A DNA stretch of 64,000 bases, taken from IMG/VR virus record IMGVR_UViG_3300021376_000042, positions 1 to 64,000 of that record; one strand, written 5' to 3'. Shown here piece after piece: positions 1 to 64,000 of this stretch (its first letter is position 1; each line of letters begins with the position of its first letter). Position numbers and translations under genes: made by a program. Origin of the DNA: a virus. Below the pieces are notes generated by a model. That model made no database searches. It was not told the DNA's origin and saw nothing but the letters and a program-made list of their open reading frames with translations.

Positions 1-1
1 G

Positions 2-664
2 AAAGAGAGTGGTGAGTGCGATACAAGTATCGTTGAGAATGTAATTGATGATATCGCAAAAATCGATCGCCGCAAATATGTCGTAATCAAGTCAACTGTA
101 ACTCCAGGAACCACCGAGCGATTGGCTGAATCACATCGAATGATAATTGGATTCAATCCTGAATTCCTCACTGAAGCAAATGCATACAATGACTTTCGCT
201 ATCAACCATTGATTATTTTAGGATCTGACGATGTTGGGCTCGGAACAATCATGACGCAAATTTATTACGAATTTAATTCAAAGGTCGACTCTCGTTCGCA
301 TGTGATTCAACGCACCACTAAAGAAGCAGAAATGTTTAAGTATCTTGCAAATAGTTTTCTCGCAACGAAAGTTATTTTTGCCAATGAGTTTAAGAGTCTC
401 TGCGATAAGGTTGAAGTTGATTATGGTCGCATTGCAGAGGTTGCAGTACTGGATAAAAGACTCGGACACACACACTGGCGTGTTCCAGGTCCTGATGGAA
501 AAGTTGGATTCGGCGGTTCTTGCTTTCCAAAAGATACTGCAGCGTTACTGCATTATGCAGATGAAAATTTTGCTTCACTCTGGTTGCTTACGGAAGCAAC
601 CTATATAAACGATGATATTCGTGGTGAAACTTTCCATAAACTGACAGTTGTTGAAGATAAATAA
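2..664 (+). CDS. UDP-glucose/GDP-mannose-type nucleotide-sugar dehydrogenase, 5' partial
   Basis: The open frame runs in from the left edge, so the start and the Rossmann nucleotide-binding motif lie outside the window. The visible part has the NAD-domain signature VIKSTVTPGTT, then FNPEFLTEANAYNDF, and the catalytic-cysteine motif GFGGSCFPKD (Cys at in-window residue 174). These are hallmarks of UDP-glucose 6-dehydrogenase and relatives, which oxidise a nucleotide sugar with two NAD+ to a uronic acid. The protein stops about 46 residues after the catalytic Cys, so the C-terminal UDP-binding domain of full-length enzymes (usually 390-450 aa) is absent. It lies near a glycosyltransferase and a FkbM methyltransferase, which suggests glycan modification. 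The exact substrate cannot be told from this fragment. Confidence 0.85.
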   Translation, partial: KESGECDTSIVENVIDDIAKIDRRKYVVIKSTVTPGTTERLAESHRMIIGFNPEFLTEANAYNDFRYQPLIILGSDDVGLGTIMTQIYYEFNSKVDSRSHVIQRTTKEAEMFKYLANSFLATKVIFANEFKSLCDKVEVDYGRIAEVAVLDKRLGHTHWRVPGPDGKVGFGGSCFPKDTAALLHYADENFASLWLLTEATYINDDIRGETFHKLTVVEDK

Positions 665-668
665 GAAT

Positions 669-1241
669 ATGAGTTTAGTATTAGTTGTAGACAAAGGTGG
701 AATGCCTAAAGACTGGGTGAACTTTGAAATGGCTGCATGTTATTATGCGAAGAATAAAGTTCTATGGGAACTTGGTGATAAAATGAAGACCATGTTGGGT
801 GGGCACAATCAATATGGTGAACAATCTCGCATTGATATTTCTTGCATCATCGGCGTCAGTGGTCCACTGCTCGGCGATAAATTCTATAATCAATCAACAG
901 TTTTTGCTGATCGCATGACTCTGTATGCTCGCGATTGGCATATCTGCGCATACTGCGGCGATGAGTTTAGCACCAGTCAATTAACAATTGATCATGTGCT
1001 CCCAAAGTCTCGCGGTGGCACAAATCAATGGACAAATTGCGTGACTGCCTGTCGTCCATGCAATCATCGTAAGGGTTGGCGAACACCAGAAGAAGCAAAG
1101 ATGCATTTAATCTATGTGCCCTATGCGCCTACAGTTCATGAACGTATACTATTGAAGAATCGTAAAGTTCTCGCAGATCAGATGGAGTATTTGAAAGCAA
1201 GTATTCCAAAGAATAGTCGAGTTTGGAGGAATGTTGCTTGA
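669..1241 (+). CDS. HNH endonuclease (McrA-like)
   Basis: This 190-aa protein has a clear HNH nuclease core in its second half: two zinc-binding CxxC pairs (CAYC and CRPC) flanking LTIDHVLPKSRGG and ending CNHRKG. The metal-binding His is in the IDH motif and the final His is in CNHRK. Such proteins cleave DNA with a single metal ion and are common as free-standing genes in T4-like phages. The first 90 residues are not recognised. The start is the ATG at 669, four bases after the previous stop. The 3' end overlaps the next gene by four bases, so the two are probably translationally coupled. It could be a homing enzyme or a general phage nuclease; nothing here decides. Confidence 0.8.
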   Translation: MSLVLVVDKGGMPKDWVNFEMAACYYAKNKVLWELGDKMKTMLGGHNQYGEQSRIDISCIIGVSGPLLGDKFYNQSTVFADRMTLYARDWHICAYCGDEFSTSQLTIDHVLPKSRGGTNQWTNCVTACRPCNHRKGWRTPEEAKMHLIYVPYAPTVHERILLKNRKVLADQMEYLKASIPKNSRVWRNVA

Positions 1242-1795
1242 ATACTGTCCTTGATAAAATCAAACAATATGACAATTTTTTGGACTCTTCTGAGGTAGAA
1301 GAAATTTACAAGTTTTTATCTACTAGCCATAATTGGTCATTTCAGAGTAGCATTGAATCGCAATCAAATTACATCTTTTTAATGTTAAAGGGATTAGAAA
1401 ACAATGATCTTTTTAAAGATAAGATATTTAAAAAAATTCAGGAAAAAATAGGCGAAGATTATAACATAATAAGAATTTATGCAAATGGTCAGTATTTTGG
1501 AATGCCTGGGCGACCACATCATGACAATACTAGTCCAAATGCATATACATTTTTAATTTATGTTAATCCTTCATGGGATTTTTTGTGGTGCGGGCAAACA
1601 ATATTTTTTGATAGATATGCGACAGATGATAACGGCGGCACTATAGTCATTAGTAATGAAACTAAAATAGTCTATCCATTTCCTGGTAGAGCAGTTTTAT
1701 TTCCAGGAAATATAATCCATTATGCTGAATCTCCTTCTAAAGATTGTTTTAATTTTAGATTTAGCATAGCATATAAATTAGAAAAAAAATCATGA
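1238..1795 (+). CDS. 2-oxoglutarate/Fe(II)-dependent oxygenase (prolyl-hydroxylase-like)
   Basis: This 185-aa protein carries the facial triad of the 2OG-Fe(II) family: H94-H95-D96 (HxD) and distal H161, followed 13 residues later by R174 in RFSIAYK, the usual position of the 2-oxoglutarate-binding Arg. Such enzymes hydroxylate protein side chains, nucleobases or small molecules. The start is probably TTG at 1238, because GGAGGA lies seven bases upstream (1225-1230) and the codon overlaps the stop of the HNH gene. Its 3' end overlaps the next start by four bases. T4-like marine phages often carry several such oxygenases. The substrate is unknown; the neighbouring halogenase and glycan genes hint at virion or metabolite modification. 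Confidence 0.8.
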   Translation: MNTVLDKIKQYDNFLDSSEVEEIYKFLSTSHNWSFQSSIESQSNYIFLMLKGLENNDLFKDKIFKKIQEKIGEDYNIIRIYANGQYFGMPGRPHHDNTSPNAYTFLIYVNPSWDFLWCGQTIFFDRYATDDNGGTIVISNETKIVYPFPGRAVLFPGNIIHYAESPSKDCFNFRFSIAYKLEKKS

Positions 1796-1908
1796 GCGGA
1801 AAAGGAAGTAAGCCACGACCATTGAGTGTTCCGCGAAAACAGTTTGATGACAACTGGGAACGTATTTTTGGAAAGAAGCGAGAAAAGAAACAACCTGTTG
1901 CGGGGTAG
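1792..1908 (+). CDS. Small conserved phage protein beginning MSGKGSKPRPL (38 aa)
   Basis: A 38-residue frame begins MSGKGSKPRPLSVP, continues with an FDDNWERIFGKK stretch and is rich in Lys and Arg. I recognise this pattern as a tiny conserved protein of T4-like marine phages; no function is known to me. The ATG overlaps the oxygenase stop (ATGA), so it is translationally coupled. Its last three codons and its stop (TAG at 1906-1908) lie inside the 5' acceptor strand of the tRNA that follows, so the DNA is used for both protein and RNA. Confidence 0.7.
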   Translation: MSGKGSKPRPLSVPRKQFDDNWERIFGKKREKKQPVAG

Positions 1909-1972
1909 TGAAACAGCATCACAGAGGACTCATAATCCTCAATTCCAGGTGCAACTCCTGGCTCCGCTACCA
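1899..1972 (+). tRNA. tRNA-Met (CAT anticodon), unusual elbow, CCA encoded
   Basis: A full cloverleaf can be drawn. The acceptor strands are TGCGGGG (1899-1905) and CTCCGCT (1962-1968), with a U-U mismatch at the first pair. The D stem is GTGA/TCAC with a 7-nt loop. The anticodon stem is GAGGA/TCCTC around the loop CTCATAA, with anticodon CAT at 1931-1933. The T stem is CCAGG/CCTGG. Discriminator A is followed by encoded CCA. The unpaired first position and CTCATAA loop resemble initiator tRNA, but a CAT anticodon could also be elongator Met or lysidine-modified Ile2. The D loop lacks the GG pair and the T loop is TGCAACT rather than TTC-type, so elbow contacts must be non-standard. Confidence 0.8.
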
Positions 1973-1992
1973 TTTTATTACGGGATGAAATT

Positions 1993-3492
1993 ATGCAAAG
2001 ATTACAAACAATAACTGTTGTTGGTGCAGGCACTGCAGGATTAGTGTCAGCACTTATACTTAAAACGCGATTTCCTCACATTGACGTAAAAATTGTAAGA
2101 TCAAAAAAAATTGGTATCATCGGTGTGGGCGAGGGATCAACAGAACATTGGGCTGAATTTTTAAGGTATACTAACATAGATTTTAAAGAAATCATAGGTG
2201 AATGCGATGCCACATTTAAATGTGGTGTTTTTTTCAAAAATTGGGGTGTTGATGATTATATGCATAGTCTTGGCGGCGCAGACATCAATACCACTTGCGG
2301 TCAAACAAATGTTGCTTTTGCAAAATATATATCAGAACAGCAATCTAAAAAGATTTTAAACCCATTAGAATCATGGGATCATCAAGTATTCTCTGCAGAG
2401 TTTTCGTTTGAACAATCACCATTTAACCAATATCATTTTAATACGTTTAAATTGAATTCACTCTTAGAGAGAAAATGTAAGCAAAGAAATATCAATATTT
2501 TTGATGATGAGATTTTAGATGTGAAAGTTGATGATCAAAATAATATTTCTTTTTTGGTGGGCGAAGAACAAGAACACTACTCAGATTTCTTTATCGACAG
2601 TACGGGATTTTCTAGAATTTTAATGAAAAAACTTGGTGCTACTTGGCAATCTTACAGCGATTGTTTGAAAGTCAAGGCAGCAATTACATTCCAAACACCA
2701 TTAGAAGATGAATTCAATATCTACACGCTCGCAGAAGCAAAAAATGCTGGTTGGATGTTTAGAATTCCGGTGTGGGATAGATATGGAAATGGATATATTT
2801 ATGACAGCGATTTCATTACCAGAGAACAAGCTGAAGAAGAAATGGTAAATCACTTTGGTCGCGACATTCAAATTGGTAGAGAATTTAAATTTGATCCAGG
2901 AGCACTTGATAAAGTTTGGGTAAATAATTGTTGTGCTGTTGGATTGAGTTCTTCATTTTTTGAGCCGCTAGAGGCAACTTCTATCGGAAGCACAATTCAA
3001 CAAATATTTTTTCTGACGCACAAACTGATAAACTATAATCAAAAGACTATAGATGAGTATAATAAACAAGTAAACAGTATTTTTTTGAATATCAGAGATT
3101 TTGTGTTTTTACACTATCTCAGTGGCAGAAGCGATACAGAATTTTGGAAGAATATCTCAACAGTAAGAATACCAGATACTCTACATTATAATCTGGAAAA
3201 GTGGGAACACAAACTACCAGTTCAGGAAGATTTTACTAACACTTCTAACTATAGAATGTTCAACGCATCTAATTTTATTCAAGTATTATATGGTGTTAAC
3301 AAATTCAATATTGATTCAATAAAAACTGAATACCAAAATTTACCACTGTATTTTAATAATGAAGCCAATAACAATCTAAAGAGCAAACTCAATCGTTATG
3401 AATTCGCGCCAAAAATTGGACATAAAGAATTTATCTCTAGAATAAGAACAGCATATTTTAAAATGAAAGAAGAAAATCCGTTTTATCAATAA
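1993..3492 (+). CDS. Flavin-dependent (tryptophan-type) halogenase
   Basis: This 499-aa protein has the flavin-binding GxGxxG at residues 11-16 (GAGTAG) and the family motif IGVGEGST near residues 43-50. Catalytic Lys is at position 76 in the TFKCGVFF context (the PrnA Lys79 equivalent). The WxWxIP box is present as W254-M-F256-R-I-P, with the second Trp changed to Phe. The FEPLEATSIG motif contains the active-site Glu. Enzymes of this family make hypohalous acid from reduced FAD, oxygen and halide, and halogenate an aromatic substrate via the Lys. A cyanophage member (VirX1) is known as an iodinating halogenase. The substrate here is unknown. A flavin reductase partner is not seen nearby. 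Confidence 0.88.
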   Translation: MQRLQTITVVGAGTAGLVSALILKTRFPHIDVKIVRSKKIGIIGVGEGSTEHWAEFLRYTNIDFKEIIGECDATFKCGVFFKNWGVDDYMHSLGGADINTTCGQTNVAFAKYISEQQSKKILNPLESWDHQVFSAEFSFEQSPFNQYHFNTFKLNSLLERKCKQRNINIFDDEILDVKVDDQNNISFLVGEEQEHYSDFFIDSTGFSRILMKKLGATWQSYSDCLKVKAAITFQTPLEDEFNIYTLAEAKNAGWMFRIPVWDRYGNGYIYDSDFITREQAEEEMVNHFGRDIQIGREFKFDPGALDKVWVNNCCAVGLSSSFFEPLEATSIGSTIQQIFFLTHKLINYNQKTIDEYNKQVNSIFLNIRDFVFLHYLSGRSDTEFWKNISTVRIPDTLHYNLEKWEHKLPVQEDFTNTSNYRMFNASNFIQVLYGVNKFNIDSIKTEYQNLPLYFNNEANNNLKSKLNRYEFAPKIGHKEFISRIRTAYFKMKEENPFYQ

Positions 3493-3510
3493 AACAACCT
3501 GGGTATTTTT

Positions 3511-3681
3511 ATGAAACAACTTGATATGTTTGAGAATTTAAAACCAAAAATTTATGAGAGCCCAGATAACGGCAAAACAATCTATGAGCGTAATTTGGGA
3601 GAATCAGAACGTCGACTCATCAAAACTGCAGTTCAACAACAGTGGAACATAACTTTTAATGGTAAGAAGGTCGATTCGTGA
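3511..3681 (+). CDS. Small hypothetical protein (56 aa)
   Basis: A 56-residue frame starts MKQLDMFENLKPKIYE and ends KKVDS. It is charged, predicted soluble, with no signal peptide or known motif. It lies between the halogenase and a glycosyltransferase. Its last codon and stop share GTGA with the GTG start of the next gene, a typical coupled junction, and this supports that it is translated. No function can be assigned. Confidence 0.55.
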   Translation: MKQLDMFENLKPKIYESPDNGKTIYERNLGESERRLIKTAVQQQWNITFNGKKVDS

Positions 3682-4670
3682 GAGTTTTATTTCAATGCGA
3701 GCAATTAAATTATCGTGGAGTCACTAACTCCACAATAGACTATGCTTTATACAATCAAACTATTCTTGGTAATGAAAGTGTTATTGCATACTGCAGTGTC
3801 GATCCTCCTGGGAAGGATGTTGGCACCAAACCAGAAATTGTTGAGCAATTGAAAAAAGATTTTAATATAATTACATATGAGACTTTTGAAGAACTTAATG
3901 ATCTTGCTTCAAAGTTTGACCTATGTTATAGTCAACGTGCTGGTTATGTAAAAGAACCCGACACACATAAGCCACTAGTTCAAGTTAACACGACTAAATT
4001 TGGTGTACACTGCGTATTTCAGTGGTATGAACCGCATGGTGATTCTTACGCATACATATCTGAATGGTTAGCGAATAATGTTACACGCAATTATATGACA
4101 CCTAATCCACAAAAATTTGTGCCATATATTGTAAACCTTCCACAACCTAATTTCTCTTTGAGAGATAAATTTGGCATACCTAAAGATAAATTCGTAATCG
4201 GTCGCCATGGTGGCTTTGAGACCTTTGATCTTGGTTGGGCTGAAGAAGTTGTAACTAAAGTTGCACAAACTCGTGATAACTTTGTTTTTTTGTTTATCAA
4301 CACTAGACCATTCTGTAATCTTCCAAATGTTTTGTTTGTTGGTCCATTTTTCGGTGAGCAAGAAAAATCAAATTACATTAATTCATGCGATGCAATGATT
4401 CATGCTCGACATCTTGGTGAATCATTTGGTCTTTCAGTCGCCGAATTTTTATACTTCAACAAACCAGTGCTTTCATGGGAAGGTGGATTTGACCGCAATC
4501 ATGTCAACTGGTTACAGAAATATGATTTATTATACAAAGATCAAGCAGATTTGTACAATAGATTACTGGATCTCCCAAACAGAGTTGGCGTAGAATATTC
4601 GCAGATTGTTCGTGAATATAGTCCAACAGCAGTAATGAACAAATTTAATGAGGTGTTCCTTGCTACTTGA
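3678..4670 (+). CDS. Glycosyltransferase, GT-B fold (family 4-like)
   Basis: The 330-aa protein ends with the nucleotide-sugar-binding region typical of GT4-like transferases: SCDAMIHARHLGESFGLSVAEF followed by NKPVLSWEGG (quoted in pieces from about residue 237). This gives the E-x7-E pattern. The N-terminal half is the less conserved acceptor domain. The start is GTG at 3678, overlapping the previous stop by four bases. These enzymes move a sugar from a nucleotide donor to glycan, protein or nucleobase. The neighbouring FkbM methyltransferase and sugar dehydrogenase suggest a small glycan-building cassette, acting on phage structures, modified DNA or the host surface. The acceptor is not predictable from the sequence. 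Confidence 0.75.
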   Translation: MRVLFQCEQLNYRGVTNSTIDYALYNQTILGNESVIAYCSVDPPGKDVGTKPEIVEQLKKDFNIITYETFEELNDLASKFDLCYSQRAGYVKEPDTHKPLVQVNTTKFGVHCVFQWYEPHGDSYAYISEWLANNVTRNYMTPNPQKFVPYIVNLPQPNFSLRDKFGIPKDKFVIGRHGGFETFDLGWAEEVVTKVAQTRDNFVFLFINTRPFCNLPNVLFVGPFFGEQEKSNYINSCDAMIHARHLGESFGLSVAEFLYFNKPVLSWEGGFDRNHVNWLQKYDLLYKDQADLYNRLLDLPNRVGVEYSQIVREYSPTAVMNKFNEVFLAT

Positions 4671-5313
4671 TATCATTCAAAAAGTTATACAAAATGGCAT
4701 GGCGATAGATGTCGTATATGATGTTGGCGCATGCTCTGGGAATTTTAGTCGCTGGATAAAAAATTCTGTTCTCCCAAACTCAAAATACTATTTGTTTGAG
4801 GCAAACATATCATACTTGCCAAGTTTGATGCATCCAGAATTTAATTCATATATCACAACACTGTCAAATGAAGATGGTAGAGAAGTAGACTTCTGGGTGG
4901 GGTTGAATACTGGTGATTCATATTACAAAGAAACAACATCAATCTACGACGACAAAGAAGTTAAGAAAGTGAAATGCACAACCCTTGATAAAATGATAAT
5001 TGAAAAGAGTTTACCTATTCCAAACTTTTTAAAAATTGACACACAAGGTTCAGAATTAGACATTTTGAGTGCATCTACATCTCTTATGGGAAAAACAGAA
5101 ATCATTCTTTGCGAATGTCCCATCATTGAGTACAACAAAGGTGCACCAAAGATGTCAGACTATCTGGATTTCTTCAAATCCTATGATTACATTCCTGTTG
5201 AGGTAACGCAGGTTCATCGCGCCGAAGATACAATCCTACAGATCGATTTGCTGTATATGTTGCGTTCTGCAAAGCAGCAATTCTTGAGCGAGAACAAGGT
5301 CATTCGCGTATAA
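4660..5313 (+). CDS. FkbM-family SAM-dependent methyltransferase
   Basis: The protein has the class I methyltransferase nucleotide-binding motif VVYDVGACSGNFSRW near its N terminus, a YLFEAN motif II, and the FkbM-type LKIDTQGSELDIL about residue 125. FkbM proteins O-methylate sugars or related hydroxyls. I prefer the TTG start at 4660 because GAGG lies six bases upstream; the in-frame ATG at 4648 has no ribosome site. Either start overlaps the end of the glycosyltransferase gene, so the two are probably coupled and may act on the same glycan. After its stop there are 205 bases of leader before the next gene. Confidence 0.75.
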   Translation: MLLDIIQKVIQNGMAIDVVYDVGACSGNFSRWIKNSVLPNSKYYLFEANISYLPSLMHPEFNSYITTLSNEDGREVDFWVGLNTGDSYYKETTSIYDDKEVKKVKCTTLDKMIIEKSLPIPNFLKIDTQGSELDILSASTSLMGKTEIILCECPIIEYNKGAPKMSDYLDFFKSYDYIPVEVTQVHRAEDTILQIDLLYMLRSAKQQFLSENKVIRV

Positions 5314-5440
5314 CTCATTGCAGGCGACTTCTGCCGACGCAAACCCCCATATAGACCCCCCAAACCGAGCCGCTGCAAAGCGATTGCAGGAGGTTTTGCA
5401 GACCTTGTGCAAGTTATTGATTTCATTAGAGTTTTTATTC

Positions 5441-5469
5441 TTGCCTTTTGCGACGATTTGAGCGATAAT
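5441..5469 (+). promoter_or_regulatory. Sigma70-like promoter TTGCCT-17-GATAAT
   Basis: The hexamers TTGCCT (5441-5446) and GATAAT (5464-5469) are spaced by exactly 17 bases and lie 50 bases upstream of the first basic-protein gene. The rest of the 5314-5518 gap has C-rich runs, including CCCCCC followed by seven A, and two TTGCAGG copies, but no gene I can support. The promoter is inferred from consensus and spacing only. Confidence 0.5.
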
Positions 5470-5518
5470 GGTTATATGGGATGGGGAAATTGGTCCCCCC
5501 AAAAAAAGGTAAGATTTT

Positions 5519-5794
5519 ATGGGTATCAGTTTAATGCAGCGTCGCGTAATGGTTCAAGTAGAGCGCGACGTAATTAAGGGTCTCCGCGAGGATCTGCGTA
5601 AGATTCGCGCTGCGCTCAATCAGTCGCGTCTTAACATCAAGATGCACCAAGAGATCCTCGCCGACGAGCGCAAGTTTGCGCGACTCGTGAAGGAAGAGCA
5701 GCGTCATCTGCGTGCTCGGAAGCAAGCCGAGACCATGCATGCTCGAATCGCGAAGATGGAAGCGAAACTCGCCGCTCTGAAGGCGGCTGCGTAA
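5519..5794 (+). CDS. Small basic coiled-coil protein, paralogue of the next gene
   Basis: This 91-aa protein is almost wholly alpha-helical in appearance, rich in Arg, Lys, Glu and Ala, with coiled-coil periodicity. The stretch around residues 48-87 (DERKFARLVKEEQ, RARKQAE, KMEAKLAALK) matches the corresponding part of the following gene (VERKLARIVREDE, RAQKQAE, AMEARLAAMR), so the two are tandem paralogues. Codons are GC-richer (many CGC, CTC) than those of the structural genes. No known domain is recognised. The promoter-led position among small genes and the high charge suggest an early host-directed or nucleic-acid-binding role, but this is inference only. Confidence 0.6.
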   Translation: MGISLMQRRVMVQVERDVIKGLREDLRKIRAALNQSRLNIKMHQEILADERKFARLVKEEQRHLRARKQAETMHARIAKMEAKLAALKAAA

Positions 5795-5823
5795 GTCGTT
5801 GATTCTAAACGACTTTCTAACTA

Positions 5824-5852
5824 TTGCTATTTTTCTCCTTGTATAGGATAAT
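5824..5852 (+). promoter_or_regulatory. Sigma70-like promoter TTGCTA-17-GATAAT
   Basis: TTGCTA (5824-5829) and GATAAT (5847-5852) are separated by 17 bases, as in the promoter of the preceding gene. Transcription would begin near 5859, which is the A of the next start codon, so the message could be almost leaderless. The AGGA at 5845-5848 might instead act as a ribosome site on a longer transcript from the upstream promoter. Confidence 0.4.
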
Positions 5853-5858
5853 AATTGT

Positions 5859-6218
5859 ATGAAGACTAAAACTCAAAGCCAAGTCGCGCTGGTCAATGCG
5901 CGTCAGGAACTCAAGGATGCCCTTGAGCGTGTAAAAGAACTCCGCGTGAAGGTGAAGAATTTTCGTATTGACGCGGATGTTGAGCGCAAACTCGCTCGCA
6001 TCGTCCGCGAGGACGAGCGTAAACTGCGCGCTCAGAAGCAAGCCGAAAAGCGTGCGGCGAAGATTGTTGCGATGGAGGCACGACTCGCTGCGATGCGCGA
6101 GAAGGCACTGTCACCGAAGCAGTATCGAAAGAACTATCGAAAGGCAAGTGCTGCGGTCGTGTATACTCCCGAGCAGATTGCTGAACTGAATAAGACTCTC
6201 GGTCTGGTGGAGGTCTAA
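5859..6218 (+). CDS. Small basic coiled-coil protein with C-terminal extension (paralogue of previous gene)
   Basis: The 119-aa protein repeats the Arg/Lys/Glu-rich helical pattern of the upstream gene over residues 20-85, then adds about 35 residues (SPKQYRKNYRKAS, followed by YTPEQIAELNKTLGL). It is strongly basic with no membrane segment. Gene duplication with divergence is the simplest explanation. The stop codon overlaps the next ATG (TAATG), so the next two small genes are coupled to it. Function unknown; DNA or RNA binding is plausible from charge. Confidence 0.6.
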   Translation: MKTKTQSQVALVNARQELKDALERVKELRVKVKNFRIDADVERKLARIVREDERKLRAQKQAEKRAAKIVAMEARLAAMREKALSPKQYRKNYRKASAAVVYTPEQIAELNKTLGLVEV

Positions 6219-6424
6219 TGCGCGCTCGCTATTCAATGTTCACTGCTCGCGGCAACGCTGCGGTTCATCAAATCGTCAAAGTTGCGCGAAGCGACAAGAT
6301 GACGTGGGATGAGGTTGAGCAATTGCTCTGCGGTCTCGCAAAGACTGAGGAATATGCCGAAGCCATGGATACCGCAGTTCGTGATGCAGTTTACATCAAG
6401 TTGTTTGAAAGAGGAAATTCGTAA
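6218..6424 (+). CDS. Small hypothetical protein (68 aa)
   Basis: The frame encodes 68 residues starting MRARYSMFTARGNAAVHQ and ending LFERGNS. It is predicted soluble and mostly helical. The start overlaps the previous stop by one base and its own stop overlaps the next ATG (TAATG), giving a tightly coupled three-gene unit. No motif is recognised. Its existence is supported by the junctions and by codon use like that of its neighbours. Confidence 0.55.
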   Translation: MRARYSMFTARGNAAVHQIVKVARSDKMTWDEVEQLLCGLAKTEEYAEAMDTAVRDAVYIKLFERGNS

Positions 6425-6630
6425 TGAGTAATGTGAATCTTTCGCTGGCGAGTGTCAGCGACATCAAGACTCTGGTTTCAACTGGTGCGGTGAAGCATGA
6501 TGATGCGATCGTCCGTGTTGATGTGGTGTTGGCTCGTAGAATTGCTGAAGGCAAAAGGGCACGATGGACTCGTTTGCGCGAGTGGCTTGTGAAGGAACAG
6601 GCTGAGCACATTCGAATCTCGAATGCCTAA
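6424..6630 (+). CDS. Small hypothetical protein (68 aa)
   Basis: The frame encodes 68 residues (MSNVNLSLASVSDIKTLVST, ending EHIRISNA). It has a helical, basic C-terminal half (RRIAEGKRARWTRLREW). It is coupled to the upstream gene through TAATG. It is the last gene before the next promoter, which begins 13 bases after its stop. No family is recognised. Confidence 0.55.
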   Translation: MSNVNLSLASVSDIKTLVSTGAVKHDDAIVRVDVVLARRIAEGKRARWTRLREWLVKEQAEHIRISNA

Positions 6631-6642
6631 TTCTTGCGAAAC

Positions 6643-6671
6643 TTTACTTTTGCGATTGTTGGTAGTATAAT
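6643..6671 (+). promoter_or_regulatory. Sigma70-like promoter TTTACT-17-TATAAT
   Basis: TTTACT (6643-6648) and a perfect TATAAT (6666-6671) are 17 bases apart, 42 bases upstream of the ATG at 6713. The same hexamer pair with the same spacing occurs in front of gp32 at 17536-17564, which makes a chance match less likely. It would be read by unmodified host RNA polymerase. Confidence 0.65.
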
Positions 6672-6712
6672 TGTTATTGTCCGTTGTTAATTTGTTATGA
6701 GGTTATTTGTTT

Positions 6713-7117
6713 ATGAAGAAAGTTGAAGTATTGTACACTCTGATGAAGAGTGGTAAGCCTGTCCCCGTCCAGACGATGATCAAGACTCTTGACGTGAAGC
6801 AGGGTTCAATCATGTGTTTGATTTCTGCTCTCCGAAATGATTTCGGTGGCGAAGTTGAAACAAATCGTGATGGTCGTAAGGTTCTGTCCTATCAGTTGTT
6901 GAATGCTGATAAGGTCAAGATCCCGACGAAGGCTGCGAAGGCTGCGAAGGCTCCGAAGGCAGCAAAGGTTGCGGTTGTTAAGACCAAGACTACTGTTGCG
7001 CGAAAGGCAGCAGCGACTACCGATTCCCCGACTCTTGAGGTTGAGGAGATTGATAGTGATGCCGAACTTGCCTCGCTGAAGGCAGAGTTGGGTCTTGCTG
7101 ATTCTTATTCGGAGTAA
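6713..7117 (+). CDS. Winged-helix-like protein with Lys/Ala-rich tail
   Basis: This 134-aa protein has two parts. Residues 1-60 look like a helix-turn-helix/winged-helix unit (VPVQTMIKTLDVKQGSIMCL, then NRDGRKVLSYQLL as the wing). Residues 65-105 form a histone-H1-like tail of KAAKAAKAPKAAK repeats, followed by an acidic C terminus. This layout suggests a DNA-binding protein expressed from the strong promoter just upstream. A terminator follows 16 bases after the stop, so it is a single-gene transcription unit. A role in transcription control or DNA compaction is inferred, not shown. The ATG at 6713 is preferred over the TTG at 6707. Confidence 0.65.
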   Translation: MKKVEVLYTLMKSGKPVPVQTMIKTLDVKQGSIMCLISALRNDFGGEVETNRDGRKVLSYQLLNADKVKIPTKAAKAAKAPKAAKVAVVKTKTTVARKAAATTDSPTLEVEEIDSDAELASLKAELGLADSYSE

Positions 7118-7132
7118 GATTCAGTCTGGCGA

Positions 7133-7166
7133 AGAGGGGAGGTAAAACTCCCCTCTGTTTTTTATT
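7133..7166 (+). terminator. Rho-independent terminator
   Basis: A perfect 9-bp stem AGAGGGGAG/CTCCCCTCT (7133-7141 and 7148-7156) with a 6-base loop is followed by GTTTTTTATTT. It closes the winged-helix gene unit. Confidence 0.85.
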
Positions 7167-7167
7167 T

Positions 7168-7207
7168 GTCTCCATTGTGAGACGCAATTATGTCACCATT
7201 GTGTGAC
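7168..7207 (+). promoter_or_regulatory. Two tandem hairpins with identical loop and covarying stems (operator or leader RNA element)
   Basis: Hairpin 1 is GTCTC-CATTGT-GAGAC (7168-7183) and hairpin 2 is GTCAC-CATTGT-GTGAC (7192-7207). Loops are identical. The fourth base pair changes from T-A to A-T, with both sides changing together. The second hairpin ends just before the ribosome site GGAG (7208-7211) of the gene at 7218. The conserved loop and compensatory stem change favour an RNA structure bound by a protein, such as a translational operator. A two-site DNA operator with 24-bp spacing is the alternative. Confidence 0.6.
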
Positions 7208-7217
7208 GGAGAAAATT

Positions 7218-8570
7218 ATGAAAACTGTATATTTGCAGAAATCTGCATTAGATCTCATTCAGTTGGCTATCTCGGGTAAGTTGAATTCCGATCCCATCGG
7301 TCAACGCCCACCGACTTCGCAAGGTTATGCGAAGTCCGAAGAAATTGTAAGATCTCTAATTTTGAATATTGGTATCGGCATGATCACGTTGCGCGATATA
7401 TCTCAAGATGAGGAAATGCAAAAGATTTATCCTGGTGTGCATTATCTTGTTATTGACGGTGGTCACCGTATTCGTGCACTGGTAAGATTTTATCAAAATA
7501 AATTTCCGATCGGAAAAAAGAAGTTTAAAGAACTCAATATTGACTTGAGTCAGTACGAAGTTGCACTTGATATCACAACCTGTACATCACAGGAAGCCAT
7601 TGAGAAGTTTCGTAATTTGAATCAAACCACACCAGTAAATCCGATGGAGATGCTGATGTGCGACGATCAATCTGAAGTCTGTCTTGCTGTTCGTTCACTC
7701 ACTCGTTACTATTCTGAGTACAAGAATGAAGCCCACGACTTGTTTGAAACTGCTTTCGACAAACATGGTGTTGAGAAGTCAAAGTTTTTTGACATGGCAC
7801 CGAATCATCGACGTAAGTGGGATGAATATGTTTTCCTCGCGTTGATTAAATTTGTTGGTGGTGGCAATGTTGGTGCTGGTATTCCAACATTCTACGATGC
7901 TGTTGATCAAGAATATAAGGGAAATAACATTCTTACTAAAACTGTGCTGAAGAATGTTGAACGATTCCTAGATGATGTTTATGGTTTTGCTAATGAACGT
8001 AAGCCATACAAACTGAACACAGATATTTTTGCTGCTCTTCAGTTGGTTTGGTTTGCTCTATATGAACAAAACAAAAACTTTAAAATCGATGATTACACTA
8101 AATTTTATGAATCGTTTATGGCAGCGTATTCGTTGTTGACTGGTAATGCCAACACAACATATAATAACAAAACCATAAAATTTGGTGGTGACATTTATTT
8201 AATTAAAGAATTTGTTCGCACCAACATGACTAACTTTTCAAGTTCTGAAAAACAGAAAGAAGTTGCGAAGTTGTTCTTGGCTGAACTCGGCGATGATCCT
8301 GCTGAGTATGGAGTTATCTTCCGCGATTCTAAACGTAGTCTGACGACTTCTGAGCGTGAAGAAAAACTTGCTCTTCAGAGTTATAAGTGTGCTATTGACG
8401 GCGAGTCATTGCGCCTTGAGGACTCTGTTTGGGGTCACGATACTGCGTGGGCTCAGGGTGGTGAGTTGATGGATGGTGCTGTGATTCGTAAGACTCACAA
8501 TCGCGACATGGGTACGACTACTCTTGATGAGTATCGTTTGATTCTTGAGATGCGTAAAGGTAAAAAGTAA
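7218..8570 (+). CDS. DUF262/ParB-like protein with C-terminal HNH-like nuclease domain
   Basis: This 450-aa protein has the ParB/DUF262 signature IDGGHRIRAL (D80-G-G-H-R84) in its N-terminal domain, a helical middle, and a C-terminal HNH-like stretch (YKCAIDGESL, then GHDTAWAQGG, then RKTHNRDMGT at about 385-440). DUF262 domains hydrolyse or sense nucleotides and, joined to HNH nucleases, occur in modification-dependent restriction enzymes and in phage proteins. The start is the ATG at 7218 with GGAG six bases upstream; a longer GTG start at 7203 lies inside the leader hairpin and is unlikely. It overlaps the next gene by one base. Likely a phage nuclease, perhaps directed at host or rival DNA; the target is unknown. 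Confidence 0.65.
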   Translation: MKTVYLQKSALDLIQLAISGKLNSDPIGQRPPTSQGYAKSEEIVRSLILNIGIGMITLRDISQDEEMQKIYPGVHYLVIDGGHRIRALVRFYQNKFPIGKKKFKELNIDLSQYEVALDITTCTSQEAIEKFRNLNQTTPVNPMEMLMCDDQSEVCLAVRSLTRYYSEYKNEAHDLFETAFDKHGVEKSKFFDMAPNHRRKWDEYVFLALIKFVGGGNVGAGIPTFYDAVDQEYKGNNILTKTVLKNVERFLDDVYGFANERKPYKLNTDIFAALQLVWFALYEQNKNFKIDDYTKFYESFMAAYSLLTGNANTTYNNKTIKFGGDIYLIKEFVRTNMTNFSSSEKQKEVAKLFLAELGDDPAEYGVIFRDSKRSLTTSEREEKLALQSYKCAIDGESLRLEDSVWGHDTAWAQGGELMDGAVIRKTHNRDMGTTTLDEYRLILEMRKGKK

Positions 8571-8821
8571 TGAGTACGATAAAGACAACTGATGAAGAAT
8601 TGTTGGCTATGGAGATTTCGTATGCTAATCTCACTTCGAAATTTACTGAAGAAGGATTCAGTCCATATGCTTGTGCTGCTTCAATGGTCAAACTTGCATT
8701 AATGATCTATAAGACATCCATGGATGCCGAAGAATACAATATAATGATCGACTCTATCTCAGACAGTCGTGATCGAATTAAATCATTTGATGAGATTCAA
8801 AAACTGAGTAGGCTAAACTAA
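8570..8821 (+). CDS. Conserved small protein of T4-like marine phages (83 aa)
   Basis: The protein (MSTIKTTDEELLAMEISYAN, ending KSFDEIQKLSRLN) is predicted all-helical and acidic. The pattern of a DELL-type start, an A-rich segment and MIYKTSMDAEEYNIMIDSI resembles a small protein I associate with T4-like phages of marine bacteria. TAATG junctions couple it to the genes on both sides. No function is known to me. Confidence 0.6.
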   Translation: MSTIKTTDEELLAMEISYANLTSKFTEEGFSPYACAASMVKLALMIYKTSMDAEEYNIMIDSISDSRDRIKSFDEIQKLSRLN

Positions 8822-9084
8822 TGCGTCGTGAATGGCGATACGTTGAAAAGAACAGTCATTACTATTTCCAAGCACATGACGGAAAGGTCATCGGTCAAGC
8901 ATATAACATTGCTTTCACGATTGTTTGGGGCGCGAAGATTCCGATCAATGCAACTGATGAGTTAATTCTTGGTCAATACATTGAATTGGAATATGCTAAA
9001 CGCGCGATTGAAGAATATTGGGATGAGAAAGATAGAACTCTAGAGGTGGTGCATGAACATCTTCTTCCTGGATACGGATCCTAA
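8821..9084 (+). CDS. Conserved hypothetical protein (87 aa)
   Basis: An 87-aa protein starts MRREWRYVEKNSHYYFQAHD and looks like a small alpha/beta fold, with two short beta strands (HYYFQAHDG and GQAYNIAFTIVWG) before a helical tail. It is coupled to the previous gene by TAATG and its 3' end overlaps the next gene by 32 bases in another frame. No domain is recognised. Charge and size give no clear function. Confidence 0.55.
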   Translation: MRREWRYVEKNSHYYFQAHDGKVIGQAYNIAFTIVWGAKIPINATDELILGQYIELEYAKRAIEEYWDEKDRTLEVVHEHLLPGYGS

Positions 9085-9601
9085 AACCGCAGCGCAACAA
9101 CATTGCGATAAGCATGTTGTCAAGATGATCATCGAGTATGCGCAGTTGCTTTCGACTGCGCACCGTATTCTTGACGGTAATCTGTATCTGGATAAGACAG
9201 CAAATGGTCGTAATATCAAACGCTGGAGGTTGGATGATTATCGCGAGTCTATACTATACAAAGCATCACACATCAATCATCCCTCTGCTATCTGGGCACG
9301 AGAAGATCTTTCGCACTATCAATGGCTTTGGAATCTTGCCTCTGAACTATGCCAAGAGTACCGTTACAGATACGGTGGCACAAACGATAAGCAGCATAAG
9401 ACTTCCCTCGTGATACAGAATCTCAGTTTTGCGCCCAATAACATCCCCAGAGACGGGTATTTTATTGAGCCACCCCAAGCCATGCCCAATGATGTAAAAG
9501 TCCCTGGAGACTCTATTGCGGCGTATCGGAAATACTACAAGGTTCATAAGGTAAGGTTTGCGACATGGAAAAACCGAGAAGTGCCTGAGTGGTATAAATA
9601 A
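9053..9601 (+). CDS. Conserved T4-like phage protein, possibly pyrimidine-dimer-glycosylase-related
   Basis: This 182-aa protein begins MNIFFLDTDPKTAAQQHCDK and contains HVVKMIIEYAQLLSTAHRIL and YKASHINHPSAIW. I associate this arrangement with a protein widespread in cyanophages and bacteria, and grouped by some with pyrimidine-dimer DNA glycosylases (Pyr_excise); I cannot verify that grouping. Conserved His and Lys residues (CDKHVVKM, HINHP) could form an active site. The start overlaps the preceding gene by 32 bases. The last codons (Tyr-Lys-stop) create a perfect TATAAATA late-promoter octamer at 9593. Confidence 0.6.
   Translation: MNIFFLDTDPKTAAQQHCDKHVVKMIIEYAQLLSTAHRILDGNLYLDKTANGRNIKRWRLDDYRESILYKASHINHPSAIWAREDLSHYQWLWNLASELCQEYRYRYGGTNDKQHKTSLVIQNLSFAPNNIPRDGYFIEPPQAMPNDVKVPGDSIAAYRKYYKVHKVRFATWKNREVPEWYK
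9593..9600 (+). promoter_or_regulatory. T4-type late promoter octamer TATAAATA
   Basis: A perfect TATAAATA overlaps the end of the preceding gene. Its last base is only seven bases before the ATG at 9608, so transcription would start at or next to the start codon. Either the HAD gene has an almost leaderless late mRNA or the match is a by-product of the Tyr-Lys-stop codons. Confidence 0.35.
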
Positions 9602-9607
9602 GAGGCA

Positions 9608-10225
9608 ATGAAGAAATTCCTCGACTTTCTACAAGAAGAAATCGCTCACAATAAAGGTCTGCATGTATTCGATGTGGACGATACTCTCTTTCACACGACT
9701 GCCAAGATTCGCGTCATGAAGGGGAAGAAGCAAGTTGATTCTCTTTCCAACTCTCAATACAATACGCATGAACTTCCTGATGGTCATCATTATGATTATT
9801 CAGAATTTCGTTCATCTGAAAAGTTTGCGAAAGAATCTTCTCCAAATGCTCGCGTTCTCAACAAAATGAAAAATCTTCATGACAAAACGAAGAAGGCTGG
9901 CGGCAAGGTCATCATCAATACTGCTCGCGCAGACTTCGATGACAAAGATAAATTTCTTGACAAGTTTCGTAAGCATGACGTTGACATTGATAACATTCAT
10001 GTTCATCGCGCAGGAAATTTAAAAACAAAAGGCACTGTTGCTGAGAAAAAGGCGAGCATTATTCGCGATCATCTCAATCAAGGGAACTACTCGCATGCTT
10101 CATTGTATGATGACAGTGAACACAATTTAAAAGCATTCTTAGATCTCAAGAAAGATTTTCCAAAGGTGCGTTTCAATGCGCATCATGTAAAGCCAGATGG
10201 GAAGTTTAAACGATACGCTGGGTGA
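9608..10225 (+). CDS. HAD-superfamily phosphatase/hydrolase
   Basis: The 205-aa protein has the four HAD motifs in order: motif I VFDVDDTLF near residue 20-28 (nucleophile and acid Asp), motif II INTAR near 97-101, a Lys-rich motif III region around KGTVAEKK, and motif IV LYDDSEHN near 165. HAD enzymes remove phosphate from sugars, nucleotides or nucleic-acid ends through an aspartyl-phosphate. Similar free-standing HAD proteins are common in T4-like marine phages and resemble the phosphatase half of polynucleotide kinase; no kinase domain is present here. Ribosome-site spacing is poor (GAGG two bases before ATG), which fits the odd promoter position. Confidence 0.75.
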   Translation: MKKFLDFLQEEIAHNKGLHVFDVDDTLFHTTAKIRVMKGKKQVDSLSNSQYNTHELPDGHHYDYSEFRSSEKFAKESSPNARVLNKMKNLHDKTKKAGGKVIINTARADFDDKDKFLDKFRKHDVDIDNIHVHRAGNLKTKGTVAEKKASIIRDHLNQGNYSHASLYDDSEHNLKAFLDLKKDFPKVRFNAHHVKPDGKFKRYAG

Positions 10226-10228
10226 TTT

Positions 10229-10558
10229 ATGGCAACTTATGAGTTTGTGAATACAAAAACTAAAAAGATCGAAGAGCATACAATGCCAATGTCTGCTTAT
10301 GACGATTTCAAATCAAAAAATCCTCATCTAGAAAGATATTACAGCGAAGCACCACTGTACAGTTACAGCGGCACTGGTGATTTCGCGGGTAAGAAAACAG
10401 ACAACACTTGGAAAGAAGTGATGTCAAAAATCGCAGAACAAAATCCCAGAAGCCCACTAGCAGATAAAGTGTTAAAGAAAGACGCGAAACGTACCAAGAC
10501 AGATCAAGTCCTACAAAAACATTTAAAAAAGCAAGCCGCCCAGAAAAGGGGGAAGTGA
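10229..10558 (+). CDS. Conserved hypothetical protein upstream of phoH (109 aa)
   Basis: The protein starts MATYEFVNTKTKKIEEHTMP with a short beta-strand-rich N terminus like that of FmdB-type proteins, but without their Cys pairs. It has SEAPLYSYSGTGDF in the middle and a strongly basic C terminus (KRTKTDQVLQKHLKKQ). I associate proteins of this shape with the region before phoH in T4-like marine phages. Function unknown. Confidence 0.55.
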   Translation: MATYEFVNTKTKKIEEHTMPMSAYDDFKSKNPHLERYYSEAPLYSYSGTGDFAGKKTDNTWKEVMSKIAEQNPRSPLADKVLKKDAKRTKTDQVLQKHLKKQAAQKRGK

Positions 10559-10564
10559 GGAATT

Positions 10565-11320
10565 TTGAGTAAGAAGAAACACGGAAACACAAATACTTAC
10601 ATCGAAATTACAACAGATACGCTGGAGAAAAAACCGCAGCGCATCAAATCGGCAGAACTTAAAAAGTTCGAGCCATTAACAGAAAATCAAGCAAAATTCT
10701 TTGAGTCATATAAATGTGGCGATTATTTTACAATGCTTTGCGGTTCAGCAGGAACTGGAAAAACTTTTATTGCATTGTATAAAGCATTAGAAGAAGTGTT
10801 AGACAAAACGTCATCATTTCATAGAGTTGTCATTGTTCGCTCAGCAGTTCAATCAAGAGATCTTGGATTCACACCTGGATCCGTTGAAGAAAAGATGAGC
10901 CTTTACGAACAACCATATATGCAAATTTGTCATACTCTGTTTGGTCGCCGCGATGCTTATGATGCATTGAAAGAATGCAATCGTGTTGAGTTTATCTCTA
11001 CAAGTTTTATTCGCGGCATGTCTTTCGATGATGCCGTTATTCTTGTAGATGAATGTCAGAACTTGACTTGGGAGGAACTTTCAACTATAATGACTCGTGT
11101 AGGTTATCGTTCTAAAATTGTATTTTGTGGTGACTATAAGCAAACAGACTTGTATCGGAATAACAAGGACAAGTCTGGAATGAAGAAGTTTCATGAAATT
11201 GCAAAGATGATGAGTTCGTTTACCAATATTGAATTTACGACAGAGGATATCGTTCGCTCAAGTTTGGTCAAGGACTTCTTGATCGCCGTTGAGAAATACG
11301 AAAAAGAAAACAGTGTTTAA
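10565..11320 (+). CDS. phoH: PhoH-like P-loop ATPase
   Basis: This 251-aa protein has Walker A GSAGTGKT at residues 60-67, the family motif RSAVQSRDLGFTPGS, and Walker B ILVDECQN near residue 160. This is the PhoH/RNA-helicase-like ATPase seen in many marine phages. Host PhoH is induced by phosphate starvation in some bacteria; its biochemical role in phages is unsettled, with RNA or DNA handling suspected. The start appears to be TTG at 10565 with TGAGGA about five bases upstream. The gene ends inside the start of the next one, so translation is coupled. Confidence 0.9.
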   Translation: MSKKKHGNTNTYIEITTDTLEKKPQRIKSAELKKFEPLTENQAKFFESYKCGDYFTMLCGSAGTGKTFIALYKALEEVLDKTSSFHRVVIVRSAVQSRDLGFTPGSVEEKMSLYEQPYMQICHTLFGRRDAYDALKECNRVEFISTSFIRGMSFDDAVILVDECQNLTWEELSTIMTRVGYRSKIVFCGDYKQTDLYRNNKDKSGMKKFHEIAKMMSSFTNIEFTTEDIVRSSLVKDFLIAVEKYEKENSV

Positions 11321-11984
11321 TCATATTCGTCATGAGTTTCCGCAACTCTTGCAAGAAAATGCGGATGGTAAGCGAGTGTATATTGCGCCGAATGGAGAAA
11401 AGTATCCTTCAGTCACTACGGTGATTGCGGATCACGGTAAAGAAGCAATTCTTGAGTGGCGCAAGAAGGTTGGTGAAGAGAAAGCCAACGAGATTTCGCG
11501 TAAGGCTACGACTCGCGGCACAAGCGTCCATAAGGTCCTTGAGGCTTATCTAAACAACGAAGATATATCGGGGTTCGAGATGATGCCGAACGTCAAGTCT
11601 CTCTTTGTACGAATGAAGCAAGAGTTGGACGACAAGGTCAATAACATTCACTGCCTCGAAGATAAATTGTTCTCTCACGAACTTAAACTTGCTGGCACTG
11701 TAGACTGTATCGCTGAGTATAAAGGAGTTCTTTCGGTTATCGATTTTAAGACTTCTGTCAGACTCAAGAAAAAAGAAAACATCGGTGGATACTTTATGCA
11801 GGGTGCTGCATATGCCACTATGTTCAATGAGATGGCGAATCTTAACATTGATCAAGTTGTAATCCTAATTGGCGTTGATACTGCCAATTTTTGTCAGACT
11901 ATGATTGTTCGAGGCGAAGAACTAGCGCATCATCGCCAAGAATTGCAAAAATATATAGATGCATATTGGACAAAAGTTGCTTGA
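11313..11984 (+). CDS. RecB/Cas4-like PD-(D/E)XK nuclease
   Basis: The protein contains EKYPSVTTVI near the N terminus, RGTSVHKVLEAYL (a conserved His), and the nuclease core AGTVDCIAEYKG then VIDFKTS, giving the D...D-x-K pattern of RecB-family exonucleases. Proteins like this are standard in T4-like marine phages as a DNA exonuclease. I take the GTG at 11313, which overlaps the end of phoH and gives the usual short N terminus; an in-frame TTG at 11289 is possible. It probably works in recombination or DNA degradation with the replication genes. Confidence 0.8.
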   Translation: MFNHIRHEFPQLLQENADGKRVYIAPNGEKYPSVTTVIADHGKEAILEWRKKVGEEKANEISRKATTRGTSVHKVLEAYLNNEDISGFEMMPNVKSLFVRMKQELDDKVNNIHCLEDKLFSHELKLAGTVDCIAEYKGVLSVIDFKTSVRLKKKENIGGYFMQGAAYATMFNEMANLNIDQVVILIGVDTANFCQTMIVRGEELAHHRQELQKYIDAYWTKVA

Positions 11985-12009
11985 CTTTTGTTTGACAGTA
12001 TGCTATACT
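11981..12009 (+). promoter_or_regulatory. Strong sigma70-like promoter TTGACT-17-TATACT
   Basis: TTGACT (11981-11986) and TATACT (12004-12009) are spaced by 17 bases, five of six matches to consensus in each hexamer. It overlaps the end of the nuclease gene and lies 31 bases before the ATG of the exported glycine-zipper protein, with TTGGAG as ribosome site. It is the best sigma70 match in the window. Confidence 0.75.
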
Positions 12010-12039
12010 AACTATGTCTGGTTTAAATTGGAGTTTCTA

Positions 12040-12450
12040 ATGAAATGCTCAAGTTTAGTTGTTATGTCTGCAATCCTCCTGATTGGCTCAACAACCGCAA
12101 GTGCACAGAGCAACGAAGATATCGACGTGTTGCTGGGTGCCGCTGCTGGAGCCGCAATTGGAAGCACTATCGGCGACGGTGATGGTCGTAAGATTGCAAC
12201 AGTTGTAGGCGGATTGATTGGCGCAAATATGGCTAGAGATCGCAATGAGTATCGCTATACTGGCAATGAGTATCGCTATACTGGTCGACGATTTGAATCA
12301 TATTGTAAGGATCGCATTCCTAGTCAATATCGAAATAATGCTGGTGTTGCCCGTTCTTGGGTTTCTGGTTGCGTTCAAAGACTTGAGCAACGTCAAGTTG
12401 AACTTGAACAACAAGCATTTGAGGAGGCTTTGAATGGACCTGCCAATTAA
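12040..12450 (+). CDS. Exported glycine-zipper protein
   Basis: This 136-aa protein starts with a typical signal peptide (Lys2, hydrophobic VVMSAILLIG, then ASA before Gln-Ser, a good signal-peptidase I site near residue 23). It then has a glycine zipper (LLGAAAGAAIG, later VVGGLIGANMA) like bacterial outer-membrane or periplasmic Rick_17kDa/2TM proteins. A 7-residue unit NEYRYTG is duplicated after it, followed by two Cys (YCKD and SGCVQ) that could pair. It has its own strong host-type promoter. The product should reach the envelope of the infected cell; superinfection exclusion or envelope remodelling are possible, but neither is shown. Confidence 0.7.
   Translation: MKCSSLVVMSAILLIGSTTASAQSNEDIDVLLGAAAGAAIGSTIGDGDGRKIATVVGGLIGANMARDRNEYRYTGNEYRYTGRRFESYCKDRIPSQYRNNAGVARSWVSGCVQRLEQRQVELEQQAFEEALNGPAN
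12244..12285 (+). repeat. Two tandem copies of a 21-bp unit
   Basis: The unit at 12244-12264 (starting AATGAGTATCGC) is repeated at 12265-12285 with one change in the last base. It encodes the NEYRYTG duplication. The near identity shows the duplication is recent. Confidence 0.85.
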
Positions 12451-12598
12451 TATCGATGAACTTCGTGATATTGTTGTTTCTCTTGAGAAGGATAGCAACT
12501 TTGAACTTGCAGATCGTCTCAAACTTGTATGCCGTCTAATAGAAGAAGGCAAACCATACAAGAAAATTCTCCGCGAAGAATACAATCTAGTCGCGTAA
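12434..12598 (+). CDS. Small hypothetical helical protein (54 aa)
   Basis: A 54-aa frame (MDLPINIDELRDIVVSLEKD, ending REEYNLVA) overlaps the end of the glycine-zipper gene by 17 bases and is preceded by GAGGAGG, a strong ribosome site, five bases before the ATG. It is acidic and all-helical in appearance. No family is recognised. Confidence 0.6.
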   Translation: MDLPINIDELRDIVVSLEKDSNFELADRLKLVCRLIEEGKPYKKILREEYNLVA

Positions 12599-12607
12599 TA
12601 GTCTCCA

Positions 12608-12666
12608 TCAATCGTTACGATTGAATTAAATTATAACACAACGCCGCGAAATGCCTCGCATTTTGC
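12608..12666 (+). other. Two hairpins in the peroxiredoxin leader
   Basis: Hairpin 1 has perfect 7-bp arms TCAATCG/CGATTGA with a 3-base loop (12608-12624). Hairpin 2 has 9-bp arms GCGAAATGC/GCATTTTGC with one G-U pair and the loop CTC (12646-12666). Neither is followed by a clear T run, so they are weak terminators at best. They may be processing or regulatory structures in the 124-base gap before the peroxiredoxin gene. Confidence 0.5.
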
Positions 12667-12722
12667 ATATATACGTTTGTGTATAGGTTTTGTTTAGGGT
12701 CAAAGTTATAAAGGAGTTAAAC

Positions 12723-13301
12723 ATGAAGACAGTCGGCGATAAAATTGAAAAGTTTGTTGTAACTGGTGTAAAGCCAGGAGCACTTGAGCCTACTGATGCA
12801 TTTGAAAATATTACAGATCTTTCTTTTGAAGGCAAGTGGAAGGTCATTGTTTATTATCCAAAAGATTTCACATTCGTATGCCCAACGGAAATTTTGGCAT
12901 ACGATAAGTTGAATAAAGATTTTGCTGATCGCGATGCGGTTCTTCTTGTCGGTTCAACTGACAATGAATTTTGTAAATTGGCTTGGAAGAATGCGCATGA
13001 GGGGTTGAAGAACACCACTTGCTGGATGTTTGCTGATACTCATCGCGATCTCGGCGATCATTGGGATCAAATGAGCGAAGGTCTTGTAGAGCAACTTGGA
13101 GTTTTCTTCAAGCCTGCTGGCGCTGCTCTTCGCGCAACATTCATTGTTGATCCTAGCAATGTGATTCAGCATGTGACGGTGAATAGTCTTGCAGTTGGAC
13201 GCAATGCTGATGAGACTCTCCGCGTTCTTGACGCATTACAAACTGGTGAACTTTGCCAGTGTAATCGTGAAGTTGGTGGTAAGACACTCAAGGATCTGTA
13301 A
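12723..13301 (+). CDS. 2-Cys peroxiredoxin (AhpC/TSA family)
   Basis: The 192-aa protein has the peroxidatic motif KDFTFVCPTE (Cys near residue 56) and a C-terminal resolving-Cys region GELCQCNREVGG, so it is a typical 2-Cys peroxiredoxin. Such enzymes reduce hydrogen peroxide and organic peroxides using thioredoxin- or AhpF-type donors. Length is normal for the family. The start is the ATG at 12723 with AAAGGAG seven bases upstream. A phage-borne copy would protect the infected cell, or phage DNA and proteins, against oxidative stress. The next gene's ATG overlaps its stop (TAATG). Confidence 0.9.
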   Translation: MKTVGDKIEKFVVTGVKPGALEPTDAFENITDLSFEGKWKVIVYYPKDFTFVCPTEILAYDKLNKDFADRDAVLLVGSTDNEFCKLAWKNAHEGLKNTTCWMFADTHRDLGDHWDQMSEGLVEQLGVFFKPAGAALRATFIVDPSNVIQHVTVNSLAVGRNADETLRVLDALQTGELCQCNREVGGKTLKDL

Positions 13302-13408
13302 TGAAGAACGGTCTCGAATTTATAAAGGAGTGGGGGTTGCTTTTAGTTCCTTTTATAGTTTTAGGTCTATTTTGGCTTGGTATACATTTTACAAACATTC
13401 TCTACTAA
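13301..13408 (+). CDS. One-transmembrane-segment peptide (35 aa)
   Basis: A 35-aa frame encodes MKNGLEFIKEWG, then a hydrophobic helix of about 20 residues (LLLVPFIVLGLFWLGIHF), and ends TNILY. The start is coupled to the peroxiredoxin stop by TAATG. It is short but has the composition of a real membrane peptide. Function is unknown; small phage membrane peptides can act in lysis inhibition or exclusion. Confidence 0.55.
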   Translation: MKNGLEFIKEWGLLLVPFIVLGLFWLGIHFTNILY

Positions 13409-13419
13409 AGGAAATACAA

Positions 13420-13668
13420 ATGAAAAAGTTTATTCTCGCTCTTGCTCTCGTTTCTGTTCCAGCATTGGCTCAGGATCGTGTAGCGCAATATGACTTTGAC
13501 AAAGATGGCAAAGTTTCTTTTGAAGATGTGAATCGTTTCTGCACAGTTTCAAAGGCACTCTTTGATCGTGCTGATAAGAACAGTGATGGATTCTTGACCA
13601 ACGCCGAAATGCGCACTGCGAAAGAATATCTCTTTTCACGTTGCATGGAAATACCAAAGAACGGCTGA
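13420..13668 (+). CDS. Exported EF-hand (calcium-binding) protein
   Basis: This 82-aa protein has a signal peptide (MKKFILALALVSVPALA, cleavage before Gln18) followed by two EF-hand loops: DFDKDGKVSFED (residues 25-36) and DKNSDGFLTNAE (residues 52-63). Both have the D-x-(D/N)-x-D-G ligand pattern, the second ending in the canonical Glu at position 12. Two Cys in the mature protein may form a disulfide. The ATG has AAAGGAA upstream. A secreted calmodulin-like protein in a phage is unusual; it would act in the periplasm or outside the cell, perhaps binding Ca2+ needed for adsorption or envelope stability. Confidence 0.75.
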   Translation: MKKFILALALVSVPALAQDRVAQYDFDKDGKVSFEDVNRFCTVSKALFDRADKNSDGFLTNAEMRTAKEYLFSRCMEIPKNG

Positions 13669-13670
13669 TA

Positions 13671-13678
13671 CCTAAATA
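13671..13678 (+). promoter_or_regulatory. Late-promoter-like octamer CCTAAATA
   Basis: CCTAAATA ends 27 bases before the ATG at 13706, the same distance seen for TAAATA octamers before several fibre and neck genes. It would drive the CDGSH-like gene and the tmRNA as one late unit. It differs from TATAAATA at its first two positions, so confidence is limited. Confidence 0.4.
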
Positions 13679-13705
13679 TTGCTACCTTTAAAAAAGGAGT
13701 AAGAT

Positions 13706-13864
13706 ATGTCTGACGTGAAACAAGTAAAGTGTGGTTGTGGTCGTAGTCCAACAGGTTACTGCGTTGGTCTACATAAAATGACAAATGAACAATATAAGGC
13801 TCATCTTGACCAACAGCAGAAATCATTGAACGAACAGACCAAACCACAATTTCTAGTTGATTAA
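13706..13864 (+). CDS. CDGSH-like/zinc-binding small protein (52 aa)
   Basis: The 52-residue frame has the cluster CGCGRSPTGYCVGLH at residues 9-23. It follows the order of a CDGSH iron-sulfur site (C-x-C-x2-S...C-x-G-x-H), with one residue fewer before the third Cys and Val in place of Asp. It may bind [2Fe-2S] or zinc. The C terminus is a Gln-rich helix. AAAAAAGGAG lies upstream of the ATG. The stop codon is one base before the acceptor half of the permuted tmRNA, so the two must share a transcript and be separated by processing. Confidence 0.65.
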   Translation: MSDVKQVKCGCGRSPTGYCVGLHKMTNEQYKAHLDQQQKSLNEQTKPQFLVD

Positions 13865-13865
13865 T

Positions 13866-14108
13866 GGTAGTAAACCTTTGACTAAAGGTGTTTCGGACGT
13901 GGGTTCGACTCCCACCTTCTCCACCATCGACGGGGAAGAAATGGCTTCGACGGGGCAAGTAATAACCCAAAGGCTACCCGAAAGGTGACGAACGTAATTC
14001 GCACAAATCAAGTAAACGCAAACGATGATGTTTACGAAATGGCTCTCGCTGCTTAATTGCAGTATGAGATTACCAGAGTTGACCGCTTGGTAACAGAAAG
14101 GTCAGGAT
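13866..14108 (+). ncRNA. ssrA: Circularly permuted (two-piece type) tmRNA
   Basis: The acceptor half comes first: T arm GTGGG-TTCGACT-CCCAC (13899-13915), acceptor strand CTTCTCC (13916-13922), A, then CCA (13924-13926). Five bases later the coding half begins with GGGGAAG (13932-13938), pairing with CTTCTCC and giving G3-U70, the alanine identity pair. Helix P2 joins the halves: GGTAG and CCTTTG (13866-13870, 13875-13880) with CTACC and CAAAGG (13974-13978, 13968-13973). The tag frame GCA...TAA (14018-14056) reads ANDDVYEMALAA, ending in a ClpXP-type LAA. An H-type pseudoknot follows: TTACCA/TGGTAA interleaved with TGACC/GGTCA (14070-14104). It would rescue stalled ribosomes. Confidence 0.93.
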
Positions 14109-14136
14109 GGTGGGCGAAATGCCCACCCTTCTTTAT
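14109..14136 (+). terminator. Terminator of the tmRNA unit
   Basis: The 7-bp stem GGTGGGC/GCCCACC (14109-14115 and 14121-14127) with a GAAAT loop is followed by CTTCTTTAT. It sits directly after the tmRNA pseudoknot. Confidence 0.8.
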
Positions 14137-14171
14137 ATTATGACACACACAACACACAAAGGAGATATAAA

Positions 14172-14414
14172 ATGACACCATTTGAAATTCGATTAGAATT
14201 AGTTAAGTTGGCAAAGGATATGCTTTCTGAGGAATATCATTCCAAAAGAAACATGGTTGAGCAAGAGTGGAACAATGAAGTTGGTGCTGCTATAAATGTT
14301 AGCAGAGAACCACCAAAGGCTCCGACTTTGCCAAACTATTTCTCAGAGCATGACGTCATTGCAAAGGCAATTAGCCTCAATGAATTCATTTCTGGAAATA
14401 AGCAGTTCCTGTAA
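14172..14414 (+). CDS. Conserved small phage protein (80 aa)
   Basis: The 80-aa protein starts MTPFEIRLELVKLAKDMLSE and is helical, then has a Pro-rich turn (REPPKAPTLP) and a C-terminal helix. The MTPFEIRLE start is one I associate with a conserved protein of T4-like marine phages. A strong AAAGGAG precedes the ATG, and the gene is flanked by terminators on both sides, so it is its own unit; no clear promoter is visible in the short gap. Function unknown. Confidence 0.6.
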   Translation: MTPFEIRLELVKLAKDMLSEEYHSKRNMVEQEWNNEVGAAINVSREPPKAPTLPNYFSEHDVIAKAISLNEFISGNKQFL

Positions 14415-14431
14415 GACTCAATAGAGTCAGA

Positions 14432-14464
14432 GGGTGGTGGTGCGAACCACCACTCTTTTCTTTC
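14432..14464 (+). terminator. Rho-independent terminator
   Basis: The stem GTGGTGG/CCACCAC (14434-14440 and 14447-14453) with loop TGCGAA is followed by TCTTTTCTTT. A small GACTC/GAGTC hairpin (14415-14428) lies just before it. Confidence 0.8.
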
Positions 14465-14488
14465 CACTGCAATAATGGAGACCTAAAC

Positions 14489-15115
14489 ATGAATGCAGTA
14501 GATATATTACATCATGTAGAAAAATATTTTGATCGCAATCATAGTTTGTTTTGTATGTGGGGTGGGTTGTTCGCCTTTATCTTTTTTGCAATGTATGTAC
14601 CATTCAGTATGGTAGATCGTATGCAAAACAAACTTGAAGCACAACAAAATGCTAACGTGCTTCTACATTCCGAAATTGAAACTCTCAATCGCAAAGTTGA
14701 GTTTCTAAATCTTTCTTATGAAAGAAAACAAGCAGTCATGAAAGAAGTTGAATGCTTGGCTCGTAACATCTATTACGAAGCAGGATCTGAGCCACGCGCT
14801 GGCAAGATTGCCGTTGCTGAAGTCACAATGAATCGTGTAAAAAGTCGACAGTTCCCAAGAACTGTATGCGGTGTTGTCTATCAAAAGACCAAAGGGACTT
14901 GTCAATTCTCTTGGGTTTGTGAAGATAAAAAAGGTATTCGCAGTCGTAGTATGTGGCGCGAATCATTGCAGATCGCTGAAAATATTTTGATTTCTAAACA
15001 GAAGTACGGTATAATAGGTAACGCATTGTATTTCCATGCAGACTACGTTGATCCTGCATGGTCGAATCAAAAGATTTTGATAAAGCAAATTGGCAATCAC
15101 ATATTTTATCATTGA
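14489..15115 (+). CDS. Membrane-anchored SleB-type cell-wall hydrolase
   Basis: This 208-aa protein has an N-terminal membrane segment (MWGGLFAFIFFAMYVPF, about residues 25-41), a coiled coil (residues 50-85), and a SleB/hydrolase_2 domain from about residue 90 (CLARNIYYEAGSEPRAG, AVAEVTMNRV, then CGVVYQ and CQFSW). SleB-type enzymes cleave peptidoglycan as lytic transglycosylases. The topology suggests a signal-anchor form held on the outer face of the inner membrane with its catalytic domain in the periplasm, so it could act as the phage lysin without a classical holin. GGAG precedes the ATG. Confidence 0.8.
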   Translation: MNAVDILHHVEKYFDRNHSLFCMWGGLFAFIFFAMYVPFSMVDRMQNKLEAQQNANVLLHSEIETLNRKVEFLNLSYERKQAVMKEVECLARNIYYEAGSEPRAGKIAVAEVTMNRVKSRQFPRTVCGVVYQKTKGTCQFSWVCEDKKGIRSRSMWRESLQIAENILISKQKYGIIGNALYFHADYVDPAWSNQKILIKQIGNHIFYH

Positions 15116-15121
15116 GGTTTT

Positions 15122-16147
15122 ATGAGAATTATTGAAGACGTGAAGTTAGATTACAAGGATGTTCTCATTACACCTAAACGATCTACTCTTGCTTCGCGCA
15201 GTGAAGTTTCTCTTGAGAGAAAATTTAAATTCAAACATGGCGGTGAGTGGTCTGGCGTTCCAATTATTGCTGCTAACATGGATGGAGTTGGCACCTTTGA
15301 GATGGCTGAGGAACTCAACAAGCATAAGTGTTTAGTTGCTGTCACCAAACATTATCCTGAACATGATTTGATCAATCATTTCGCATTGAGATTACATAGC
15401 AGCATTTATTCCTTGGGTATCTCAGATGCTGATCTGCAGAAGTTCGATAATGTCTACTACTCTGCTGTTCTTCATCAAACTATGAAAGTTTGTGTTGATG
15501 TTGCGAATGGATATACACAAGCATTTGTTGATTTCGTTTCACGATTTCGCGACAAGTATCCATCAGCAATACTGATGGCTGGTAATGTTGTCACACCAGA
15601 AATGACAGAGGAATTAATTCTATCTGGTGTCGACATCGTGAAAGTTGGCATTGGTCCTGGCTCTGTGTGCACAACACGCAAGATGACGGGGATCGGCTAC
15701 CCGCAGTTGAGTGCAGTAATTGAATGCGCTGACGCTGCTCATGGTCTCAAGGGTCATATCATAGCGGATGGAGGGTGTTCCGTTCCTGGAGACATTGTGA
15801 AAGCATTTGCTGCGGGTGCCGATTTTGTGATGCTTGGTGGAATGTTGGCTGGTCACAAGGAAGGTGGCGCATCTTCATTCGGTGACAATAAGTTCTATGG
15901 TATGAGTTCAGATACCGCCATGGATCTTCATAATGGTGGTGTGGCTAACTATCGAGCAAGCGAAGGTAAGACAGTTGAGATTCCATATCGTGGAGAAGTA
16001 AGCAGAACACTACAAGATATTCTTGGTGGTCTGCGTTCGGCATGTACTTATGTTGGAGCGAGTGAATTGAAAGAGTTGAGTAAGCGAACTACCTTTGTTC
16101 GTGTTACACAACAATTGAATAATTCCTTGAGTGCTTATGAGATCTAA
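15122..16147 (+). CDS. guaC: GMP reductase (GuaC; IMPDH/GMPR family)
   Basis: The 341-aa TIM-barrel protein has the IMPDH/GMPR active-site loop [20 protein letters not shown] with its catalytic Cys, the [14 protein letters not shown] terminus and phosphate-binding IADGGCS plus MLGGMLAG. Length and lack of CBS domains match GMP reductase (about 347 aa in E. coli) rather than IMP dehydrogenase. It would convert GMP to IMP with NADPH and so shift guanine nucleotides from degraded host DNA towards adenine nucleotides, fitting an AT-rich phage. It follows the hydrolase by six bases. Confidence 0.85.
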
Positions 16148-16148
16148 C

Positions 16149-16370
16149 ATGGCAAATCGCGAAGAAAAAAATAAATTTTCCATGATGATCATGAATATGG
16201 CAATTGATGAAAGAATTGATCATATGGATGCAATCGCCACATACTGCGAGCGTAATAATCTCGAGATTGAAGTTGCTGCGACGCTTATCAATGAAGCCCT
16301 CAAAAGTATAATTGAAGGTGAGGCAATGGAATTGCGTTTTCTCCCACGAGGTAGTAGATTGCCTTTATGA
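16149..16370 (+). CDS. gp33: gp33-like late-transcription coactivator
   Basis: The 73-aa protein (MANREEKNKFSMMIMNMAID, then DHMDAIATYCERNNLEIEVA and LINEALKSIIEGEAMELRFL) matches the layout of gp33 in T4-like marine phages and lies directly before gp59, as in T4 (33-59-32). T4 gp33 bridges RNA polymerase and the sliding clamp, so that sigma gp55 can fire TATAAATA promoters. The identification rests on the pattern and on gene order. It overlaps the gp59 start by four bases (ATGA). Confidence 0.7.
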   Translation: MANREEKNKFSMMIMNMAIDERIDHMDAIATYCERNNLEIEVAATLINEALKSIIEGEAMELRFLPRGSRLPL

Positions 16371-16957
16371 ATGGATATGATCTGTACGGATTGTATCAAG
16401 CAATAAAACTGCACTTCACATCCGAGACATACAATTTTTTTCAATACGACGGCAAGACAAGGATATCAGTCGATGCGTTTCAGAAACGTCGTGACAAGTT
16501 TTTGTTCCACCGTCTTGCGCGCAAGTATCGCGACGATGAGATGATTCCATTTTTGGTTGCTAATTTTGTACACAGTGATGATAAATTCACCAAAACTCTT
16601 TTGGAAGAAGAATCAGAGGAAATCTTCAGAAACTGGAAAAAAATAACTGATTCTATGAGTAAAGTTTACCAAGAAGACCTTATTCATATATGTCCAGATG
16701 CAACCCAATTTAACGATTTATTCAAGGTTATTGATGGGCAATTCCCAAAACTTTTAAACCTTTATATGCAGAAAGAAGTTACCGTTGAAACAATGGTAAT
16801 TTTAAATAACCTTTTTAATTATATTGCAATCTGGGATAAAAAAATATCTGATGATATTATATACCCAAAAATATCTCGCAAGATTCGGAAGTATGGTGCC
16901 TTTCTTTCTGTTAACACAGAAAAATATAAGGAGTTGACGAAAAATTTGTATAAATAG
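16367..16957 (+). CDS. gp59: gp59-like helicase loader
   Basis: The 196-aa, all-helical protein begins MNGYDLYGLYQAIKLHFTSE and contains FQKRRDKFLFHRLARKY and IPFLVANFVHSDD, the pattern of gp59 in T4-like phages. gp59 loads the gp41 helicase on gp32-coated single strands at forks. Its place between gp33 and gp32 agrees with T4 synteny. The last codons (Leu-Tyr-Lys-stop) create a TATAAATA late promoter for the homing endonuclease gene that follows. Confidence 0.85.
   Translation: MNGYDLYGLYQAIKLHFTSETYNFFQYDGKTRISVDAFQKRRDKFLFHRLARKYRDDEMIPFLVANFVHSDDKFTKTLLEEESEEIFRNWKKITDSMSKVYQEDLIHICPDATQFNDLFKVIDGQFPKLLNLYMQKEVTVETMVILNNLFNYIAIWDKKISDDIIYPKISRKIRKYGAFLSVNTEKYKELTKNLYK
16949..16956 (+). 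promoter_or_regulatory. T4-type late promoter TATAAATA
   Basis: A perfect TATAAATA overlaps the end of gp59 and is 61 bases before the GIY-YIG ATG at 17018, which has its own GAGGAG site. This would put the homing endonuclease under late control, separate from gp32. Confidence 0.5.
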
Positions 16958-17017
16958 AAGTGCAGGTCGCGATGCTGGAAACATCCACCTGCTCTAATGC
17001 TAAAGAGGAGCACCAGC

Positions 17018-17563
17018 ATGTCTATTTATTACATCTACGCATACATTCGTTCATCGGATGGAACCCCATATTATATCGGCAAAGGATCGGGCAATCGTGC
17101 TTGGTCGAATCATGGTGTAAATTTACCAAAAGATTATTCTAGAATAATAATTATGGAATCTGGTTTAACTGAACTCGGTGCATTTGCTTTAGAACGAAGA
17201 TATATCAGATGGTATGGGCGCAAAAACAATGGAACTGGTATTCTTCGAAATATGACTGATGGTGGCGAAGGAACTAGTGGATGCATATACACAGAAGAAT
17301 CAAGAAACAAAATTGCTGCAGCAAATAGAAAGCGTAAACAATCTGAAGAAACTCGTAAAAAAATCAGTGAAGCAAGAAAAAAACAATCAGCACCGTTCCA
17401 AGGAAAAACTCATTCTATCGATTCTAAGATTAAAATAGGTAATTCTTGCAGTCAGCGAATGAGGGGGAAGGAAAAAACCGAAGAACACAAACGCAAAATT
17501 GGTGAAGTCATGAAAATTGTTAGGAAACAAAAGGCTTTACTTTTGAAACAGAATACTATATAA
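17018..17563 (+). CDS. GIY-YIG homing endonuclease (free-standing, Seg-like)
   Basis: The 181-aa protein has an N-terminal GIY-YIG domain (IYYIYAYI, then [14 protein letters not shown] with the catalytic Arg, and [10 protein letters not shown] with the metal-binding Glu) followed by basic NUMOD3-like DNA-binding repeats ([40 protein letters not shown]). These enzymes cut related phage genomes lacking the gene and spread it by repair. It sits between gp59 and gp32; T4 itself has a Seg homing gene next to gene 32. GAGGAG lies seven bases before the ATG. Its last codons hold the gp32 promoter. Confidence 0.9.
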
Positions 17564-17564
17564 T
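17536..17564 (+). promoter_or_regulatory. Sigma70-like promoter for gp32, TTTACT-17-TATAAT
   Basis: TTTACT (17536-17541) and perfect TATAAT (17559-17564) with a 17-base spacer lie within the last codons of the homing endonuclease, 87 bases before the gp32 ATG. The hexamers and spacing are identical to those at 6643-6671. Confidence 0.65.
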
Positions 17565-17650
17565 TATATTATGATGAGACAAGTGAAACATCATGCAAAA
17601 AGTGGACAAGTCGATATACAATTTATACAACGCAATACGGAGTAATACAT

Positions 17651-18544
17651 ATGACGCTATCTAGTCTAAAGAAGGGTTCATCCCTTGATAAGTTGAAGAA
17701 GGCAGTCGAAGCCTCTTCAGCAGGTGCTGGTGCCAAGAGTTCTGATGATCGTTTTTGGCAACCAGAAGTAGATTCTGCTGGCAACGGATACGCAGTTATC
17801 CGCTTCCTCGATACACCAGCAGTTGACGGTGAAGATGGTCTTCCTTGGGTACAAATCTGGAATCATGGTTTTCAAGGTCCAGGTGGTTGGTACATCGAGA
17901 ACTCTCTCACCACTCTCGGCAAAACTGATCCTGTTTCTGAATACAACACTGTTCTTTGGAACAGCGGCATCGAAGCCAACAAGGAAATCGCACGTAAGCA
18001 AAAGCGTAGGCTGACTTACATTGCAAATATTCTTGTGGTCTCTGATCCGAAGCGTCCTCAGAATGAAGGTAAGGTTTTCCTTTACAAATTTGGCAAGAAG
18101 ATTTTTGATAAGATCAAAGAAAAACTTGAGCCGCAGTTCGAGGATGAGAAGCCATTGAATCCTTTCGATTTTTGGAAGGGTGCAAACTTTAAGGTCAAGA
18201 TTCGTAACGTCGAAGGCTATCGCAACTATGACAAGTCGGAGTTTGATACTGCCGCTGCATTGTTCGAAGGTGATGATGCGAAGATTGAAAAGGTTTGGAA
18301 GTCTGCATATTCACTCAAGGATTTTTTGAAGCCTGAAAACTTCAAGTCCTATGATGAACTCAAGGCAAAGTTGAACAAGGTGCTAGGTGCTGGTGGTGTT
18401 GCTGGTGCAACAGCCAAGCAAGTTGAAGAAGAGGAAGCCGCTGCTCCTGTGATTCGCTCTGCTCCTGCCAAGAAAGTCACTGCTGAAGATGTCAGTGCTG
18501 ACGATGATGACATGGCATTTTTTGAAAAACTTGCCGCTGAGTAA
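17651..18544 (+). CDS. gp32: gp32 single-stranded DNA-binding protein
   Basis: The 297-aa protein has the gp32 three-part build: a basic N terminus for cooperativity (SSLKKGSSLDKLKKAVE), an OB-fold core with FWQPEVD and many aromatic residues (WVQIWNHGF, NPFDFWKGANF), and an acidic C-terminal tail (EDVSADDDDMAFFEKL) that binds partner proteins. It coats single strands in replication, repair and recombination and interacts with gp59. It has its own sigma70-type promoter and a strong terminator 28 bases after the stop, so it can be made early and in large amounts. Confidence 0.92.
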   Translation: MTLSSLKKGSSLDKLKKAVEASSAGAGAKSSDDRFWQPEVDSAGNGYAVIRFLDTPAVDGEDGLPWVQIWNHGFQGPGGWYIENSLTTLGKTDPVSEYNTVLWNSGIEANKEIARKQKRRLTYIANILVVSDPKRPQNEGKVFLYKFGKKIFDKIKEKLEPQFEDEKPLNPFDFWKGANFKVKIRNVEGYRNYDKSEFDTAAALFEGDDAKIEKVWKSAYSLKDFLKPENFKSYDELKAKLNKVLGAGGVAGATAKQVEEEEAAAPVIRSAPAKKVTAEDVSADDDDMAFFEKLAAE

Positions 18545-18572
18545 ATTCAGTTAGAAAACCGTAGATGTTTTC

Positions 18573-18599
18573 AGGCGCACTTCGGTGCGCCTTTTTTTT
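18573..18599 (+). terminator. Strong rho-independent terminator after gp32
   Basis: The perfect stem GGCGCAC/GTGCGCC with a TTCG tetraloop, extended by an A-T pair, is followed by eight T. Its T run abuts the stop of the convergent minus-strand gene, so it insulates gp32 from the tail block. Confidence 0.93.
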
Positions 18600-21500
18600 A
18601 CATCACACCAACAGAAGTAAATGCCGACGGGTGCGAGAAGTCGCGAGCAAGAGCACGATTGAACGAATTATCATTTGAGCGTGCAGATGCTTTCGGTAAA
18701 TTTTGTTTCGGTGGCGTCGTTGGTTGCTGAGATCCGCCACCAGAATTATTCACAACAACTGGTGCTGGTGCTGCTTGCATTGCTATTTGATTTGCTGCTT
18801 GTTGCGTAGACTGTTGTGTTGCTATAGCACCAAGAGTATCTTGCGTTGGTGTAATTGTTGGACCGTATGATTGTTTTGCGGCGACCATCGGCTTTGAGTC
18901 AACTGCAGTTCCATCTGACATTGTTGCTAGTGGATCAGAAGATGCTACAGACGGAGTTGCTGCTGGTGCAGATGCACCTTTACTAGATGCATCAGCTGCT
19001 TGCATTGTCCCAGCTGGTGGTGCACTACCACCACCGCCGCCACCAACTTTAGCATCTTGACCCTGCGCAGCCAATGATGGTTCTGGCTCAGGACCACCAG
19101 CTGCAGCTGGTGTTGCTTCTGGACCTGCTTTCAATGCATTTGGATCTTTCATATAAGATGCGAATAACGATTCTCTATGAGATAACCCAATAGATCCACC
19201 ATTGATTGCTTTAGTTGCTTTAGCAGTGTCTTCACCAGGAATTCCTTTATCCATGACATTCTTTTTATAAAATGCAGCTGCGATATCTGCAGCTGTCCCT
19301 AAACTGCCAGCCATATCAGGATTGCTGACTAGATCAACTCCAGCAAGCTGACCGAATCGCTTGTAGTTGTCTTTGCCTGTTAATTGAATTAATCCGCGAC
19401 CACGATATTTGTATCCATCACCCGACTCTGGTGGTCCATTACCCATACGATTTGCGTAAACTCTATTAGCAATAGCAATAGGCGAATATTCTTCAAGTGC
19501 AGCGATTGCGGGATCTTTATAATACTTTGGAAATATCTCCATCAATCGTTTTGCAGAATAACGAAGATTTTCTTCTACAGTTTTAAATCCACCAGACTCA
19601 TGATCGAGCTGTGCCATAAATTGCGCTAAATGTGGACCAGTAATTCCATATTTTGCTGCTGATGCAAGCGCAGCATTTTTAGCAGCGCCAGAATCAACTT
19701 TACCTCTTTTTGCAGCTGCAGGTCCTAAACGTCTAGTTGGTCCGCTACTCGTTGCGACTGGTGATGCTGATGGCGCTGATGTTGCTGCTCCACCACCTGC
19801 TGCCATTGCTGGTTCTTTTGCTGCTTGAATTGCTGCAGCAGGTCCCGTCGGTGGCGGTGGCGCTGCAGCACCACCTGATGATGCAGTAGCAGTCATTCCC
19901 GCAGCTGTTCCAGCAGCACCTGCAGTAGCAGCACCTGCTACAGTTTGCGGTTGTCCAGATAACATATTTCTCAGACCTTCGCTGCCAGCACCACTCATTG
20001 TTGCGCTTATACGTTCGGTCTCAACACCACCACCGCCACCAACAGGAGCGGTAGGCTTAGATTTTTTCCAATTAGATGGCGGATTACTGAGAATCTCATT
20101 TACTTGATTACGATATTCTTCTGGAACTTGCTGTATAGTTTGTTTACCAATAAACACACTGTATGCATAATCTTTAGCAAGTTTACTTGGAGTATTTGCT
20201 GCTAATTCTTTTTCGGCATCGCTCAATGCAGAAAATTCTTTCCATAATTGATAGATATCGTAAGCAGTGCTCAAGGCAAAACCAATTGATACTGCAGCTG
20301 CAACCCAACCAGCAATAGGAATAGTCGCTAAAGCACCTGCTGATGCCAAACGAGCTCCTATCTTTAACATTAATTTTGGTGCACGTTTTTCTAGAAACTT
20401 TACAAACAAACCCCATACTTTATTTGTTGCAGCTTTTGCTACTTTTTTAACAGGTGCAGCTTTTTTTGATGCTACTGCAGTAACTTTCTTTACTGGCGCA
20501 GTTTTTGCAATTTTTTCTGCCACCTTAACGCCAGTATATGCTCCAATACCAGCTCCAGCAACACTAGCAACCTCAGCACCTGCTTGCATAGCAACATCTT
20601 TTTTCTGTAATCCGATTTGCGTTTTGAGCGCTTCAGTGTATTCAGTGCCGCCAGCTTCTCGAGCAGCAATGGCTTCTTGTTTTAATGCTTCTGGGTCATA
20701 AGTATTAATATCCTTATCTCTAAATGCATCAACTGCCTTGTAAGCCAAGTAACCACCAGCTGCTGCACCCAATCCACCTGCTAGCAGCTTTCCTGCGCCA
20801 AATTCACCACTTTTGGCAAATCTTCCTTTCGCATCACGTGGTTGATCTACACCAAAACGACTTCTGTTTGCCGCTAATGTTCTTGCTAATTTTTTTGAAG
20901 ATGTGTCTTTAGTTGTTGGACCTTTAGTTGTCAATTTTCTGGTCGGCGTCTTTGTTTTTGGTCCACGTCTCCCAAGAAGACCGCCGCCTAATCCAAGTAG
21001 ATCGCCTAATCCAAATCCAAAACCACCGCCGCCTCCCTCAATTTGATCAAGCAATTCATCAAGTTTTTCATGAACTGTTTTTCCAGTATTATCTTCGCCA
21101 ACTATTTCAACTATTTTTTCGCGTAAGAGTGTTAATGGATCTTCATCTGCACCAATGGCTTTTGTCAAGCGATCGCTTCTTTCTTTTCTCTTTGTTGCTT
21201 CATCTTCTGATGCAAATCGACCAGTGCGAACATTACGAATTCCACCCATTGCACCAATTCGCTCATCAAAATAGTAACCTTTCTTTAGAGAGATTTGTTC
21301 TGATTTGGGTGTTGAAATCTCAGAAGGTTGTATTGGCATTCTTTTTCTGCCAACCAAATTGCTTATATCTTTAATTTGTTTAGTCTTTAACGAGCTCTTA
21401 TCTTTCGATTTATTTTGAAATTTCTTTAAAAATTTTTCAGCAGACTCAACTTTTGAAGGATCTTCTTTAGCAAAAATATTCGCCAATGCCTGACCAACTT

Positions 21501-21720
21501 CATCGCTAAAAATACCCATCAACAAACCAGATTGTAGTCCTTTTGTCTTTTTTCTGGCTGTGTAAAATAGATCACGAACCTCAGCTTCGCGTTTTTTGGC
21601 TTCTTGTGGATCGGTAACACCTTTTGTTTCCGATTTAATTGCCCTTTCTAATTCTGTTAGACCAACTTCAAGTTTCTTTTTTGCCTTAGAAACTCTTCCG
21701 CTGACTTTCATTGTTGCCAT
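18598..21720 (-). CDS. Tail hub/tape-measure-like protein with GH19 lysozyme domain
   Basis: This 1040-aa protein starts the distal end of the minus-strand block. The N-terminal 200 residues are charged and helical; Gly/Ala-rich hydrophobic segments follow (GAGKLLAGGLGAAAGGYLAY; then IPIAGWVAAAVSIGFALS near 480). Low-complexity Pro/Ala/Gly linkers flank a GH19-type muramidase domain at about 690-860 (QLDHESGGFK with catalytic Glu 708, YKYRGRGLIQLTGKDNY). The C terminus is Gln/Pro-rich. The hydrophobic middle and the adjacent gp51 suggest a gp29-type hub/tape protein ejected with DNA, with the GH19 domain opening peptidoglycan. This gp5 lacks a lysozyme, so the activity has moved here. The gp29 role is inferred. 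Confidence 0.7.
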   Translation of the reverse strand: MATMKVSGRVSKAKKKLEVGLTELERAIKSETKGVTDPQEAKKREAEVRDLFYTARKKTKGLQSGLLMGIFSDEVGQALANIFAKEDPSKVESAEKFLKKFQNKSKDKSSLKTKQIKDISNLVGRKRMPIQPSEISTPKSEQISLKKGYYFDERIGAMGGIRNVRTGRFASEDEATKRKERSDRLTKAIGADEDPLTLLREKIVEIVGEDNTGKTVHEKLDELLDQIEGGGGGFGFGLGDLLGLGGGLLGRRGPKTKTPTRKLTTKGPTTKDTSSKKLARTLAANRSRFGVDQPRDAKGRFAKSGEFGAGKLLAGGLGAAAGGYLAYKAVDAFRDKDINTYDPEALKQEAIAAREAGGTEYTEALKTQIGLQKKDVAMQAGAEVASVAGAGIGAYTGVKVAEKIAKTAPVKKVTAVASKKAAPVKKVAKAATNKVWGLFVKFLEKRAPKLMLKIGARLASAGALATIPIAGWVAAAVSIGFALSTAYDIYQLWKEFSALSDAEKELAANTPSKLAKDYAYSVFIGKQTIQQVPEEYRNQVNEILSNPPSNWKKSKPTAPVGGGGGVETERISATMSGAGSEGLRNMLSGQPQTVAGAATAGAAGTAAGMTATASSGGAAAPPPPTGPAAAIQAAKEPAMAAGGGAATSAPSASPVATSSGPTRRLGPAAAKRGKVDSGAAKNAALASAAKYGITGPHLAQFMAQLDHESGGFKTVEENLRYSAKRLMEIFPKYYKDPAIAALEEYSPIAIANRVYANRMGNGPPESGDGYKYRGRGLIQLTGKDNYKRFGQLAGVDLVSNPDMAGSLGTAADIAAAFYKKNVMDKGIPGEDTAKATKAINGGSIGLSHRESLFASYMKDPNALKAGPEATPAAAGGPEPEPSLAAQGQDAKVGGGGGGSAPPAGTMQAADASSKGASAPAATPSVASSDPLATMSDGTAVDSKPMVAAKQSYGPTITPTQDTLGAIATQQSTQQAANQIAMQAAPAPVVVNNSGGGSQQPTTPPKQNLPKASARSNDNSFNRALARDFSHPSAFTSVGVM

Positions 21721-21723
21721 TTA

Positions 21724-21918
21724 TTATGACCTTCTTCTCTGTAACATTGCCAGTTTCATCTGTTCATTTTGTTCTTTGATGAACGAAACTAACATAGAAA
21801 CGTAAATCCGTTTTTCCCATGGTATTAAATTATCCAATTCAGTCAATGAATACTTGTGATGATGCATTAGCGTAAAATTTGTTTCAAAATAATTTTTCAA
21901 AGACTCATAACCAAACAT
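21724..21918 (-). CDS. gp51: gp51-like baseplate hub assembly protein
   Basis: The 64-aa protein (MFGYESLKNYFETNFTLMHH, then YSLTELDNLIPWEKRIYVSM) has the NYF-type start, HHKYSLTELDNLIPWE core and basic end of gp51 in T4-like phages. gp51 is a catalyst or chaperone of hub assembly and is not in the virion. It overlaps gp26 by one base at the start, as expected for a coupled pair. Confidence 0.75.
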   Translation of the reverse strand: MFGYESLKNYFETNFTLMHHHKYSLTELDNLIPWEKRIYVSMLVSFIKEQNEQMKLAMLQRRRS

Positions 21919-22634
21919 TACTCGAAAAAATTTAGAATGCCCTCCACATTAACATGATGATTATAGCCACATTTTGCACATTGTATATCTTGGTCAAGCA
22001 CAACAGTTGGTGTCGTCAAAAAGAATAATTTTACTTTTCGTATTTGATCTAAAGTTAAAGATTCAAAAAAGTCTCTTAATTCTTCTTTAGGCGTTTCATC
22101 TGCTTTATACAAATCATCGTCATCGTAAATATAATCAACATAATTTACAATTAATTCAAATCCACCATCATCAGTTTCATTTAAAACTTCTGGTGGTAAC
22201 TGTAGAGTTGGATATTTAAATACAACACCAACTTTATCTGTTAGTCTTACATTTTTATCATGATCCTCTGGAATCTGATACTTAATGTTCTTTAAATGTA
22301 AATCAAATTCGGTAATATGTCCGCATGTATTTCCTTCGACGACATTGTCGCAAGTAAAATTCATTTGCACATTTTCGCCGACTGAATTAATTCTTAAATT
22401 AATAAAAATCATTTCTATGTCGAATACTGGAAGAGATTCAACGTCAATCTCTTCCATACAGCAATTTTGAATAATCTGTTTCATAGTTTTGAACACATCA
22501 TTCAAATCATCAGATTCTTTAGCCATTAGAAGAAGTTTTTCTTCTTTCACTAAGAATGGACGAAACTTTAATTTACGATCAATAGAATTTAATTGAACTT
22601 CAAACACAGGATGATCAAGTTTTGGCAAAGGCAT
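21918..22634 (-). CDS. gp26: gp26-like baseplate hub subunit
   Basis: The 238-aa protein begins MPLPKLDHPVFEVQLNS and contains KFRPFLVKEEKLLLMAKES, the conserved core of the T4 gp26/T4_baseplate family. Two Cys pairs (TCDNVVEGNTCGH and QCAKCGYNHH) look like a zinc ribbon split by about 100 residues, as in marine relatives. It is part of the central hub with gp27, gp51 and gp54. Confidence 0.8.
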   Translation of the reverse strand: MPLPKLDHPVFEVQLNSIDRKLKFRPFLVKEEKLLLMAKESDDLNDVFKTMKQIIQNCCMEEIDVESLPVFDIEMIFINLRINSVGENVQMNFTCDNVVEGNTCGHITEFDLHLKNIKYQIPEDHDKNVRLTDKVGVVFKYPTLQLPPEVLNETDDGGFELIVNYVDYIYDDDDLYKADETPKEELRDFFESLTLDQIRKVKLFFLTTPTVVLDQDIQCAKCGYNHHVNVEGILNFFE

Positions 22635-22653
22635 AATTTACTCCATATTAAGA

Positions 22654-23379
22654 TTATCTTCCACCAGGTCTTAAACCTGCAGCAAATAGACCAAGCAATG
22701 GTGGTGATGTTATTGGTTTAATTCCAGATGTTCGACTACCACTTCCAGGTTTAAATGAATTTCCACCAGCACCTTGTGGGTTTGTGGGTTGCGCTGGCGT
22801 AGCAGGTTTAGTTGGTGCTCCAGCGGCGGTTTGTTGATTCAATCCAAATTTTTCAGTATTATTTGTTGACCAATAGTCATACTTAAAGGTGACTGACAGT
22901 TTATGAATACCATCATCACCCCAATTTAGTGTGAGTGGAGATAATGTTATTGGAAATGCGTTCCACAAAGAAACAATGTATGATGGTTCACCAGTCTCAT
23001 AAAACTGTGTGACATTAATTTTAGCAACATATTCGTTTTTATAACGCAATTCATATCTATTAATTGGTACTATTAGATTCATCCAGTAATCAAATAGTTT
23101 CTTTTCCCATAAATCGCCTGCACATATGAAGGTAAGCGTAACATCATTAAATGAGGCGAAAGAAGCTGCAGGTGCAGGAACACCATATATCTTAGCATCT
23201 ACTGTGTTGATATTGTATCCTGGAAGTTCTGCAGCTTCACATTGAAATCTCAGTTCTTTAAAATCAACATCACTTGCTACAAAACCAGATGGCTTCGAGA
23301 TTTCAACATGAAATTTAGAAACCTTTGCAAAGTCTTTGTGTTTTGCAAAATTACTTAAAAAGTCATCTGGTTTAAACAT
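22654..23379 (-). CDS. gp54: gp54-like tail-tube initiator/tube-type protein
   Basis: The 241-aa protein has the tube fold pattern: SKFHVEISKPSG, LRFQCEAAELPGYNINTVDA, FICAGDLWEKKLFDYWMN and LWNAFPITLSPLTLNWGDDG, then a Pro/Gly-rich tail of about 60 residues. This is typical of gp54/gp19-like tube proteins, which start or build the tail tube on the baseplate. Because it lies with hub genes gp26 and gp51, gp54 is the better name; a gp19-type tube is the alternative. Confidence 0.7.
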   Translation of the reverse strand: MFKPDDFLSNFAKHKDFAKVSKFHVEISKPSGFVASDVDFKELRFQCEAAELPGYNINTVDAKIYGVPAPAASFASFNDVTLTFICAGDLWEKKLFDYWMNLIVPINRYELRYKNEYVAKINVTQFYETGEPSYIVSLWNAFPITLSPLTLNWGDDGIHKLSVTFKYDYWSTNNTEKFGLNQQTAAGAPTKPATPAQPTNPQGAGGNSFKPGSGSRTSGIKPITSPPLLGLFAAGLRPGGR

Positions 23380-23927
23380 TAGGTCTTATACACCATTTTT
23401 TGTACAGGTAGGAAGATTGCAGTCTCCCAGTTATCGGGTTCAATATAGATAATCGAAGACATAATATGAGAAAACAGATATCGCTTAACACAAGGTTCAA
23501 TAAGTTTGTATCTTCGCGATTTAGATAATAAACTATAAGCCAAATTAAATCTTGTGGTATTGTTATATTTATCGTTGTTTATGAAATCATGTAGTCTGTC
23601 AAGCAGAGCCAAACGATTATATGGATCAAGATAGTGTAAATTTAATCCTGAAAAACCATCTGAATAGATATCCATTGGTATAACTAACGGATACATATCC
23701 CAGACTGGCAAGGTATCCTTGTATTTCGGATCATATTTGTATATGAACATTCTTCCTATAAACACATTAGATGAAATACGATTTGGATCATTTAGAATAT
23801 TACTACGATTTGTCGGAATGCGCGTTTTAGAAATTTTATCTAACAACCAAGATCTGGCTGTATCTGTTCTTGGTCGAATGCCAGCGGCATTCATCTGTTT
23901 ATTGAATTTATCAAATAGCGATGGCAT
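23379..23927 (-). CDS. Conserved T4-like phage protein next to gp4
   Basis: The 182-aa protein (MPSLFDKFNKQMNAAGIRPR) contains FIGRMFIYKYDPKYKDTLPV, then PLVIPMDIYSDGFSGLNLHY. I associate this pattern with a protein next to gp4 in T4-like marine phages, with a high share of Tyr and Arg. In T4 the neighbours of gene 4 include gene 2 (DNA-end protector), so it could be a gp2-like head-completion protein, but I see no motif to prove it. It overlaps both neighbours by single bases. Confidence 0.6.
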   Translation of the reverse strand: MPSLFDKFNKQMNAAGIRPRTDTARSWLLDKISKTRIPTNRSNILNDPNRISSNVFIGRMFIYKYDPKYKDTLPVWDMYPLVIPMDIYSDGFSGLNLHYLDPYNRLALLDRLHDFINNDKYNNTTRFNLAYSLLSKSRRYKLIEPCVKRYLFSHIMSSIIYIEPDNWETAIFLPVQKMVYKT

Positions 23928-24361
23928 TAGATTCCTAGTTCTTCCTCAGTTATAATCATAAACTTCCATCTACGATCTTTGCAATACTCATCAGCTGCCT
24001 TCCATTTTGCTTCGTTAATACCATATGTTGTAACTTCTCGAATATATCGTTTGGTAACTTTCTTTTGAATTTTGGGCGGAACAGACTGACTTTTAGGTTT
24101 TACTTCAAGAATCATAGACTCGGTTAATCCAGTTTTATTTCGTATTCTTACAAAAAAGTCTGGAAAGTAACGATGCCATTTTCCATCAACTGGGGATAAA
24201 TATGGTATAACTATTTCCTCATTCGACCAACCAATTACATTCGGATTGCCATCTAGGTGCACCATTACTCGGCGTTCCCATAACGATCTGTACCAGATGT
24301 TTGTTGGATCACCTAAATATTTATTGGTATTTTTAGGACTAAATTTACCATTATAAGCCAT
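23927..24361 (-). CDS. gp4: gp4-like head completion protein (nuclease fold)
   Basis: The 144-aa protein begins MAYNGKFSPKNTNKYLGDP and contains IWYRSLWERRVM and HRYFPDFFVR, then SMILEVKPKSQ. The D...E-x-K spacing is the PD-(D/E)XK/TnsA-like nuclease core known for T4 gp4 (50/4), which completes heads before tail joining and may trim DNA ends. It is the first gene of the minus-strand block. TATAAATA on the minus strand ends only four bases before its ATG. Confidence 0.85.
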   Translation of the reverse strand: MAYNGKFSPKNTNKYLGDPTNIWYRSLWERRVMVHLDGNPNVIGWSNEEIVIPYLSPVDGKWHRYFPDFFVRIRNKTGLTESMILEVKPKSQSVPPKIQKKVTKRYIREVTTYGINEAKWKAADEYCKDRRWKFMIITEEELGI

Positions 24362-24365
24362 CAGT

Positions 24366-24373
24366 TATTTATA
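24366..24373 (-). promoter_or_regulatory. Minus-strand late promoter octamer TATAAATA
   Basis: The plus strand reads TATTTATA, so the minus strand has a perfect TATAAATA facing the gp4 block, in the 21-base gap between divergent genes. Transcription would begin at about the gp4 ATG. A possible plus-strand partner, CCTAAATA at 24312-24319, lies inside gp4 and faces gp48. Confidence 0.5.
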
Positions 24374-24382
24374 GGACCATTC

Positions 24383-25576
24383 ATGGCAATCGTCAACAGC
24401 CCTCTTCGCAATCAAATTATGAGCGATCCGAAGGTCGTCAAAAATCCCCAATCCAATGCGAATAAAAATCCTAGTGGACCGCAAGCAAAATTGAGCAGTA
24501 GCCCCTATAACGTACAGGATTTAAGATTTCCTAAAGAAGTTGCAATCAATGCAAAGAATAAACATTGGATAAGATTTACGCCTACAATTCAACAAGCAGG
24601 TTCATATAAAACCAGTTTTGCTAATGGCGGATTAGGTTCTGCTGATGCAAACAGAGCAGAATTTGGCGGGCAACTAGGTTCTGGTGCCGATCCATTGAGT
24701 GCTGGTGCTGCATTAGCAGGTTTAGGTGCTATTGGTATTGCCGAAGGTGCCGTTACTGGCGATTTTGGTAAAGGTGGTGACATTTTAAAGAATGCATTGA
24801 GTAAAAGTAAATTAGGATTAGGAAAGGCAATTGGATTAGGATTATCCGTCGTTGGCTCTTTAGCAGTTACAGGTGCAGTTGTTGCTGGAATAGATCTAAC
24901 TCGTAAGACGCGCCGAGCTGCATCTTATATCTCGCTCTATATGCCAGACACAATAAATGTGACTGTTGTAAATGACTATGACCAATTAAGTTTAACTCAA
25001 GCATTAGGAAAGGCAGGTTTGGCAGCTCAATCTGGTGCAGAAATAGTTGGCGGAGAACTGAAAGCAGCTGGTGGCGGCGCAGGACCAGGAACAGCTGAAA
25101 TTGGTGGGTTTTTGGCAGAAAAAACTGGTAATTTTGGTTCAGGAATTACTGACGCACTATTATTTTCAGCTGGCTATGCACAAAACCCACAAATTGAACT
25201 ACTTTTTAAGTCTATTCAAAATCGTGAATTTCTTTTCGATTTTAAATTCGTCCCAAAAACACAAGACGAATCTGTCGCAATTATAAACATCATTAAGGCA
25301 TTTCGATATCATGCCGCACCAGAAATTCCAACGATAGGCGGTGGTAGATATTTCGTGCCACCAGATGAATTTGATATTCAATTTATGTATGGCGACTCTG
25401 AGAATAGAAATATACCAAAAGTTTCAACTTGTGTATTGCAAGGTATTGATGTAAACTATGCTTCTGCTGGTCAATGGACAACCTTCGCAAATGGTATGCC
25501 TGTTGAGATTGCTATGCAACTTCGATTTAAAGAAGTCGAGATTATGCACAAGAAACTTATCGAGAAGGGATACTGA
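24383..25576 (+). CDS. gp48: gp48-like baseplate tail-tube cap
   Basis: The 397-aa protein has an N-terminal Asn/Pro-rich arm, a region ISLYMPDTINVTVVNDYDQL, a Gly/Ala-rich insert and a C-terminal tube-like domain (NREFLFDFKFVPKTQDES, then IIKAFRYHAAPE and RYFVPPDEFDIQFMY). This fits gp48, which with gp54 caps the hub and nucleates the tail tube. It is divergent from gp4 and is the first gene of the long forward baseplate run. It overlaps gp53 by one base. Confidence 0.8.
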   Translation: MAIVNSPLRNQIMSDPKVVKNPQSNANKNPSGPQAKLSSSPYNVQDLRFPKEVAINAKNKHWIRFTPTIQQAGSYKTSFANGGLGSADANRAEFGGQLGSGADPLSAGAALAGLGAIGIAEGAVTGDFGKGGDILKNALSKSKLGLGKAIGLGLSVVGSLAVTGAVVAGIDLTRKTRRAASYISLYMPDTINVTVVNDYDQLSLTQALGKAGLAAQSGAEIVGGELKAAGGGAGPGTAEIGGFLAEKTGNFGSGITDALLFSAGYAQNPQIELLFKSIQNREFLFDFKFVPKTQDESVAIINIIKAFRYHAAPEIPTIGGGRYFVPPDEFDIQFMYGDSENRNIPKVSTCVLQGIDVNYASAGQWTTFANGMPVEIAMQLRFKEVEIMHKKLIEKGY

Positions 25577-26250
25577 TGAAATATTTTGAGAGTTTTTCAA
25601 AATTAGTCTACACCTTCGGGCAAGATAATTTTAATCAACAGTTGGTTACAAATATTTTTGCTCGATCTAACTTTTTGCGTGAAGTTGCAAATAATGTTGA
25701 CATTGCTTATGAATATCAAGTTCAAGATTCAGACACACCTGAGATTATCGCACATAAAGTTTATGGCGATGCATATAGAAGCTGGATAGTTTTGCTGTAC
25801 AACAAAATTATTAATCCTTACTATGATTGGCCAATGAAAAATGATGTTCTAGAGACGTATGTTGCAAACAAATACCACATAACATTAGAGCAATCAAAAT
25901 CTACAATTCATCATTACGAGAAAGAAATAGAACAAACGGCAACTTATGGCGGTGTTGTGTTAGATAAAAATACAACAACCTATACAATATCTACATACGA
26001 TTATAATCAAAATACTGGATCATTGGTATTAAACACATTACCAAATACAGCAGATACTTATGTAACTATAAGTACCGAAACATTTAATTATAACACATAT
26101 ATTTTAACTGTTACTACTAATCATAAAGCAGTATCAAATTTTACTTATGAATTTAATGAAAATGAAAAACGAAGAAAAATAAAGTTACTGGAAGATATCT
26201 ACGTTGCTCAAATTGAACAAGAATTTAAAGAGATTATGAGAGATGGCTAA
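25576..26250 (+). CDS. gp53: gp53-like baseplate wedge subunit
   Basis: The 224-aa protein has the LysM-like gp53 core DTPEIIAHKVYGDAYRSWIV followed by NKIINPYYDWPM, close to T4 gp53 (ELANAIYGN...YWVLL, NDNYDPYYGW). gp53 clamps neighbouring wedges onto the hub. A Thr/Tyr-rich insert at about 110-190 is larger than in T4. Its last eight bases overlap the next start. Confidence 0.85.
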   Translation: MKYFESFSKLVYTFGQDNFNQQLVTNIFARSNFLREVANNVDIAYEYQVQDSDTPEIIAHKVYGDAYRSWIVLLYNKIINPYYDWPMKNDVLETYVANKYHITLEQSKSTIHHYEKEIEQTATYGGVVLDKNTTTYTISTYDYNQNTGSLVLNTLPNTADTYVTISTETFNYNTYILTVTTNHKAVSNFTYEFNENEKRRKIKLLEDIYVAQIEQEFKEIMRDG

Positions 26251-27538
26251 CGGACCAGTAAGTTCCAAACAATCGTCCATACAAAAACTTAATCTGATTA
26301 ATTCTGGTGGGCAAAGCATAAATCTTGCTGAAATATATGTTCAATTGCAAATCTACCAAGATATATTTGCGCAATGTATGTCAGGTAAATTGTTGGTGGT
26401 CGATTCAAAAGAAACATTCACAAATTTTTATCTCTGCGGTAATGAATATTTACATGTTGTTCTTGACAAACCTGGATTAAATCGACCTTTTGAAAGAATC
26501 TTTAGAGTGTATAAAGTTGCAGATAGAAAAGCAACTTCTAATTCTGGTCAGATGTATGATGTTTATTTTTGTTCAGATGAATTTATTTCTTCAAATTCTA
26601 TGCTTGTAAGTAAATCATATAAATCTACTAAAATTAAAGATGTAGTTCTAGATATTTTAAGCAAAGAACTTAAAGTAGAGTCTAATCGTATTGCTAAATT
26701 AGAAGACACGCAAGGAAATTTTGATTTTATTATTCCAGCATATCGTCCATTTGAAGCAATACAATGGGCAACGGCTCGCGGTTATGCTCAAGATAAATTT
26801 TGTTATATGTTTTTTGAAAATAAAGATGGCTTTCAATTAACATCATTACAAACAATGATGAAGCAAAAACCATATAAAAAAATAAAGTATGAAGTTAAGT
26901 TGTCGGATAGCGATCCATCATTGAATAAAGACTCAATGGACGACTTTGAGATTATAAATGACTTTGATATGATCACTTCAATGACAAATGGATCGTTCGC
27001 CTCAAGATTGCTTACTATTGACTTATTTTCTCAGAAACATGAGACTCTTGATTATAGTTTAGAAGTTGCTGAAGCCAAGAAAAATCTACTAAACAAATTT
27101 AAACCTGTTAATAGTTTTAAAAATTCTAAAGATCAAACTCTTTTTACTGCCTATAATTCGTTTTTTAGAACTTATTTGACGATAAACGACACAAAATCAG
27201 AAAAAAGTAACGATATTAAATTTTGGTTACTACCAAGAGCATTACATATGTCTCTTTTAAATCATTTTCGCATTAAAGTTACGCTTCCTGGTGACACGGA
27301 AATGAAGGCAGGAGACGTTGTTGAGGTCGAATTTCCACTTTTTGAAGGAAAACAGAGTGGTGGAAGAAGTTTGAATAAAAAATTATCTGGAAAGTACATT
27401 GTTTCTGCTGTAAACTATAAAATTATTCGTGAGGAAAACTCATTTGAGTGTGTTGCTGAACTTGCAACTGATTCTTTCTCTGAACCACTACCAGCAGCCA
27501 AAGATGGATTGAATAAATTGGCTAAAAAGGGTAAATAA
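26243..27538 (+). CDS. gp27: gp27-like baseplate hub subunit
   Basis: The 431-aa protein has the tube-like beta domains and the stretch FIIPAYRPFEAIQWATARGY, then YMFFENKDGFQLTSL, typical of gp27/VgrG-base hub proteins, with GDTEMKAGDVVEVEFPLFEG near the end. gp27 forms the trimeric collar that joins the gp5 spike to the tube. The gp5 gene begins immediately (its ATG overlaps the stop TAATG). Confidence 0.82.
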   Translation: MANGPVSSKQSSIQKLNLINSGGQSINLAEIYVQLQIYQDIFAQCMSGKLLVVDSKETFTNFYLCGNEYLHVVLDKPGLNRPFERIFRVYKVADRKATSNSGQMYDVYFCSDEFISSNSMLVSKSYKSTKIKDVVLDILSKELKVESNRIAKLEDTQGNFDFIIPAYRPFEAIQWATARGYAQDKFCYMFFENKDGFQLTSLQTMMKQKPYKKIKYEVKLSDSDPSLNKDSMDDFEIINDFDMITSMTNGSFASRLLTIDLFSQKHETLDYSLEVAEAKKNLLNKFKPVNSFKNSKDQTLFTAYNSFFRTYLTINDTKSEKSNDIKFWLLPRALHMSLLNHFRIKVTLPGDTEMKAGDVVEVEFPLFEGKQSGGRSLNKKLSGKYIVSAVNYKIIREENSFECVAELATDSFSEPLPAAKDGLNKLAKKGK

Positions 27539-29256
27539 TGCCTGGTGCAATTAAAAATTTTATAGGATTAGAAGGATTTATATGGTGGATCGGCGTTGTT
27601 GAAGATCGCCAGGATCCAGAACAACTTGGTCGCGTCCGTGTTCGTTGTTTTGGATTTCACTCAGATGACAAATCATTAATTCCGACTGATTCATTACCAT
27701 GGGCACATCCAATTTTACCAATTAATGCTCCTAATGTGTATACACCGAAAGAAGGAGACATGGTTTTTGGATTTTTTGTCGATGGAACGAATGCTCAGAA
27801 TCCTGCTATTCTTGGAATTTTCCCAGGCAAACCCGAAGAAAAACCAAAGTATGAAAGAGGATTCTCTGATCCAGGAAATACGCTTTCTGGTCGTCCTAAA
27901 AAACCAGATGATGATTCTGACAAGTATCCAAAGAGTAAATATTTAAAAGAACCAACGCTCAACAGATTATCTCGCGGTAAAGTTGATAGTACAATTATAG
28001 CAACTCGAAAGAAAAATCTAAAAAAGAATGTAAAGTCTGCTGGTGGTGTTAATTGGAGCGAACCTGCGCCATCTTTTAAACCAAAATACCCATACAACAA
28101 TGCTCTTGAATCTGAATCGGGGCATGCACTAGAATTTGATGATACACCTGGTAATGAGCGCGTACATTTGGCTCATCGTAAGGGTGCATACATGGAATAT
28201 GATAAAGATGGCTCTAAAATTCAGAGAGTTCAGAAAGATAATTATTCTGTGATTATGGGCGATGACTTTATTTACATCAAAGGCAAAGCTGCAATTACAG
28301 TTGATGGTAATTTTAATCTTAAAACAAAAACAATTAACATTGAAGCATCTGAGATTAACATGGCAGCTGATGGTGCCGTTAAAATCAAAGGCAGCTCGGT
28401 TAAAATTGAATCAACAGGTGGAATGGACCTCAAAGCTGGCGGCGGTGGTAAATTTACAGCTGGTGGGCGACTAGATTTGAAGGGTGCCACAGCTGGTCTT
28501 GGTGGTGCTACGGTTGATATCCCAGCTGGAAAGGTAAATATCCAAAGCGGATCAGTGAAATCAGCTTCTGGCACTGGATTGAAGGGTGGTGGATCAACAC
28601 CATCATCAGAAGATGTACAAGAATCCGCAAGTGATGCAGCTGCACTGGCAGCAAACCCAGCTGCGAAAGCAAATTCTGTTTCAGCTGGCGCTGATTCATT
28701 GCAGGAAGTTAAAGTTACATCTAAGAAAGTTGAAGTTCCAAAGGGTCAATCAGTTCTCGGAAAAATTGCTGGCGGTATCACATCAACCATCAGTGGTGTG
28801 GCTCAATCTCTTGGCGCTGCCGCTGATGGTATCATTAAAGATTTTGCTAACAAACTGCCAATAGGAGAATTGGCAGGTAAAGTTGATGGGTTTGGTATCG
28901 CTATTAATAATAATGTAGCTGATATTATCTCATTAGCGAGAGATCCTAAGCAGTTCCTTTTGAATAGGATAGATCAAGTTTCCCAGCTGGCGTTTAATAA
29001 CAATGTGGAATTTAAGTTTGACCGTACAATTCAAAATGAAATTTTGACAACAGTTTATAACATTGCACAAAATCAACTAACAAATGTGATCGCTAAACAC
29101 ACTTATCCTAAAACGGAAACTATTCAGATCGACAATGTTCCATCATATGCTGCGAACCCAGAAGTTTTTGAGCGATTTGAGGCTCAAACTGATGAAGCTG
29201 AACAAAACCAAGAAGTGCTTGATATATTAAAGTCTATTAATGGGGGTCAGTCATAA
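27538..29256 (+). CDS. gp5: gp5-like central spike, without lysozyme domain
   Basis: The 572-aa protein opens with the gp5/VgrG OB fold (WIGVVEDRQDPEQLGRVRVR, then GDMVFGFFVDG and ILGIFPG). A charged linker leads to GHALEFDDTPGNERVHLAHR and a beta-helix built of short repeats (KAAITVDGNFNLKTKTINIE, VKIKGSSVKIES) that forms the needle. T4 gp5 has a lysozyme domain between OB fold and helix; none is seen here. The C-terminal third is Ala/Ser-rich and helical. The peptidoglycan-cutting role is probably taken by the GH19 domain of the minus-strand 1040-aa protein. Confidence 0.85.
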   Translation: MPGAIKNFIGLEGFIWWIGVVEDRQDPEQLGRVRVRCFGFHSDDKSLIPTDSLPWAHPILPINAPNVYTPKEGDMVFGFFVDGTNAQNPAILGIFPGKPEEKPKYERGFSDPGNTLSGRPKKPDDDSDKYPKSKYLKEPTLNRLSRGKVDSTIIATRKKNLKKNVKSAGGVNWSEPAPSFKPKYPYNNALESESGHALEFDDTPGNERVHLAHRKGAYMEYDKDGSKIQRVQKDNYSVIMGDDFIYIKGKAAITVDGNFNLKTKTINIEASEINMAADGAVKIKGSSVKIESTGGMDLKAGGGGKFTAGGRLDLKGATAGLGGATVDIPAGKVNIQSGSVKSASGTGLKGGGSTPSSEDVQESASDAAALAANPAAKANSVSAGADSLQEVKVTSKKVEVPKGQSVLGKIAGGITSTISGVAQSLGAAADGIIKDFANKLPIGELAGKVDGFGIAINNNVADIISLARDPKQFLLNRIDQVSQLAFNNNVEFKFDRTIQNEILTTVYNIAQNQLTNVIAKHTYPKTETIQIDNVPSYAANPEVFERFEAQTDEAEQNQEVLDILKSINGGQS

Positions 29257-30167
29257 TGGCATTAACAGAAGCAAAAGCAAAAATTATTGCTAAAATCGAG
29301 GCTAAACTTTTAGATAAAATCAATGACATTAAAACGAACGGTGGAACTAATCTGCAGCAAATAAAGACGGTCACAGTTGGTGGATTGCCTGTAGCAATTA
29401 GAACGGGTGGTGCAGGAGCTCTTGGTGGTGCGCTTGGAAAAATTGCATCTGTTGTTCAAGAAGCTGGGTCTATTGCCTCATTAGTCCAAAATCCTGTTGG
29501 ATTGGCGCAATCCGCCATTGGAAGTGCTGTGAGTGGTGTAAGTGGTAAATTGGGTGACATTACAGGTAAACTTACTGGTGGTCAGTTATCTAATATAACA
29601 AACGCCATATCTCAAGTTACGACAAAACTAGGCGATCTTCAGGCTCATACATCTAATCTTTCTGGCTTATCCTCTGCGATAAATGATGCCGTACCAGATT
29701 TTAAGAAACTACAGAATGTCGGTGAGATGTTAAATGGATTGGGCTCTGACACTACCAAAGGGTTTCTTGCTAATACCGCAGGCGCTCTTAAATCAGGCGA
29801 CACTCTTAACACAATTAAAGATAAACTAAACATAAGCGTTCAGTCTAAAATGGATCAGATTTTAAGATTAGATTCCGGAACAATATCTGGGCAGACTGCG
29901 ATAGCAACTATTGTAACGGATATTAATGAACTACTAAATAATCAAGCAAATGTTATGAATGACATTGTTGAAATAGATACAAATAATTTTAATGAGGCTT
30001 CTAATAATTTAACGGCATCTTCCGATGTTATAGGTCTAACAGACGAATACAATGACCCAGATAGCGTAACTTATTCTATGTTTGTTGATCTTGGTGTCGC
30101 CAAAGAATCTACGTTAACAGCATTTGACAATGCCGTAGAGCAATCTGAGCAGGAATTTGAGGGATAG
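29256..30167 (+). CDS. Hypothetical structural protein between gp5 and gp25 (303 aa)
   Basis: This 303-aa protein is rich in Gly, Ala, Ser and Thr, with amphipathic helices (NITNAISQVTTKLGDLQAHT) and no Cys. The N terminus (MALTEAKAKIIAKIEAKLLD) is a basic helix. Its TAATG overlap with gp5 and position before gp25 show it belongs to the hub/wedge operon. No family is recognised; it may be a spike-associated or assembly protein. Confidence 0.6.
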   Translation: MALTEAKAKIIAKIEAKLLDKINDIKTNGGTNLQQIKTVTVGGLPVAIRTGGAGALGGALGKIASVVQEAGSIASLVQNPVGLAQSAIGSAVSGVSGKLGDITGKLTGGQLSNITNAISQVTTKLGDLQAHTSNLSGLSSAINDAVPDFKKLQNVGEMLNGLGSDTTKGFLANTAGALKSGDTLNTIKDKLNISVQSKMDQILRLDSGTISGQTAIATIVTDINELLNNQANVMNDIVEIDTNNFNEASNNLTASSDVIGLTDEYNDPDSVTYSMFVDLGVAKESTLTAFDNAVEQSEQEFEG

Positions 30168-30170
30168 TAA

Positions 30171-30563
30171 ATGAGTTTGGTCGCTCGAAAATACACAGAT
30201 TTTGACTTAAATTTCGGAATTCATCCAGTCACAAAGGATATTTTAAAAAAGAAAGACGAGAACTCTATTGCGCAATCAATTAAAACACTGCTCCTCACTT
30301 CGCATTATGAAAGACCATTTAATCCAGATTTAGGTTCAAATCTAAAGAGATTTTTGTTTGAGCCAATAGATGATGTAACTACAACACTCATCCGTGATTC
30401 AATATTTGAAACATTAAAAAACTATGAGCCAAGAATAACTATTGAGGAAATAACTGCAACACCTAATTTTGATCTTGATCAATATGATGTTACAATAACT
30501 TTTTTTATAAAAAATGTTTTAGATCCAATAACAATCTCATTTTTCTTGGAGCGAATAAGATAA
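30171..30563 (+). CDS. gp25: gp25-like baseplate wedge subunit
   Basis: The 130-aa protein is a clear gp25/GPW family member: FDLNFGIHPVTKDIL, SIAQSIKTLLLTSHYERPFN with the conserved E-R-P-F/N motif, and FLFEPIDD. gp25 nucleates the sheath and lies at the wedge core with gp6 and gp7. Length equals the T4 protein. Confidence 0.92.
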   Translation: MSLVARKYTDFDLNFGIHPVTKDILKKKDENSIAQSIKTLLLTSHYERPFNPDLGSNLKRFLFEPIDDVTTTLIRDSIFETLKNYEPRITIEEITATPNFDLDQYDVTITFFIKNVLDPITISFFLERIR

Positions 30564-30566
30564 CAA

Positions 30567-32630
30567 ATGGCAAACCAAGACGCTAAACTCAAAGTTGCTG
30601 AACTCGACTTTGATACAATTAAAGATAATTTAAAGAATTTTCTAAAATCGCAATCAGAATTCAGCGATTATAATTTTGAAGGATCGGGTTTATCCGTCCT
30701 TCTAGATATTCTTGCATACAACACACATTACATGGGATATTATCTTAATATGGTATCTAATGAAATGTTTATTGATACCGCTTTAAGTCGCTCTTCGGTT
30801 GTCTCGCATGCAAAATTATTGGGTTATACTCCTAGATCAACTGTTGCCTCTCGCGCCACAATTAATGTTTCATTTACACCTGTAACGAGTGACGCTAACA
30901 GCACAGTTGTCATTCCTAGATTTACAAGATTTTTATCTGAGTCAAAAGATGGGACCAATTTCGTATTTGTAAATCCATCTTCTAGAACAATCACAAAAAA
31001 TAATAGCACTGGGTTATTTACAACTGAGAATTTAGAGGTAAAGGAAGGACAACCTTTGGCGATTACATTTACATACAGTTCTCAAACAAATCCAAGACAA
31101 ATATTTGAATTACCTGAGTCTAATATTGACACATCAACAATAGAAGTTCGTGTGCAGGTATCTGCTGAAAATGCTACTCAAAACACTTACATTCTAGCAA
31201 GCGACGCTACAGATGTTGATTCAAATGCTTTAGTTTATTATATTGAAGAAAATAAAAACGGCAAATATCAAATTTATTTCGGTGATGGAATTATTGGTAA
31301 AAAATTACTAGATGGTAATATTTTAATCGTATCTTATATTTCTTCTTCGGGATTGATTGCTAATGGTCTACAAACATTTAAATTAGTTGATACAATTCTT
31401 CCAGGTAGCACAGTATCCATTACGACGAATTCTGCATCAACTTCAGGGGCAGCGGCAGAAGATATAGAAAGTATTCGATTTACAGCGCCAAAAGCATTTA
31501 TATCACAAAATCGTGCAGTTACTAAAAATGATTATATTGCACTTATTAATCGGGATTATCCGTATTTCCAAGCAGTAAATGTTTGGGGTGGTGAGGAAAA
31601 TGTGCCACCAGTTTATGGTAAAGTTTATTTTACCGCAAAACCTGTTGGTGGATATGAAATTACATCTACTGAAATTGAGTATGTAAAAAATTCCATTATA
31701 AAACCATTTAGTATTTTAACTGTGACGCCTGAGTATGTCTCAGCAGATTATAATTATCTTAATTTAAATGTTAACATTTATTTTGATCCAACTAAAACAA
31801 CAAAAACGCCTGATGAGATCAGTGCATTAGTGATTGGATCAATTCAAAATTTTGCTAATACAAATTTAAATTCATTTAACTCCACATTCAGAGTCTCCCA
31901 ATTGTCAAGAGCAATTGATGATTCAGATTTTTCTGTTGTAAGTAATGATCTTGAAGTTGTGCTAGAAAAACGATTTACAGTTGATGTAACAAGATCGGCA
32001 ACATACACTTTAAATTATGGTGCAGCATTACTGCAGGGAACGACTTCTAAGAAGTTGTATTCTTATCCATCATTTAAATATCTAGACTCTACTGGGATTG
32101 CTCGCGACTCTTTCATTGAAGAAGTGTTGCAGTCATATACAGGAATTGATTCTATAGATGTTGTGTTCTCTGGAAGTGAATATGTATCAACACCATCAGT
32201 TATTATTGAAGGTGATGGAACTGGGGCAAAAGCAAGAGCACTTATTGTCAACGGTGCATTAAAAAGAATTGAGGTCACTGATCCTGGCAGTGGATACACC
32301 TCAGCCTCAGTTTCTATTTCCGGAGGCAGTGGATCGGGAGCAACTGCAAAAGCCAATCTACAAGGACGCCAAGGAAAACTTAGAATTTATTATTATGACG
32401 TAAATCAAATTAAAAGAGTCATCACCGAAGATGCAGGCGATGTCGACTATCAAAATGGAGTTGTTGTGCTACGAAATTTTGCACCAACTTCTATTTCTGA
32501 TCCATTTGGAACGTTGGTGATAAAAGTTGTTCCGTTGAATAAAATATTCAAATCAGAAAAAAATACAATATTAACGCTGGATATTTCCGATCCAACTGCT
32601 ATCAGCACAAGTATAACATCCGTAGTGTAA
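30567..32630 (+). CDS. gp6: gp6-like baseplate wedge subunit (baseplate J family)
   Basis: The 687-aa protein starts with FDTIKDNLKNFLKSQSEFSD and FEGSGLSVLLDILAYNTHYM, a hallmark of gp6 in T4-like phages, followed by the baseplate-J core (RFTAPKAFISQNRAVTKNDY, WGGEENVPPVYGKVYFTAKP). A C-terminal insert has Gly/Ser-rich motifs DPGSGYTSASVSISGG that recur in marine wedge proteins. gp6 dimers form the inner ring of the baseplate and transmit the contraction signal. Confidence 0.92.
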   Translation: MANQDAKLKVAELDFDTIKDNLKNFLKSQSEFSDYNFEGSGLSVLLDILAYNTHYMGYYLNMVSNEMFIDTALSRSSVVSHAKLLGYTPRSTVASRATINVSFTPVTSDANSTVVIPRFTRFLSESKDGTNFVFVNPSSRTITKNNSTGLFTTENLEVKEGQPLAITFTYSSQTNPRQIFELPESNIDTSTIEVRVQVSAENATQNTYILASDATDVDSNALVYYIEENKNGKYQIYFGDGIIGKKLLDGNILIVSYISSSGLIANGLQTFKLVDTILPGSTVSITTNSASTSGAAAEDIESIRFTAPKAFISQNRAVTKNDYIALINRDYPYFQAVNVWGGEENVPPVYGKVYFTAKPVGGYEITSTEIEYVKNSIIKPFSILTVTPEYVSADYNYLNLNVNIYFDPTKTTKTPDEISALVIGSIQNFANTNLNSFNSTFRVSQLSRAIDDSDFSVVSNDLEVVLEKRFTVDVTRSATYTLNYGAALLQGTTSKKLYSYPSFKYLDSTGIARDSFIEEVLQSYTGIDSIDVVFSGSEYVSTPSVIIEGDGTGAKARALIVNGALKRIEVTDPGSGYTSASVSISGGSGSGATAKANLQGRQGKLRIYYYDVNQIKRVITEDAGDVDYQNGVVVLRNFAPTSISDPFGTLVIKVVPLNKIFKSEKNTILTLDISDPTAISTSITSVV

Positions 32631-32634
32631 TATA

Positions 32635-35600
32635 ATGTCAGCAGCAGAAAAAATAGTTTCAGCTTTTATACCATCTCAGCTTCCTGATTTTATAAAAGCA
32701 GATAATCCTAAATTCAAAAGATTTTTAGAATTATATTATCAATGGCTTGAACAAAATAATCCTGACGGCATTTCAAATACTGCAGGTAATACAATCTATC
32801 ATGCAACGCAAATCTCTAGTTATAGAGACATTGATGATACGCCATCTGAATTCATAAAGTATTTCAGAGATGAATTACTGCCGTATGTTCCAGAAAATGC
32901 CTCTCTTGATATTCGAAAAATATTAAAAAGCGCAAGAGAATTTTATAGTAAAAAAGGTAGTGATGAGTCAGTAAAGTGGCTCTTTAGAGCATTGTTTAAT
33001 GAAGATATTGAACTCAATTATCCAAAAGAACAAATTTTAATTACTTCTGATGGTAAATGGAAAAAACCTAAAGCATTTAGAATTACTGTTTCTGAAACTA
33101 ATAAAACAGTTGATGTTAATTTACTAGAAAAAAGAATTGTCACAGGTAAAAATTCTGGAGCAACTTGTTTTGTAGAATCAGCAAATAGAACTGTAGATGT
33201 TGATAGTGGGCGTGAAATTATTGAAATTTACATTTCAAATATTAAAAGATTTTTTGAAAATGGCGAATTTATCATTATTAACTATGTAGACGCGAATGGC
33301 GTAGAAAAGGTATTCTCAGAAAAAATTATCGGCACATTATCTAATATTCGTGTTGATTCAAATATTCGAACTGATCCACAACAAAAACGCCGTGGTTTAT
33401 TGTATAATGTCGGCGATCCAGTAGTAATAACTGGTGGTCTTGCACTTACTGCAGAAGCTGAAGATGCTATAGCAATTGTTGGAAATGTTACTATAGGTTC
33501 TATTGAAGAAGTAAATGTGGTGTTTCCTGGGTATGGATACAGAGTTTACCCACCAAACACAGAAGTTCTTGTCTTAAGATCTATTGGCGATGATCCAGCC
33601 GCAAATTTAAGCACAGACCTAAGATTACAAGCTCTTAATCTTTCTTCCGTCTCGAGTAACAGTCAACGCACATTCACAGAAAACATTACTTACAGCAAAA
33701 CAGTAATTGAATTTGCTAAAGATTATGACATTGGTAATGCGAACATAGCAGTCTTTACATTAAATACAAAAAATGCATTATTAAATGTTACAGAAGATGA
33801 TGCTAATGACGATTTTAATAACTATGAACAAATATGGGCTAATGGTAACAACTTTAGTGATGCATTATTTACTGCAAAAATAGCAACACCAAATGGCGGT
33901 GATGGCGGACCATTTGGATCTGGTGGTGCGGCATACACAGGTGGATTAATCATTTATGACATTGCGAATACTGGCGCACTTTCAACAGTATTGACAGGCG
34001 CATCAATTTATACTAAAAATACTTCTAAAGAATTTGTATTTAATTCAATCACAACATACCCATTACCTGCTAATGCTAATGCAAAATTAATCCAGTTTTT
34101 TGATTACGAAACTGTTGAAACTGGTGGCGTGGCATTAATTTCAGTTATAAACGGCGGATTTGGTTTTAGATCAGAACCACTTCTTGATGTGGTTTCTCAT
34201 TATGATACAAATCTATCTGATAACTATGATTATGAAATAGAAGCCGAACGTAATAATAAAAGGCAGTACTGGCAAACATTCAAGGATTTAGGTCAAGTTG
34301 CTCACGTTTACATCAATAATCCAGGAATTGGATATTCAAATTCAGATACAATTTCGTTTGTCGGACGTGGTTATGGCGGTAATGCATCGATCACTGTAAA
34401 TGGATCAGGTTCAATTATTAACGTCAGTATTTTAGATAGAGGCGAAGGTCACACTGTCAGACCGAATTGCCAAATTACAACAGCAGGTGGCACTGGTGCA
34501 TCGTTAACTGCATTTTTATTTGGAGACGGATTTGATTATACAATTGAAACAAATGCGATCGGAAGAGTTCAAAATTTACGTTTATTATATCGCGGATTCG
34601 ATTATACCGCTGTACCAAATACGTCATTAAAAGTCGTGGATACAGTAATCACAGCCATCCCAGAAAATGAAGGATTTGTTGAACAAGAATACGTTTACCA
34701 AGGTGCGTCTTTCGCTGCATCTACATTTAGAGCGAATGTTAAATCATACACCAGATCTACAAATGTTCTAAGACTTTATGATTATTCTGGCACTATTAAT
34801 ACAACTGTTCCGATTATAAGTGCTAATGGGGTCACATGTAACGTAAATACGTCGGCACATGTTCCAGCGCCAGCGCAATACCCAGCAGCAGCAATTGCAA
34901 GTGGATTGGTAAATCCAATGTATTATGGTAATGGGCGCGCTAAAGCAAATGCTCAATTCGCTAATGGCTTGATAGAATTTAATGGATTCTATCTAAATTC
35001 AGATGGATTCCCAAGTTCAGATAAAAGATTGCAAGACGATACAATATATCACAATTTCTCATACATTGTTCAGTCAGAAAAGAGTCTTTCGGAATTTGAA
35101 ATTCCATTAAGGAACATTGCACACCCAGCAGGTTTAGAACTACTGGCAAGAACAGTATTAAAATCATCTTCTTCTACAGAAGCAATAAGCAAATCTAATG
35201 TAGATCTGATATTGCCAATTAATACTGCATCAACTATCGTGGTTTCAAACACATTCTCAAATGTTGTAACTGGAACTAATACAGCATTCCTTGTTGCATC
35301 ATATAAGGCTAACGTCGGTGATATGTTTATTCTAGTAGACAACACAAATATACTTAGAACTCAATCTAAGATTATTACAGCTGTTGATAGTAACACGTCT
35401 TTAAATGTTGCTGGTGATTTTATATACGTCGGTCAAGGTAAATTAAAAACAAATACGGGAAATACGCACTTTGAGATTTCAAGTAATGTAAATGCTGTAA
35501 GCGATTTTGTGGCTACAGGTGACCAAGTTAGAGTCAACATTACTAATGTTCAGCTTGCTGGAACAGTCAATGTCAGCGGAACAATAATTACTGGTAACAC

Positions 35601-35919
35601 TGTTGGTGGAAATACAACATACTTTGTTGGAAATGTTGTTGTGGGAAGCCAAGTTAATGTAAATAATGAAGTTAGAACAGTTACTGTAGTTTCAAATAGC
35701 AGTAGTCTAACTGTAAATTCTGCATTCACCAACGCTGCAACTAATAAATACATCAATGCCAATAGCGTTCTACTCAAAACTGTATCTTCAATTTCAGGAA
35801 ATAGTCTCATTGTAAACACAGCTATCTTTGCGAACGTTACAAATCTGGTATACCAAATAGTACCTGATTATTCAACTTCAGATTACACTTATAAGATAGT
35901 AACTCTTACGTCGGAATAA
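32635..35919 (+). CDS. gp7: gp7-like baseplate wedge subunit
   Basis: The 1094-aa protein begins SAFIPSQLPDFIKADNPKFK and FLELYYQWLEQ, then FYSKKGSDESVKWLFRALFN, the N-terminal gp7 pattern. Gly-rich beta modules follow (NPGIGYSNSDTISFVGRGYG). The C-terminal 230 residues carry repeats of a small module (NTAFLVASYKANVGDMFILV; TTYFVGNVVVGSQVNVN) that also occur in the gp8 and DUF4815-type genes downstream. gp7 bridges the wedge from hub ring to rim. The size is like that of T4 gp7 (1032 aa). Confidence 0.85.
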   Translation: MSAAEKIVSAFIPSQLPDFIKADNPKFKRFLELYYQWLEQNNPDGISNTAGNTIYHATQISSYRDIDDTPSEFIKYFRDELLPYVPENASLDIRKILKSAREFYSKKGSDESVKWLFRALFNEDIELNYPKEQILITSDGKWKKPKAFRITVSETNKTVDVNLLEKRIVTGKNSGATCFVESANRTVDVDSGREIIEIYISNIKRFFENGEFIIINYVDANGVEKVFSEKIIGTLSNIRVDSNIRTDPQQKRRGLLYNVGDPVVITGGLALTAEAEDAIAIVGNVTIGSIEEVNVVFPGYGYRVYPPNTEVLVLRSIGDDPAANLSTDLRLQALNLSSVSSNSQRTFTENITYSKTVIEFAKDYDIGNANIAVFTLNTKNALLNVTEDDANDDFNNYEQIWANGNNFSDALFTAKIATPNGGDGGPFGSGGAAYTGGLIIYDIANTGALSTVLTGASIYTKNTSKEFVFNSITTYPLPANANAKLIQFFDYETVETGGVALISVINGGFGFRSEPLLDVVSHYDTNLSDNYDYEIEAERNNKRQYWQTFKDLGQVAHVYINNPGIGYSNSDTISFVGRGYGGNASITVNGSGSIINVSILDRGEGHTVRPNCQITTAGGTGASLTAFLFGDGFDYTIETNAIGRVQNLRLLYRGFDYTAVPNTSLKVVDTVITAIPENEGFVEQEYVYQGASFAASTFRANVKSYTRSTNVLRLYDYSGTINTTVPIISANGVTCNVNTSAHVPAPAQYPAAAIASGLVNPMYYGNGRAKANAQFANGLIEFNGFYLNSDGFPSSDKRLQDDTIYHNFSYIVQSEKSLSEFEIPLRNIAHPAGLELLARTVLKSSSSTEAISKSNVDLILPINTASTIVVSNTFSNVVTGTNTAFLVASYKANVGDMFILVDNTNILRTQSKIITAVDSNTSLNVAGDFIYVGQGKLKTNTGNTHFEISSNVNAVSDFVATGDQVRVNITNVQLAGTVNVSGTIITGNTVGGNTTYFVGNVVVGSQVNVNNEVRTVTVVSNSSSLTVNSAFTNAATNKYINANSVLLKTVSSISGNSLIVNTAIFANVTNLVYQIVPDYSTSDYTYKIVTLTSE

Positions 35920-35922
35920 AAC

Positions 35923-37941
35923 ATGAAATCTAGCATCACACCATTATTTGCAAAATTTACAGCTGATGATGTAAAGGATCATTTCTCAGAACATTCTAAT
36001 GTTTTTATTGGAATTGGTAGATCAGCAGCATTCGGAAACACTTCTTCTAATGTTGATGATGTTGTTTTCACGACAAATAAAATAAATGAGCTCTACAGCA
36101 ATTTAGTTGGAATTAAGAAAATTGCTGCATCTGATATGCAAGTTGTTTTAGCCCGTCGAGATTGGGTTTCTGGCATTGCATATGATGCATATAAAGATGA
36201 TATTGAACTTTACAATTACAACAAATCTACAAACATTGGTACTGCTAATGCAAATGCCAATACCGTTTTAACTGGCAATGCTAATATTGCAGCATCAAAT
36301 GTGTTGGTGGGTAATGGCACATCATTCTCCACATTTATTTTTCCTGGCGATCAAATTGCAGTAAATTTATCAACGAAGACTGTTGTTTCTGTAACAAATA
36401 ATACACATTTAATCGTCAATAGCGCTTTTGCAAATACTAATACAGTTGCAACAATTACGCTCATTGGGAATAGTACAACTGTCGTTGGAAATTCTGCCGC
36501 ATTTAACTCTACGCTTTCGCCTGGAAATACAATCGTTATTGGAAATGATACTCGAGAAGTTGTTTCATTAAGAAGCAATAAAGTTATTTCCTTAAACACC
36601 AGTTTAACATACTCAAATTCTAATGTTTCAGTGTTTAGAAAAGATAATACTTTCCCACTATATGCTAATAATTTTTATGTTAGAAATAGCAGAGATCAAG
36701 TATTTAAATGTTTATACAATAATAATTCTGCAACTTCAACAGTAGAACCCACAATTGATATTGATGGTCAATTGCCAGAAAATGCATTTATTTTGACTGG
36801 CGATGGATATAAGTGGAAATATTTGTATACAATTCCACCTGGTTTAAAACAAAAATTCTTTACAGATATTTTGATGCCAGTAGCAAATGATGCTGCAGTA
36901 ATCGCCGCTTCTGAGTCAGGACGCATAGACATTATTAATGTTCTTTGGGGTGGATCTGGGTATTTGAGCGGTGGCAATAGTAACACATCGACTATTCTTT
37001 CTGTCACAAATACAGATGGCGCTAATGCTAATTTGGTGGCTAAAGTCTCAAATGGCGAGATTGTGTCTGTATCTATTTTAACTGGCGGAAATAATTATAC
37101 CAAAGGAACTGTAACTGCAGTTGATACATCAAGGCTTGGAAATACAACCATAGGTGGTACTGTTAACGCCAGTGGTTTAATTATACTTGCAAATGTTGCT
37201 AATACGTCTAATCAGGCATTTACTGGTAATGTGTATAAAAACGATCTCATTACTATTTCGGGTCAAACGAGAAACGTCGTTACAGTTGATAGTGCAACAC
37301 AAATAACAGTAAATACTGCATTTACAGGAACACTAAACACCGCTATCGCTACAATTCAGCGTTCCGATGCAGTCTTTGATATCGAATTTTCATCACCAGG
37401 CGGTCATGGCAGTTTCCCAGCTGAGGAGCTTGGAGCGCGTAGTTTGATGATAACTGTAGAATTAGAGGGCGAAGAAACTACTGCTAATCCAACTATTCCC
37501 CTTTCAGATAATTTAAATACTTTTGATTTTAATCAAATTTCTTTAATACAAGACCCATTGGTTGCAAATGGGGCTTATGCAGCGAATTTGACCAATTATC
37601 GAGTTACAGATAGACTTTTCTTGAGTGATCCAGGTACTACAAATTTTATCGATGATGAAACAGTATTCATTGGAACCTCTTTGGCAACAGCCACAATGGT
37701 TGCAAATGTGGCTCACTGGGACTCAGCCGATAATTATCTCGATATAAATAATATAACTGGAACATACTCTCCATCCCAATTAATCAGAGGGGCTGATTCT
37801 GGTGCAATTACCACAATATTGGAAATTTCAGAATCACAAATTAAGAAGTTTACGGGTGACGTACTCTATATAAGTAACCGTAAAAATGTAACACGCAACG
37901 AAAATCAAGTAGAACAAGTAAAAGTTGTTTTAACATTCTAG
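35923..37941 (+). CDS. gp8: gp8-like baseplate wedge subunit
   Basis: The 672-aa protein has the gp8 N terminus (EHSNVFIGIGRSAAFGN, VVLARRDWVSGIAYDAY) and core (NNFYVRNSRDQVFKCLYNNN, DGYKWKYLYTIPPG). It is twice the T4 length (334 aa) because of two inserted tracts of the small NTT-rich module at about residues 105-240 and 405-480. gp8 forms a dimer in each wedge with gp10 and gp7. Confidence 0.87.
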   Translation: MKSSITPLFAKFTADDVKDHFSEHSNVFIGIGRSAAFGNTSSNVDDVVFTTNKINELYSNLVGIKKIAASDMQVVLARRDWVSGIAYDAYKDDIELYNYNKSTNIGTANANANTVLTGNANIAASNVLVGNGTSFSTFIFPGDQIAVNLSTKTVVSVTNNTHLIVNSAFANTNTVATITLIGNSTTVVGNSAAFNSTLSPGNTIVIGNDTREVVSLRSNKVISLNTSLTYSNSNVSVFRKDNTFPLYANNFYVRNSRDQVFKCLYNNNSATSTVEPTIDIDGQLPENAFILTGDGYKWKYLYTIPPGLKQKFFTDILMPVANDAAVIAASESGRIDIINVLWGGSGYLSGGNSNTSTILSVTNTDGANANLVAKVSNGEIVSVSILTGGNNYTKGTVTAVDTSRLGNTTIGGTVNASGLIILANVANTSNQAFTGNVYKNDLITISGQTRNVVTVDSATQITVNTAFTGTLNTAIATIQRSDAVFDIEFSSPGGHGSFPAEELGARSLMITVELEGEETTANPTIPLSDNLNTFDFNQISLIQDPLVANGAYAANLTNYRVTDRLFLSDPGTTNFIDDETVFIGTSLATATMVANVAHWDSADNYLDINNITGTYSPSQLIRGADSGAITTILEISESQIKKFTGDVLYISNRKNVTRNENQVEQVKVVLTF

Positions 37942-37951
37942 GTAGAAAAAC

Positions 37952-40900
37952 ATGGAATTTAATGTTGATCCGTATTATGATGATTTTGAGCAAAATGCTA
38001 AAGATAATAACTATATGCGCATTATGTTCAAACCTGGAAAGGCTGTACAGGCACGTGAACTTACGCAAATTCAATCTATTCTACAGAATCAAATCAAACA
38101 ATTCGGCGATCATATCTTTCAAGATGGATCACCAGTTATTGGTGGAAACTTAACTCTAGATAATAAAGTAAAGTACATTAAACTACTTGAGACGTATAAT
38201 AATCAAGATATTGAAGTTACAAATTTTGTTGGCACAATTATTAGAAATAGCACTGGAACGATTCAGGCTAAAGTTCTAGCAACATATTTCCCTGTTGATG
38301 GTATACCAACTCTTATGGTAAAATACCTAACAGGAAATGAGTTTACAGACGGCGATGTCGTCAGAATCATCAATTCTACAACAGAAGCACAATTAGTTGC
38401 ATCAAATGCTACTGGTACTGGTACAGTTGTGTCCATTAACGAAGGTGTGTTCTATGTTGATGGTTATTTCGTGCAAGTTAATGATCAAACTGCAGTTGCA
38501 TCTGCGTATGGTACATCAGCAAACGTAAAAGTTGGATTAGAAATAAGCGAGAATATCGTTGACAGCGAAATTGATGCAACTTTATTAGATCCAGCACAAG
38601 GATCATTTAACTTCCAAGCTCCTGGCGCCGATCGTTATCAATTTAATTTAACATTATCAACAAGACCATTAGATACGCAAGTTGACGAATCTAAGTTTTT
38701 TGAATTGATGAGATTAGAAAATGGCAGTATTACAAAACAAGTAAAATATCCTGTTTATGCCGAACTAGAAAAAACATTAGCTCGTAGAACATTTGATGAA
38801 TCTGGCGACTACACTGTTCTTCCATTCCGCGCATCAGTTACAGATAGCGCAAGCGGAAATAATTATATTATTGCAATTGAACCAGGTAAGGCATATGTAA
38901 AAGGTTTTGAATTTGAAACATTAGCAACTCTGAAATTAGAAGCAGAAAAACCAAGAAGCGCTTCTGATATCAAAGCACTTGTTGATACAGATGTTGATTT
39001 ATCTTACGGTAATTACATATATGTAACTTCTGTTCGCGGAACAAGTAATGGATTCATAAACATTGCTGGTTTAGAAAAAGTAGACATTCATTTGGCGCAA
39101 ACCAATAATGTTACTGCAACTGGCACTCATTCCGGAACTGCAAATGCATTCTTCTATGCTAACACCAGAATTGGTACAGCACGAGTTAGAAACTTTATTC
39201 GTTATACCCCAGATTCTTTTGGAGTTGATGCTTCAAATGTTGACTCAAATGGCGTCTATAAAGTTTATCTCACAGATATCGATATTGAACCATTAACAGT
39301 AAAAGTTAATATTGCATCTTCAAATGCAAACACATTACGATTCAATGACAAAATGTCTCCGAATACGAATGTCTATAGTAATGTTTCAATCACAGTTTTA
39401 CCAATTCGACTTGATGCGATTGCTAATGTTAACACAGCAAATGTGTTTATTAACTCTTATCGTTTAAATGCCAACTCAGCAGTTGCCAACGTCTTTAACT
39501 CCAATGTAAATGTTGGTAGTGTAATTCATGTTGGTAACATGATTAGACAAGTTGTTTCTGTAAATACAACTGGCGATTTTCTTACTGTTAATACTGCATG
39601 GGATAGAACAATTGAAGCAACCAACAATTTATCCAATCCATTAGAAGTTTATATTCAAACACCATATCTTCAAAACGTCTCCTCTCAAACTAGAACTATT
39701 GAAAGATATGATGGTCCTACTAGAACATTATTTCTAGATTCACCATTTAATAATAATGGTATTGCAGATGCTAATAGCGTTATTTCGTTCAACTATAATT
39801 TTGAGCATGCTGAGTCTTTGGTAGCAGGTCCAGCTGTTGGAAATAATTTGGCAAAAGTTGCAAATGCATCAATGAATGTTGCATTGAATTCAAAATATTT
39901 GGGTGGTGAAACTGCCGTAGAAGAAAGAATAAAAAATGGATTAATCTTTAAATTACCAGGTAATTATATTAAACGTTCTTCTATTAATAATGCAGATTAC
40001 AACTCAACAAAATTTTTCTCAAACAGATCAAATAATGGAACAGCAGGTGTATTTGCTATTGCGCAAGGTTCAGGACTCGAATCTTATGAAACCATTCCTT
40101 GGACGGATTCAACAAGCGCAATTCAAGATAATTTAATTTTAATTGTTAGAAATAATAACGGAAACACATATTTCCCTAATGGATCCATCGTACAATTAAC
40201 TTCTGCTAATATTGCGATTGGTTCTCCTGCTATCTCATTAACTGTTAATACAAATGTTCCTGATATAATCAGCGCTGATTTAATAGTAAATGTTAAGCAA
40301 AATGATGCAGAAGATTCTATTCGTAATAAGAATTTTATTTCAAATACAACATTTTCTGCAACGTCAAGTTCATTTACTTACCCAACAGCGATAAACGGAA
40401 ATACAACAGTTACATTACCAGGTTATGGAATTGTTGCAAATATTAATGTTTCTCATGGATTTATTTTCTTAACTGATGCAACTTATAATAGTGTGCGCCC
40501 AGGAGATTCTATTGGTCTATTTGTGCCAGATGTTGTAAAAGTTAATAGAATATTGAAGGGTAACACAACGCATCTGCCAGATGCAAATAATTACACAGAT
40601 ATTACTGATCAATTTTATTGCGATTTCGGTCAACGCGATGATATGTATGATCATGCTAAATTGGTTTTAAAAGAGGGATATAATGTTGCTAATGCGAAGA
40701 TGTTGGTTCATGTTGATTTTTATCAACATGTTTATAACTCATCCAATACATCATTCTTCTCAATAGACTCATATTCGTTGTCTCAATATGAAAATGGGCT
40801 TATACCAATTTATGTTTCTCAAGCAGGGCAATTTTTTAATTTACGCGACTGTTTAGACTTCAGACCAACAAGACAACTTGGTAGCGGAACAGGTGCATTT

Positions 40901-42838
40901 CAAAACCCAAACATAGCTGCGCCAGATGAGATTACTGAACTTTCGCTAGAATATTATCTACCTAGAATCGATAAATTAGTTCTTTCTAAAGATAAAGAAT
41001 TTAGAATAGTAAAAGGTCGCTCATCACCACAACCTGTTGCTCCAGCAGATCTAGATGATGCAATGACACTTTATACTATTTCATTGCCGCCATATGTTTC
41101 AAATATCAAAGAAATTAAACTAAAATATAAAGACAATAGAAGATATACTATGAGGGATATCGCTTCTATTGATAAACGTCTGCAAAAAGTTGAATTTTTT
41201 ACATCATTGAACAATGTTGAGAATCTAGCGCTAGCAGATCAAACTGAATATGAGGACGGTACAAAGAAAGAAAAATATGGTCTCATCGGCGAAAATTTCA
41301 GGAATTTTAATATTGCTGATTTTAGAAATGTTGACTTTAGAGTTTCATTGAATAATGGATTTATGTTACCTGCAGTAGCATCATACCCCGTTGGATTGCA
41401 GAATATTGGTAATTCATCCACAAAATTAAACAAACGCACTGTCAGCTTAAATTACACAGAAACACCTGCAATTACACAAGGTTTGTGTTCCGATAAAGCA
41501 GTCTCTATTCAACCATTTTTGTTTGGACAATTTAATGGTGTTGTTTCTATTGTTCCAGAAAGTGATTATTGGGTAAACGAGCAACTTAAACCAGAAATTA
41601 TTAGTGTTCCAGAAAGAATTATTGAACATCATCACTTTACAAGAGAAGTTGTCAGAGAACCTCCAGCCCCAGTAACAATTCAAAACATTGTGCAAACGAC
41701 CAATGTTACGAATCAATATATTACTACACCAGGCACAAATCCACCTGTACAAAATGTCATTTACAACGTCGTGGTAAATAATCCTCCTCCGCCACCAATT
41801 ATTGTGCCCCAACCGCAACCACCAGAGCCACCAATACATACTTCGCAACCCGAGCCATGGCCAGAACCGAGGTGGGATGAGCCACCACCATGCCCAGCAC
41901 CATGGATGAATGTTACACTTTCTGATGGAACAGAAATAAGTGCAGGTGAATTAAAAGTTGGGATGTTTGTGAGTACAATGCACGAAAATACTCTCGAATG
42001 GGGTAAACATGAAGTCACACACGTAGAATCAATACAAGATATTGAACGTGTAGAAATTGAATTCGATCATGTGAATTTTGTTTGCTCAAAAGATCACAAG
42101 TTCTATGTAAATAATGAGTGGGTGGAAGTTTATAACTTAAAAGCTGGTGATGTTGTTTACAGTCAGCCAGAAAGTTATGAAATTAAATCTATCAAATCTT
42201 ATGCAACTGGTGAAGTTGTAAGAATCACCGTGAATGATGCGCATACTTATATTTGTGAGGGATTATTGTCACATAATAAAATGCCAGCATTCCCACCTCC
42301 AGAATTTTTACCACCTGATCCTCCTCCTCCACCACCACCTCCACCTGTAAATCCTCCGATTCCAGAACCACCACCGATTGTGTATCCACCGCCATTGGAT
42401 CCACCAATTCCGCCTTACATACCACCACCAGTTGAGGAATTACCTCTGCCACCAGTGGTATTACCAGCTCCACCTCCAACTGAACCGAGTACTCCTCCAC
42501 CATATAAACCAGTGATCGAAATACCATGGATTATACCGCCAATTACACCAGTCACATTTGGTGGGTTTGATGGCAGCAATTTCTATCCAATAATTATGCC
42601 ACCATATGATGCACCAACGGCGGCGTTACTGGAGTTGTGGTCAGTGCCACCAGATATTCCAATCTTCACACAACCAATCACTCTTGGTCCAGCACCTTTG
42701 AATGAGATTGATTATTCACAACCTGTCATCGATATTTCTGATGTTGCTCGCGATGATTACGTTGGCGGTGGCGGTGGTGGTGGCAGCGGTGGGCGCGGTG
42801 ATTTCGATTTTGGTATGTTCGAATATGCTGTACATTAA
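37952..42838 (+). CDS. Large tail structural protein (DUF4815-type) with embedded Hint domain
   Basis: This 1628-aa protein begins MEFNVDPYYDDFEQNAKDNN and FKPGKAVQARELTQIQSILQ, the start of a large structural protein family (DUF4815) found next to gp8 in marine T4-like phages. Residues 1-1260 are beta-rich. At about 1270-1313 a Pro-rich stretch leads to a Hint (intein-like) domain from Cys1314 to Asn1442. A second Pro-rich tract follows (1445-1530), then a Gly run and the end DFGMFEYAVH. It is likely a baseplate-rim or fibre-attachment protein. If the Hint domain reacts, the Pro-rich flanks could be cleaved or joined. Confidence 0.75.
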   Translation: MEFNVDPYYDDFEQNAKDNNYMRIMFKPGKAVQARELTQIQSILQNQIKQFGDHIFQDGSPVIGGNLTLDNKVKYIKLLETYNNQDIEVTNFVGTIIRNSTGTIQAKVLATYFPVDGIPTLMVKYLTGNEFTDGDVVRIINSTTEAQLVASNATGTGTVVSINEGVFYVDGYFVQVNDQTAVASAYGTSANVKVGLEISENIVDSEIDATLLDPAQGSFNFQAPGADRYQFNLTLSTRPLDTQVDESKFFELMRLENGSITKQVKYPVYAELEKTLARRTFDESGDYTVLPFRASVTDSASGNNYIIAIEPGKAYVKGFEFETLATLKLEAEKPRSASDIKALVDTDVDLSYGNYIYVTSVRGTSNGFINIAGLEKVDIHLAQTNNVTATGTHSGTANAFFYANTRIGTARVRNFIRYTPDSFGVDASNVDSNGVYKVYLTDIDIEPLTVKVNIASSNANTLRFNDKMSPNTNVYSNVSITVLPIRLDAIANVNTANVFINSYRLNANSAVANVFNSNVNVGSVIHVGNMIRQVVSVNTTGDFLTVNTAWDRTIEATNNLSNPLEVYIQTPYLQNVSSQTRTIERYDGPTRTLFLDSPFNNNGIADANSVISFNYNFEHAESLVAGPAVGNNLAKVANASMNVALNSKYLGGETAVEERIKNGLIFKLPGNYIKRSSINNADYNSTKFFSNRSNNGTAGVFAIAQGSGLESYETIPWTDSTSAIQDNLILIVRNNNGNTYFPNGSIVQLTSANIAIGSPAISLTVNTNVPDIISADLIVNVKQNDAEDSIRNKNFISNTTFSATSSSFTYPTAINGNTTVTLPGYGIVANINVSHGFIFLTDATYNSVRPGDSIGLFVPDVVKVNRILKGNTTHLPDANNYTDITDQFYCDFGQRDDMYDHAKLVLKEGYNVANAKMLVHVDFYQHVYNSSNTSFFSIDSYSLSQYENGLIPIYVSQAGQFFNLRDCLDFRPTRQLGSGTGAFQNPNIAAPDEITELSLEYYLPRIDKLVLSKDKEFRIVKGRSSPQPVAPADLDDAMTLYTISLPPYVSNIKEIKLKYKDNRRYTMRDIASIDKRLQKVEFFTSLNNVENLALADQTEYEDGTKKEKYGLIGENFRNFNIADFRNVDFRVSLNNGFMLPAVASYPVGLQNIGNSSTKLNKRTVSLNYTETPAITQGLCSDKAVSIQPFLFGQFNGVVSIVPESDYWVNEQLKPEIISVPERIIEHHHFTREVVREPPAPVTIQNIVQTTNVTNQYITTPGTNPPVQNVIYNVVVNNPPPPPIIVPQPQPPEPPIHTSQPEPWPEPRWDEPPPCPAPWMNVTLSDGTEISAGELKVGMFVSTMHENTLEWGKHEVTHVESIQDIERVEIEFDHVNFVCSKDHKFYVNNEWVEVYNLKAGDVVYSQPESYEIKSIKSYATGEVVRITVNDAHTYICEGLLSHNKMPAFPPPEFLPPDPPPPPPPPPVNPPIPEPPPIVYPPPLDPPIPPYIPPPVEELPLPPVVLPAPPPTEPSTPPPYKPVIEIPWIIPPITPVTFGGFDGSNFYPIIMPPYDAPTAALLELWSVPPDIPIFTQPITLGPAPLNEIDYSQPVIDISDVARDDYVGGGGGGGSGGRGDFDFGMFEYAVH
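41891..42277 (+). other. Hint/intein-like (BIL-type) domain inside the 1628-aa tail protein
   Basis: Residues Cys1314-Asn1442 (129 aa) show block A CPAPWMNVTLSDGTEISAGE, then LKVGM; block B FVCSKDHKFYV with His1382; and blocks F/G ITVNDAHTYICEGLLSHN with His1441-Asn1442. The next residue is Lys1443, not Cys, Ser or Thr. The absent endonuclease and non-nucleophilic +1 residue match bacterial intein-like domains, which cleave and sometimes splice, rather than a classical intein. Confidence 0.85.
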
Positions 42839-42860
42839 AGATTAATTAGGATAAAAAGAT

Positions 42861-45800
42861 ATGCCTACGACTAATTTCGGAAAAGTTGTTGTTGATACAA
42901 ATATGATCCCATATATTCGATCGAACGAGGTCGAATTTGCAGCGCACAACTTAAAACCATTTAAACTATCTAAATTGTTTTTTGATGATATTGGAATTAA
43001 TATGTTTTGTCAAGCTGCAAATAGAATGCTTCTTGACTCAAAAAAGGTTATAACTCTTAGCAGAAATAATGCAACTACAGTTACCGCTGATGACATAGTT
43101 TACCAAGGCACATCTAATACAGTCAATACATTTAATGGTATTGTTGAATCTTTTTATTCTGCCAATTCTACTATAGTTGTTCGTAGATTAGATGGTGATT
43201 TTGATAAAGATGCACAATTGTTTATTGAAAATGTCTCTACAGGTTTCACATATGCTAACTGTAATGTAACATCTTTTGTAAACAAAGACACGTCTGACGT
43301 TTTTTATCCTGGAGAAGGGGTTGTTGCAACAGAAAGAAATAATGGTTACGCAACAGTTATTTCAACTTCTGGCGAAAATATTTTATACTTGAATAAAGAT
43401 TATATCAGTTTGAATGTCACCGCAGTTGGTGCTAATGTTATAACGTCTATGACTAACGACTTTAAAGTCGGTGATATTGTTTATCAAACTTTTGTGGGCG
43501 GCGCAAGTGGATCAAAGAGATATGATTATGCAACATTTAGAGGCGTTGTTAAATATTACAACCCACTAGGTGAATCAGGTATGGGATCAATTGCAATTGA
43601 TCCACTACACGGAAAAATTAATGTAAACGCTGCATCTTCTTCTTCAAATGGATTAGCGTATCTATGGAATACATCTAATCCAACTGCGCAGCCTCTTGGT
43701 GTAAAAGCACTTAATCTTGCAGATTTTGCATCAAATTCTAATGTTAGAAGCGTAACCAACTCTACAATTAAAATTAATGTAAGTTCTTATGTTCATCGTT
43801 CGGGAGTTGGAACAGGAATTCAAGGAGAAAACACTTCTGTCGTAATTTTAAACTCTGGAAGTGGATTAGCACCAGCAAATGGAAATTTGATTTACTTTGT
43901 TGCTGGATCTGGAATCGGCGAAATTCGTAGAGTAGTTGGTCTTTCAGCTAATAGCGTTCCAGGTGCTTTACAATTAAACAGTGCAATAACATTTGTTCCA
44001 GACGCAACAACGCATTATTCAATTGGTAATTTTGAAACAGATGCTCATGGTTCATTATCTGGTGTTTATCATATTCCTTCAGTTGCTAACTTTAAATTTA
44101 AAACTGGCGAACGTATATTTACAATCACAGATACAGATACTGTAGCTGATCCAGATTACACCATGAGAGCAGCTGCAATTTATTCTGCTGGTGGTATATT
44201 GAAATCTACTCAAAGAATTCAAACAACACCTAATTTGCCACCACTACCTGAACTAGATTCTGATGCATTGGTTCGTCCAATGTCGCCAGCGGATAGAACA
44301 TATAATAGTTCAGTTAATAAATCTCCAGTTACAGGTTCAACTGCATCAACAACACCAAGAGTTCCGCTTGGTGATGGATTATCTCAAACATTCTCCACAC
44401 CAAAACCAGAGGGAAACCAAACAGATTATGGTATCTTCGTTTCTTCAGTAGATTTGTTCTTTAAGAATAAACCAGCTCCTGGTGGATTTTTCAATAACTC
44501 AAAATTACAAAAACGAAGTTCAATGCAACTTCCTGTAACAGTTAAAATTGCAGAAGTTCAGAATGGTTACCCAACAAAAAATTATCTTTCGCAAAAAACC
44601 ATACAAGCAAAAGATGTGAATGTTTCTGATTTACCAAGCACATCAAACTCTGCAACACTTACAAAATTTACATTTGATGATCCTGTGTATCTAGAGCCTT
44701 CAAGGGAATATGCAATCACTATTCAATCAGATTCGCCTGATTATGAGCTGTATATTGCTGAATTGGGGCAGGATGTTTTAGGTGCATCTCCACCAAGAAG
44801 AATTTCTGAACAACCATATGCTGGTGTGCTGTTCCGTTCACAAAATTCTTCAACATGGTCGCCATATCAAAATCAAGATTTAATGTTTGTAATCAATAAA
44901 GCAGTATTTGCGTCAAGCGGAACTGCTACTTTTAATCTTGATGAAACACCTATGGCTAACACTGATGTTGATAGAATCATGTTGGTTTCTACAGACTTAA
45001 CATTCCCTGCAGCAAATGTTCAATATAGATTAAAAGGTGTATACACATCAAATACTGCATATGAAGCAGGAAGCGGTGTTCCTTTAGTTCCGCATAAACC
45101 TATAGAATATGGGTTGTTGGGCGATGCATCAGGAAAAACTGGTGCAGCATTAAATCGTCGTCGTGTTCTTAGAGGAAATGCAAACAGTTATATTCTAACA
45201 ACAGAATTGTATACATCAAATCCAAATATATCGCCAGTGATTAATTATGATAGACTTGCAGCGCATCTTACAACATTCTACATTAATAATGGTGGATTAT
45301 CGAATACACTAATATCAATTACAAATCAAGGATCTGGTTATAACGCGATTACTAGCACTGCAACAGCAAATGTTCATGGAAGCACGTTAGATTCATTGAA
45401 CACATATGCACAATTATATCGTGAAACGTATTTGGCTAACAGCGCAAATATTGGATTTTACAACATTAATGTGTATGGTGGTGGCGGTGTCGGATGCCTT
45501 GGATTCGCAGTAGCGAACACCGAAGGAACTAATACTGTAGACTACATTGTGTTGGCGTCTGGTGGTGGTAGTTTTGTTGAGACGCCGAATATTTCTATAG
45601 CATCTGGTAATGCTACATCGACCACACAAGCCTATGCAATCATTAATGGCGAGACTGATCAAAGAGGCGGTAATATGATCGCTAGATATATTACGCGAGA
45701 AACAGTTCTTGAAGATGGATTTGAATCTGGTGATTTGAGAGTGTTTATGGACGTTATTAGACCTGCTATAACTGATGTGCAAGTTTATTATAAGGTAGTT

Positions 45801-46073
45801 TCTGCGGATGATGTAGAAACAATTTCAGCAAAAAGATGGCGTCGCATGGGCAAAGTAAATGATGTGTCGTCTAAAGATGGAAGAACATTGATTGGTTTAG
45901 AATTCAGACCATCATTGGTTGAAAATAGAATTTCCTATGTTGAAAATGGAAAAAATTATCCTGTTGGTGGTGTATTTAAATCATTTCAAATAAAGGTTTG
46001 TTTAATGACTGCAGATCCATCAGTTGTTCCAAAAATTAAAAACCTTCGTATAACTGCAGTTCCTGAGGGTTGA
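42861..46073 (+). CDS. Large virion structural protein (1070 aa)
   Basis: The protein starts MPTTNFGKVVVDTNMIPYIR and EVEFAAHNLKPFKLSKLFFD and is beta-rich throughout. A Pro/Thr-rich hinge follows near residue 470, and a region (LSQTFSTPKPEGNQTDYGIF, FVSSVDLFFKNKPAPGG) looks like a carbohydrate-binding jelly roll. The end VFMDVIRPAITDVQVYYKVV and GLEFRPSLVENRIS is typical of baseplate-associated proteins of marine T4-like phages. Its place between the DUF4815 protein and the fibres suggests a gp10-like connector; this is inference. Confidence 0.65.
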   Translation: MPTTNFGKVVVDTNMIPYIRSNEVEFAAHNLKPFKLSKLFFDDIGINMFCQAANRMLLDSKKVITLSRNNATTVTADDIVYQGTSNTVNTFNGIVESFYSANSTIVVRRLDGDFDKDAQLFIENVSTGFTYANCNVTSFVNKDTSDVFYPGEGVVATERNNGYATVISTSGENILYLNKDYISLNVTAVGANVITSMTNDFKVGDIVYQTFVGGASGSKRYDYATFRGVVKYYNPLGESGMGSIAIDPLHGKINVNAASSSSNGLAYLWNTSNPTAQPLGVKALNLADFASNSNVRSVTNSTIKINVSSYVHRSGVGTGIQGENTSVVILNSGSGLAPANGNLIYFVAGSGIGEIRRVVGLSANSVPGALQLNSAITFVPDATTHYSIGNFETDAHGSLSGVYHIPSVANFKFKTGERIFTITDTDTVADPDYTMRAAAIYSAGGILKSTQRIQTTPNLPPLPELDSDALVRPMSPADRTYNSSVNKSPVTGSTASTTPRVPLGDGLSQTFSTPKPEGNQTDYGIFVSSVDLFFKNKPAPGGFFNNSKLQKRSSMQLPVTVKIAEVQNGYPTKNYLSQKTIQAKDVNVSDLPSTSNSATLTKFTFDDPVYLEPSREYAITIQSDSPDYELYIAELGQDVLGASPPRRISEQPYAGVLFRSQNSSTWSPYQNQDLMFVINKAVFASSGTATFNLDETPMANTDVDRIMLVSTDLTFPAANVQYRLKGVYTSNTAYEAGSGVPLVPHKPIEYGLLGDASGKTGAALNRRRVLRGNANSYILTTELYTSNPNISPVINYDRLAAHLTTFYINNGGLSNTLISITNQGSGYNAITSTATANVHGSTLDSLNTYAQLYRETYLANSANIGFYNINVYGGGGVGCLGFAVANTEGTNTVDYIVLASGGGSFVETPNISIASGNATSTTQAYAIINGETDQRGGNMIARYITRETVLEDGFESGDLRVFMDVIRPAITDVQVYYKVVSADDVETISAKRWRRMGKVNDVSSKDGRTLIGLEFRPSLVENRISYVENGKNYPVGGVFKSFQIKVCLMTADPSVVPKIKNLRITAVPEG

Positions 46074-46075
46074 TT

Positions 46076-46303
46076 ATGAACGATCGTGCAAAAATTAAAG
46101 AAAAGCCAACTCTTATAAAAGATTTAAATAATTTTGCTATTTTAAATACTGATAAAGCTGTTGTGGCTCAACATAGATTAAAAATGGCTGAGCTGGAAAG
46201 AAAAAAGAAGATGGAAACAGAAATAAATAACTTAAAGTCAGAAGTTTCCGAAATAAAAAATATGCTCGGCGATGTTTTAAAAGCCGTGAGCCGCGAGAAG
46301 TAA
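46076..46303 (+). CDS. Small coiled-coil protein (75 aa)
   Basis: A 75-aa protein starts MNDRAKIKEKPTLIKDLNNF and ends in a coiled coil (ETEINNLKSEVSEIKNMLGD). The ATG at 46076 lies two bases after the previous stop. I favour it over the in-frame TTG at 46070. It is likely a small structural or assembly factor of the fibre module; no family is recognised. Confidence 0.6.
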   Translation: MNDRAKIKEKPTLIKDLNNFAILNTDKAVVAQHRLKMAELERKKKMETEINNLKSEVSEIKNMLGDVLKAVSREK

Positions 46304-46306
46304 TAA

Positions 46307-47701
46307 ATGGCAAATTCAACAAATGTTGCAATAATTTCGACAGCAAATACATTTGATCAATGGCGCATTCGCGATAATTTACAAGCGAATGACGTAAATG
46401 AAATTGCGCGCGGAAATTTTACAAAACCAACTGGTAATGTTATTATTACAGATGGTTTCTTGCTGCTAGATAAAGCAACTGGAACAACATTAACTGTAGA
46501 TGCGAATGCTCGAGTCAGTGGATTAATGTCTGTTGACTCAGTCGAAACTGATGATGATGGATATATTTTAGTTCAATCTGGTAATGTTGCAATGAGTAAT
46601 CGCGCTTCTGGCGCATTATTTCAAGCAAACATTAATGTCAAGTTTGATTCAGCCAATGTTGTTTTCTCAAATTCAAATGTGCATTTTACTAATAGCAGTC
46701 AAAATGCTATTTTAAATATCAAACCAAATACAATCTTTCAGACGAATGTCAATGTAGATGGTGTGTTGTATGTTGCAACATCAGCAAATTTATTCATTGC
46801 AAATATTACCAATGTACATGCATCAAATATTCGTATAGACAGTGATCCGACTTATTATATTCAGAATGGTAATAGTGTATTCAATGATGTGCAGGTTAGA
46901 GGAAATCTAACTGTTCTTGGATCATCGGTTAACGACAGCGACACTCTAGTTTTACGACAAAACGTTGCTAGTGATGGCGATGGCATCTTCAGAATAAAGC
47001 GTGGATCTTCTGGTAAAGGTAATGCAGAACTTAAATTTATTGCAGCTTCTGAAGTTTGGCAAGCAACAGCGAATGCCAATGGATCCCCAACACATGTAAC
47101 AATATTAACCACGCAAAATGTTACAGATTCAGTTGTATCAACAAGTACAGTAAATGCAGCTGCTCCTAATTCTGTAAAAACAGCATATGATCAAGCCACT
47201 AATGCACGAGACCAAGCAAACACTGCTCGCGATCAAGCGAATACAGCTCGCGATCAAGCCAACACGGCTCGTGATACTGCCAATGGCGCGTATGGACAAG
47301 CGAATGGAGCATACACGCAGGCTAATGGCGCTTATGCGCAAGCCAACGGAGCATATGGACAAGCCAATGGCGCTTATGCACACGCCAACGTCGTATACGC
47401 GCAAGCAAATGCAGCATACGATCAAGCAAATGGTGCATATGGACAGGCTAATGGCGCTTATGCGCAAGCCAACGGTGCTTATGCACAAGCGAACAATGCT
47501 GCTAATACGGTTGCAACTTTTGCTAATGGCACGCTAGTTTTGGCTGCTAGCAATTTGAACTTTAATAACACAGCCAGCATTGATATTACTATCACAGCGA
47601 ATGGTGTAACTCAAACAAATGTTGAGTTTTCTTTGAATCCGACTTCGGCTGTTCCGCATTATCTAGTCAATTTCGCATTAGAAAATTTAGACATAACTTA
47701 A
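46307..47701 (+). CDS. Tail-fibre protein with QAN heptad repeats
   Basis: The 464-aa protein has a virion-attachment head (MANSTNVAIISTANTFDQWR, RDNLQANDVNEIARG) and beta-rich domains (QVRGNLTVLGSSVNDSDTLV, IFRIKRGSSGKGNAELKF). About 15 consecutive heptads of the form A-x-x-Q-A-N-x follow at residues 295-402, and then a small beta tip. Heptads of this kind form trimeric coiled-coil rods in phage fibres. The C terminus is short (NGVTQTNVEFSLNP), so receptor binding may be done by the proteins that follow. Confidence 0.75.
   Translation: MANSTNVAIISTANTFDQWRIRDNLQANDVNEIARGNFTKPTGNVIITDGFLLLDKATGTTLTVDANARVSGLMSVDSVETDDDGYILVQSGNVAMSNRASGALFQANINVKFDSANVVFSNSNVHFTNSSQNAILNIKPNTIFQTNVNVDGVLYVATSANLFIANITNVHASNIRIDSDPTYYIQNGNSVFNDVQVRGNLTVLGSSVNDSDTLVLRQNVASDGDGIFRIKRGSSGKGNAELKFIAASEVWQATANANGSPTHVTILTTQNVTDSVVSTSTVNAAAPNSVKTAYDQATNARDQANTARDQANTARDQANTARDTANGAYGQANGAYTQANGAYAQANGAYGQANGAYAHANVVYAQANAAYDQANGAYGQANGAYAQANGAYAQANNAANTVATFANGTLVLAASNLNFNNTASIDITITANGVTQTNVEFSLNPTSAVPHYLVNFALENLDIT
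47187..47511 (+). repeat. Tandem 21-bp QAN heptad array
   Basis: About 15 consecutive 21-bp units encode [14 protein letters not shown] and AYAQANG heptads. Synonymous third positions differ between units, so the array is kept at protein level and partly homogenised at DNA level. Confidence 0.9.
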
Positions 47702-47719
47702 ACTGAAAACCATGCGATA

Positions 47720-47727
47720 TATAAATA
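47720..47727 (+). promoter_or_regulatory. T4-type late promoter TATAAATA
   Basis: A perfect TATAAATA, preceded by TA, lies in the 79-base gap after the first fibre gene, 53 bases before the ATG at 47781, which has AGAGGAA as ribosome site. Confidence 0.75.
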
Positions 47728-47780
47728 AGAAGTATTTTGAATTTAATTTGTAATTATCAATCTCTAGAGGAATTTCTAAT

Positions 47781-48167
47781 ATGGCAACAGCAGCACAATA
47801 TGCAGCAGTACCAAGAACAGCAATACAAGTATTAGGTTCTGCAAACGCAAACAGAAACGGAACTGGCGTTGTAAACATTGTATTCACGGCAAACGCTACC
47901 TCAGGCTCGCGTATTGACGATATCTTTGTAAATGCAACGGGAACAACCACTGCAGGCGTTATCAGACTTTATGTGTCTGATGGCACAAATATTAATCTTT
48001 GGCAAGAAACTCTTGTTACTGCAACTACACCAAGCACCACAGTGCAAACTTTTAATTTCTCGTTAATTAACCAAGGTCTTATTCTTGCTCCAGGATGGTC
48101 TTTGCGCGCTAGTACAAATGCCGCAGAAACATTCCATGTTGTTGTAACTCGTGCAGGAGATTTCTAA
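47781..48167 (+). CDS. Small beta-sandwich virion protein (128 aa)
   Basis: The 128-aa protein (MATAAQYAAVPRTAIQVLGS, then NGTGVVNIVFTAN and GTTTAGVIRLYVSDGTNINL, ending TFHVVVTRAGDF) is all-beta. I associate the pattern GTTTAGxIRLYVSDGTN with small structural proteins in many tailed phages near fibre genes. It has its own late promoter and overlaps the adhesin gene by one base (TAATG). It may be a collar, knob or fibre-base protein. Confidence 0.7.
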   Translation: MATAAQYAAVPRTAIQVLGSANANRNGTGVVNIVFTANATSGSRIDDIFVNATGTTTAGVIRLYVSDGTNINLWQETLVTATTPSTTVQTFNFSLINQGLILAPGWSLRASTNAAETFHVVVTRAGDF

Positions 48168-49477
48168 TGAATAACGGTGGTTTTCTAGGATTTGGAAAAG
48201 GTGCGCCAAATCTCGCTACTCCAATTGCACGATACATTCAGTCACCTGTTTATTATTCGTCCATAACAATTAAAGCTCCACCAGGCACAAAACAAATTCA
48301 TGCTTGGCTAGTTGGTGGTGGTGGTGGTACTGGATCAAATCATAAAACAGCCACTCAGATGCCTCAGTATCATCAAGATCATCAAGAAGGTTTTTCAACA
48401 CCAGGTGGTGGTGGATTTGGTGGTGCAGCATGTTTTGATCTTCCAGTTACAACTGATCCGATCGTAGTAACTATAGGTGCTGGTGGTGCTGGTGCTGTAG
48501 GTGGCACTTCATCTATTACAATTGGTGGTATGGTTTATGCACAAATAGGTGGTGGTGCACCTGGTAATCACGGTGATAGGGGTTATTTCGGTGGTGGTGG
48601 AGGTGGTGGTATTTTTCAAGGGAGTAATACCCATAGAGCAGAATATCAGCAGACGTCAGGAAGCACACATTTCGGTTATGGTACCGCTGGCGGCGAACCA
48701 CCATACAGTAACAGAGGTGGTCCTCGAGTACTTTCTTGGTTGTATCCAGAAGGTCAGCGCGATCCAGGCACGAGTCCGTCGCACGTCCCTGGGATGCCTT
48801 TCTTTTTAAGTGGTGGTGCACATTTGCAAGGCGGAACTCAAGCGAATCCGTCTCACGCACCAGGACATCATCAATCAGCGATTACCCATATAGGGATTCC
48901 ATTATTGCCTGTCCCAATAGGTTCGGCTGTCAAAGCATTAGATAATCGAAGTCAACAGCAAGCATCTCCGAATGAACATACATCTAATTCTACCGCAGCA
49001 GGCAGAAATGGATGGTTTGGTGCTGGTGGCTTTGGTGCCAGCGCAGGTACACAAGCAACTCCATTAGGATATGGCGCAGGTGGTGGCGCTGGTAGTCACT
49101 CGACAGGTGGAGCAGGCAATCATGGTGGCGGTGGTGGCGGTCCAGGTAATAATTACAATCACGCTACCTTTAATCCTTTTGGCGGAGTTGGTGCAGGTGG
49201 ATCTTTCCCATCTACTCCTCATCTTTGGGGATTAAGAACTGGTCAAGCAAGTGGTTCTGGTGGTGCTGGATTGTTTACTAATAGCACTACTCAAAACGGC
49301 GGCGCGGGTGGTGGTGGTGCAGGAGGTCAAAATCAAACTCAAGGATCTCAGCAACAACACAGTAATACAGATCACTGGGCTGGGCAAGCACAACAACATA
49401 GTCATACTGGTGGCGGCATCACTCAGGGTACGCCAACTGGTGGCGGTGGCTGCGCCGTGTTCCGTTTTTACATCTAA
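48167..49477 (+). CDS. Glycine-rich receptor-binding adhesin
   Basis: The 436-aa protein begins MNNGGFLGFGKGAPNLATP, then SSITIKAPPGTKQIHAWLVG and an almost unbroken series of Gly-rich runs broken by His/Gln/Asn-rich segments (HKTATQMPQYHQDHQEG; HSNTDHWAGQAQQHSHTGGG). Glycine-rich loops of this type form polyglycine-II sandwiches in T-even adhesins (T2/T6 gp38-like) and carry host specificity in the variable loops between them. The many His residues could bind metal. It has no N-terminal virion-binding domain, so it probably caps another fibre. Confidence 0.72.
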   Translation: MNNGGFLGFGKGAPNLATPIARYIQSPVYYSSITIKAPPGTKQIHAWLVGGGGGTGSNHKTATQMPQYHQDHQEGFSTPGGGGFGGAACFDLPVTTDPIVVTIGAGGAGAVGGTSSITIGGMVYAQIGGGAPGNHGDRGYFGGGGGGGIFQGSNTHRAEYQQTSGSTHFGYGTAGGEPPYSNRGGPRVLSWLYPEGQRDPGTSPSHVPGMPFFLSGGAHLQGGTQANPSHAPGHHQSAITHIGIPLLPVPIGSAVKALDNRSQQQASPNEHTSNSTAAGRNGWFGAGGFGASAGTQATPLGYGAGGGAGSHSTGGAGNHGGGGGGPGNNYNHATFNPFGGVGAGGSFPSTPHLWGLRTGQASGSGGAGLFTNSTTQNGGAGGGGAGGQNQTQGSQQQHSNTDHWAGQAQQHSHTGGGITQGTPTGGGGCAVFRFYI

Positions 49478-49503
49478 TTTCGATTTTAATCCAGGTAAAT
49501 AAA

Positions 49504-50298
49504 ATGTCTAAAAGATTTGCGATTATAGAAGAAAATTTGGTTGTAAATGTTGTTTTGGCTGATGATGATTCACTCGCTAAAGAAAATGAAACTTGGGTAG
49601 ACATCACAGAATATATTTCTCACATACCAGCAATAGGATGGTCTTATACTAATAATAAGTTTTGCAAATCTCCTTCAGCTCTAGCTCTTAGAGAAGATAG
49701 TGTGACTTACAAAATTAAAACAAGTCCTCTTTTAGAAAATCAAACTCTTTCTTTTGGGGATTGGATTTATCAAGGAAATAGTTATGACAAATTCGTATTT
49801 TCTGGATTTGTAAAATCATATGATGCAAATACAAGGTTTTTACTTTATTATGATAAAGAGGGGTCCATAAATCCGAATGTTGCAATCTCAACCGTTAATT
49901 TTGATTTTACGTTGGAGACATTTCTAGCACGTCCTGGAATAAATCCATATTCCTTTAATTCGCCCGCACAACTTGCAGGTGTGGTGGCAAATACAAATCA
50001 AGTTCTTACTTTTGAAAAACCATGGTACCCAGCACCCATAAAAATACCAGCGATCATTACAAAATTAGGATTTCGTATGAGAATGACTAATTTGGAATAT
50101 GCTGGCATACTAGAATCAGCAAAAACTGACTCTTTAGTTCAAGCATGGGTAGAAACTTTTAATATGATGACTATTTTAGATTTAGAAAACACTAATGTCA
50201 AAAGCGATATGGAGATGTTGGTTGAAAAGGGATTAATTACTCCAGATAGATCACTAGTGATCTTAAATAAACAAATCCAACCAAACGAAATGCCATAA
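49504..50298 (+). CDS. Fibre-associated/assembly-like protein (264 aa)
   Basis: The N terminus (MSKRFAIIEENLVVNVVLAD, then WVDITEY) resembles the start of small tail-fibre assembly or capping proteins, which often begin with a statement of I-E-N-x-V-V-N-V-V-x-A. The rest is beta-rich (SFGDWIYQGNSYDKFVFSGF) and ends with a helical segment. It lies inside the fibre module. A structural role or chaperone role are both possible. Confidence 0.55.
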   Translation: MSKRFAIIEENLVVNVVLADDDSLAKENETWVDITEYISHIPAIGWSYTNNKFCKSPSALALREDSVTYKIKTSPLLENQTLSFGDWIYQGNSYDKFVFSGFVKSYDANTRFLLYYDKEGSINPNVAISTVNFDFTLETFLARPGINPYSFNSPAQLAGVVANTNQVLTFEKPWYPAPIKIPAIITKLGFRMRMTNLEYAGILESAKTDSLVQAWVETFNMMTILDLENTNVKSDMEMLVEKGLITPDRSLVILNKQIQPNEMP

Positions 50299-50333
50299 TT
50301 TATCATAAGTAAAAACACCAAGTATTGCTTATG

Positions 50334-50341
50334 ACTAAATA
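50334..50341 (+). promoter_or_regulatory. Late-promoter-like octamer ACTAAATA
   Basis: ACTAAATA lies in the 72-base gap before the gene at 50371, and its last base is 29 bases before that ATG. The CTAAATATT core matches that at 13672-13680. Confidence 0.45.
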
Positions 50342-50370
50342 TTCAAAACGCTGTGTTTTGAGGAATTTAA

Positions 50371-50706
50371 ATGGCGAATCAAGTAGAATTGTATTGCGAT
50401 CAAGGCACAGATTTTTCGTATGCAATAGATTTAAGCAACGATGATAACTCGCCTATCAACGTTGCACTTTACACATTTTCTTCTTCAATTCGAAAGTCCT
50501 TTTATTCTTCTGGTGTAACTGCCAATTTAACTATTACAGTTTTAGATTCTGCGAATGGTAATGTACAAATTTCTATGAATGCTGCCACAACGGCTAATAT
50601 AAAAGCTGGCAGATATCTCTATGACGTGAAAATGAAAACTAATAACAATGTTACGTCTAGAGTTATAGAGGGTATTATTACAGTTTATCCGCAGATTACT
50701 AAATGA
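50371..50706 (+). CDS. Small beta-sandwich fibre-associated protein (BppU-like)
   Basis: The 111-aa protein (QGTDFSYAIDLSNDDNSPIN, then SIRKSFYSSG and GRYLYDVKMK) has the pattern of BppU-N-like/immunoglobulin-type domains that attach fibres in several phages. GAGGAA precedes the ATG. Its stop overlaps the ATG of the giant fibre gene (ATGA), which suggests they are made together, probably as parts of one structure. Confidence 0.65.
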   Translation: MANQVELYCDQGTDFSYAIDLSNDDNSPINVALYTFSSSIRKSFYSSGVTANLTITVLDSANGNVQISMNAATTANIKAGRYLYDVKMKTNNNVTSRVIEGIITVYPQITK

Positions 50707-53700
50707 AGATAACAGTTGGATCAACAAGTAATCTAGTATTTCAACCAGCAACTGATCGCGGCAAATCAGCCAAGATAACAATCAGCAGTGGTGGCGGTGG
50801 TGATGCTGGATCAGCTTACGGTCAAGCCAATGCCGCCAGAGGACAAGCAAACAGTGCTTATTCTCAAGCAAATGGCGCCTATAATGTAGCCAATGCTGCT
50901 TATAATGCAGCAAATAATGCGCAAGTAACAGTATACGCAAACAGTGCATCTGGCGTTACAACACAAAATATTAATTTTGTTAATACTTCAACGATAACAG
51001 TTGAAGTTTCTTCTAGCGGATCTAATGCCAACGTAGCATTTACTGCAGTTAGTGGCGCTGCTTATGATCAAGCAAACGCCGCGAGAGGACAGGCAAATAG
51101 CGCTCGCACAACTGCTAATGGTGCATACAATCAAGCCAATGGAGCCTATGCTCAGGCTAATGACGCTTACGCACAAGCAAACAATGCATATGATGCTGCA
51201 AATAATCGTGTATTGAGAGCTGGCGATACAATGACTGGCAATCTGACCATGTCAGGCGCCACAATCAATGCTGCCACTGCAAATATTAGCACCATTGTCA
51301 CTGGAAATACACTACTATTATCAACAGGTATTGGATCTAATAGTGATGTAACGATAAATGCGAATGGTAATTATACTTGGACGTTTAGAGCCAATGGGTT
51401 GTTAGACTTGCCAGGTAATATCACGAATTTCACAGCATGCAGTGCAATTAATTTTGTTGCGGACAGTTCTGGTGATGGTTATGAATATTCAACAATTGAA
51501 ATTCGACCAGACAGCGGTGCAACATTAGATCAATATCTAATTATTGATCCGACTGCACCAAATCATATTCACATTCGTGCTGGTGGGCAACAAGATAATT
51601 CAAATGCTGAATTATATATTGGTGGCGAGAATAGTTATTTTAAAGTTGATGATGGCGAAAATCCATCAATATCGATTGCTTCGAATAATTATTTTTGGAC
51701 ATTTGATACTGATGGAAAATTAACTATACCTGGCGACATTATTCCAAGTCAAAATTTAACATGGAATCTTGGTTCACCAACAAATAAATTTAACGATTTG
51801 TATATTGGTGGTAACACAGTATATATTGGCGAGGCGATACTTTCTACAAATGGCGACACTGTTACAACCAACACTTTCATTGCAGAACTAGCCTTTGAAA
51901 GTGGTGGATTAAATGTTCTAACTCAAGCAAATACTGCTCGCGATCAAGCCAACAACGCTTATGGCGTTTCAAATGCCGCTTATGGACAAGCAAATGCAGC
52001 ATATGCTGAAGCAAATACGAAACTTCCATTAGTTGGTGGTACAATTTCAGGTGACTTGATTGTTTCTGGCAATCTTGTAGTATCTGGAAATAGTACAACA
52101 CTCAACACTGAAATTCTCATTGTTGAAGACGCAGACATTGTTCTTCTATCAAATGTAACATCAACACCTGCATTGAATGCTGGCTTGATAATTAATCGCG
52201 GCACTTCTCCAAATACATTCTTAAGATGGGCTGAAGATGTTGATAAATGGGGTTGGTCGGATGATGGCTCAACCTTCTACTCATTTGATACTTCTCTTAA
52301 CGCATATGCTCAAGCCAACAATGCCAGAGATCAAGCGAATACTGCTAGAACACAGGCTAACACTGCATACGGACAAGCGAACGATGCTTATGGACAGGCT
52401 AATACAGCGCGCAATCAAGCAAATACTGCCTATGGACAAGCCAACGCAGCGTATGGGCAAGCCAACGCAGCGTATGGGCAAGCCAACGCAGCGTATGGGC
52501 AAGCAAATAGTGCTCGCGATCAAGCCAACACTGCAAGAACAACTGCCAATGATGCATATAATACAGCAAATACGAAGGTAAGTAAATCTGGCGATACAAT
52601 GACTGGTGATCTAACGATCAATACAGTACTGTATGCAAATCAAGCCAATATCACAACAACATTGAATGTTGGTACATCAATTGTCATAGGAACAGGTGGA
52701 GCTGCTGGTGATATCACTGGCGCGAATGCTATTTTCGCAGAATCATTCTTCACAAATGATGGAATCAATCTAGCAACTTCAGCAGCAACCAGCACAGCTG
52801 CATACGTTCAAGCAAATAATGCGCGCGATCAAGCAAACACTGCTCGTGGCACTGCCAATGATGCTTATGGACAGGCTAACACTGCTAGAGATCAAGCGAA
52901 TACTGCTAGAACTACTGCAAATGATTCGTATGCTCAAGCAAACACCGCTAGAGATCAAGCGAATACATCACGTGATCAAGCGAATACTGCTCGCGACCAA
53001 GCCAACACTGCTCGCGACCAAGCCAACACTGCTAGAGATCAAGCGAATACTGCAAGAACACAAGCGAATACAGCGCGGAATCAAGCAAATACTGCATATG
53101 AAAGTGCTAATACTAAATCAGAATCGCCAGCCGTAACTTATTATGTTCAAGCATATGCACCAAATCCTGGCGGCAGTTCAACTTATTATTTTAGATTTCG
53201 TTATCCTAACGGAACAGGCGACAATACTATTAGTGGAGATTTGTTGTATGGCTATAATGATGAGACTGGTGTTGGTGAAGACGAAGATAGTCCAACAATT
53301 GTCTTGCATCCTGGCACAACAGTTAAATTTGTTTTAAGTGATTTGAATCCAGACACTGGCGCTGGATTACAAGTTTTTGCTGTTCAAACATTTATAGCTG
53401 GAGTATATTCTCATGTAACATCAGGAATATATCATATAGCCACAAATGGTAACATAACAACAGGTAAAGGTTTCGCTGATTCTGGTACTATTGTTTGGAC
53501 AATTCCACAAAATGTGCCTGGCACAACACAATATATCTATCGAAGTCCATCCAATAATGATGGTGTTCAAGGACAATTCCGAATAGCAACATATGCTGCT
53601 CCTGCATCTTTACAAGCCAATACTGCTCGCGATCAAGCGAACACAGCAAGAACTCAAGCAAACACTGCTCGCGATACTAGTAACAATTCATATGTGCAAG

Positions 53701-56141
53701 CAAACAGCGCTTATGATCAGGCGAATACTGCTCGCAATACTGCAAACAATGCCTATGTTCAAGCGAATGGTGCGTATGCACAAGCAAATAATGCAGCAAA
53801 TACTGCAAGAGTTTCAGCGAACAGTGGATCAACACTAGACGCAAAACATCTTAATTTCATTAATTCAGCAAGTGTGTTTGTTTCTGTTACTCCTTCTGGA
53901 GACGGAACTAATGCGAATATTTCATTTATAACTTCTGGTGCGTCAATTGGCGATGCTTATGTTCAAGCCAACGCAGCAAGAGATCAGGCGAACACTGCAC
54001 GTGAACAAGCGAATACAGCAAGAACGCAAGCCAATACTGCTCGCGACACTGGCAATAATGCATATGCTCAAGCGAATTCTGATTATATGTCAGCTGAAGC
54101 ATATAGTATTACTGTTACTGAACCAAACCCCGTAGGATTTGTATTCAGAACATTTGAAGATGGCGGCTCCAGTGGTGCCGTATACACTGCCTGGGATAGT
54201 CCCGCGACGCAAGCAAATCCAAGTCTATGGCTTCGACCTGGCAGCACTATTGCATTTAGATTAGTTGATTTGGTATCTCCATTAAACGGACCTCAAGGTT
54301 TTGCACTTTATTCTGATTCTTATACCAGCCTAGTATCTTCTGGATTAACTCATGTCGCGCTTGACGGTACACTAAGTGTTGGTACAAGTGCACAAAACAA
54401 ACAAACTGGCACGTTATACTGGACAATACCATCATCAGCTGCTGGTTCAACTTATTATTATGGATCCAATCAGGGGAACGGAAACCTTTATCGTGGACAA
54501 TTCTATGTAGATTATTATGCTGCTAGTGTACGAAATCTAGCAATGGATGCATTTAATCAAGCAAACACTGCTCGCGACCAAGCGAACACTGCAAGAACAC
54601 AAGCAAATAATTCGTACCTTCAAGCAAATACCGCTCGAGATCAAGCGAACACTGCCAGAGATCAAGCGAATACTGCTCGTGGTCAAGCAAATAACGCTTA
54701 CGCCGAAGCCAATCTTAAATTAAATCTAACTGGCGGTACGATAAATGGATCGTTAAATATTTCTGGTAACTTATTTGTTACTGGCAATACGACATTTATT
54801 AATACATCAACGTATACAGTTGATGATCCACTAATTTATCTAGCTGCAAATAATATACTCACTGATATTGTTGATATTGGATTTGTCGGCGCTAAAAACT
54901 CAGGCTCATCAGTAACGCATACTGGTTTCGCGCGCGATGCTGGTGACGGAATATGGTATTTGTTTGATAACCTAGCAAATTCTGGTCATGAGAATAATGT
55001 GATCGACTTTGCGAATACTTCACTCGCAACTCTTCGAGCAAATATTGATGCAAATAGTATCACTCTTGTGAGTAATACTGTTGCTACACATGCTAATTTA
55101 ATTTTTGCATTTAATCAAGCAAACACTGCGCGTGATACAGCAAATAATTCTTATGCTCAAGCAAATGTAGCACGCGATACTGCGAATGGTGCCTATGTGC
55201 AAGCAAATGGTGCTTATGCTCAGGCAAATGGTGCGTACAATCAGGCGAATGGTGCTTATGCTCAGGCGAATGGTGCTTATGCTCAGGCGAATGGTGCTTA
55301 TAATCAGGCGAATGGTGCTTATGCTCAGGCGAATGGTGCATATAATCAAGCCAATAATTCTGCGAACACGGTTCGTGTTTATGCAAACAGCGCTGGTGAA
55401 CTTTCAAATAAATTCCTAAACTTCATCAATACTGCAAGTATTCAAGTCGATGTCAGTAGCGTTGATGGAAATGCAAATATAGCCTTTAATACGACTGGTG
55501 CTGCAGTTGCTGACGCTTATGCTCAAGCAAACATAGCACGCAATACCTCTAATAGTGCATATGCTCAAGCAAATAACGCATATAATGCAGCTAATAATGC
55601 AACGGTAAGAGTCTCAGCCAATTCAGGATCCATAACTGTAACACCTAATATCAATTTCATCAATACATCAACTGTTTCCGTTTCTGTTGTATCTGGCGAT
55701 AATGGTAATGCAAATGTTTCGTTAATATCTTCTGGATCGCAACAGTTTACATATGATACAACAACTACCTCTGCCGAAACAGTTGACAGTTGGTCAGCTT
55801 CGACTTATAGAAGTGGTAGATATCAAATGCAAGTGGAAAACCTATTTGGGTTTTTGGCACTTGAAATTATGCTGTTACATGATGGGGCAACGACAAATTT
55901 GGTCAAATATGCTGAAACAACTATTGGTAGTGGTGTTGGTACATTCTCTTCAGATATTAGCAGTGGATTGGTCAGACTTCGATTTACACCGAATGATCCA
56001 ACTTCACAATTAACTTACTATAAATCATTGTTAACCAGTAGAATATCATCAGACGCGTTGCCAATCGATTTAATGACTGGATCAATAGTATTTGATTTAA
56101 TGAACAGCTTCTCACTATCCCCATCAGACTTAAATGCATAA
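50703..56141 (+). CDS. Giant tail fibre (1812 aa) with QAN arrays and two degenerate cupredoxin-like domains
   Basis: Alternating rods and beta domains make up the protein. Heptad arrays (A-x-x-Q-A-N) occur at about ten places. Between them are the fibre domain [17 protein letters not shown] plus [11 protein letters not shown], a domain [19 protein letters not shown] with IGFVGAK, and two all-beta domains at about 53110-53600 and 54085-54530. These two share the frame of the copper-site domain in the next fibre but lack the Cys-His-Met ligands. The C-terminal tip ([20 protein letters not shown] ... [18 protein letters not shown]) looks like a receptor-contact tip. It is a long tail fibre by size and position. 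Confidence 0.82.
50809..55602 (+). repeat. Interspersed 21-bp QAN heptad arrays in the giant fibre
   Basis: Arrays lie at about 50809-50931, 51058-51210, 51922-52017, 52303-52578, 52795-53112, 53612-53808, 53950-54078, 54544-54714, 55111-55371 and 55509-55602. At 52446-52504 nearly three consecutive units are identical to the base (unit GCAGCGTATGGGCAAGCCAA, plus C), and at 55249-55340 the units differ by single bases. Confidence 0.88.
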
Positions 56142-56149
56142 TTGAAAAT

Positions 56150-56157
56150 AATAAATA
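56150..56157 (+). promoter_or_regulatory. Late-promoter-like octamer AATAAATA
   Basis: AATAAATA lies in the 41-base gap between the two giant fibre genes and its last base is 25 bases before the ATG at 56183. NATAAATA is the form reported for late promoters of some cyanophages. Confidence 0.5.
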
Positions 56158-56182
56158 AAGGTACTTCATAGAGAGATCTTAA

Positions 56183-59100
56183 ATGGCAACAACATTACAA
56201 TTCCGAAGATACGATACGGCAAATATCGCTAATTTAACTGGTGCGGTTGGCGAAATCTTTATTGACATGGATAAAGATACCGTCGTTGTACAAGATGGAT
56301 CTACGGCAGGCGGCTTTCCGTTAGCCAGAGAAGGTGCTTACATACAAGCGAATAATGCACGAGATCAAGCCAATACAGCTCGTGATCAAGCAAATACATC
56401 ACGCGATCAAGCAAATACTGCTCGCAACCAAGCCAACAATGCTTATGCAGAAGCCAATCTAAAAGTTAATTTAACTGGTGGAACAATCAGTGGTAATTTA
56501 GTAATCACTGGCAATTTAGAAGTTCTCGGAAATAGTACAACTCTTAATGTTGAAACATTATCAGTTGAAGACAATGAAATTATTCTTAATTCAAACGTAA
56601 CTGGTTCTCCAACTTTAAATGCCTATATTTCTATCAATCGTGGAACAGATCCAAATGCAAATCTAGTTTGGGATGAAGACACAAATCAATGGAAATGGAA
56701 TGATGGTGATGGAGTATTTTATGCGCTAGACTCATCACTAGATGCATATGCTCAAGCAAACACTGCTAGAGATACAGCTAACGGTGCTTATGCGCAAGCC
56801 AACGGTGCTTATGGTCAAGCGAACGGTGCATATTCTCAAGCCAACGGAGCCTATGCTCAGGCTAATGGCGCATATGCTCAAGCAAATAGTGCAAGAGATG
56901 TAGCCAACGGAGCATACGCCCAAGCCAATGGTGCATATAGTCAAGCCAATACTTCTGCAAACACGGCTCGTGTTTATGCAAACAGTGCTGGTGAGTTGTC
57001 GAATAAGTTCCTAAACTTCGTAAATACAGCAAGTATTCAAGTCAGTGTTTTCGATAATGCTGATGGTAATGCAAATATCTCCTTTAGTACGACTGGCGCT
57101 GCTGTTGCTGATGCTTATGCACAAGCCAACGCTGGTTATGCTCAAGCAAACACTGCTAGAGATACAGCTAACGGTGCTTATGCGCAAGCCAACGGTGCTT
57201 ATGCACAGGCTAACGGTGCTTACACCCAAGCCAATGGAGCCTATGCTCAAGCAAATGGTGCTTATGCCCAGGCAAATGGAGCCTATGCTCAGGCAAACTT
57301 AAAAGTTTCTCTTGCTGGTGATACGATGACAGGCAACTTAAATGTTGCTGCTAGTTTGATAACTCAAAATATTGAGCCTAATTTAAATGTCACATATGAT
57401 ATTGGTACTCCAACTAAACGATTTAAAGATCTGTATCTAAGTAACAGCACAATTTATCTTGGTGAAACAGCACTATCTGCTTCTGGCGATGAGGTGCGCG
57501 CCAATGTATTCAATGCTGCTGTGTCAGTATTAGTAAGTGGTGTCAATGTTCTTGATACTGCCAACGGTGCATACGCTCAGGCAAATGGTGCTTATGGACA
57601 AGCAAATGGCGCATACGGACAGGCTAATGGAGCGTACTCCCAAGCCAACGGAGCATATGCTCAAGCCAATAGTGCCAGAGATGTTGCTAATGGAGCCTAT
57701 GCTCAAGCCAATGGTGCTTATGGACAAGCCAATGGAGCCTACGCTCAAGCAAATGGTGCCTATGCGCAGGCTAATGGTGCTTATGCTCATGCTAATGTTG
57801 TATATGCACAAGCAAATGCAGCGTATGACACTGCTAATCTTAAACTGAGCGCCAGCGGCGGATCTATAAATGGTGATTTGACAATCACAGGAAATTTATT
57901 TGTAACAGGATCTAACACATTACTTAATGTCAGTAATTTGTCTGTAAATGATTCTATCATTTTCTTAGCAAATGGACAGGTTGGTGATGCGTTTGATATA
58001 GGATTCGTTGGTCACTTTGATCGCGGCGCAACACCAACTCACGCTGGTTTGATTCGTAAATCAACAGACAATCAATTTTATCTTTTCGATAATTATGAAG
58101 TAGAACCTACAAATAATATTATCGACATCAATGGAAATAATTTTAGAACTGGTAACTTAAAACTTAACACAATAAATGCTGTTACGTTTGTCACCAATGC
58201 AGGATTAAATGTCACTGATCAAGCCAACTCCGCCAGAGATCAAGCAAACACCGCTAGAGGACAAGCAAACAATGCATATGCTGAAGCCAACCTCAAGGTA
58301 AATCTTTCTGGCGATACGATGACTGGTACATTGAATGTGCAGCATCTTATTCCGACTGCAAATGTTACATATGATCTTGGAACGTCTACAAAACGATTTA
58401 AAGATTTGTATCTCAGTGGGTCGACAATTTATATCGGTGAAACAATATTGTCTACCTCTGGCGATGAGATGCGCGCAAATACATTCAATGCCGCTGTTTC
58501 ATTCTTAAGTGCAGGTTTAAATGTTCTTGATCAAGCCAACTCTGCTCGCGATACAGCAAATGGTGCTTATGCACAAGCCAACGGAGCCTATGCGCAAGCG
58601 AATGGTGCTTATGCTCATGCGAACATTGTTTATGCTCAAGCAAATGCTGCATATGCTCAAGCGAATGCAGATTATCAACCAGCCGTCACTCGCCTTGATG
58701 TAACAAACAATGGCGCGACAGCATATCGTTTTGATCAATATGGCGCAGCAACTGATGATCCAACACTCTATGTTCGTGCTGGTGAAACTATTGCATTTAA
58801 TCTAAACAATGCTGGTCACCCATTTGCGATTCGTGTCTCAAACGGTGGTTCGAACTACGACACTGGATTGACGCACGTTGCAACTGATGGCACAGTAAGC
58901 ACTGGTTCCTCTGCTCAAGGTAAGGTTTCTGGAACACTTTACTGGAAAGTTCCATATACACTTGGCGGAAGCACTTATGTTTACCAGTGCACTGTGCATA
59001 GTGGTATGGTCGGCAACATTGTGATTGAGCCAGATTCAACAGTAATCTACGTTCAAGCCAATGCTGCATATGCTCAAGCCAACGGCGCATACGGACAGGC

Positions 59101-59617
59101 TAATGGCGCATATGCTCAGGCTAATGGTGCTTATGCACAAGCCAACGGAGCCTATGCGCAAGCGAATGGTGCTTATGCTCATGCGAACATTGTTTATGCT
59201 CATGCGAATAATTCATATGATCAAGCAAATACTGCAAGAGATACTGCGAATGGTGCTTATGCTCAAGCAAATGGTGCATATGCGCAGGCGAACGGCGCAT
59301 ATGCACAAGCGAACGGCGCTTATGCTCAGGCGAACGGCGCTTATGGTCAAGCAAATTCTGCTGCAAATACTGTTCGAGTTTCAGCTAATGGTGAATCAAC
59401 ATTAGATGCAAAACAACTAAATTTTGTAAACACAACTTCTATTCAAGTTATTGTTGCTTCTGCAGCTGATGGCACAAATGCTAATATCTCGTTTACAACA
59501 GGTACTGCTTCGGTTGGTGACGCTTATGCTCAAGCGAATGCAGCATTCGCTAAAGCGAATACTGCGGGTGGTGGTGGATCTGATGGGTTTATACTCCATA
59601 TTTTTGGTATAACATAA
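56183..59617 (+). CDS. Tail fibre (1144 aa) with QAN arrays and a cupredoxin-like domain
   Basis: The N terminus (LQFRRYDTANIANLTGAVGE, then DKDTVVVQDGSTAGG) is a common phage fibre head domain. It then repeats the build of the upstream fibre: QAN arrays, GNLVITGNLEVLGNSTT, GDLTITGNLFVTGSNTL and two DIGTPTKRFKDLYL-type domains. At about 830-955 there is a beta domain ending TYVYQCTVHSGMVGNIVIE. Cys936, His939 and Met942 plus His879 (NAGHPF) follow the type 1 copper site of plastocyanin-like proteins. The C terminus is Gly-rich and very short. It is a paralogue of the 1812-aa fibre. Confidence 0.82.
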   Translation: MATTLQFRRYDTANIANLTGAVGEIFIDMDKDTVVVQDGSTAGGFPLAREGAYIQANNARDQANTARDQANTSRDQANTARNQANNAYAEANLKVNLTGGTISGNLVITGNLEVLGNSTTLNVETLSVEDNEIILNSNVTGSPTLNAYISINRGTDPNANLVWDEDTNQWKWNDGDGVFYALDSSLDAYAQANTARDTANGAYAQANGAYGQANGAYSQANGAYAQANGAYAQANSARDVANGAYAQANGAYSQANTSANTARVYANSAGELSNKFLNFVNTASIQVSVFDNADGNANISFSTTGAAVADAYAQANAGYAQANTARDTANGAYAQANGAYAQANGAYTQANGAYAQANGAYAQANGAYAQANLKVSLAGDTMTGNLNVAASLITQNIEPNLNVTYDIGTPTKRFKDLYLSNSTIYLGETALSASGDEVRANVFNAAVSVLVSGVNVLDTANGAYAQANGAYGQANGAYGQANGAYSQANGAYAQANSARDVANGAYAQANGAYGQANGAYAQANGAYAQANGAYAHANVVYAQANAAYDTANLKLSASGGSINGDLTITGNLFVTGSNTLLNVSNLSVNDSIIFLANGQVGDAFDIGFVGHFDRGATPTHAGLIRKSTDNQFYLFDNYEVEPTNNIIDINGNNFRTGNLKLNTINAVTFVTNAGLNVTDQANSARDQANTARGQANNAYAEANLKVNLSGDTMTGTLNVQHLIPTANVTYDLGTSTKRFKDLYLSGSTIYIGETILSTSGDEMRANTFNAAVSFLSAGLNVLDQANSARDTANGAYAQANGAYAQANGAYAHANIVYAQANAAYAQANADYQPAVTRLDVTNNGATAYRFDQYGAATDDPTLYVRAGETIAFNLNNAGHPFAIRVSNGGSNYDTGLTHVATDGTVSTGSSAQGKVSGTLYWKVPYTLGGSTYVYQCTVHSGMVGNIVIEPDSTVIYVQANAAYAQANGAYGQANGAYAQANGAYAQANGAYAQANGAYAHANIVYAHANNSYDQANTARDTANGAYAQANGAYAQANGAYAQANGAYAQANGAYGQANSAANTVRVSANGESTLDAKQLNFVNTTSIQVIVASAADGTNANISFTTGTASVGDAYAQANAAFAKANTAGGGGSDGFILHIFGIT
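56335..59567 (+). repeat. Interspersed 21-bp QAN heptad arrays in the second fibre
   Basis: Arrays lie at about 56335-56462, 56740-56964, 57099-57300, 57550-57840, 58209-58290, 58532-58671, 59044-59373 and 59517-59567. Blocks such as [20 protein letters not shown] (58593 region) recur at 59159 and 57771, showing copying of segments within the gene; a related block is in the 46307 fibre. Confidence 0.88.
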
Positions 59618-59623
59618 TAAATA
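59616..59623 (+). promoter_or_regulatory. Late-promoter-like octamer AATAAATA
   Basis: AATAAATA begins within the stop of the fibre gene and its last base is 30 bases before the gp13 ATG. The distance matches other TAAATA elements in the window. Confidence 0.5.
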
Positions 59624-59653
59624 ATATTATTCTTTTATTTTTGAGATAAAAAA

Positions 59654-60415
59654 ATGGGAATCCCAACAACACGCACAGAACTTAAAGATTATTGCCTTCG
59701 TCGTTTGGGATTTCCAGTTATTGACATTAATGTTGATGACGACCAATTAGATGATCGCATTGATGATGCATTAAACAAATATCGCGAGTTTCATTACGAT
59801 GGAACTGAAGATTGTTATCTTGCGCATAAAGTAACTACATCAGATCAAACAAATCGTTACATTAGACTCTCTGATAATATAATTGGCATTTCAAGAGTAA
59901 TGCCAATCACTGGTGCTAGCATCAGTTCACAAGGAACATCTGGATTTAATATTTTTGACATTAATTATCAAATTAGACTTAACGATTTTTATAATTTATT
60001 AGCAAGTTCTTACACATATTATTATATTGCCAGACAACATTTATCAATGTTAGATATGATCGTAACTGGTGAAATCCCATTTAATTTTAATAAAAAAACT
60101 AAACGTCTTGATATCTATATGGATTGGGATTCAAGAGTAAATCCAAACGATTATATTGTTTTTCAAGGATTTAGAATTGTTGATCCGGAAGTTTATGATA
60201 AAATTTATTCTGATCAATGGTTAAAAGAATATACCACTGCATTATTTAAAATGCAGTGGGGTTCTAATTTAACAAAATATGCAAACTACACACTTCCTGG
60301 TGGTCTAGTTGTAAATGGTGAAAAGATTTATAATGATGCAATTCTAGAAATTGAAAAACTAGAAGAAAAATTAAGAGACATGTACGAGTCGCCTGCATCT
60401 ATGTTTGTTGGATAA
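59654..60415 (+). CDS. gp13: gp13-like neck protein
   Basis: The 253-aa protein starts MGIPTTRTELKDYCLRRLGF and contains DQLDDRIDDALNKYREFHYD and WLKEYTTALFKMQWGSNLTK, the standard pattern of gp13. With gp14 it closes the head and connects to gp15 at the tail top. TGAGAT serves as a weak ribosome site. Gene order gp13-gp14-gp15-gp16-gp17 is as in T4. Confidence 0.92.
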   Translation: MGIPTTRTELKDYCLRRLGFPVIDINVDDDQLDDRIDDALNKYREFHYDGTEDCYLAHKVTTSDQTNRYIRLSDNIIGISRVMPITGASISSQGTSGFNIFDINYQIRLNDFYNLLASSYTYYYIARQHLSMLDMIVTGEIPFNFNKKTKRLDIYMDWDSRVNPNDYIVFQGFRIVDPEVYDKIYSDQWLKEYTTALFKMQWGSNLTKYANYTLPGGLVVNGEKIYNDAILEIEKLEEKLRDMYESPASMFVG

Positions 60416-60419
60416 TTAA

Positions 60420-61289
60420 ATGGCGACAAGCGTATATTTTAACTATCAGGATGCATCAAGAGAACAATTCCTTATTGAAGATATGGTGATTGAATCAATC
60501 AAAAATCACGGCATTGACATTTACTACATTCCGCGCGATTCTCAGTCAGAACTTGATGAGTTATTTGGTGACGATCCAGTTAAATCATACACGAGTGCAT
60601 ACAAAATGGAAGTTTATCTTGAAACCTTTGACAACTTTAAAGGTAATCAAGAATTTTTCAGTAAGTTTGGTTTACAAATAGAAAAGGGTGTTGAGTTAGC
60701 ATTAGCACGACGCACCTTTGAAAGATATATTCCGTATACAACAAGAAACACACCAAAAGAAGGCGATTTAATTTATCTATCAGTTCAAGAAAAATTAATG
60801 GAAATAAAAAATGTCGAAGAAGAAAAGAACTTCTTTCAGGCTGGTAAAGTAGCAGCATACATGTATGGACTCTCATGCGAGACGTTTAAATACAATGGTG
60901 AAATTCTTACAACTGGTGTTCCATCTATAGATGAGGTTGCTGATCAAAATGCATTTAGTATTGAGTTTACAATGCAAGCTGGCGGAACCTCTACATATAT
61001 AGATGGTGAAATAGTTTATCAAGGTGCTTCGCTTGCTGCTTCAACAGCAAAAGCATACGTGCGTTCTTGGGATAAAACAAATCTTAAATTAGTTTTAAGA
61101 AACATACGTGGAGCATTTACAGGTGCTACAGTAATAGGTGTAAGTTCAGACGCACAATGGACTTTGGTAAGTGGTAATACTCAAGAAGATGCAACTGAGC
61201 CTTATGATGATAATGTTAGAATTGAAACAGAAGCTGACAATATTCTTGATTGGTCAGAAACAAATCCATTCGGAAGTTCAGACGAGTAA
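60420..61289 (+). CDS. gp14: gp14-like neck protein
   Basis: The 289-aa protein has EQFLIEDMVIESIKNHGIDI, YIPRDSQSELDELFGDD and KFGLQIEKGVELALARRTFE, which are diagnostic for gp14. An inserted beta domain (DGEIVYQGASLAASTAKAYV) near residue 200 is shared with gp15 and gp7 of this genome (VYQGxSxAxSTAxAYV) and is typical of marine relatives. gp14 forms the neck with gp13. Confidence 0.92.
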   Translation: MATSVYFNYQDASREQFLIEDMVIESIKNHGIDIYYIPRDSQSELDELFGDDPVKSYTSAYKMEVYLETFDNFKGNQEFFSKFGLQIEKGVELALARRTFERYIPYTTRNTPKEGDLIYLSVQEKLMEIKNVEEEKNFFQAGKVAAYMYGLSCETFKYNGEILTTGVPSIDEVADQNAFSIEFTMQAGGTSTYIDGEIVYQGASLAASTAKAYVRSWDKTNLKLVLRNIRGAFTGATVIGVSSDAQWTLVSGNTQEDATEPYDDNVRIETEADNILDWSETNPFGSSDE

Positions 61290-61291
61290 TT

Positions 61292-62302
61292 ATGCTTTCT
61301 AGCACACATTTTTATCATCGTGTTACAAGAAAAATGGTCGTGGCGTTTGGCACGATGTTCAACAACATTCGCCTTGTGCGATATAATAAAGCGGGAACAA
61401 CTGAACTTGAAAGAATTACTGTTCCACTTTCTTATGCACAAAAAGAAAAATTTTATTCGCGTTTACAGCAAGATCCAAATATGAATCAGGCTGTGCAAAT
61501 TACATTACCGAGAATGAGTTTTGAAATGACTTCAATTACATATGATCCTGTTCGTAAAACAAGCATGTTTAATCGCAATTTTTCACCACTCAGCGATACG
61601 CTTCTTCGCAGTGTGCGAATGACGCCATATAATTTTGATTTTAGTTTGAATATCTACGTCCGTAACACTGAAGATGGTACACAAATCGTAGAACAAATTT
61701 TACCATATTTTGCGCCAGACTATACACTTACAGCTGATTTAACAGGATTAAATCAACCAATAGACATACCAATTATTCTTCAAAATGTTGTTTATGATTC
61801 AGATTATATTGGTGGTATCGATACGTTGCGCGTTTTAAATTGGACATTAAACTTCACTATGAAGGGGTATATGTACGGTCCAATATCTAATGTTGATGTA
61901 ATTAGAACATCTTCTGCTAATACATTCAATGATGTATTTAATGCCAACTCTTCTCGCAAAATCACCATTAATAGTGGAGCAGGTAGTGGCGGAACAGGTA
62001 CATTTAAAGTTGGCGAACTTGTTTATCAAGGAAATAATTTTGATGTTGCCTCTGCAACTGCATATGTAGATGCTTGGAGTCCTTCTACGAATACTCTTAT
62101 TGTTGTGGATACTACAGGTGTTCTTGCTTCTGGTCATTTTATAACTGGTGCAGTATCCAATGCGTCATATAATATAATTTCGTTTGGCACAAATGATCAA
62201 CAATTAGTAAGCATAACTGTTACACCTGATCCTAACACTGCTAACGTAAATACTGCATTCGGATTTGATACAACTGTTGAGGAATTCCCCAATATAACAT
62301 GA
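61292..62302 (+). CDS. gp15: gp15-like tail terminator / sheath stabiliser
   Basis: The protein is 336 aa from the ATG at 61292. It has THFYHRVTRKMVVAFGTMFN, LSYAQKEKFYSRLQQDPNM, EQILPYFAPDYT and WTLNFTMKGYMYGPIS, aligned by eye with T4 gp15 (FYNSSFRR..., YASKEHF, EQILPYFQP). gp15 caps the tail and locks the sheath. I reject the longer TTG start at 61250, which would run into gp14. It carries the same QGxxxxxASATAYVDAW insert as gp14. It overlaps gp16 by four bases. Confidence 0.9.
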   Translation: MLSSTHFYHRVTRKMVVAFGTMFNNIRLVRYNKAGTTELERITVPLSYAQKEKFYSRLQQDPNMNQAVQITLPRMSFEMTSITYDPVRKTSMFNRNFSPLSDTLLRSVRMTPYNFDFSLNIYVRNTEDGTQIVEQILPYFAPDYTLTADLTGLNQPIDIPIILQNVVYDSDYIGGIDTLRVLNWTLNFTMKGYMYGPISNVDVIRTSSANTFNDVFNANSSRKITINSGAGSGGTGTFKVGELVYQGNNFDVASATAYVDAWSPSTNTLIVVDTTGVLASGHFITGAVSNASYNIISFGTNDQQLVSITVTPDPNTANVNTAFGFDTTVEEFPNIT

Positions 62303-62709
62303 GTGATGTTGATAAAAATCTTGCTGAGTTATTAAATACTGATTATGTGCCTGTTGTAAATGACAAATCTGACAAGCCCATAACATTGCATCACGACAAC
62401 ACAAATAATCCAGATGCACATTATTCTCGATCAAATTATTATAATCTTATTGAAAAGGGCAACGAAGCATTAGATGGTATTCTAGAAGTTGCAAAAGAAT
62501 CACAACATCCAAGAGCCTATGAAGTTGCTGCAAATATGATCAAAAATCTTTCTGATGTCACAGAAAAATTAATGATCCTTCAAAAACAACAACAAGAATT
62601 ACAACCAAAAGGACCTGCCGCTCCTACAAATATTACAGTGGATAAGGCAGTATTCGTTGGATCAACTGCTGAGTTGTTGAAGAAACTTAAAAATGAATCT
62701 AGCGACTAG
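62299..62709 (+). CDS. gp16: gp16-like small terminase subunit
   Basis: The 136-aa protein has a hydrophilic N terminus (MSDVDKNLAELLNTDYVPV) and the core DAHYSRSNYYNLIEKGNEAL, then AKESQHPRAYEVAANMIKNL with a coiled coil (LMILQKQQQELQPKG). It is typical of gp16 small terminase in T4-like phages. It forms a ring that binds DNA and regulates gp17. Its 3' end overlaps the gp17 start by 17 bases. Confidence 0.9.
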   Translation: MSDVDKNLAELLNTDYVPVVNDKSDKPITLHHDNTNNPDAHYSRSNYYNLIEKGNEALDGILEVAKESQHPRAYEVAANMIKNLSDVTEKLMILQKQQQELQPKGPAAPTNITVDKAVFVGSTAELLKKLKNESSD

Positions 62710-64000
62710 AATAAAGAATTATTTGGGGAACCCAAATTTAAAGAAGATTAATATGCAATTACAACTTACGGAAGATCAAGTCCGTGAGTTTGTTCGCTGC
62801 GCGCAAGATCCAATTTATTTTATTGAAAACTATGTCAAGATTATTACACTTGATAAAGGGTTCGTTCAAATTTCACTGTATCCGTTTCAAAAAGAAGCCA
62901 TCACTGATATCAATACGAATCGTCGTGTGATTGTAAAGGCTGGTCGTCAGGTCGGTAAGACCACGATGGTTGTTGGCTATATTCTTTGGTATATCTTATT
63001 CAATGAAGACAAGTTCGTTGCAATTCTAGCAAACAAAGCACCAACTGCAAGAGAAATTTTGAATCGCGTTAAAATTGCATATGAATCTTTGCCATTGTGG
63101 TTGCAACAAGGTGTTCGCGTTTGGAACAAAGGCGATATAGAATTAGAAAATAATTGTCGTGTGATGGCAACATCAACTGCTTCTAGTGCGATTCGTGGTT
63201 TCTCTATTTCATTATTGTATCTTGACGAGTTTGCATTCGTGCCAAGTAATATTGCCGAAGAATTTTTTACATCTGTTTACCCAACTATTTCTTCTGGTGA
63301 AACTTCCAAGATTCTTATTTCTTCAACACCGAATGGGATGAATCACTATTATAGAATGTGGACGGAAGCTGTTGAAGGTCACAATGGATTTACGCATATT
63401 GAAGCAAATTGGCGTCAAGTCCCAGGAAGAACACAACAATGGGCAGATGAGCAGCGTCGAGTTCTTGGAGAACAGAAGTTTTCACAAGAAATGGAATGCG
63501 AGTTTATGGGTTCAGCAGGAACACTTATCTCTGTAGCTGGTTTAAAGTCTCTTGCATTCGTAAAACCATTACATATATCTGATACAGGAATCAAAATTTA
63601 CGAACAACCAATACAAGGACAAAATTATGTGCTAGTTGCCGACACATCAAGAGGAAAGGGTCTTGATTATTCAGCATTTACTGTTCTTAGCGTCTCTACG
63701 ATGCCCTATAAAGTGGTCGCAACATATAAAAACAATGAAATTAGCCCTTTAGTGTATCCTAGTGTTATAAAAAAAGTTGCTGACTATTACAATCAAGCCT
63801 ATGCATTAGTAGAAATCAATGATAATGGTCAACAGGTCGTAGATTCTCTCTTTGAGGACTATGAATATGAAAATATTCTTTCTACAGTAGATCTTAAAGG
63901 TAAAATTGCTCTAACTTGGGGTTATGGAAACAAGTCTAATCGTGGTGTACGAACCACCAAATCAGTAAAACGTCTCGGTACTTCTATTCTTAAGAATTTA
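62693..64000 (+). CDS. gp17: gp17-like large terminase subunit, 3' partial
   Basis: The frame is open from ATG 62693 to the window edge (436 codons). It contains NLATRIKNYLGNPNLKKINM (like T4 GLPNLKRANI, which supports this early start), Walker A AGRQVGKTT (Lys89), Walker B LLYLDEFAF (Asp178-Glu179), coupling motif SSTPNG, and the RNase H-type nuclease start LVADTSRGKGLDYSA with a second acidic VEINDNG. gp17 is the ATP-driven DNA packaging motor and cuts concatemers. The C-terminal part of the nuclease domain lies outside the window. Confidence 0.93.
   Translation, partial: MNLATRIKNYLGNPNLKKINMQLQLTEDQVREFVRCAQDPIYFIENYVKIITLDKGFVQISLYPFQKEAITDINTNRRVIVKAGRQVGKTTMVVGYILWYILFNEDKFVAILANKAPTAREILNRVKIAYESLPLWLQQGVRVWNKGDIELENNCRVMATSTASSAIRGFSISLLYLDEFAFVPSNIAEEFFTSVYPTISSGETSKILISSTPNGMNHYYRMWTEAVEGHNGFTHIEANWRQVPGRTQQWADEQRRVLGEQKFSQEMECEFMGSAGTLISVAGLKSLAFVKPLHISDTGIKIYEQPIQGQNYVLVADTSRGKGLDYSAFTVLSVSTMPYKVVATYKNNEISPLVYPSVIKKVADYYNQAYALVEINDNGQQVVDSLFEDYEYENILSTVDLKGKIALTWGYGNKSNRGVRTTKSVKRLGTSILKNL

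Follow-up and report, generated by a model that had tools for sequence, protein, structure and literature searches.

A 64,000-nucleotide stretch of viral DNA (the window; IMG/VR record IMGVR_UViG_3300021376_000042, of which it forms part of 70,789 bp) was found to encode a circularly permuted tmRNA, an RNA that frees stalled ribosomes and marks incomplete proteins for degradation. ARAGORN called a permuted tmRNA at positions 13834 to 14147 with the tag ANDDVYEMALAA, and Rfam cmscan (release 15) matched the same site with both tmRNA_permuted (RF04321; 13866 to 14056, 144.2 bits, E = 2.1e-28, full model 1 to 213) and beta_tmRNA (RF01850; 13797 to 14132, 136.3 bits, E = 1.9e-41, whole model covered), for which the curated cut-offs are 47 and 84 bits, respectively. 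When the alpha, beta, and cyano models were compared, RF01850 was the best of its clan at this site and exceeded its cut-off. The acceptor half comes first and the coding half second, both by sequence and by the RF04321 match, which is the order that had been proposed from the letters alone. Together with covariation and synteny in related phages, these results bear out the original prediction of a phage-encoded permuted tmRNA. We estimate from sequence comparison a probability of roughly 87% that this is a functional two-piece tmRNA gene of the betaproteobacterial type and a core gene of a group of uncultivated T4-like aquatic phages; the assignment to the beta type is drawn from a single model score and from a tree of 200 columns whose deep branches are weak.

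Anatomy of the gene and covariation of its helices

All of the parts lie on the plus strand. In the RF04321 and RF01850 alignments, the acceptor piece (13866 to 13926) contains the 5′ strands of P2, the T arm, the 3′ strand of the acceptor stem, and an ACCA end, and it is separated by the presumably excised segment TCGAC (13927 to 13931) from the coding piece (13932 to 14134), which begins at G1 of the acceptor stem and has an approximate 3′ end, with the mature ends placed by homology. The 7-bp acceptor stem with G3-U70 can be read from the sequence as predicted, with GGGGAAG (13932 to 13938) facing CTTCTCC (13916 to 13922), the latter running directly into ACCA (13916 to 13926 in all, with the CCA at 13924 to 13926). 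This stem is 100% paired in 40 distinct relatives, the G3-U70 pair is invariant in all 40, and the stem of the adjacent T arm (13899 to 13915) is 99.5% paired. P2 is the 11-bp helix with one bulge that had been described, the 5′ strands GGTAG (13866 to 13870) and CCTTTG (13875 to 13880) pairing with CAAAGG and CTACC at 13968 to 13978 around a single 4-nt bulge; below it, GTTTC (13890 to 13894) pairs with GGGGC (13952 to 13956) in a lower helix that is 100% paired and has two double-change pairs.

To the 3′ side of P2 lies an upstream pseudoknot, PK1 (13979 to 14004; S1 CG/CG and S2 GTG.CGA/TCGCAC), which is 99 to 100% paired and has five double-change pairs. The claim of a pseudoknot thus stood for PK1 and in part for the structure that follows the tag, where one helix is 95% paired among the 40 relatives and the second, 46% paired, is not conserved. 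At the end of the gene, a hairpin followed by a T-rich stretch (14109 to 14127; 86.7% paired, five double-change pairs in relatives) has the look of the terminator that had been predicted. A second hairpin, GGTGGTGGTGCGAACCACCACT, is found at 14433 to 14454 and is nearly identical to the 3′ hairpin with which the tmRNA terminates in many relatives.

Among the 10 close relatives, we counted 16 double-change pairs, compared to 0 to 2 when the partners were slid, and 92% of cells were paired. Across the 40 distinct relatives, double changes occur in 26 of 59 pairs, while shuffles gave a mean of 14.4 and a maximum of 19. Pairing in this set reaches 99 to 100% in the acceptor stem, T stem, P2a, P2c, and PK1; for P2 as a whole it is 99% (P2a), 84% (P2b), and 100% (P2c), with eight double-change pairs, six of them in P2a and P2b. 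The acceptor stem, P2, and the upstream pseudoknot are supported by compensatory changes, which far exceed the controls. The tag frame is conserved as well, and the prediction, which stood or fell with the acceptor stem, P2, and the tag frame in relatives, held.

The tag reading frame (14018 to 14056, from ARAGORN) is complete, as had been claimed, with a GCA resume codon, the 12 residues of ANDDVYEMALAA, and a stop codon, and its frame and ends are kept in the relatives called by ARAGORN. This bears on whether the RNA could be a decoy that inhibits host trans-translation by binding SmpB or stalled ribosomes with no productive tagging, much as a tag-less tmRNA of phage DS6A has been cited as an inhibitor of endogenous tmRNA in Escherichia coli (PMC11915505). 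A decoy would need neither a tag frame nor a resume codon nor a stop codon, all of which are kept in the window and its relatives, and we regard this explanation as very improbable.

Genomic context and presence in related phages

The baseplate wedge protein of this virus is nearest, at ~40% identity, to those of the T4-like phages Melnitz, HTVC008M, and Mosig. Neighboring genes encode PhoH, an exonuclease, an AhpC-type peroxiredoxin, an EF-hand protein, and a cell wall hydrolase, as well as an IMPDH-like enzyme, a gp59-type helicase loader, and a single-strand binding protein. The phage AhpC/TSA-family peroxiredoxin gene (12690 to 13301) is close upstream. A 52-amino-acid open reading frame with a CxC..S....C.G.H motif (13706 to 13864, plus strand, from the open-reading-frame list), for which no Pfam or PHROG match was found, ends at the 5′ side of the tmRNA and is possibly cotranscribed with it. 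Elsewhere in the window are a tryptophan halogenase-like gene (1993 to 3492; E = 1.1e-88), a gene for a very large structural protein (37952 to 42838) whose translation contains, by eye, an intein-like (Hint) stretch ending in HN and followed by K, and genes for putative tail fiber proteins with long repeat arrays (46307 to 47701, 50703 to 56141, and 56183 to 59617).

One contig is 99.9% identical to the window over ~53 kb, and two others are collinear at ~70 to 90% identity; among annotated phages, no close DNA relative was found at an E value of 1e-5, with only short partial matches at E values up to 10. A pattern scan recovered 14 viral contigs carrying this type of tmRNA with gaps of 4 to 8 nt between the halves, and a looser pattern recovered 55. 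Downstream of the tmRNA, the IMPDH/GMP-reductase-like gene (15122 to 16147, plus strand; PF00478, E = 9.1e-67) serves as a syntenic marker in relatives. An independent search that started from this gene yielded 53 relatives with at least 1.7 kb of upstream sequence, and the tmRNA is located upstream of the IMPDH-like gene in all 53, in 52 by ARAGORN and in the last one by blastn. That last contig (L162) had been a candidate for a relative lacking the tmRNA, which was rejected when blastn found the gene (83% identity over 308 nt) that ARAGORN had missed.

The presence of the tmRNA beside the same neighbor in 53 of 53 checkable relatives argues that it is a core gene of the phage group and no captured fragment. 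Genes for tmRNA are often integration sites, and prophages contain ssrA fragments (PMC9004378), so one could ask whether the locus is a remnant of host DNA or of an integration site that has no present function, as in prophages that integrate at ssrA. The gene is complete and no 3′ fragment, however, and both the double changes that keep pairing in 26 of 59 pairs and the synteny in 53 relatives contradict such an origin, which we consider extremely improbable. As a core gene, the tmRNA would be a fixed trait of at least one uncultivated phage group, seen in each of the checkable genomes, and no scattered curiosity.

A search of six related contigs, which may be incomplete, recovered no gene for SmpB, so host SmpB would be used. 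A sigma-70 promoter scan gave nothing exceeding chance and no promoter was recognized at the tmRNA gene in the window, and no glutamine riboswitch reaches the Rfam threshold there. A late T4-type promoter (TATAAATA/ATAAATA) was sought and rejected, as it is absent at the tmRNA of the window and the window as a whole shows no enrichment of the motif. Several relatives do have ATAAATA directly in front of the tmRNA, which is only a hint that the gene may be expressed late.

The intervening segment

The 5-nt distance between the mature ends had been proposed to be far shorter than that in cellular permuted precursors. This part of the prediction failed, and a short gap was dropped as a distinguishing trait: a pattern that allowed gaps of at most 30 nt matched 36 cellular loci, mostly from Rhodocyclaceae and Accumulibacter, and 33 of these have gaps of 3 to 5 nt, so the gap of the phage gene is not exceptional. 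The short-gap tmRNAs of Rhodocyclales (Accumulibacter and Dechloromonas) also resemble the phage gene in the 5′ sequence of P2 but differ from it in being chromosomal and in having 10-amino-acid tags, mostly ANDERFALAA. In an unselected sample of 300 Burkholderiales genomes, the gaps of permuted tmRNAs are mostly 25 to 43 nt; 17 of these genomes scored above the model cut-off, 14 of them strongly, and permuted tmRNA is therefore a minority trait in this order.

Among members of the phage clade, gaps at this same place range in length from 4 to 90 nt and fall into 13 length classes (L162 not counted), in contrast to the gaps at the cellular betaproteobacterial loci seen, which are roughly constant within a cell lineage. 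The phage gap alternates between 4 to 7 nt and hairpins of 36 to 90 nt, while the mature halves are nearly identical: only 1 of 273 mature nucleotides differs between L002 (gap of 4 nt) and L186 (90 nt), and the same is true of L195 (5 nt) and L164 (63 nt). The long gaps fold as hairpins, several of which are closed by a 9- to 11-bp stem that starts at the CCA side, and the short gaps resemble the last 4 to 5 nt (TCTAY) of the long gaps, a likeness that may reflect the loss or gain of a hairpin immediately before the RNase P site. On a tree of the mature RNA, gaps must have switched between short and long at least 13 times, a figure that is inflated by recombination between alleles; L011, for example, appears to combine a window-like half with an L002-like half as a mosaic. 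A variable gap between constant mature halves is consistent with a segment that is excised and discarded. The dozens of relatives offer a natural experiment on constraint in a two-piece tmRNA, in which the mature halves covary and the presumably excised gap turns over freely. By eye, the 88-nt gap of L169 resembles a degenerate tRNA, with arms and a TTCGAAT loop; ARAGORN found no intact tRNA inside the long gaps, that of L169 included.

Origin, tag, and proposed function

A two-piece tmRNA was reported in phage Melnitz in 2022 in a study that also suggested 53 such tmRNAs among phage genomes, of which 50 came from marine or aquatic samples (PMC9004378), and a 2025 tmRNA database holds 79 phage tmRNA sequences (PMC11915505). 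The gene in the window is thus an addition to the two-piece phage tmRNAs already published. Like it, the Melnitz gene is a permuted tmRNA in a T4-like phage, with a wedge protein ~41% identical to that of the window and a match to RF04321 in the Melnitz record. Unlike it, the Melnitz tmRNA was reported to be of the alphaproteobacterial type and under a glutamine riboswitch (PMC9004378), whereas the gene in the window scores as beta, and the gap between the Melnitz halves is far longer. With the betaproteobacterial tmRNAs of RF01850 and RF04321, the phage gene shares the order of the halves, P2, the T arm, PK1, the 3′ hairpin, G3-U70, and an AND...LAA tag. In the phylogenetic tree, nine sequences of the close clade form one group (95/100) on the side with most of the cellular betaproteobacterial sequences, with weak deep support. 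Elsewhere in the tree, viral sequences are mixed with cellular ones, so the acquisition of permuted tmRNA genes by phages seems to have happened more than once. We also observed an unannotated match (L151) in Stenotrophomonas phage vB_SmaS-DLP_6 (102835 to 103030), with 72.6% identity to a Stenotrophomonas permuted tmRNA.

If the gene acts as a two-piece tmRNA, its transcript, perhaps shared with the 52-amino-acid open reading frame, would fold to bring the halves together through the acceptor stem, T arm, and P2, and host RNase P and 3′ nucleases would remove the short gap to leave two base-paired RNAs. Host alanyl-tRNA synthetase would charge the product through G3-U70, and host SmpB would deliver it to stalled ribosomes, which would switch to the phage tag and then be released, the tagged chain passing to host ClpXP or related proteases. 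The most likely benefit would be ribosome rescue sustained under the high translation load of infection, and phages may manage such rescue themselves. Freeing ribosomes and marking proteins with the phage's own tag, the roles named in the original prediction, are plausible, and much the same ideas have been put forward for the Melnitz tmRNA (PMC9004378).

The tags of the phage clade are 12 to 14 amino acids long, always start with AND, and end with AA, usually LAA, with a variable middle. Their length differs from the 10 amino acids of nearly all intact cellular betaproteobacterial tmRNAs examined: among the permuted tags that ARAGORN called in cellular genomes, 42 have 10 residues, the longer ones coming from apparent second copies or miscalls, and standard cellular tags have 10 in 15 of 16 cases. 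This raises the question of whether the gene serves mainly to supply an altered tag that is degraded more efficiently and redirects proteolysis during infection. For E. coli ClpXP without SspB, a tag lengthened before ALAA has a lower Km, 1.55 μM for AANDENYSENYALAA compared to 3.38 μM for AANDENYALAA, but with SspB the two Km values are equal (PMC8512704). In addition, the length difference amounts to one ancestral event with small later changes, and some other viral tmRNAs have 10-amino-acid tags. The tag may possibly suit the protease better, but we think it unlikely that redirected proteolysis is the main point, and sustained ribosome rescue remains our preferred reading. We propose only tentatively, with the odds against it, that the tmRNA has been adapted to phage use both through a longer tag with less adaptor-dependent uptake by ClpXP and through a gap that serves as a fast-changing insertion site, gaining, swapping, and losing 36- to 90-nt hairpins while the mature RNA stays fixed. 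Gap turnover and the longer tag are two details that we did not find described in the literature searched, which was covered in part and contained no description of rapid gap turnover. The phage group offers a direct test of whether phage-specific tags alter protein turnover during infection.

Altered tags were also seen in cellular genomes. Two betaproteobacterial genomes (L035, L070, and L084) contain a permuted tmRNA whose gap is TCGAC and whose odd tag ends in VA (ANFDIYDVQHVA and ...QYLNVA), accompanied by a second, weaker match, which in the L035 genome is a standard tmRNA (L071), and a Stenotrophomonas sequence (L034) contains a permuted tmRNA with the tag ANADYYDQDEEVILRVA. These tmRNAs are possibly mobile second copies with altered tags.
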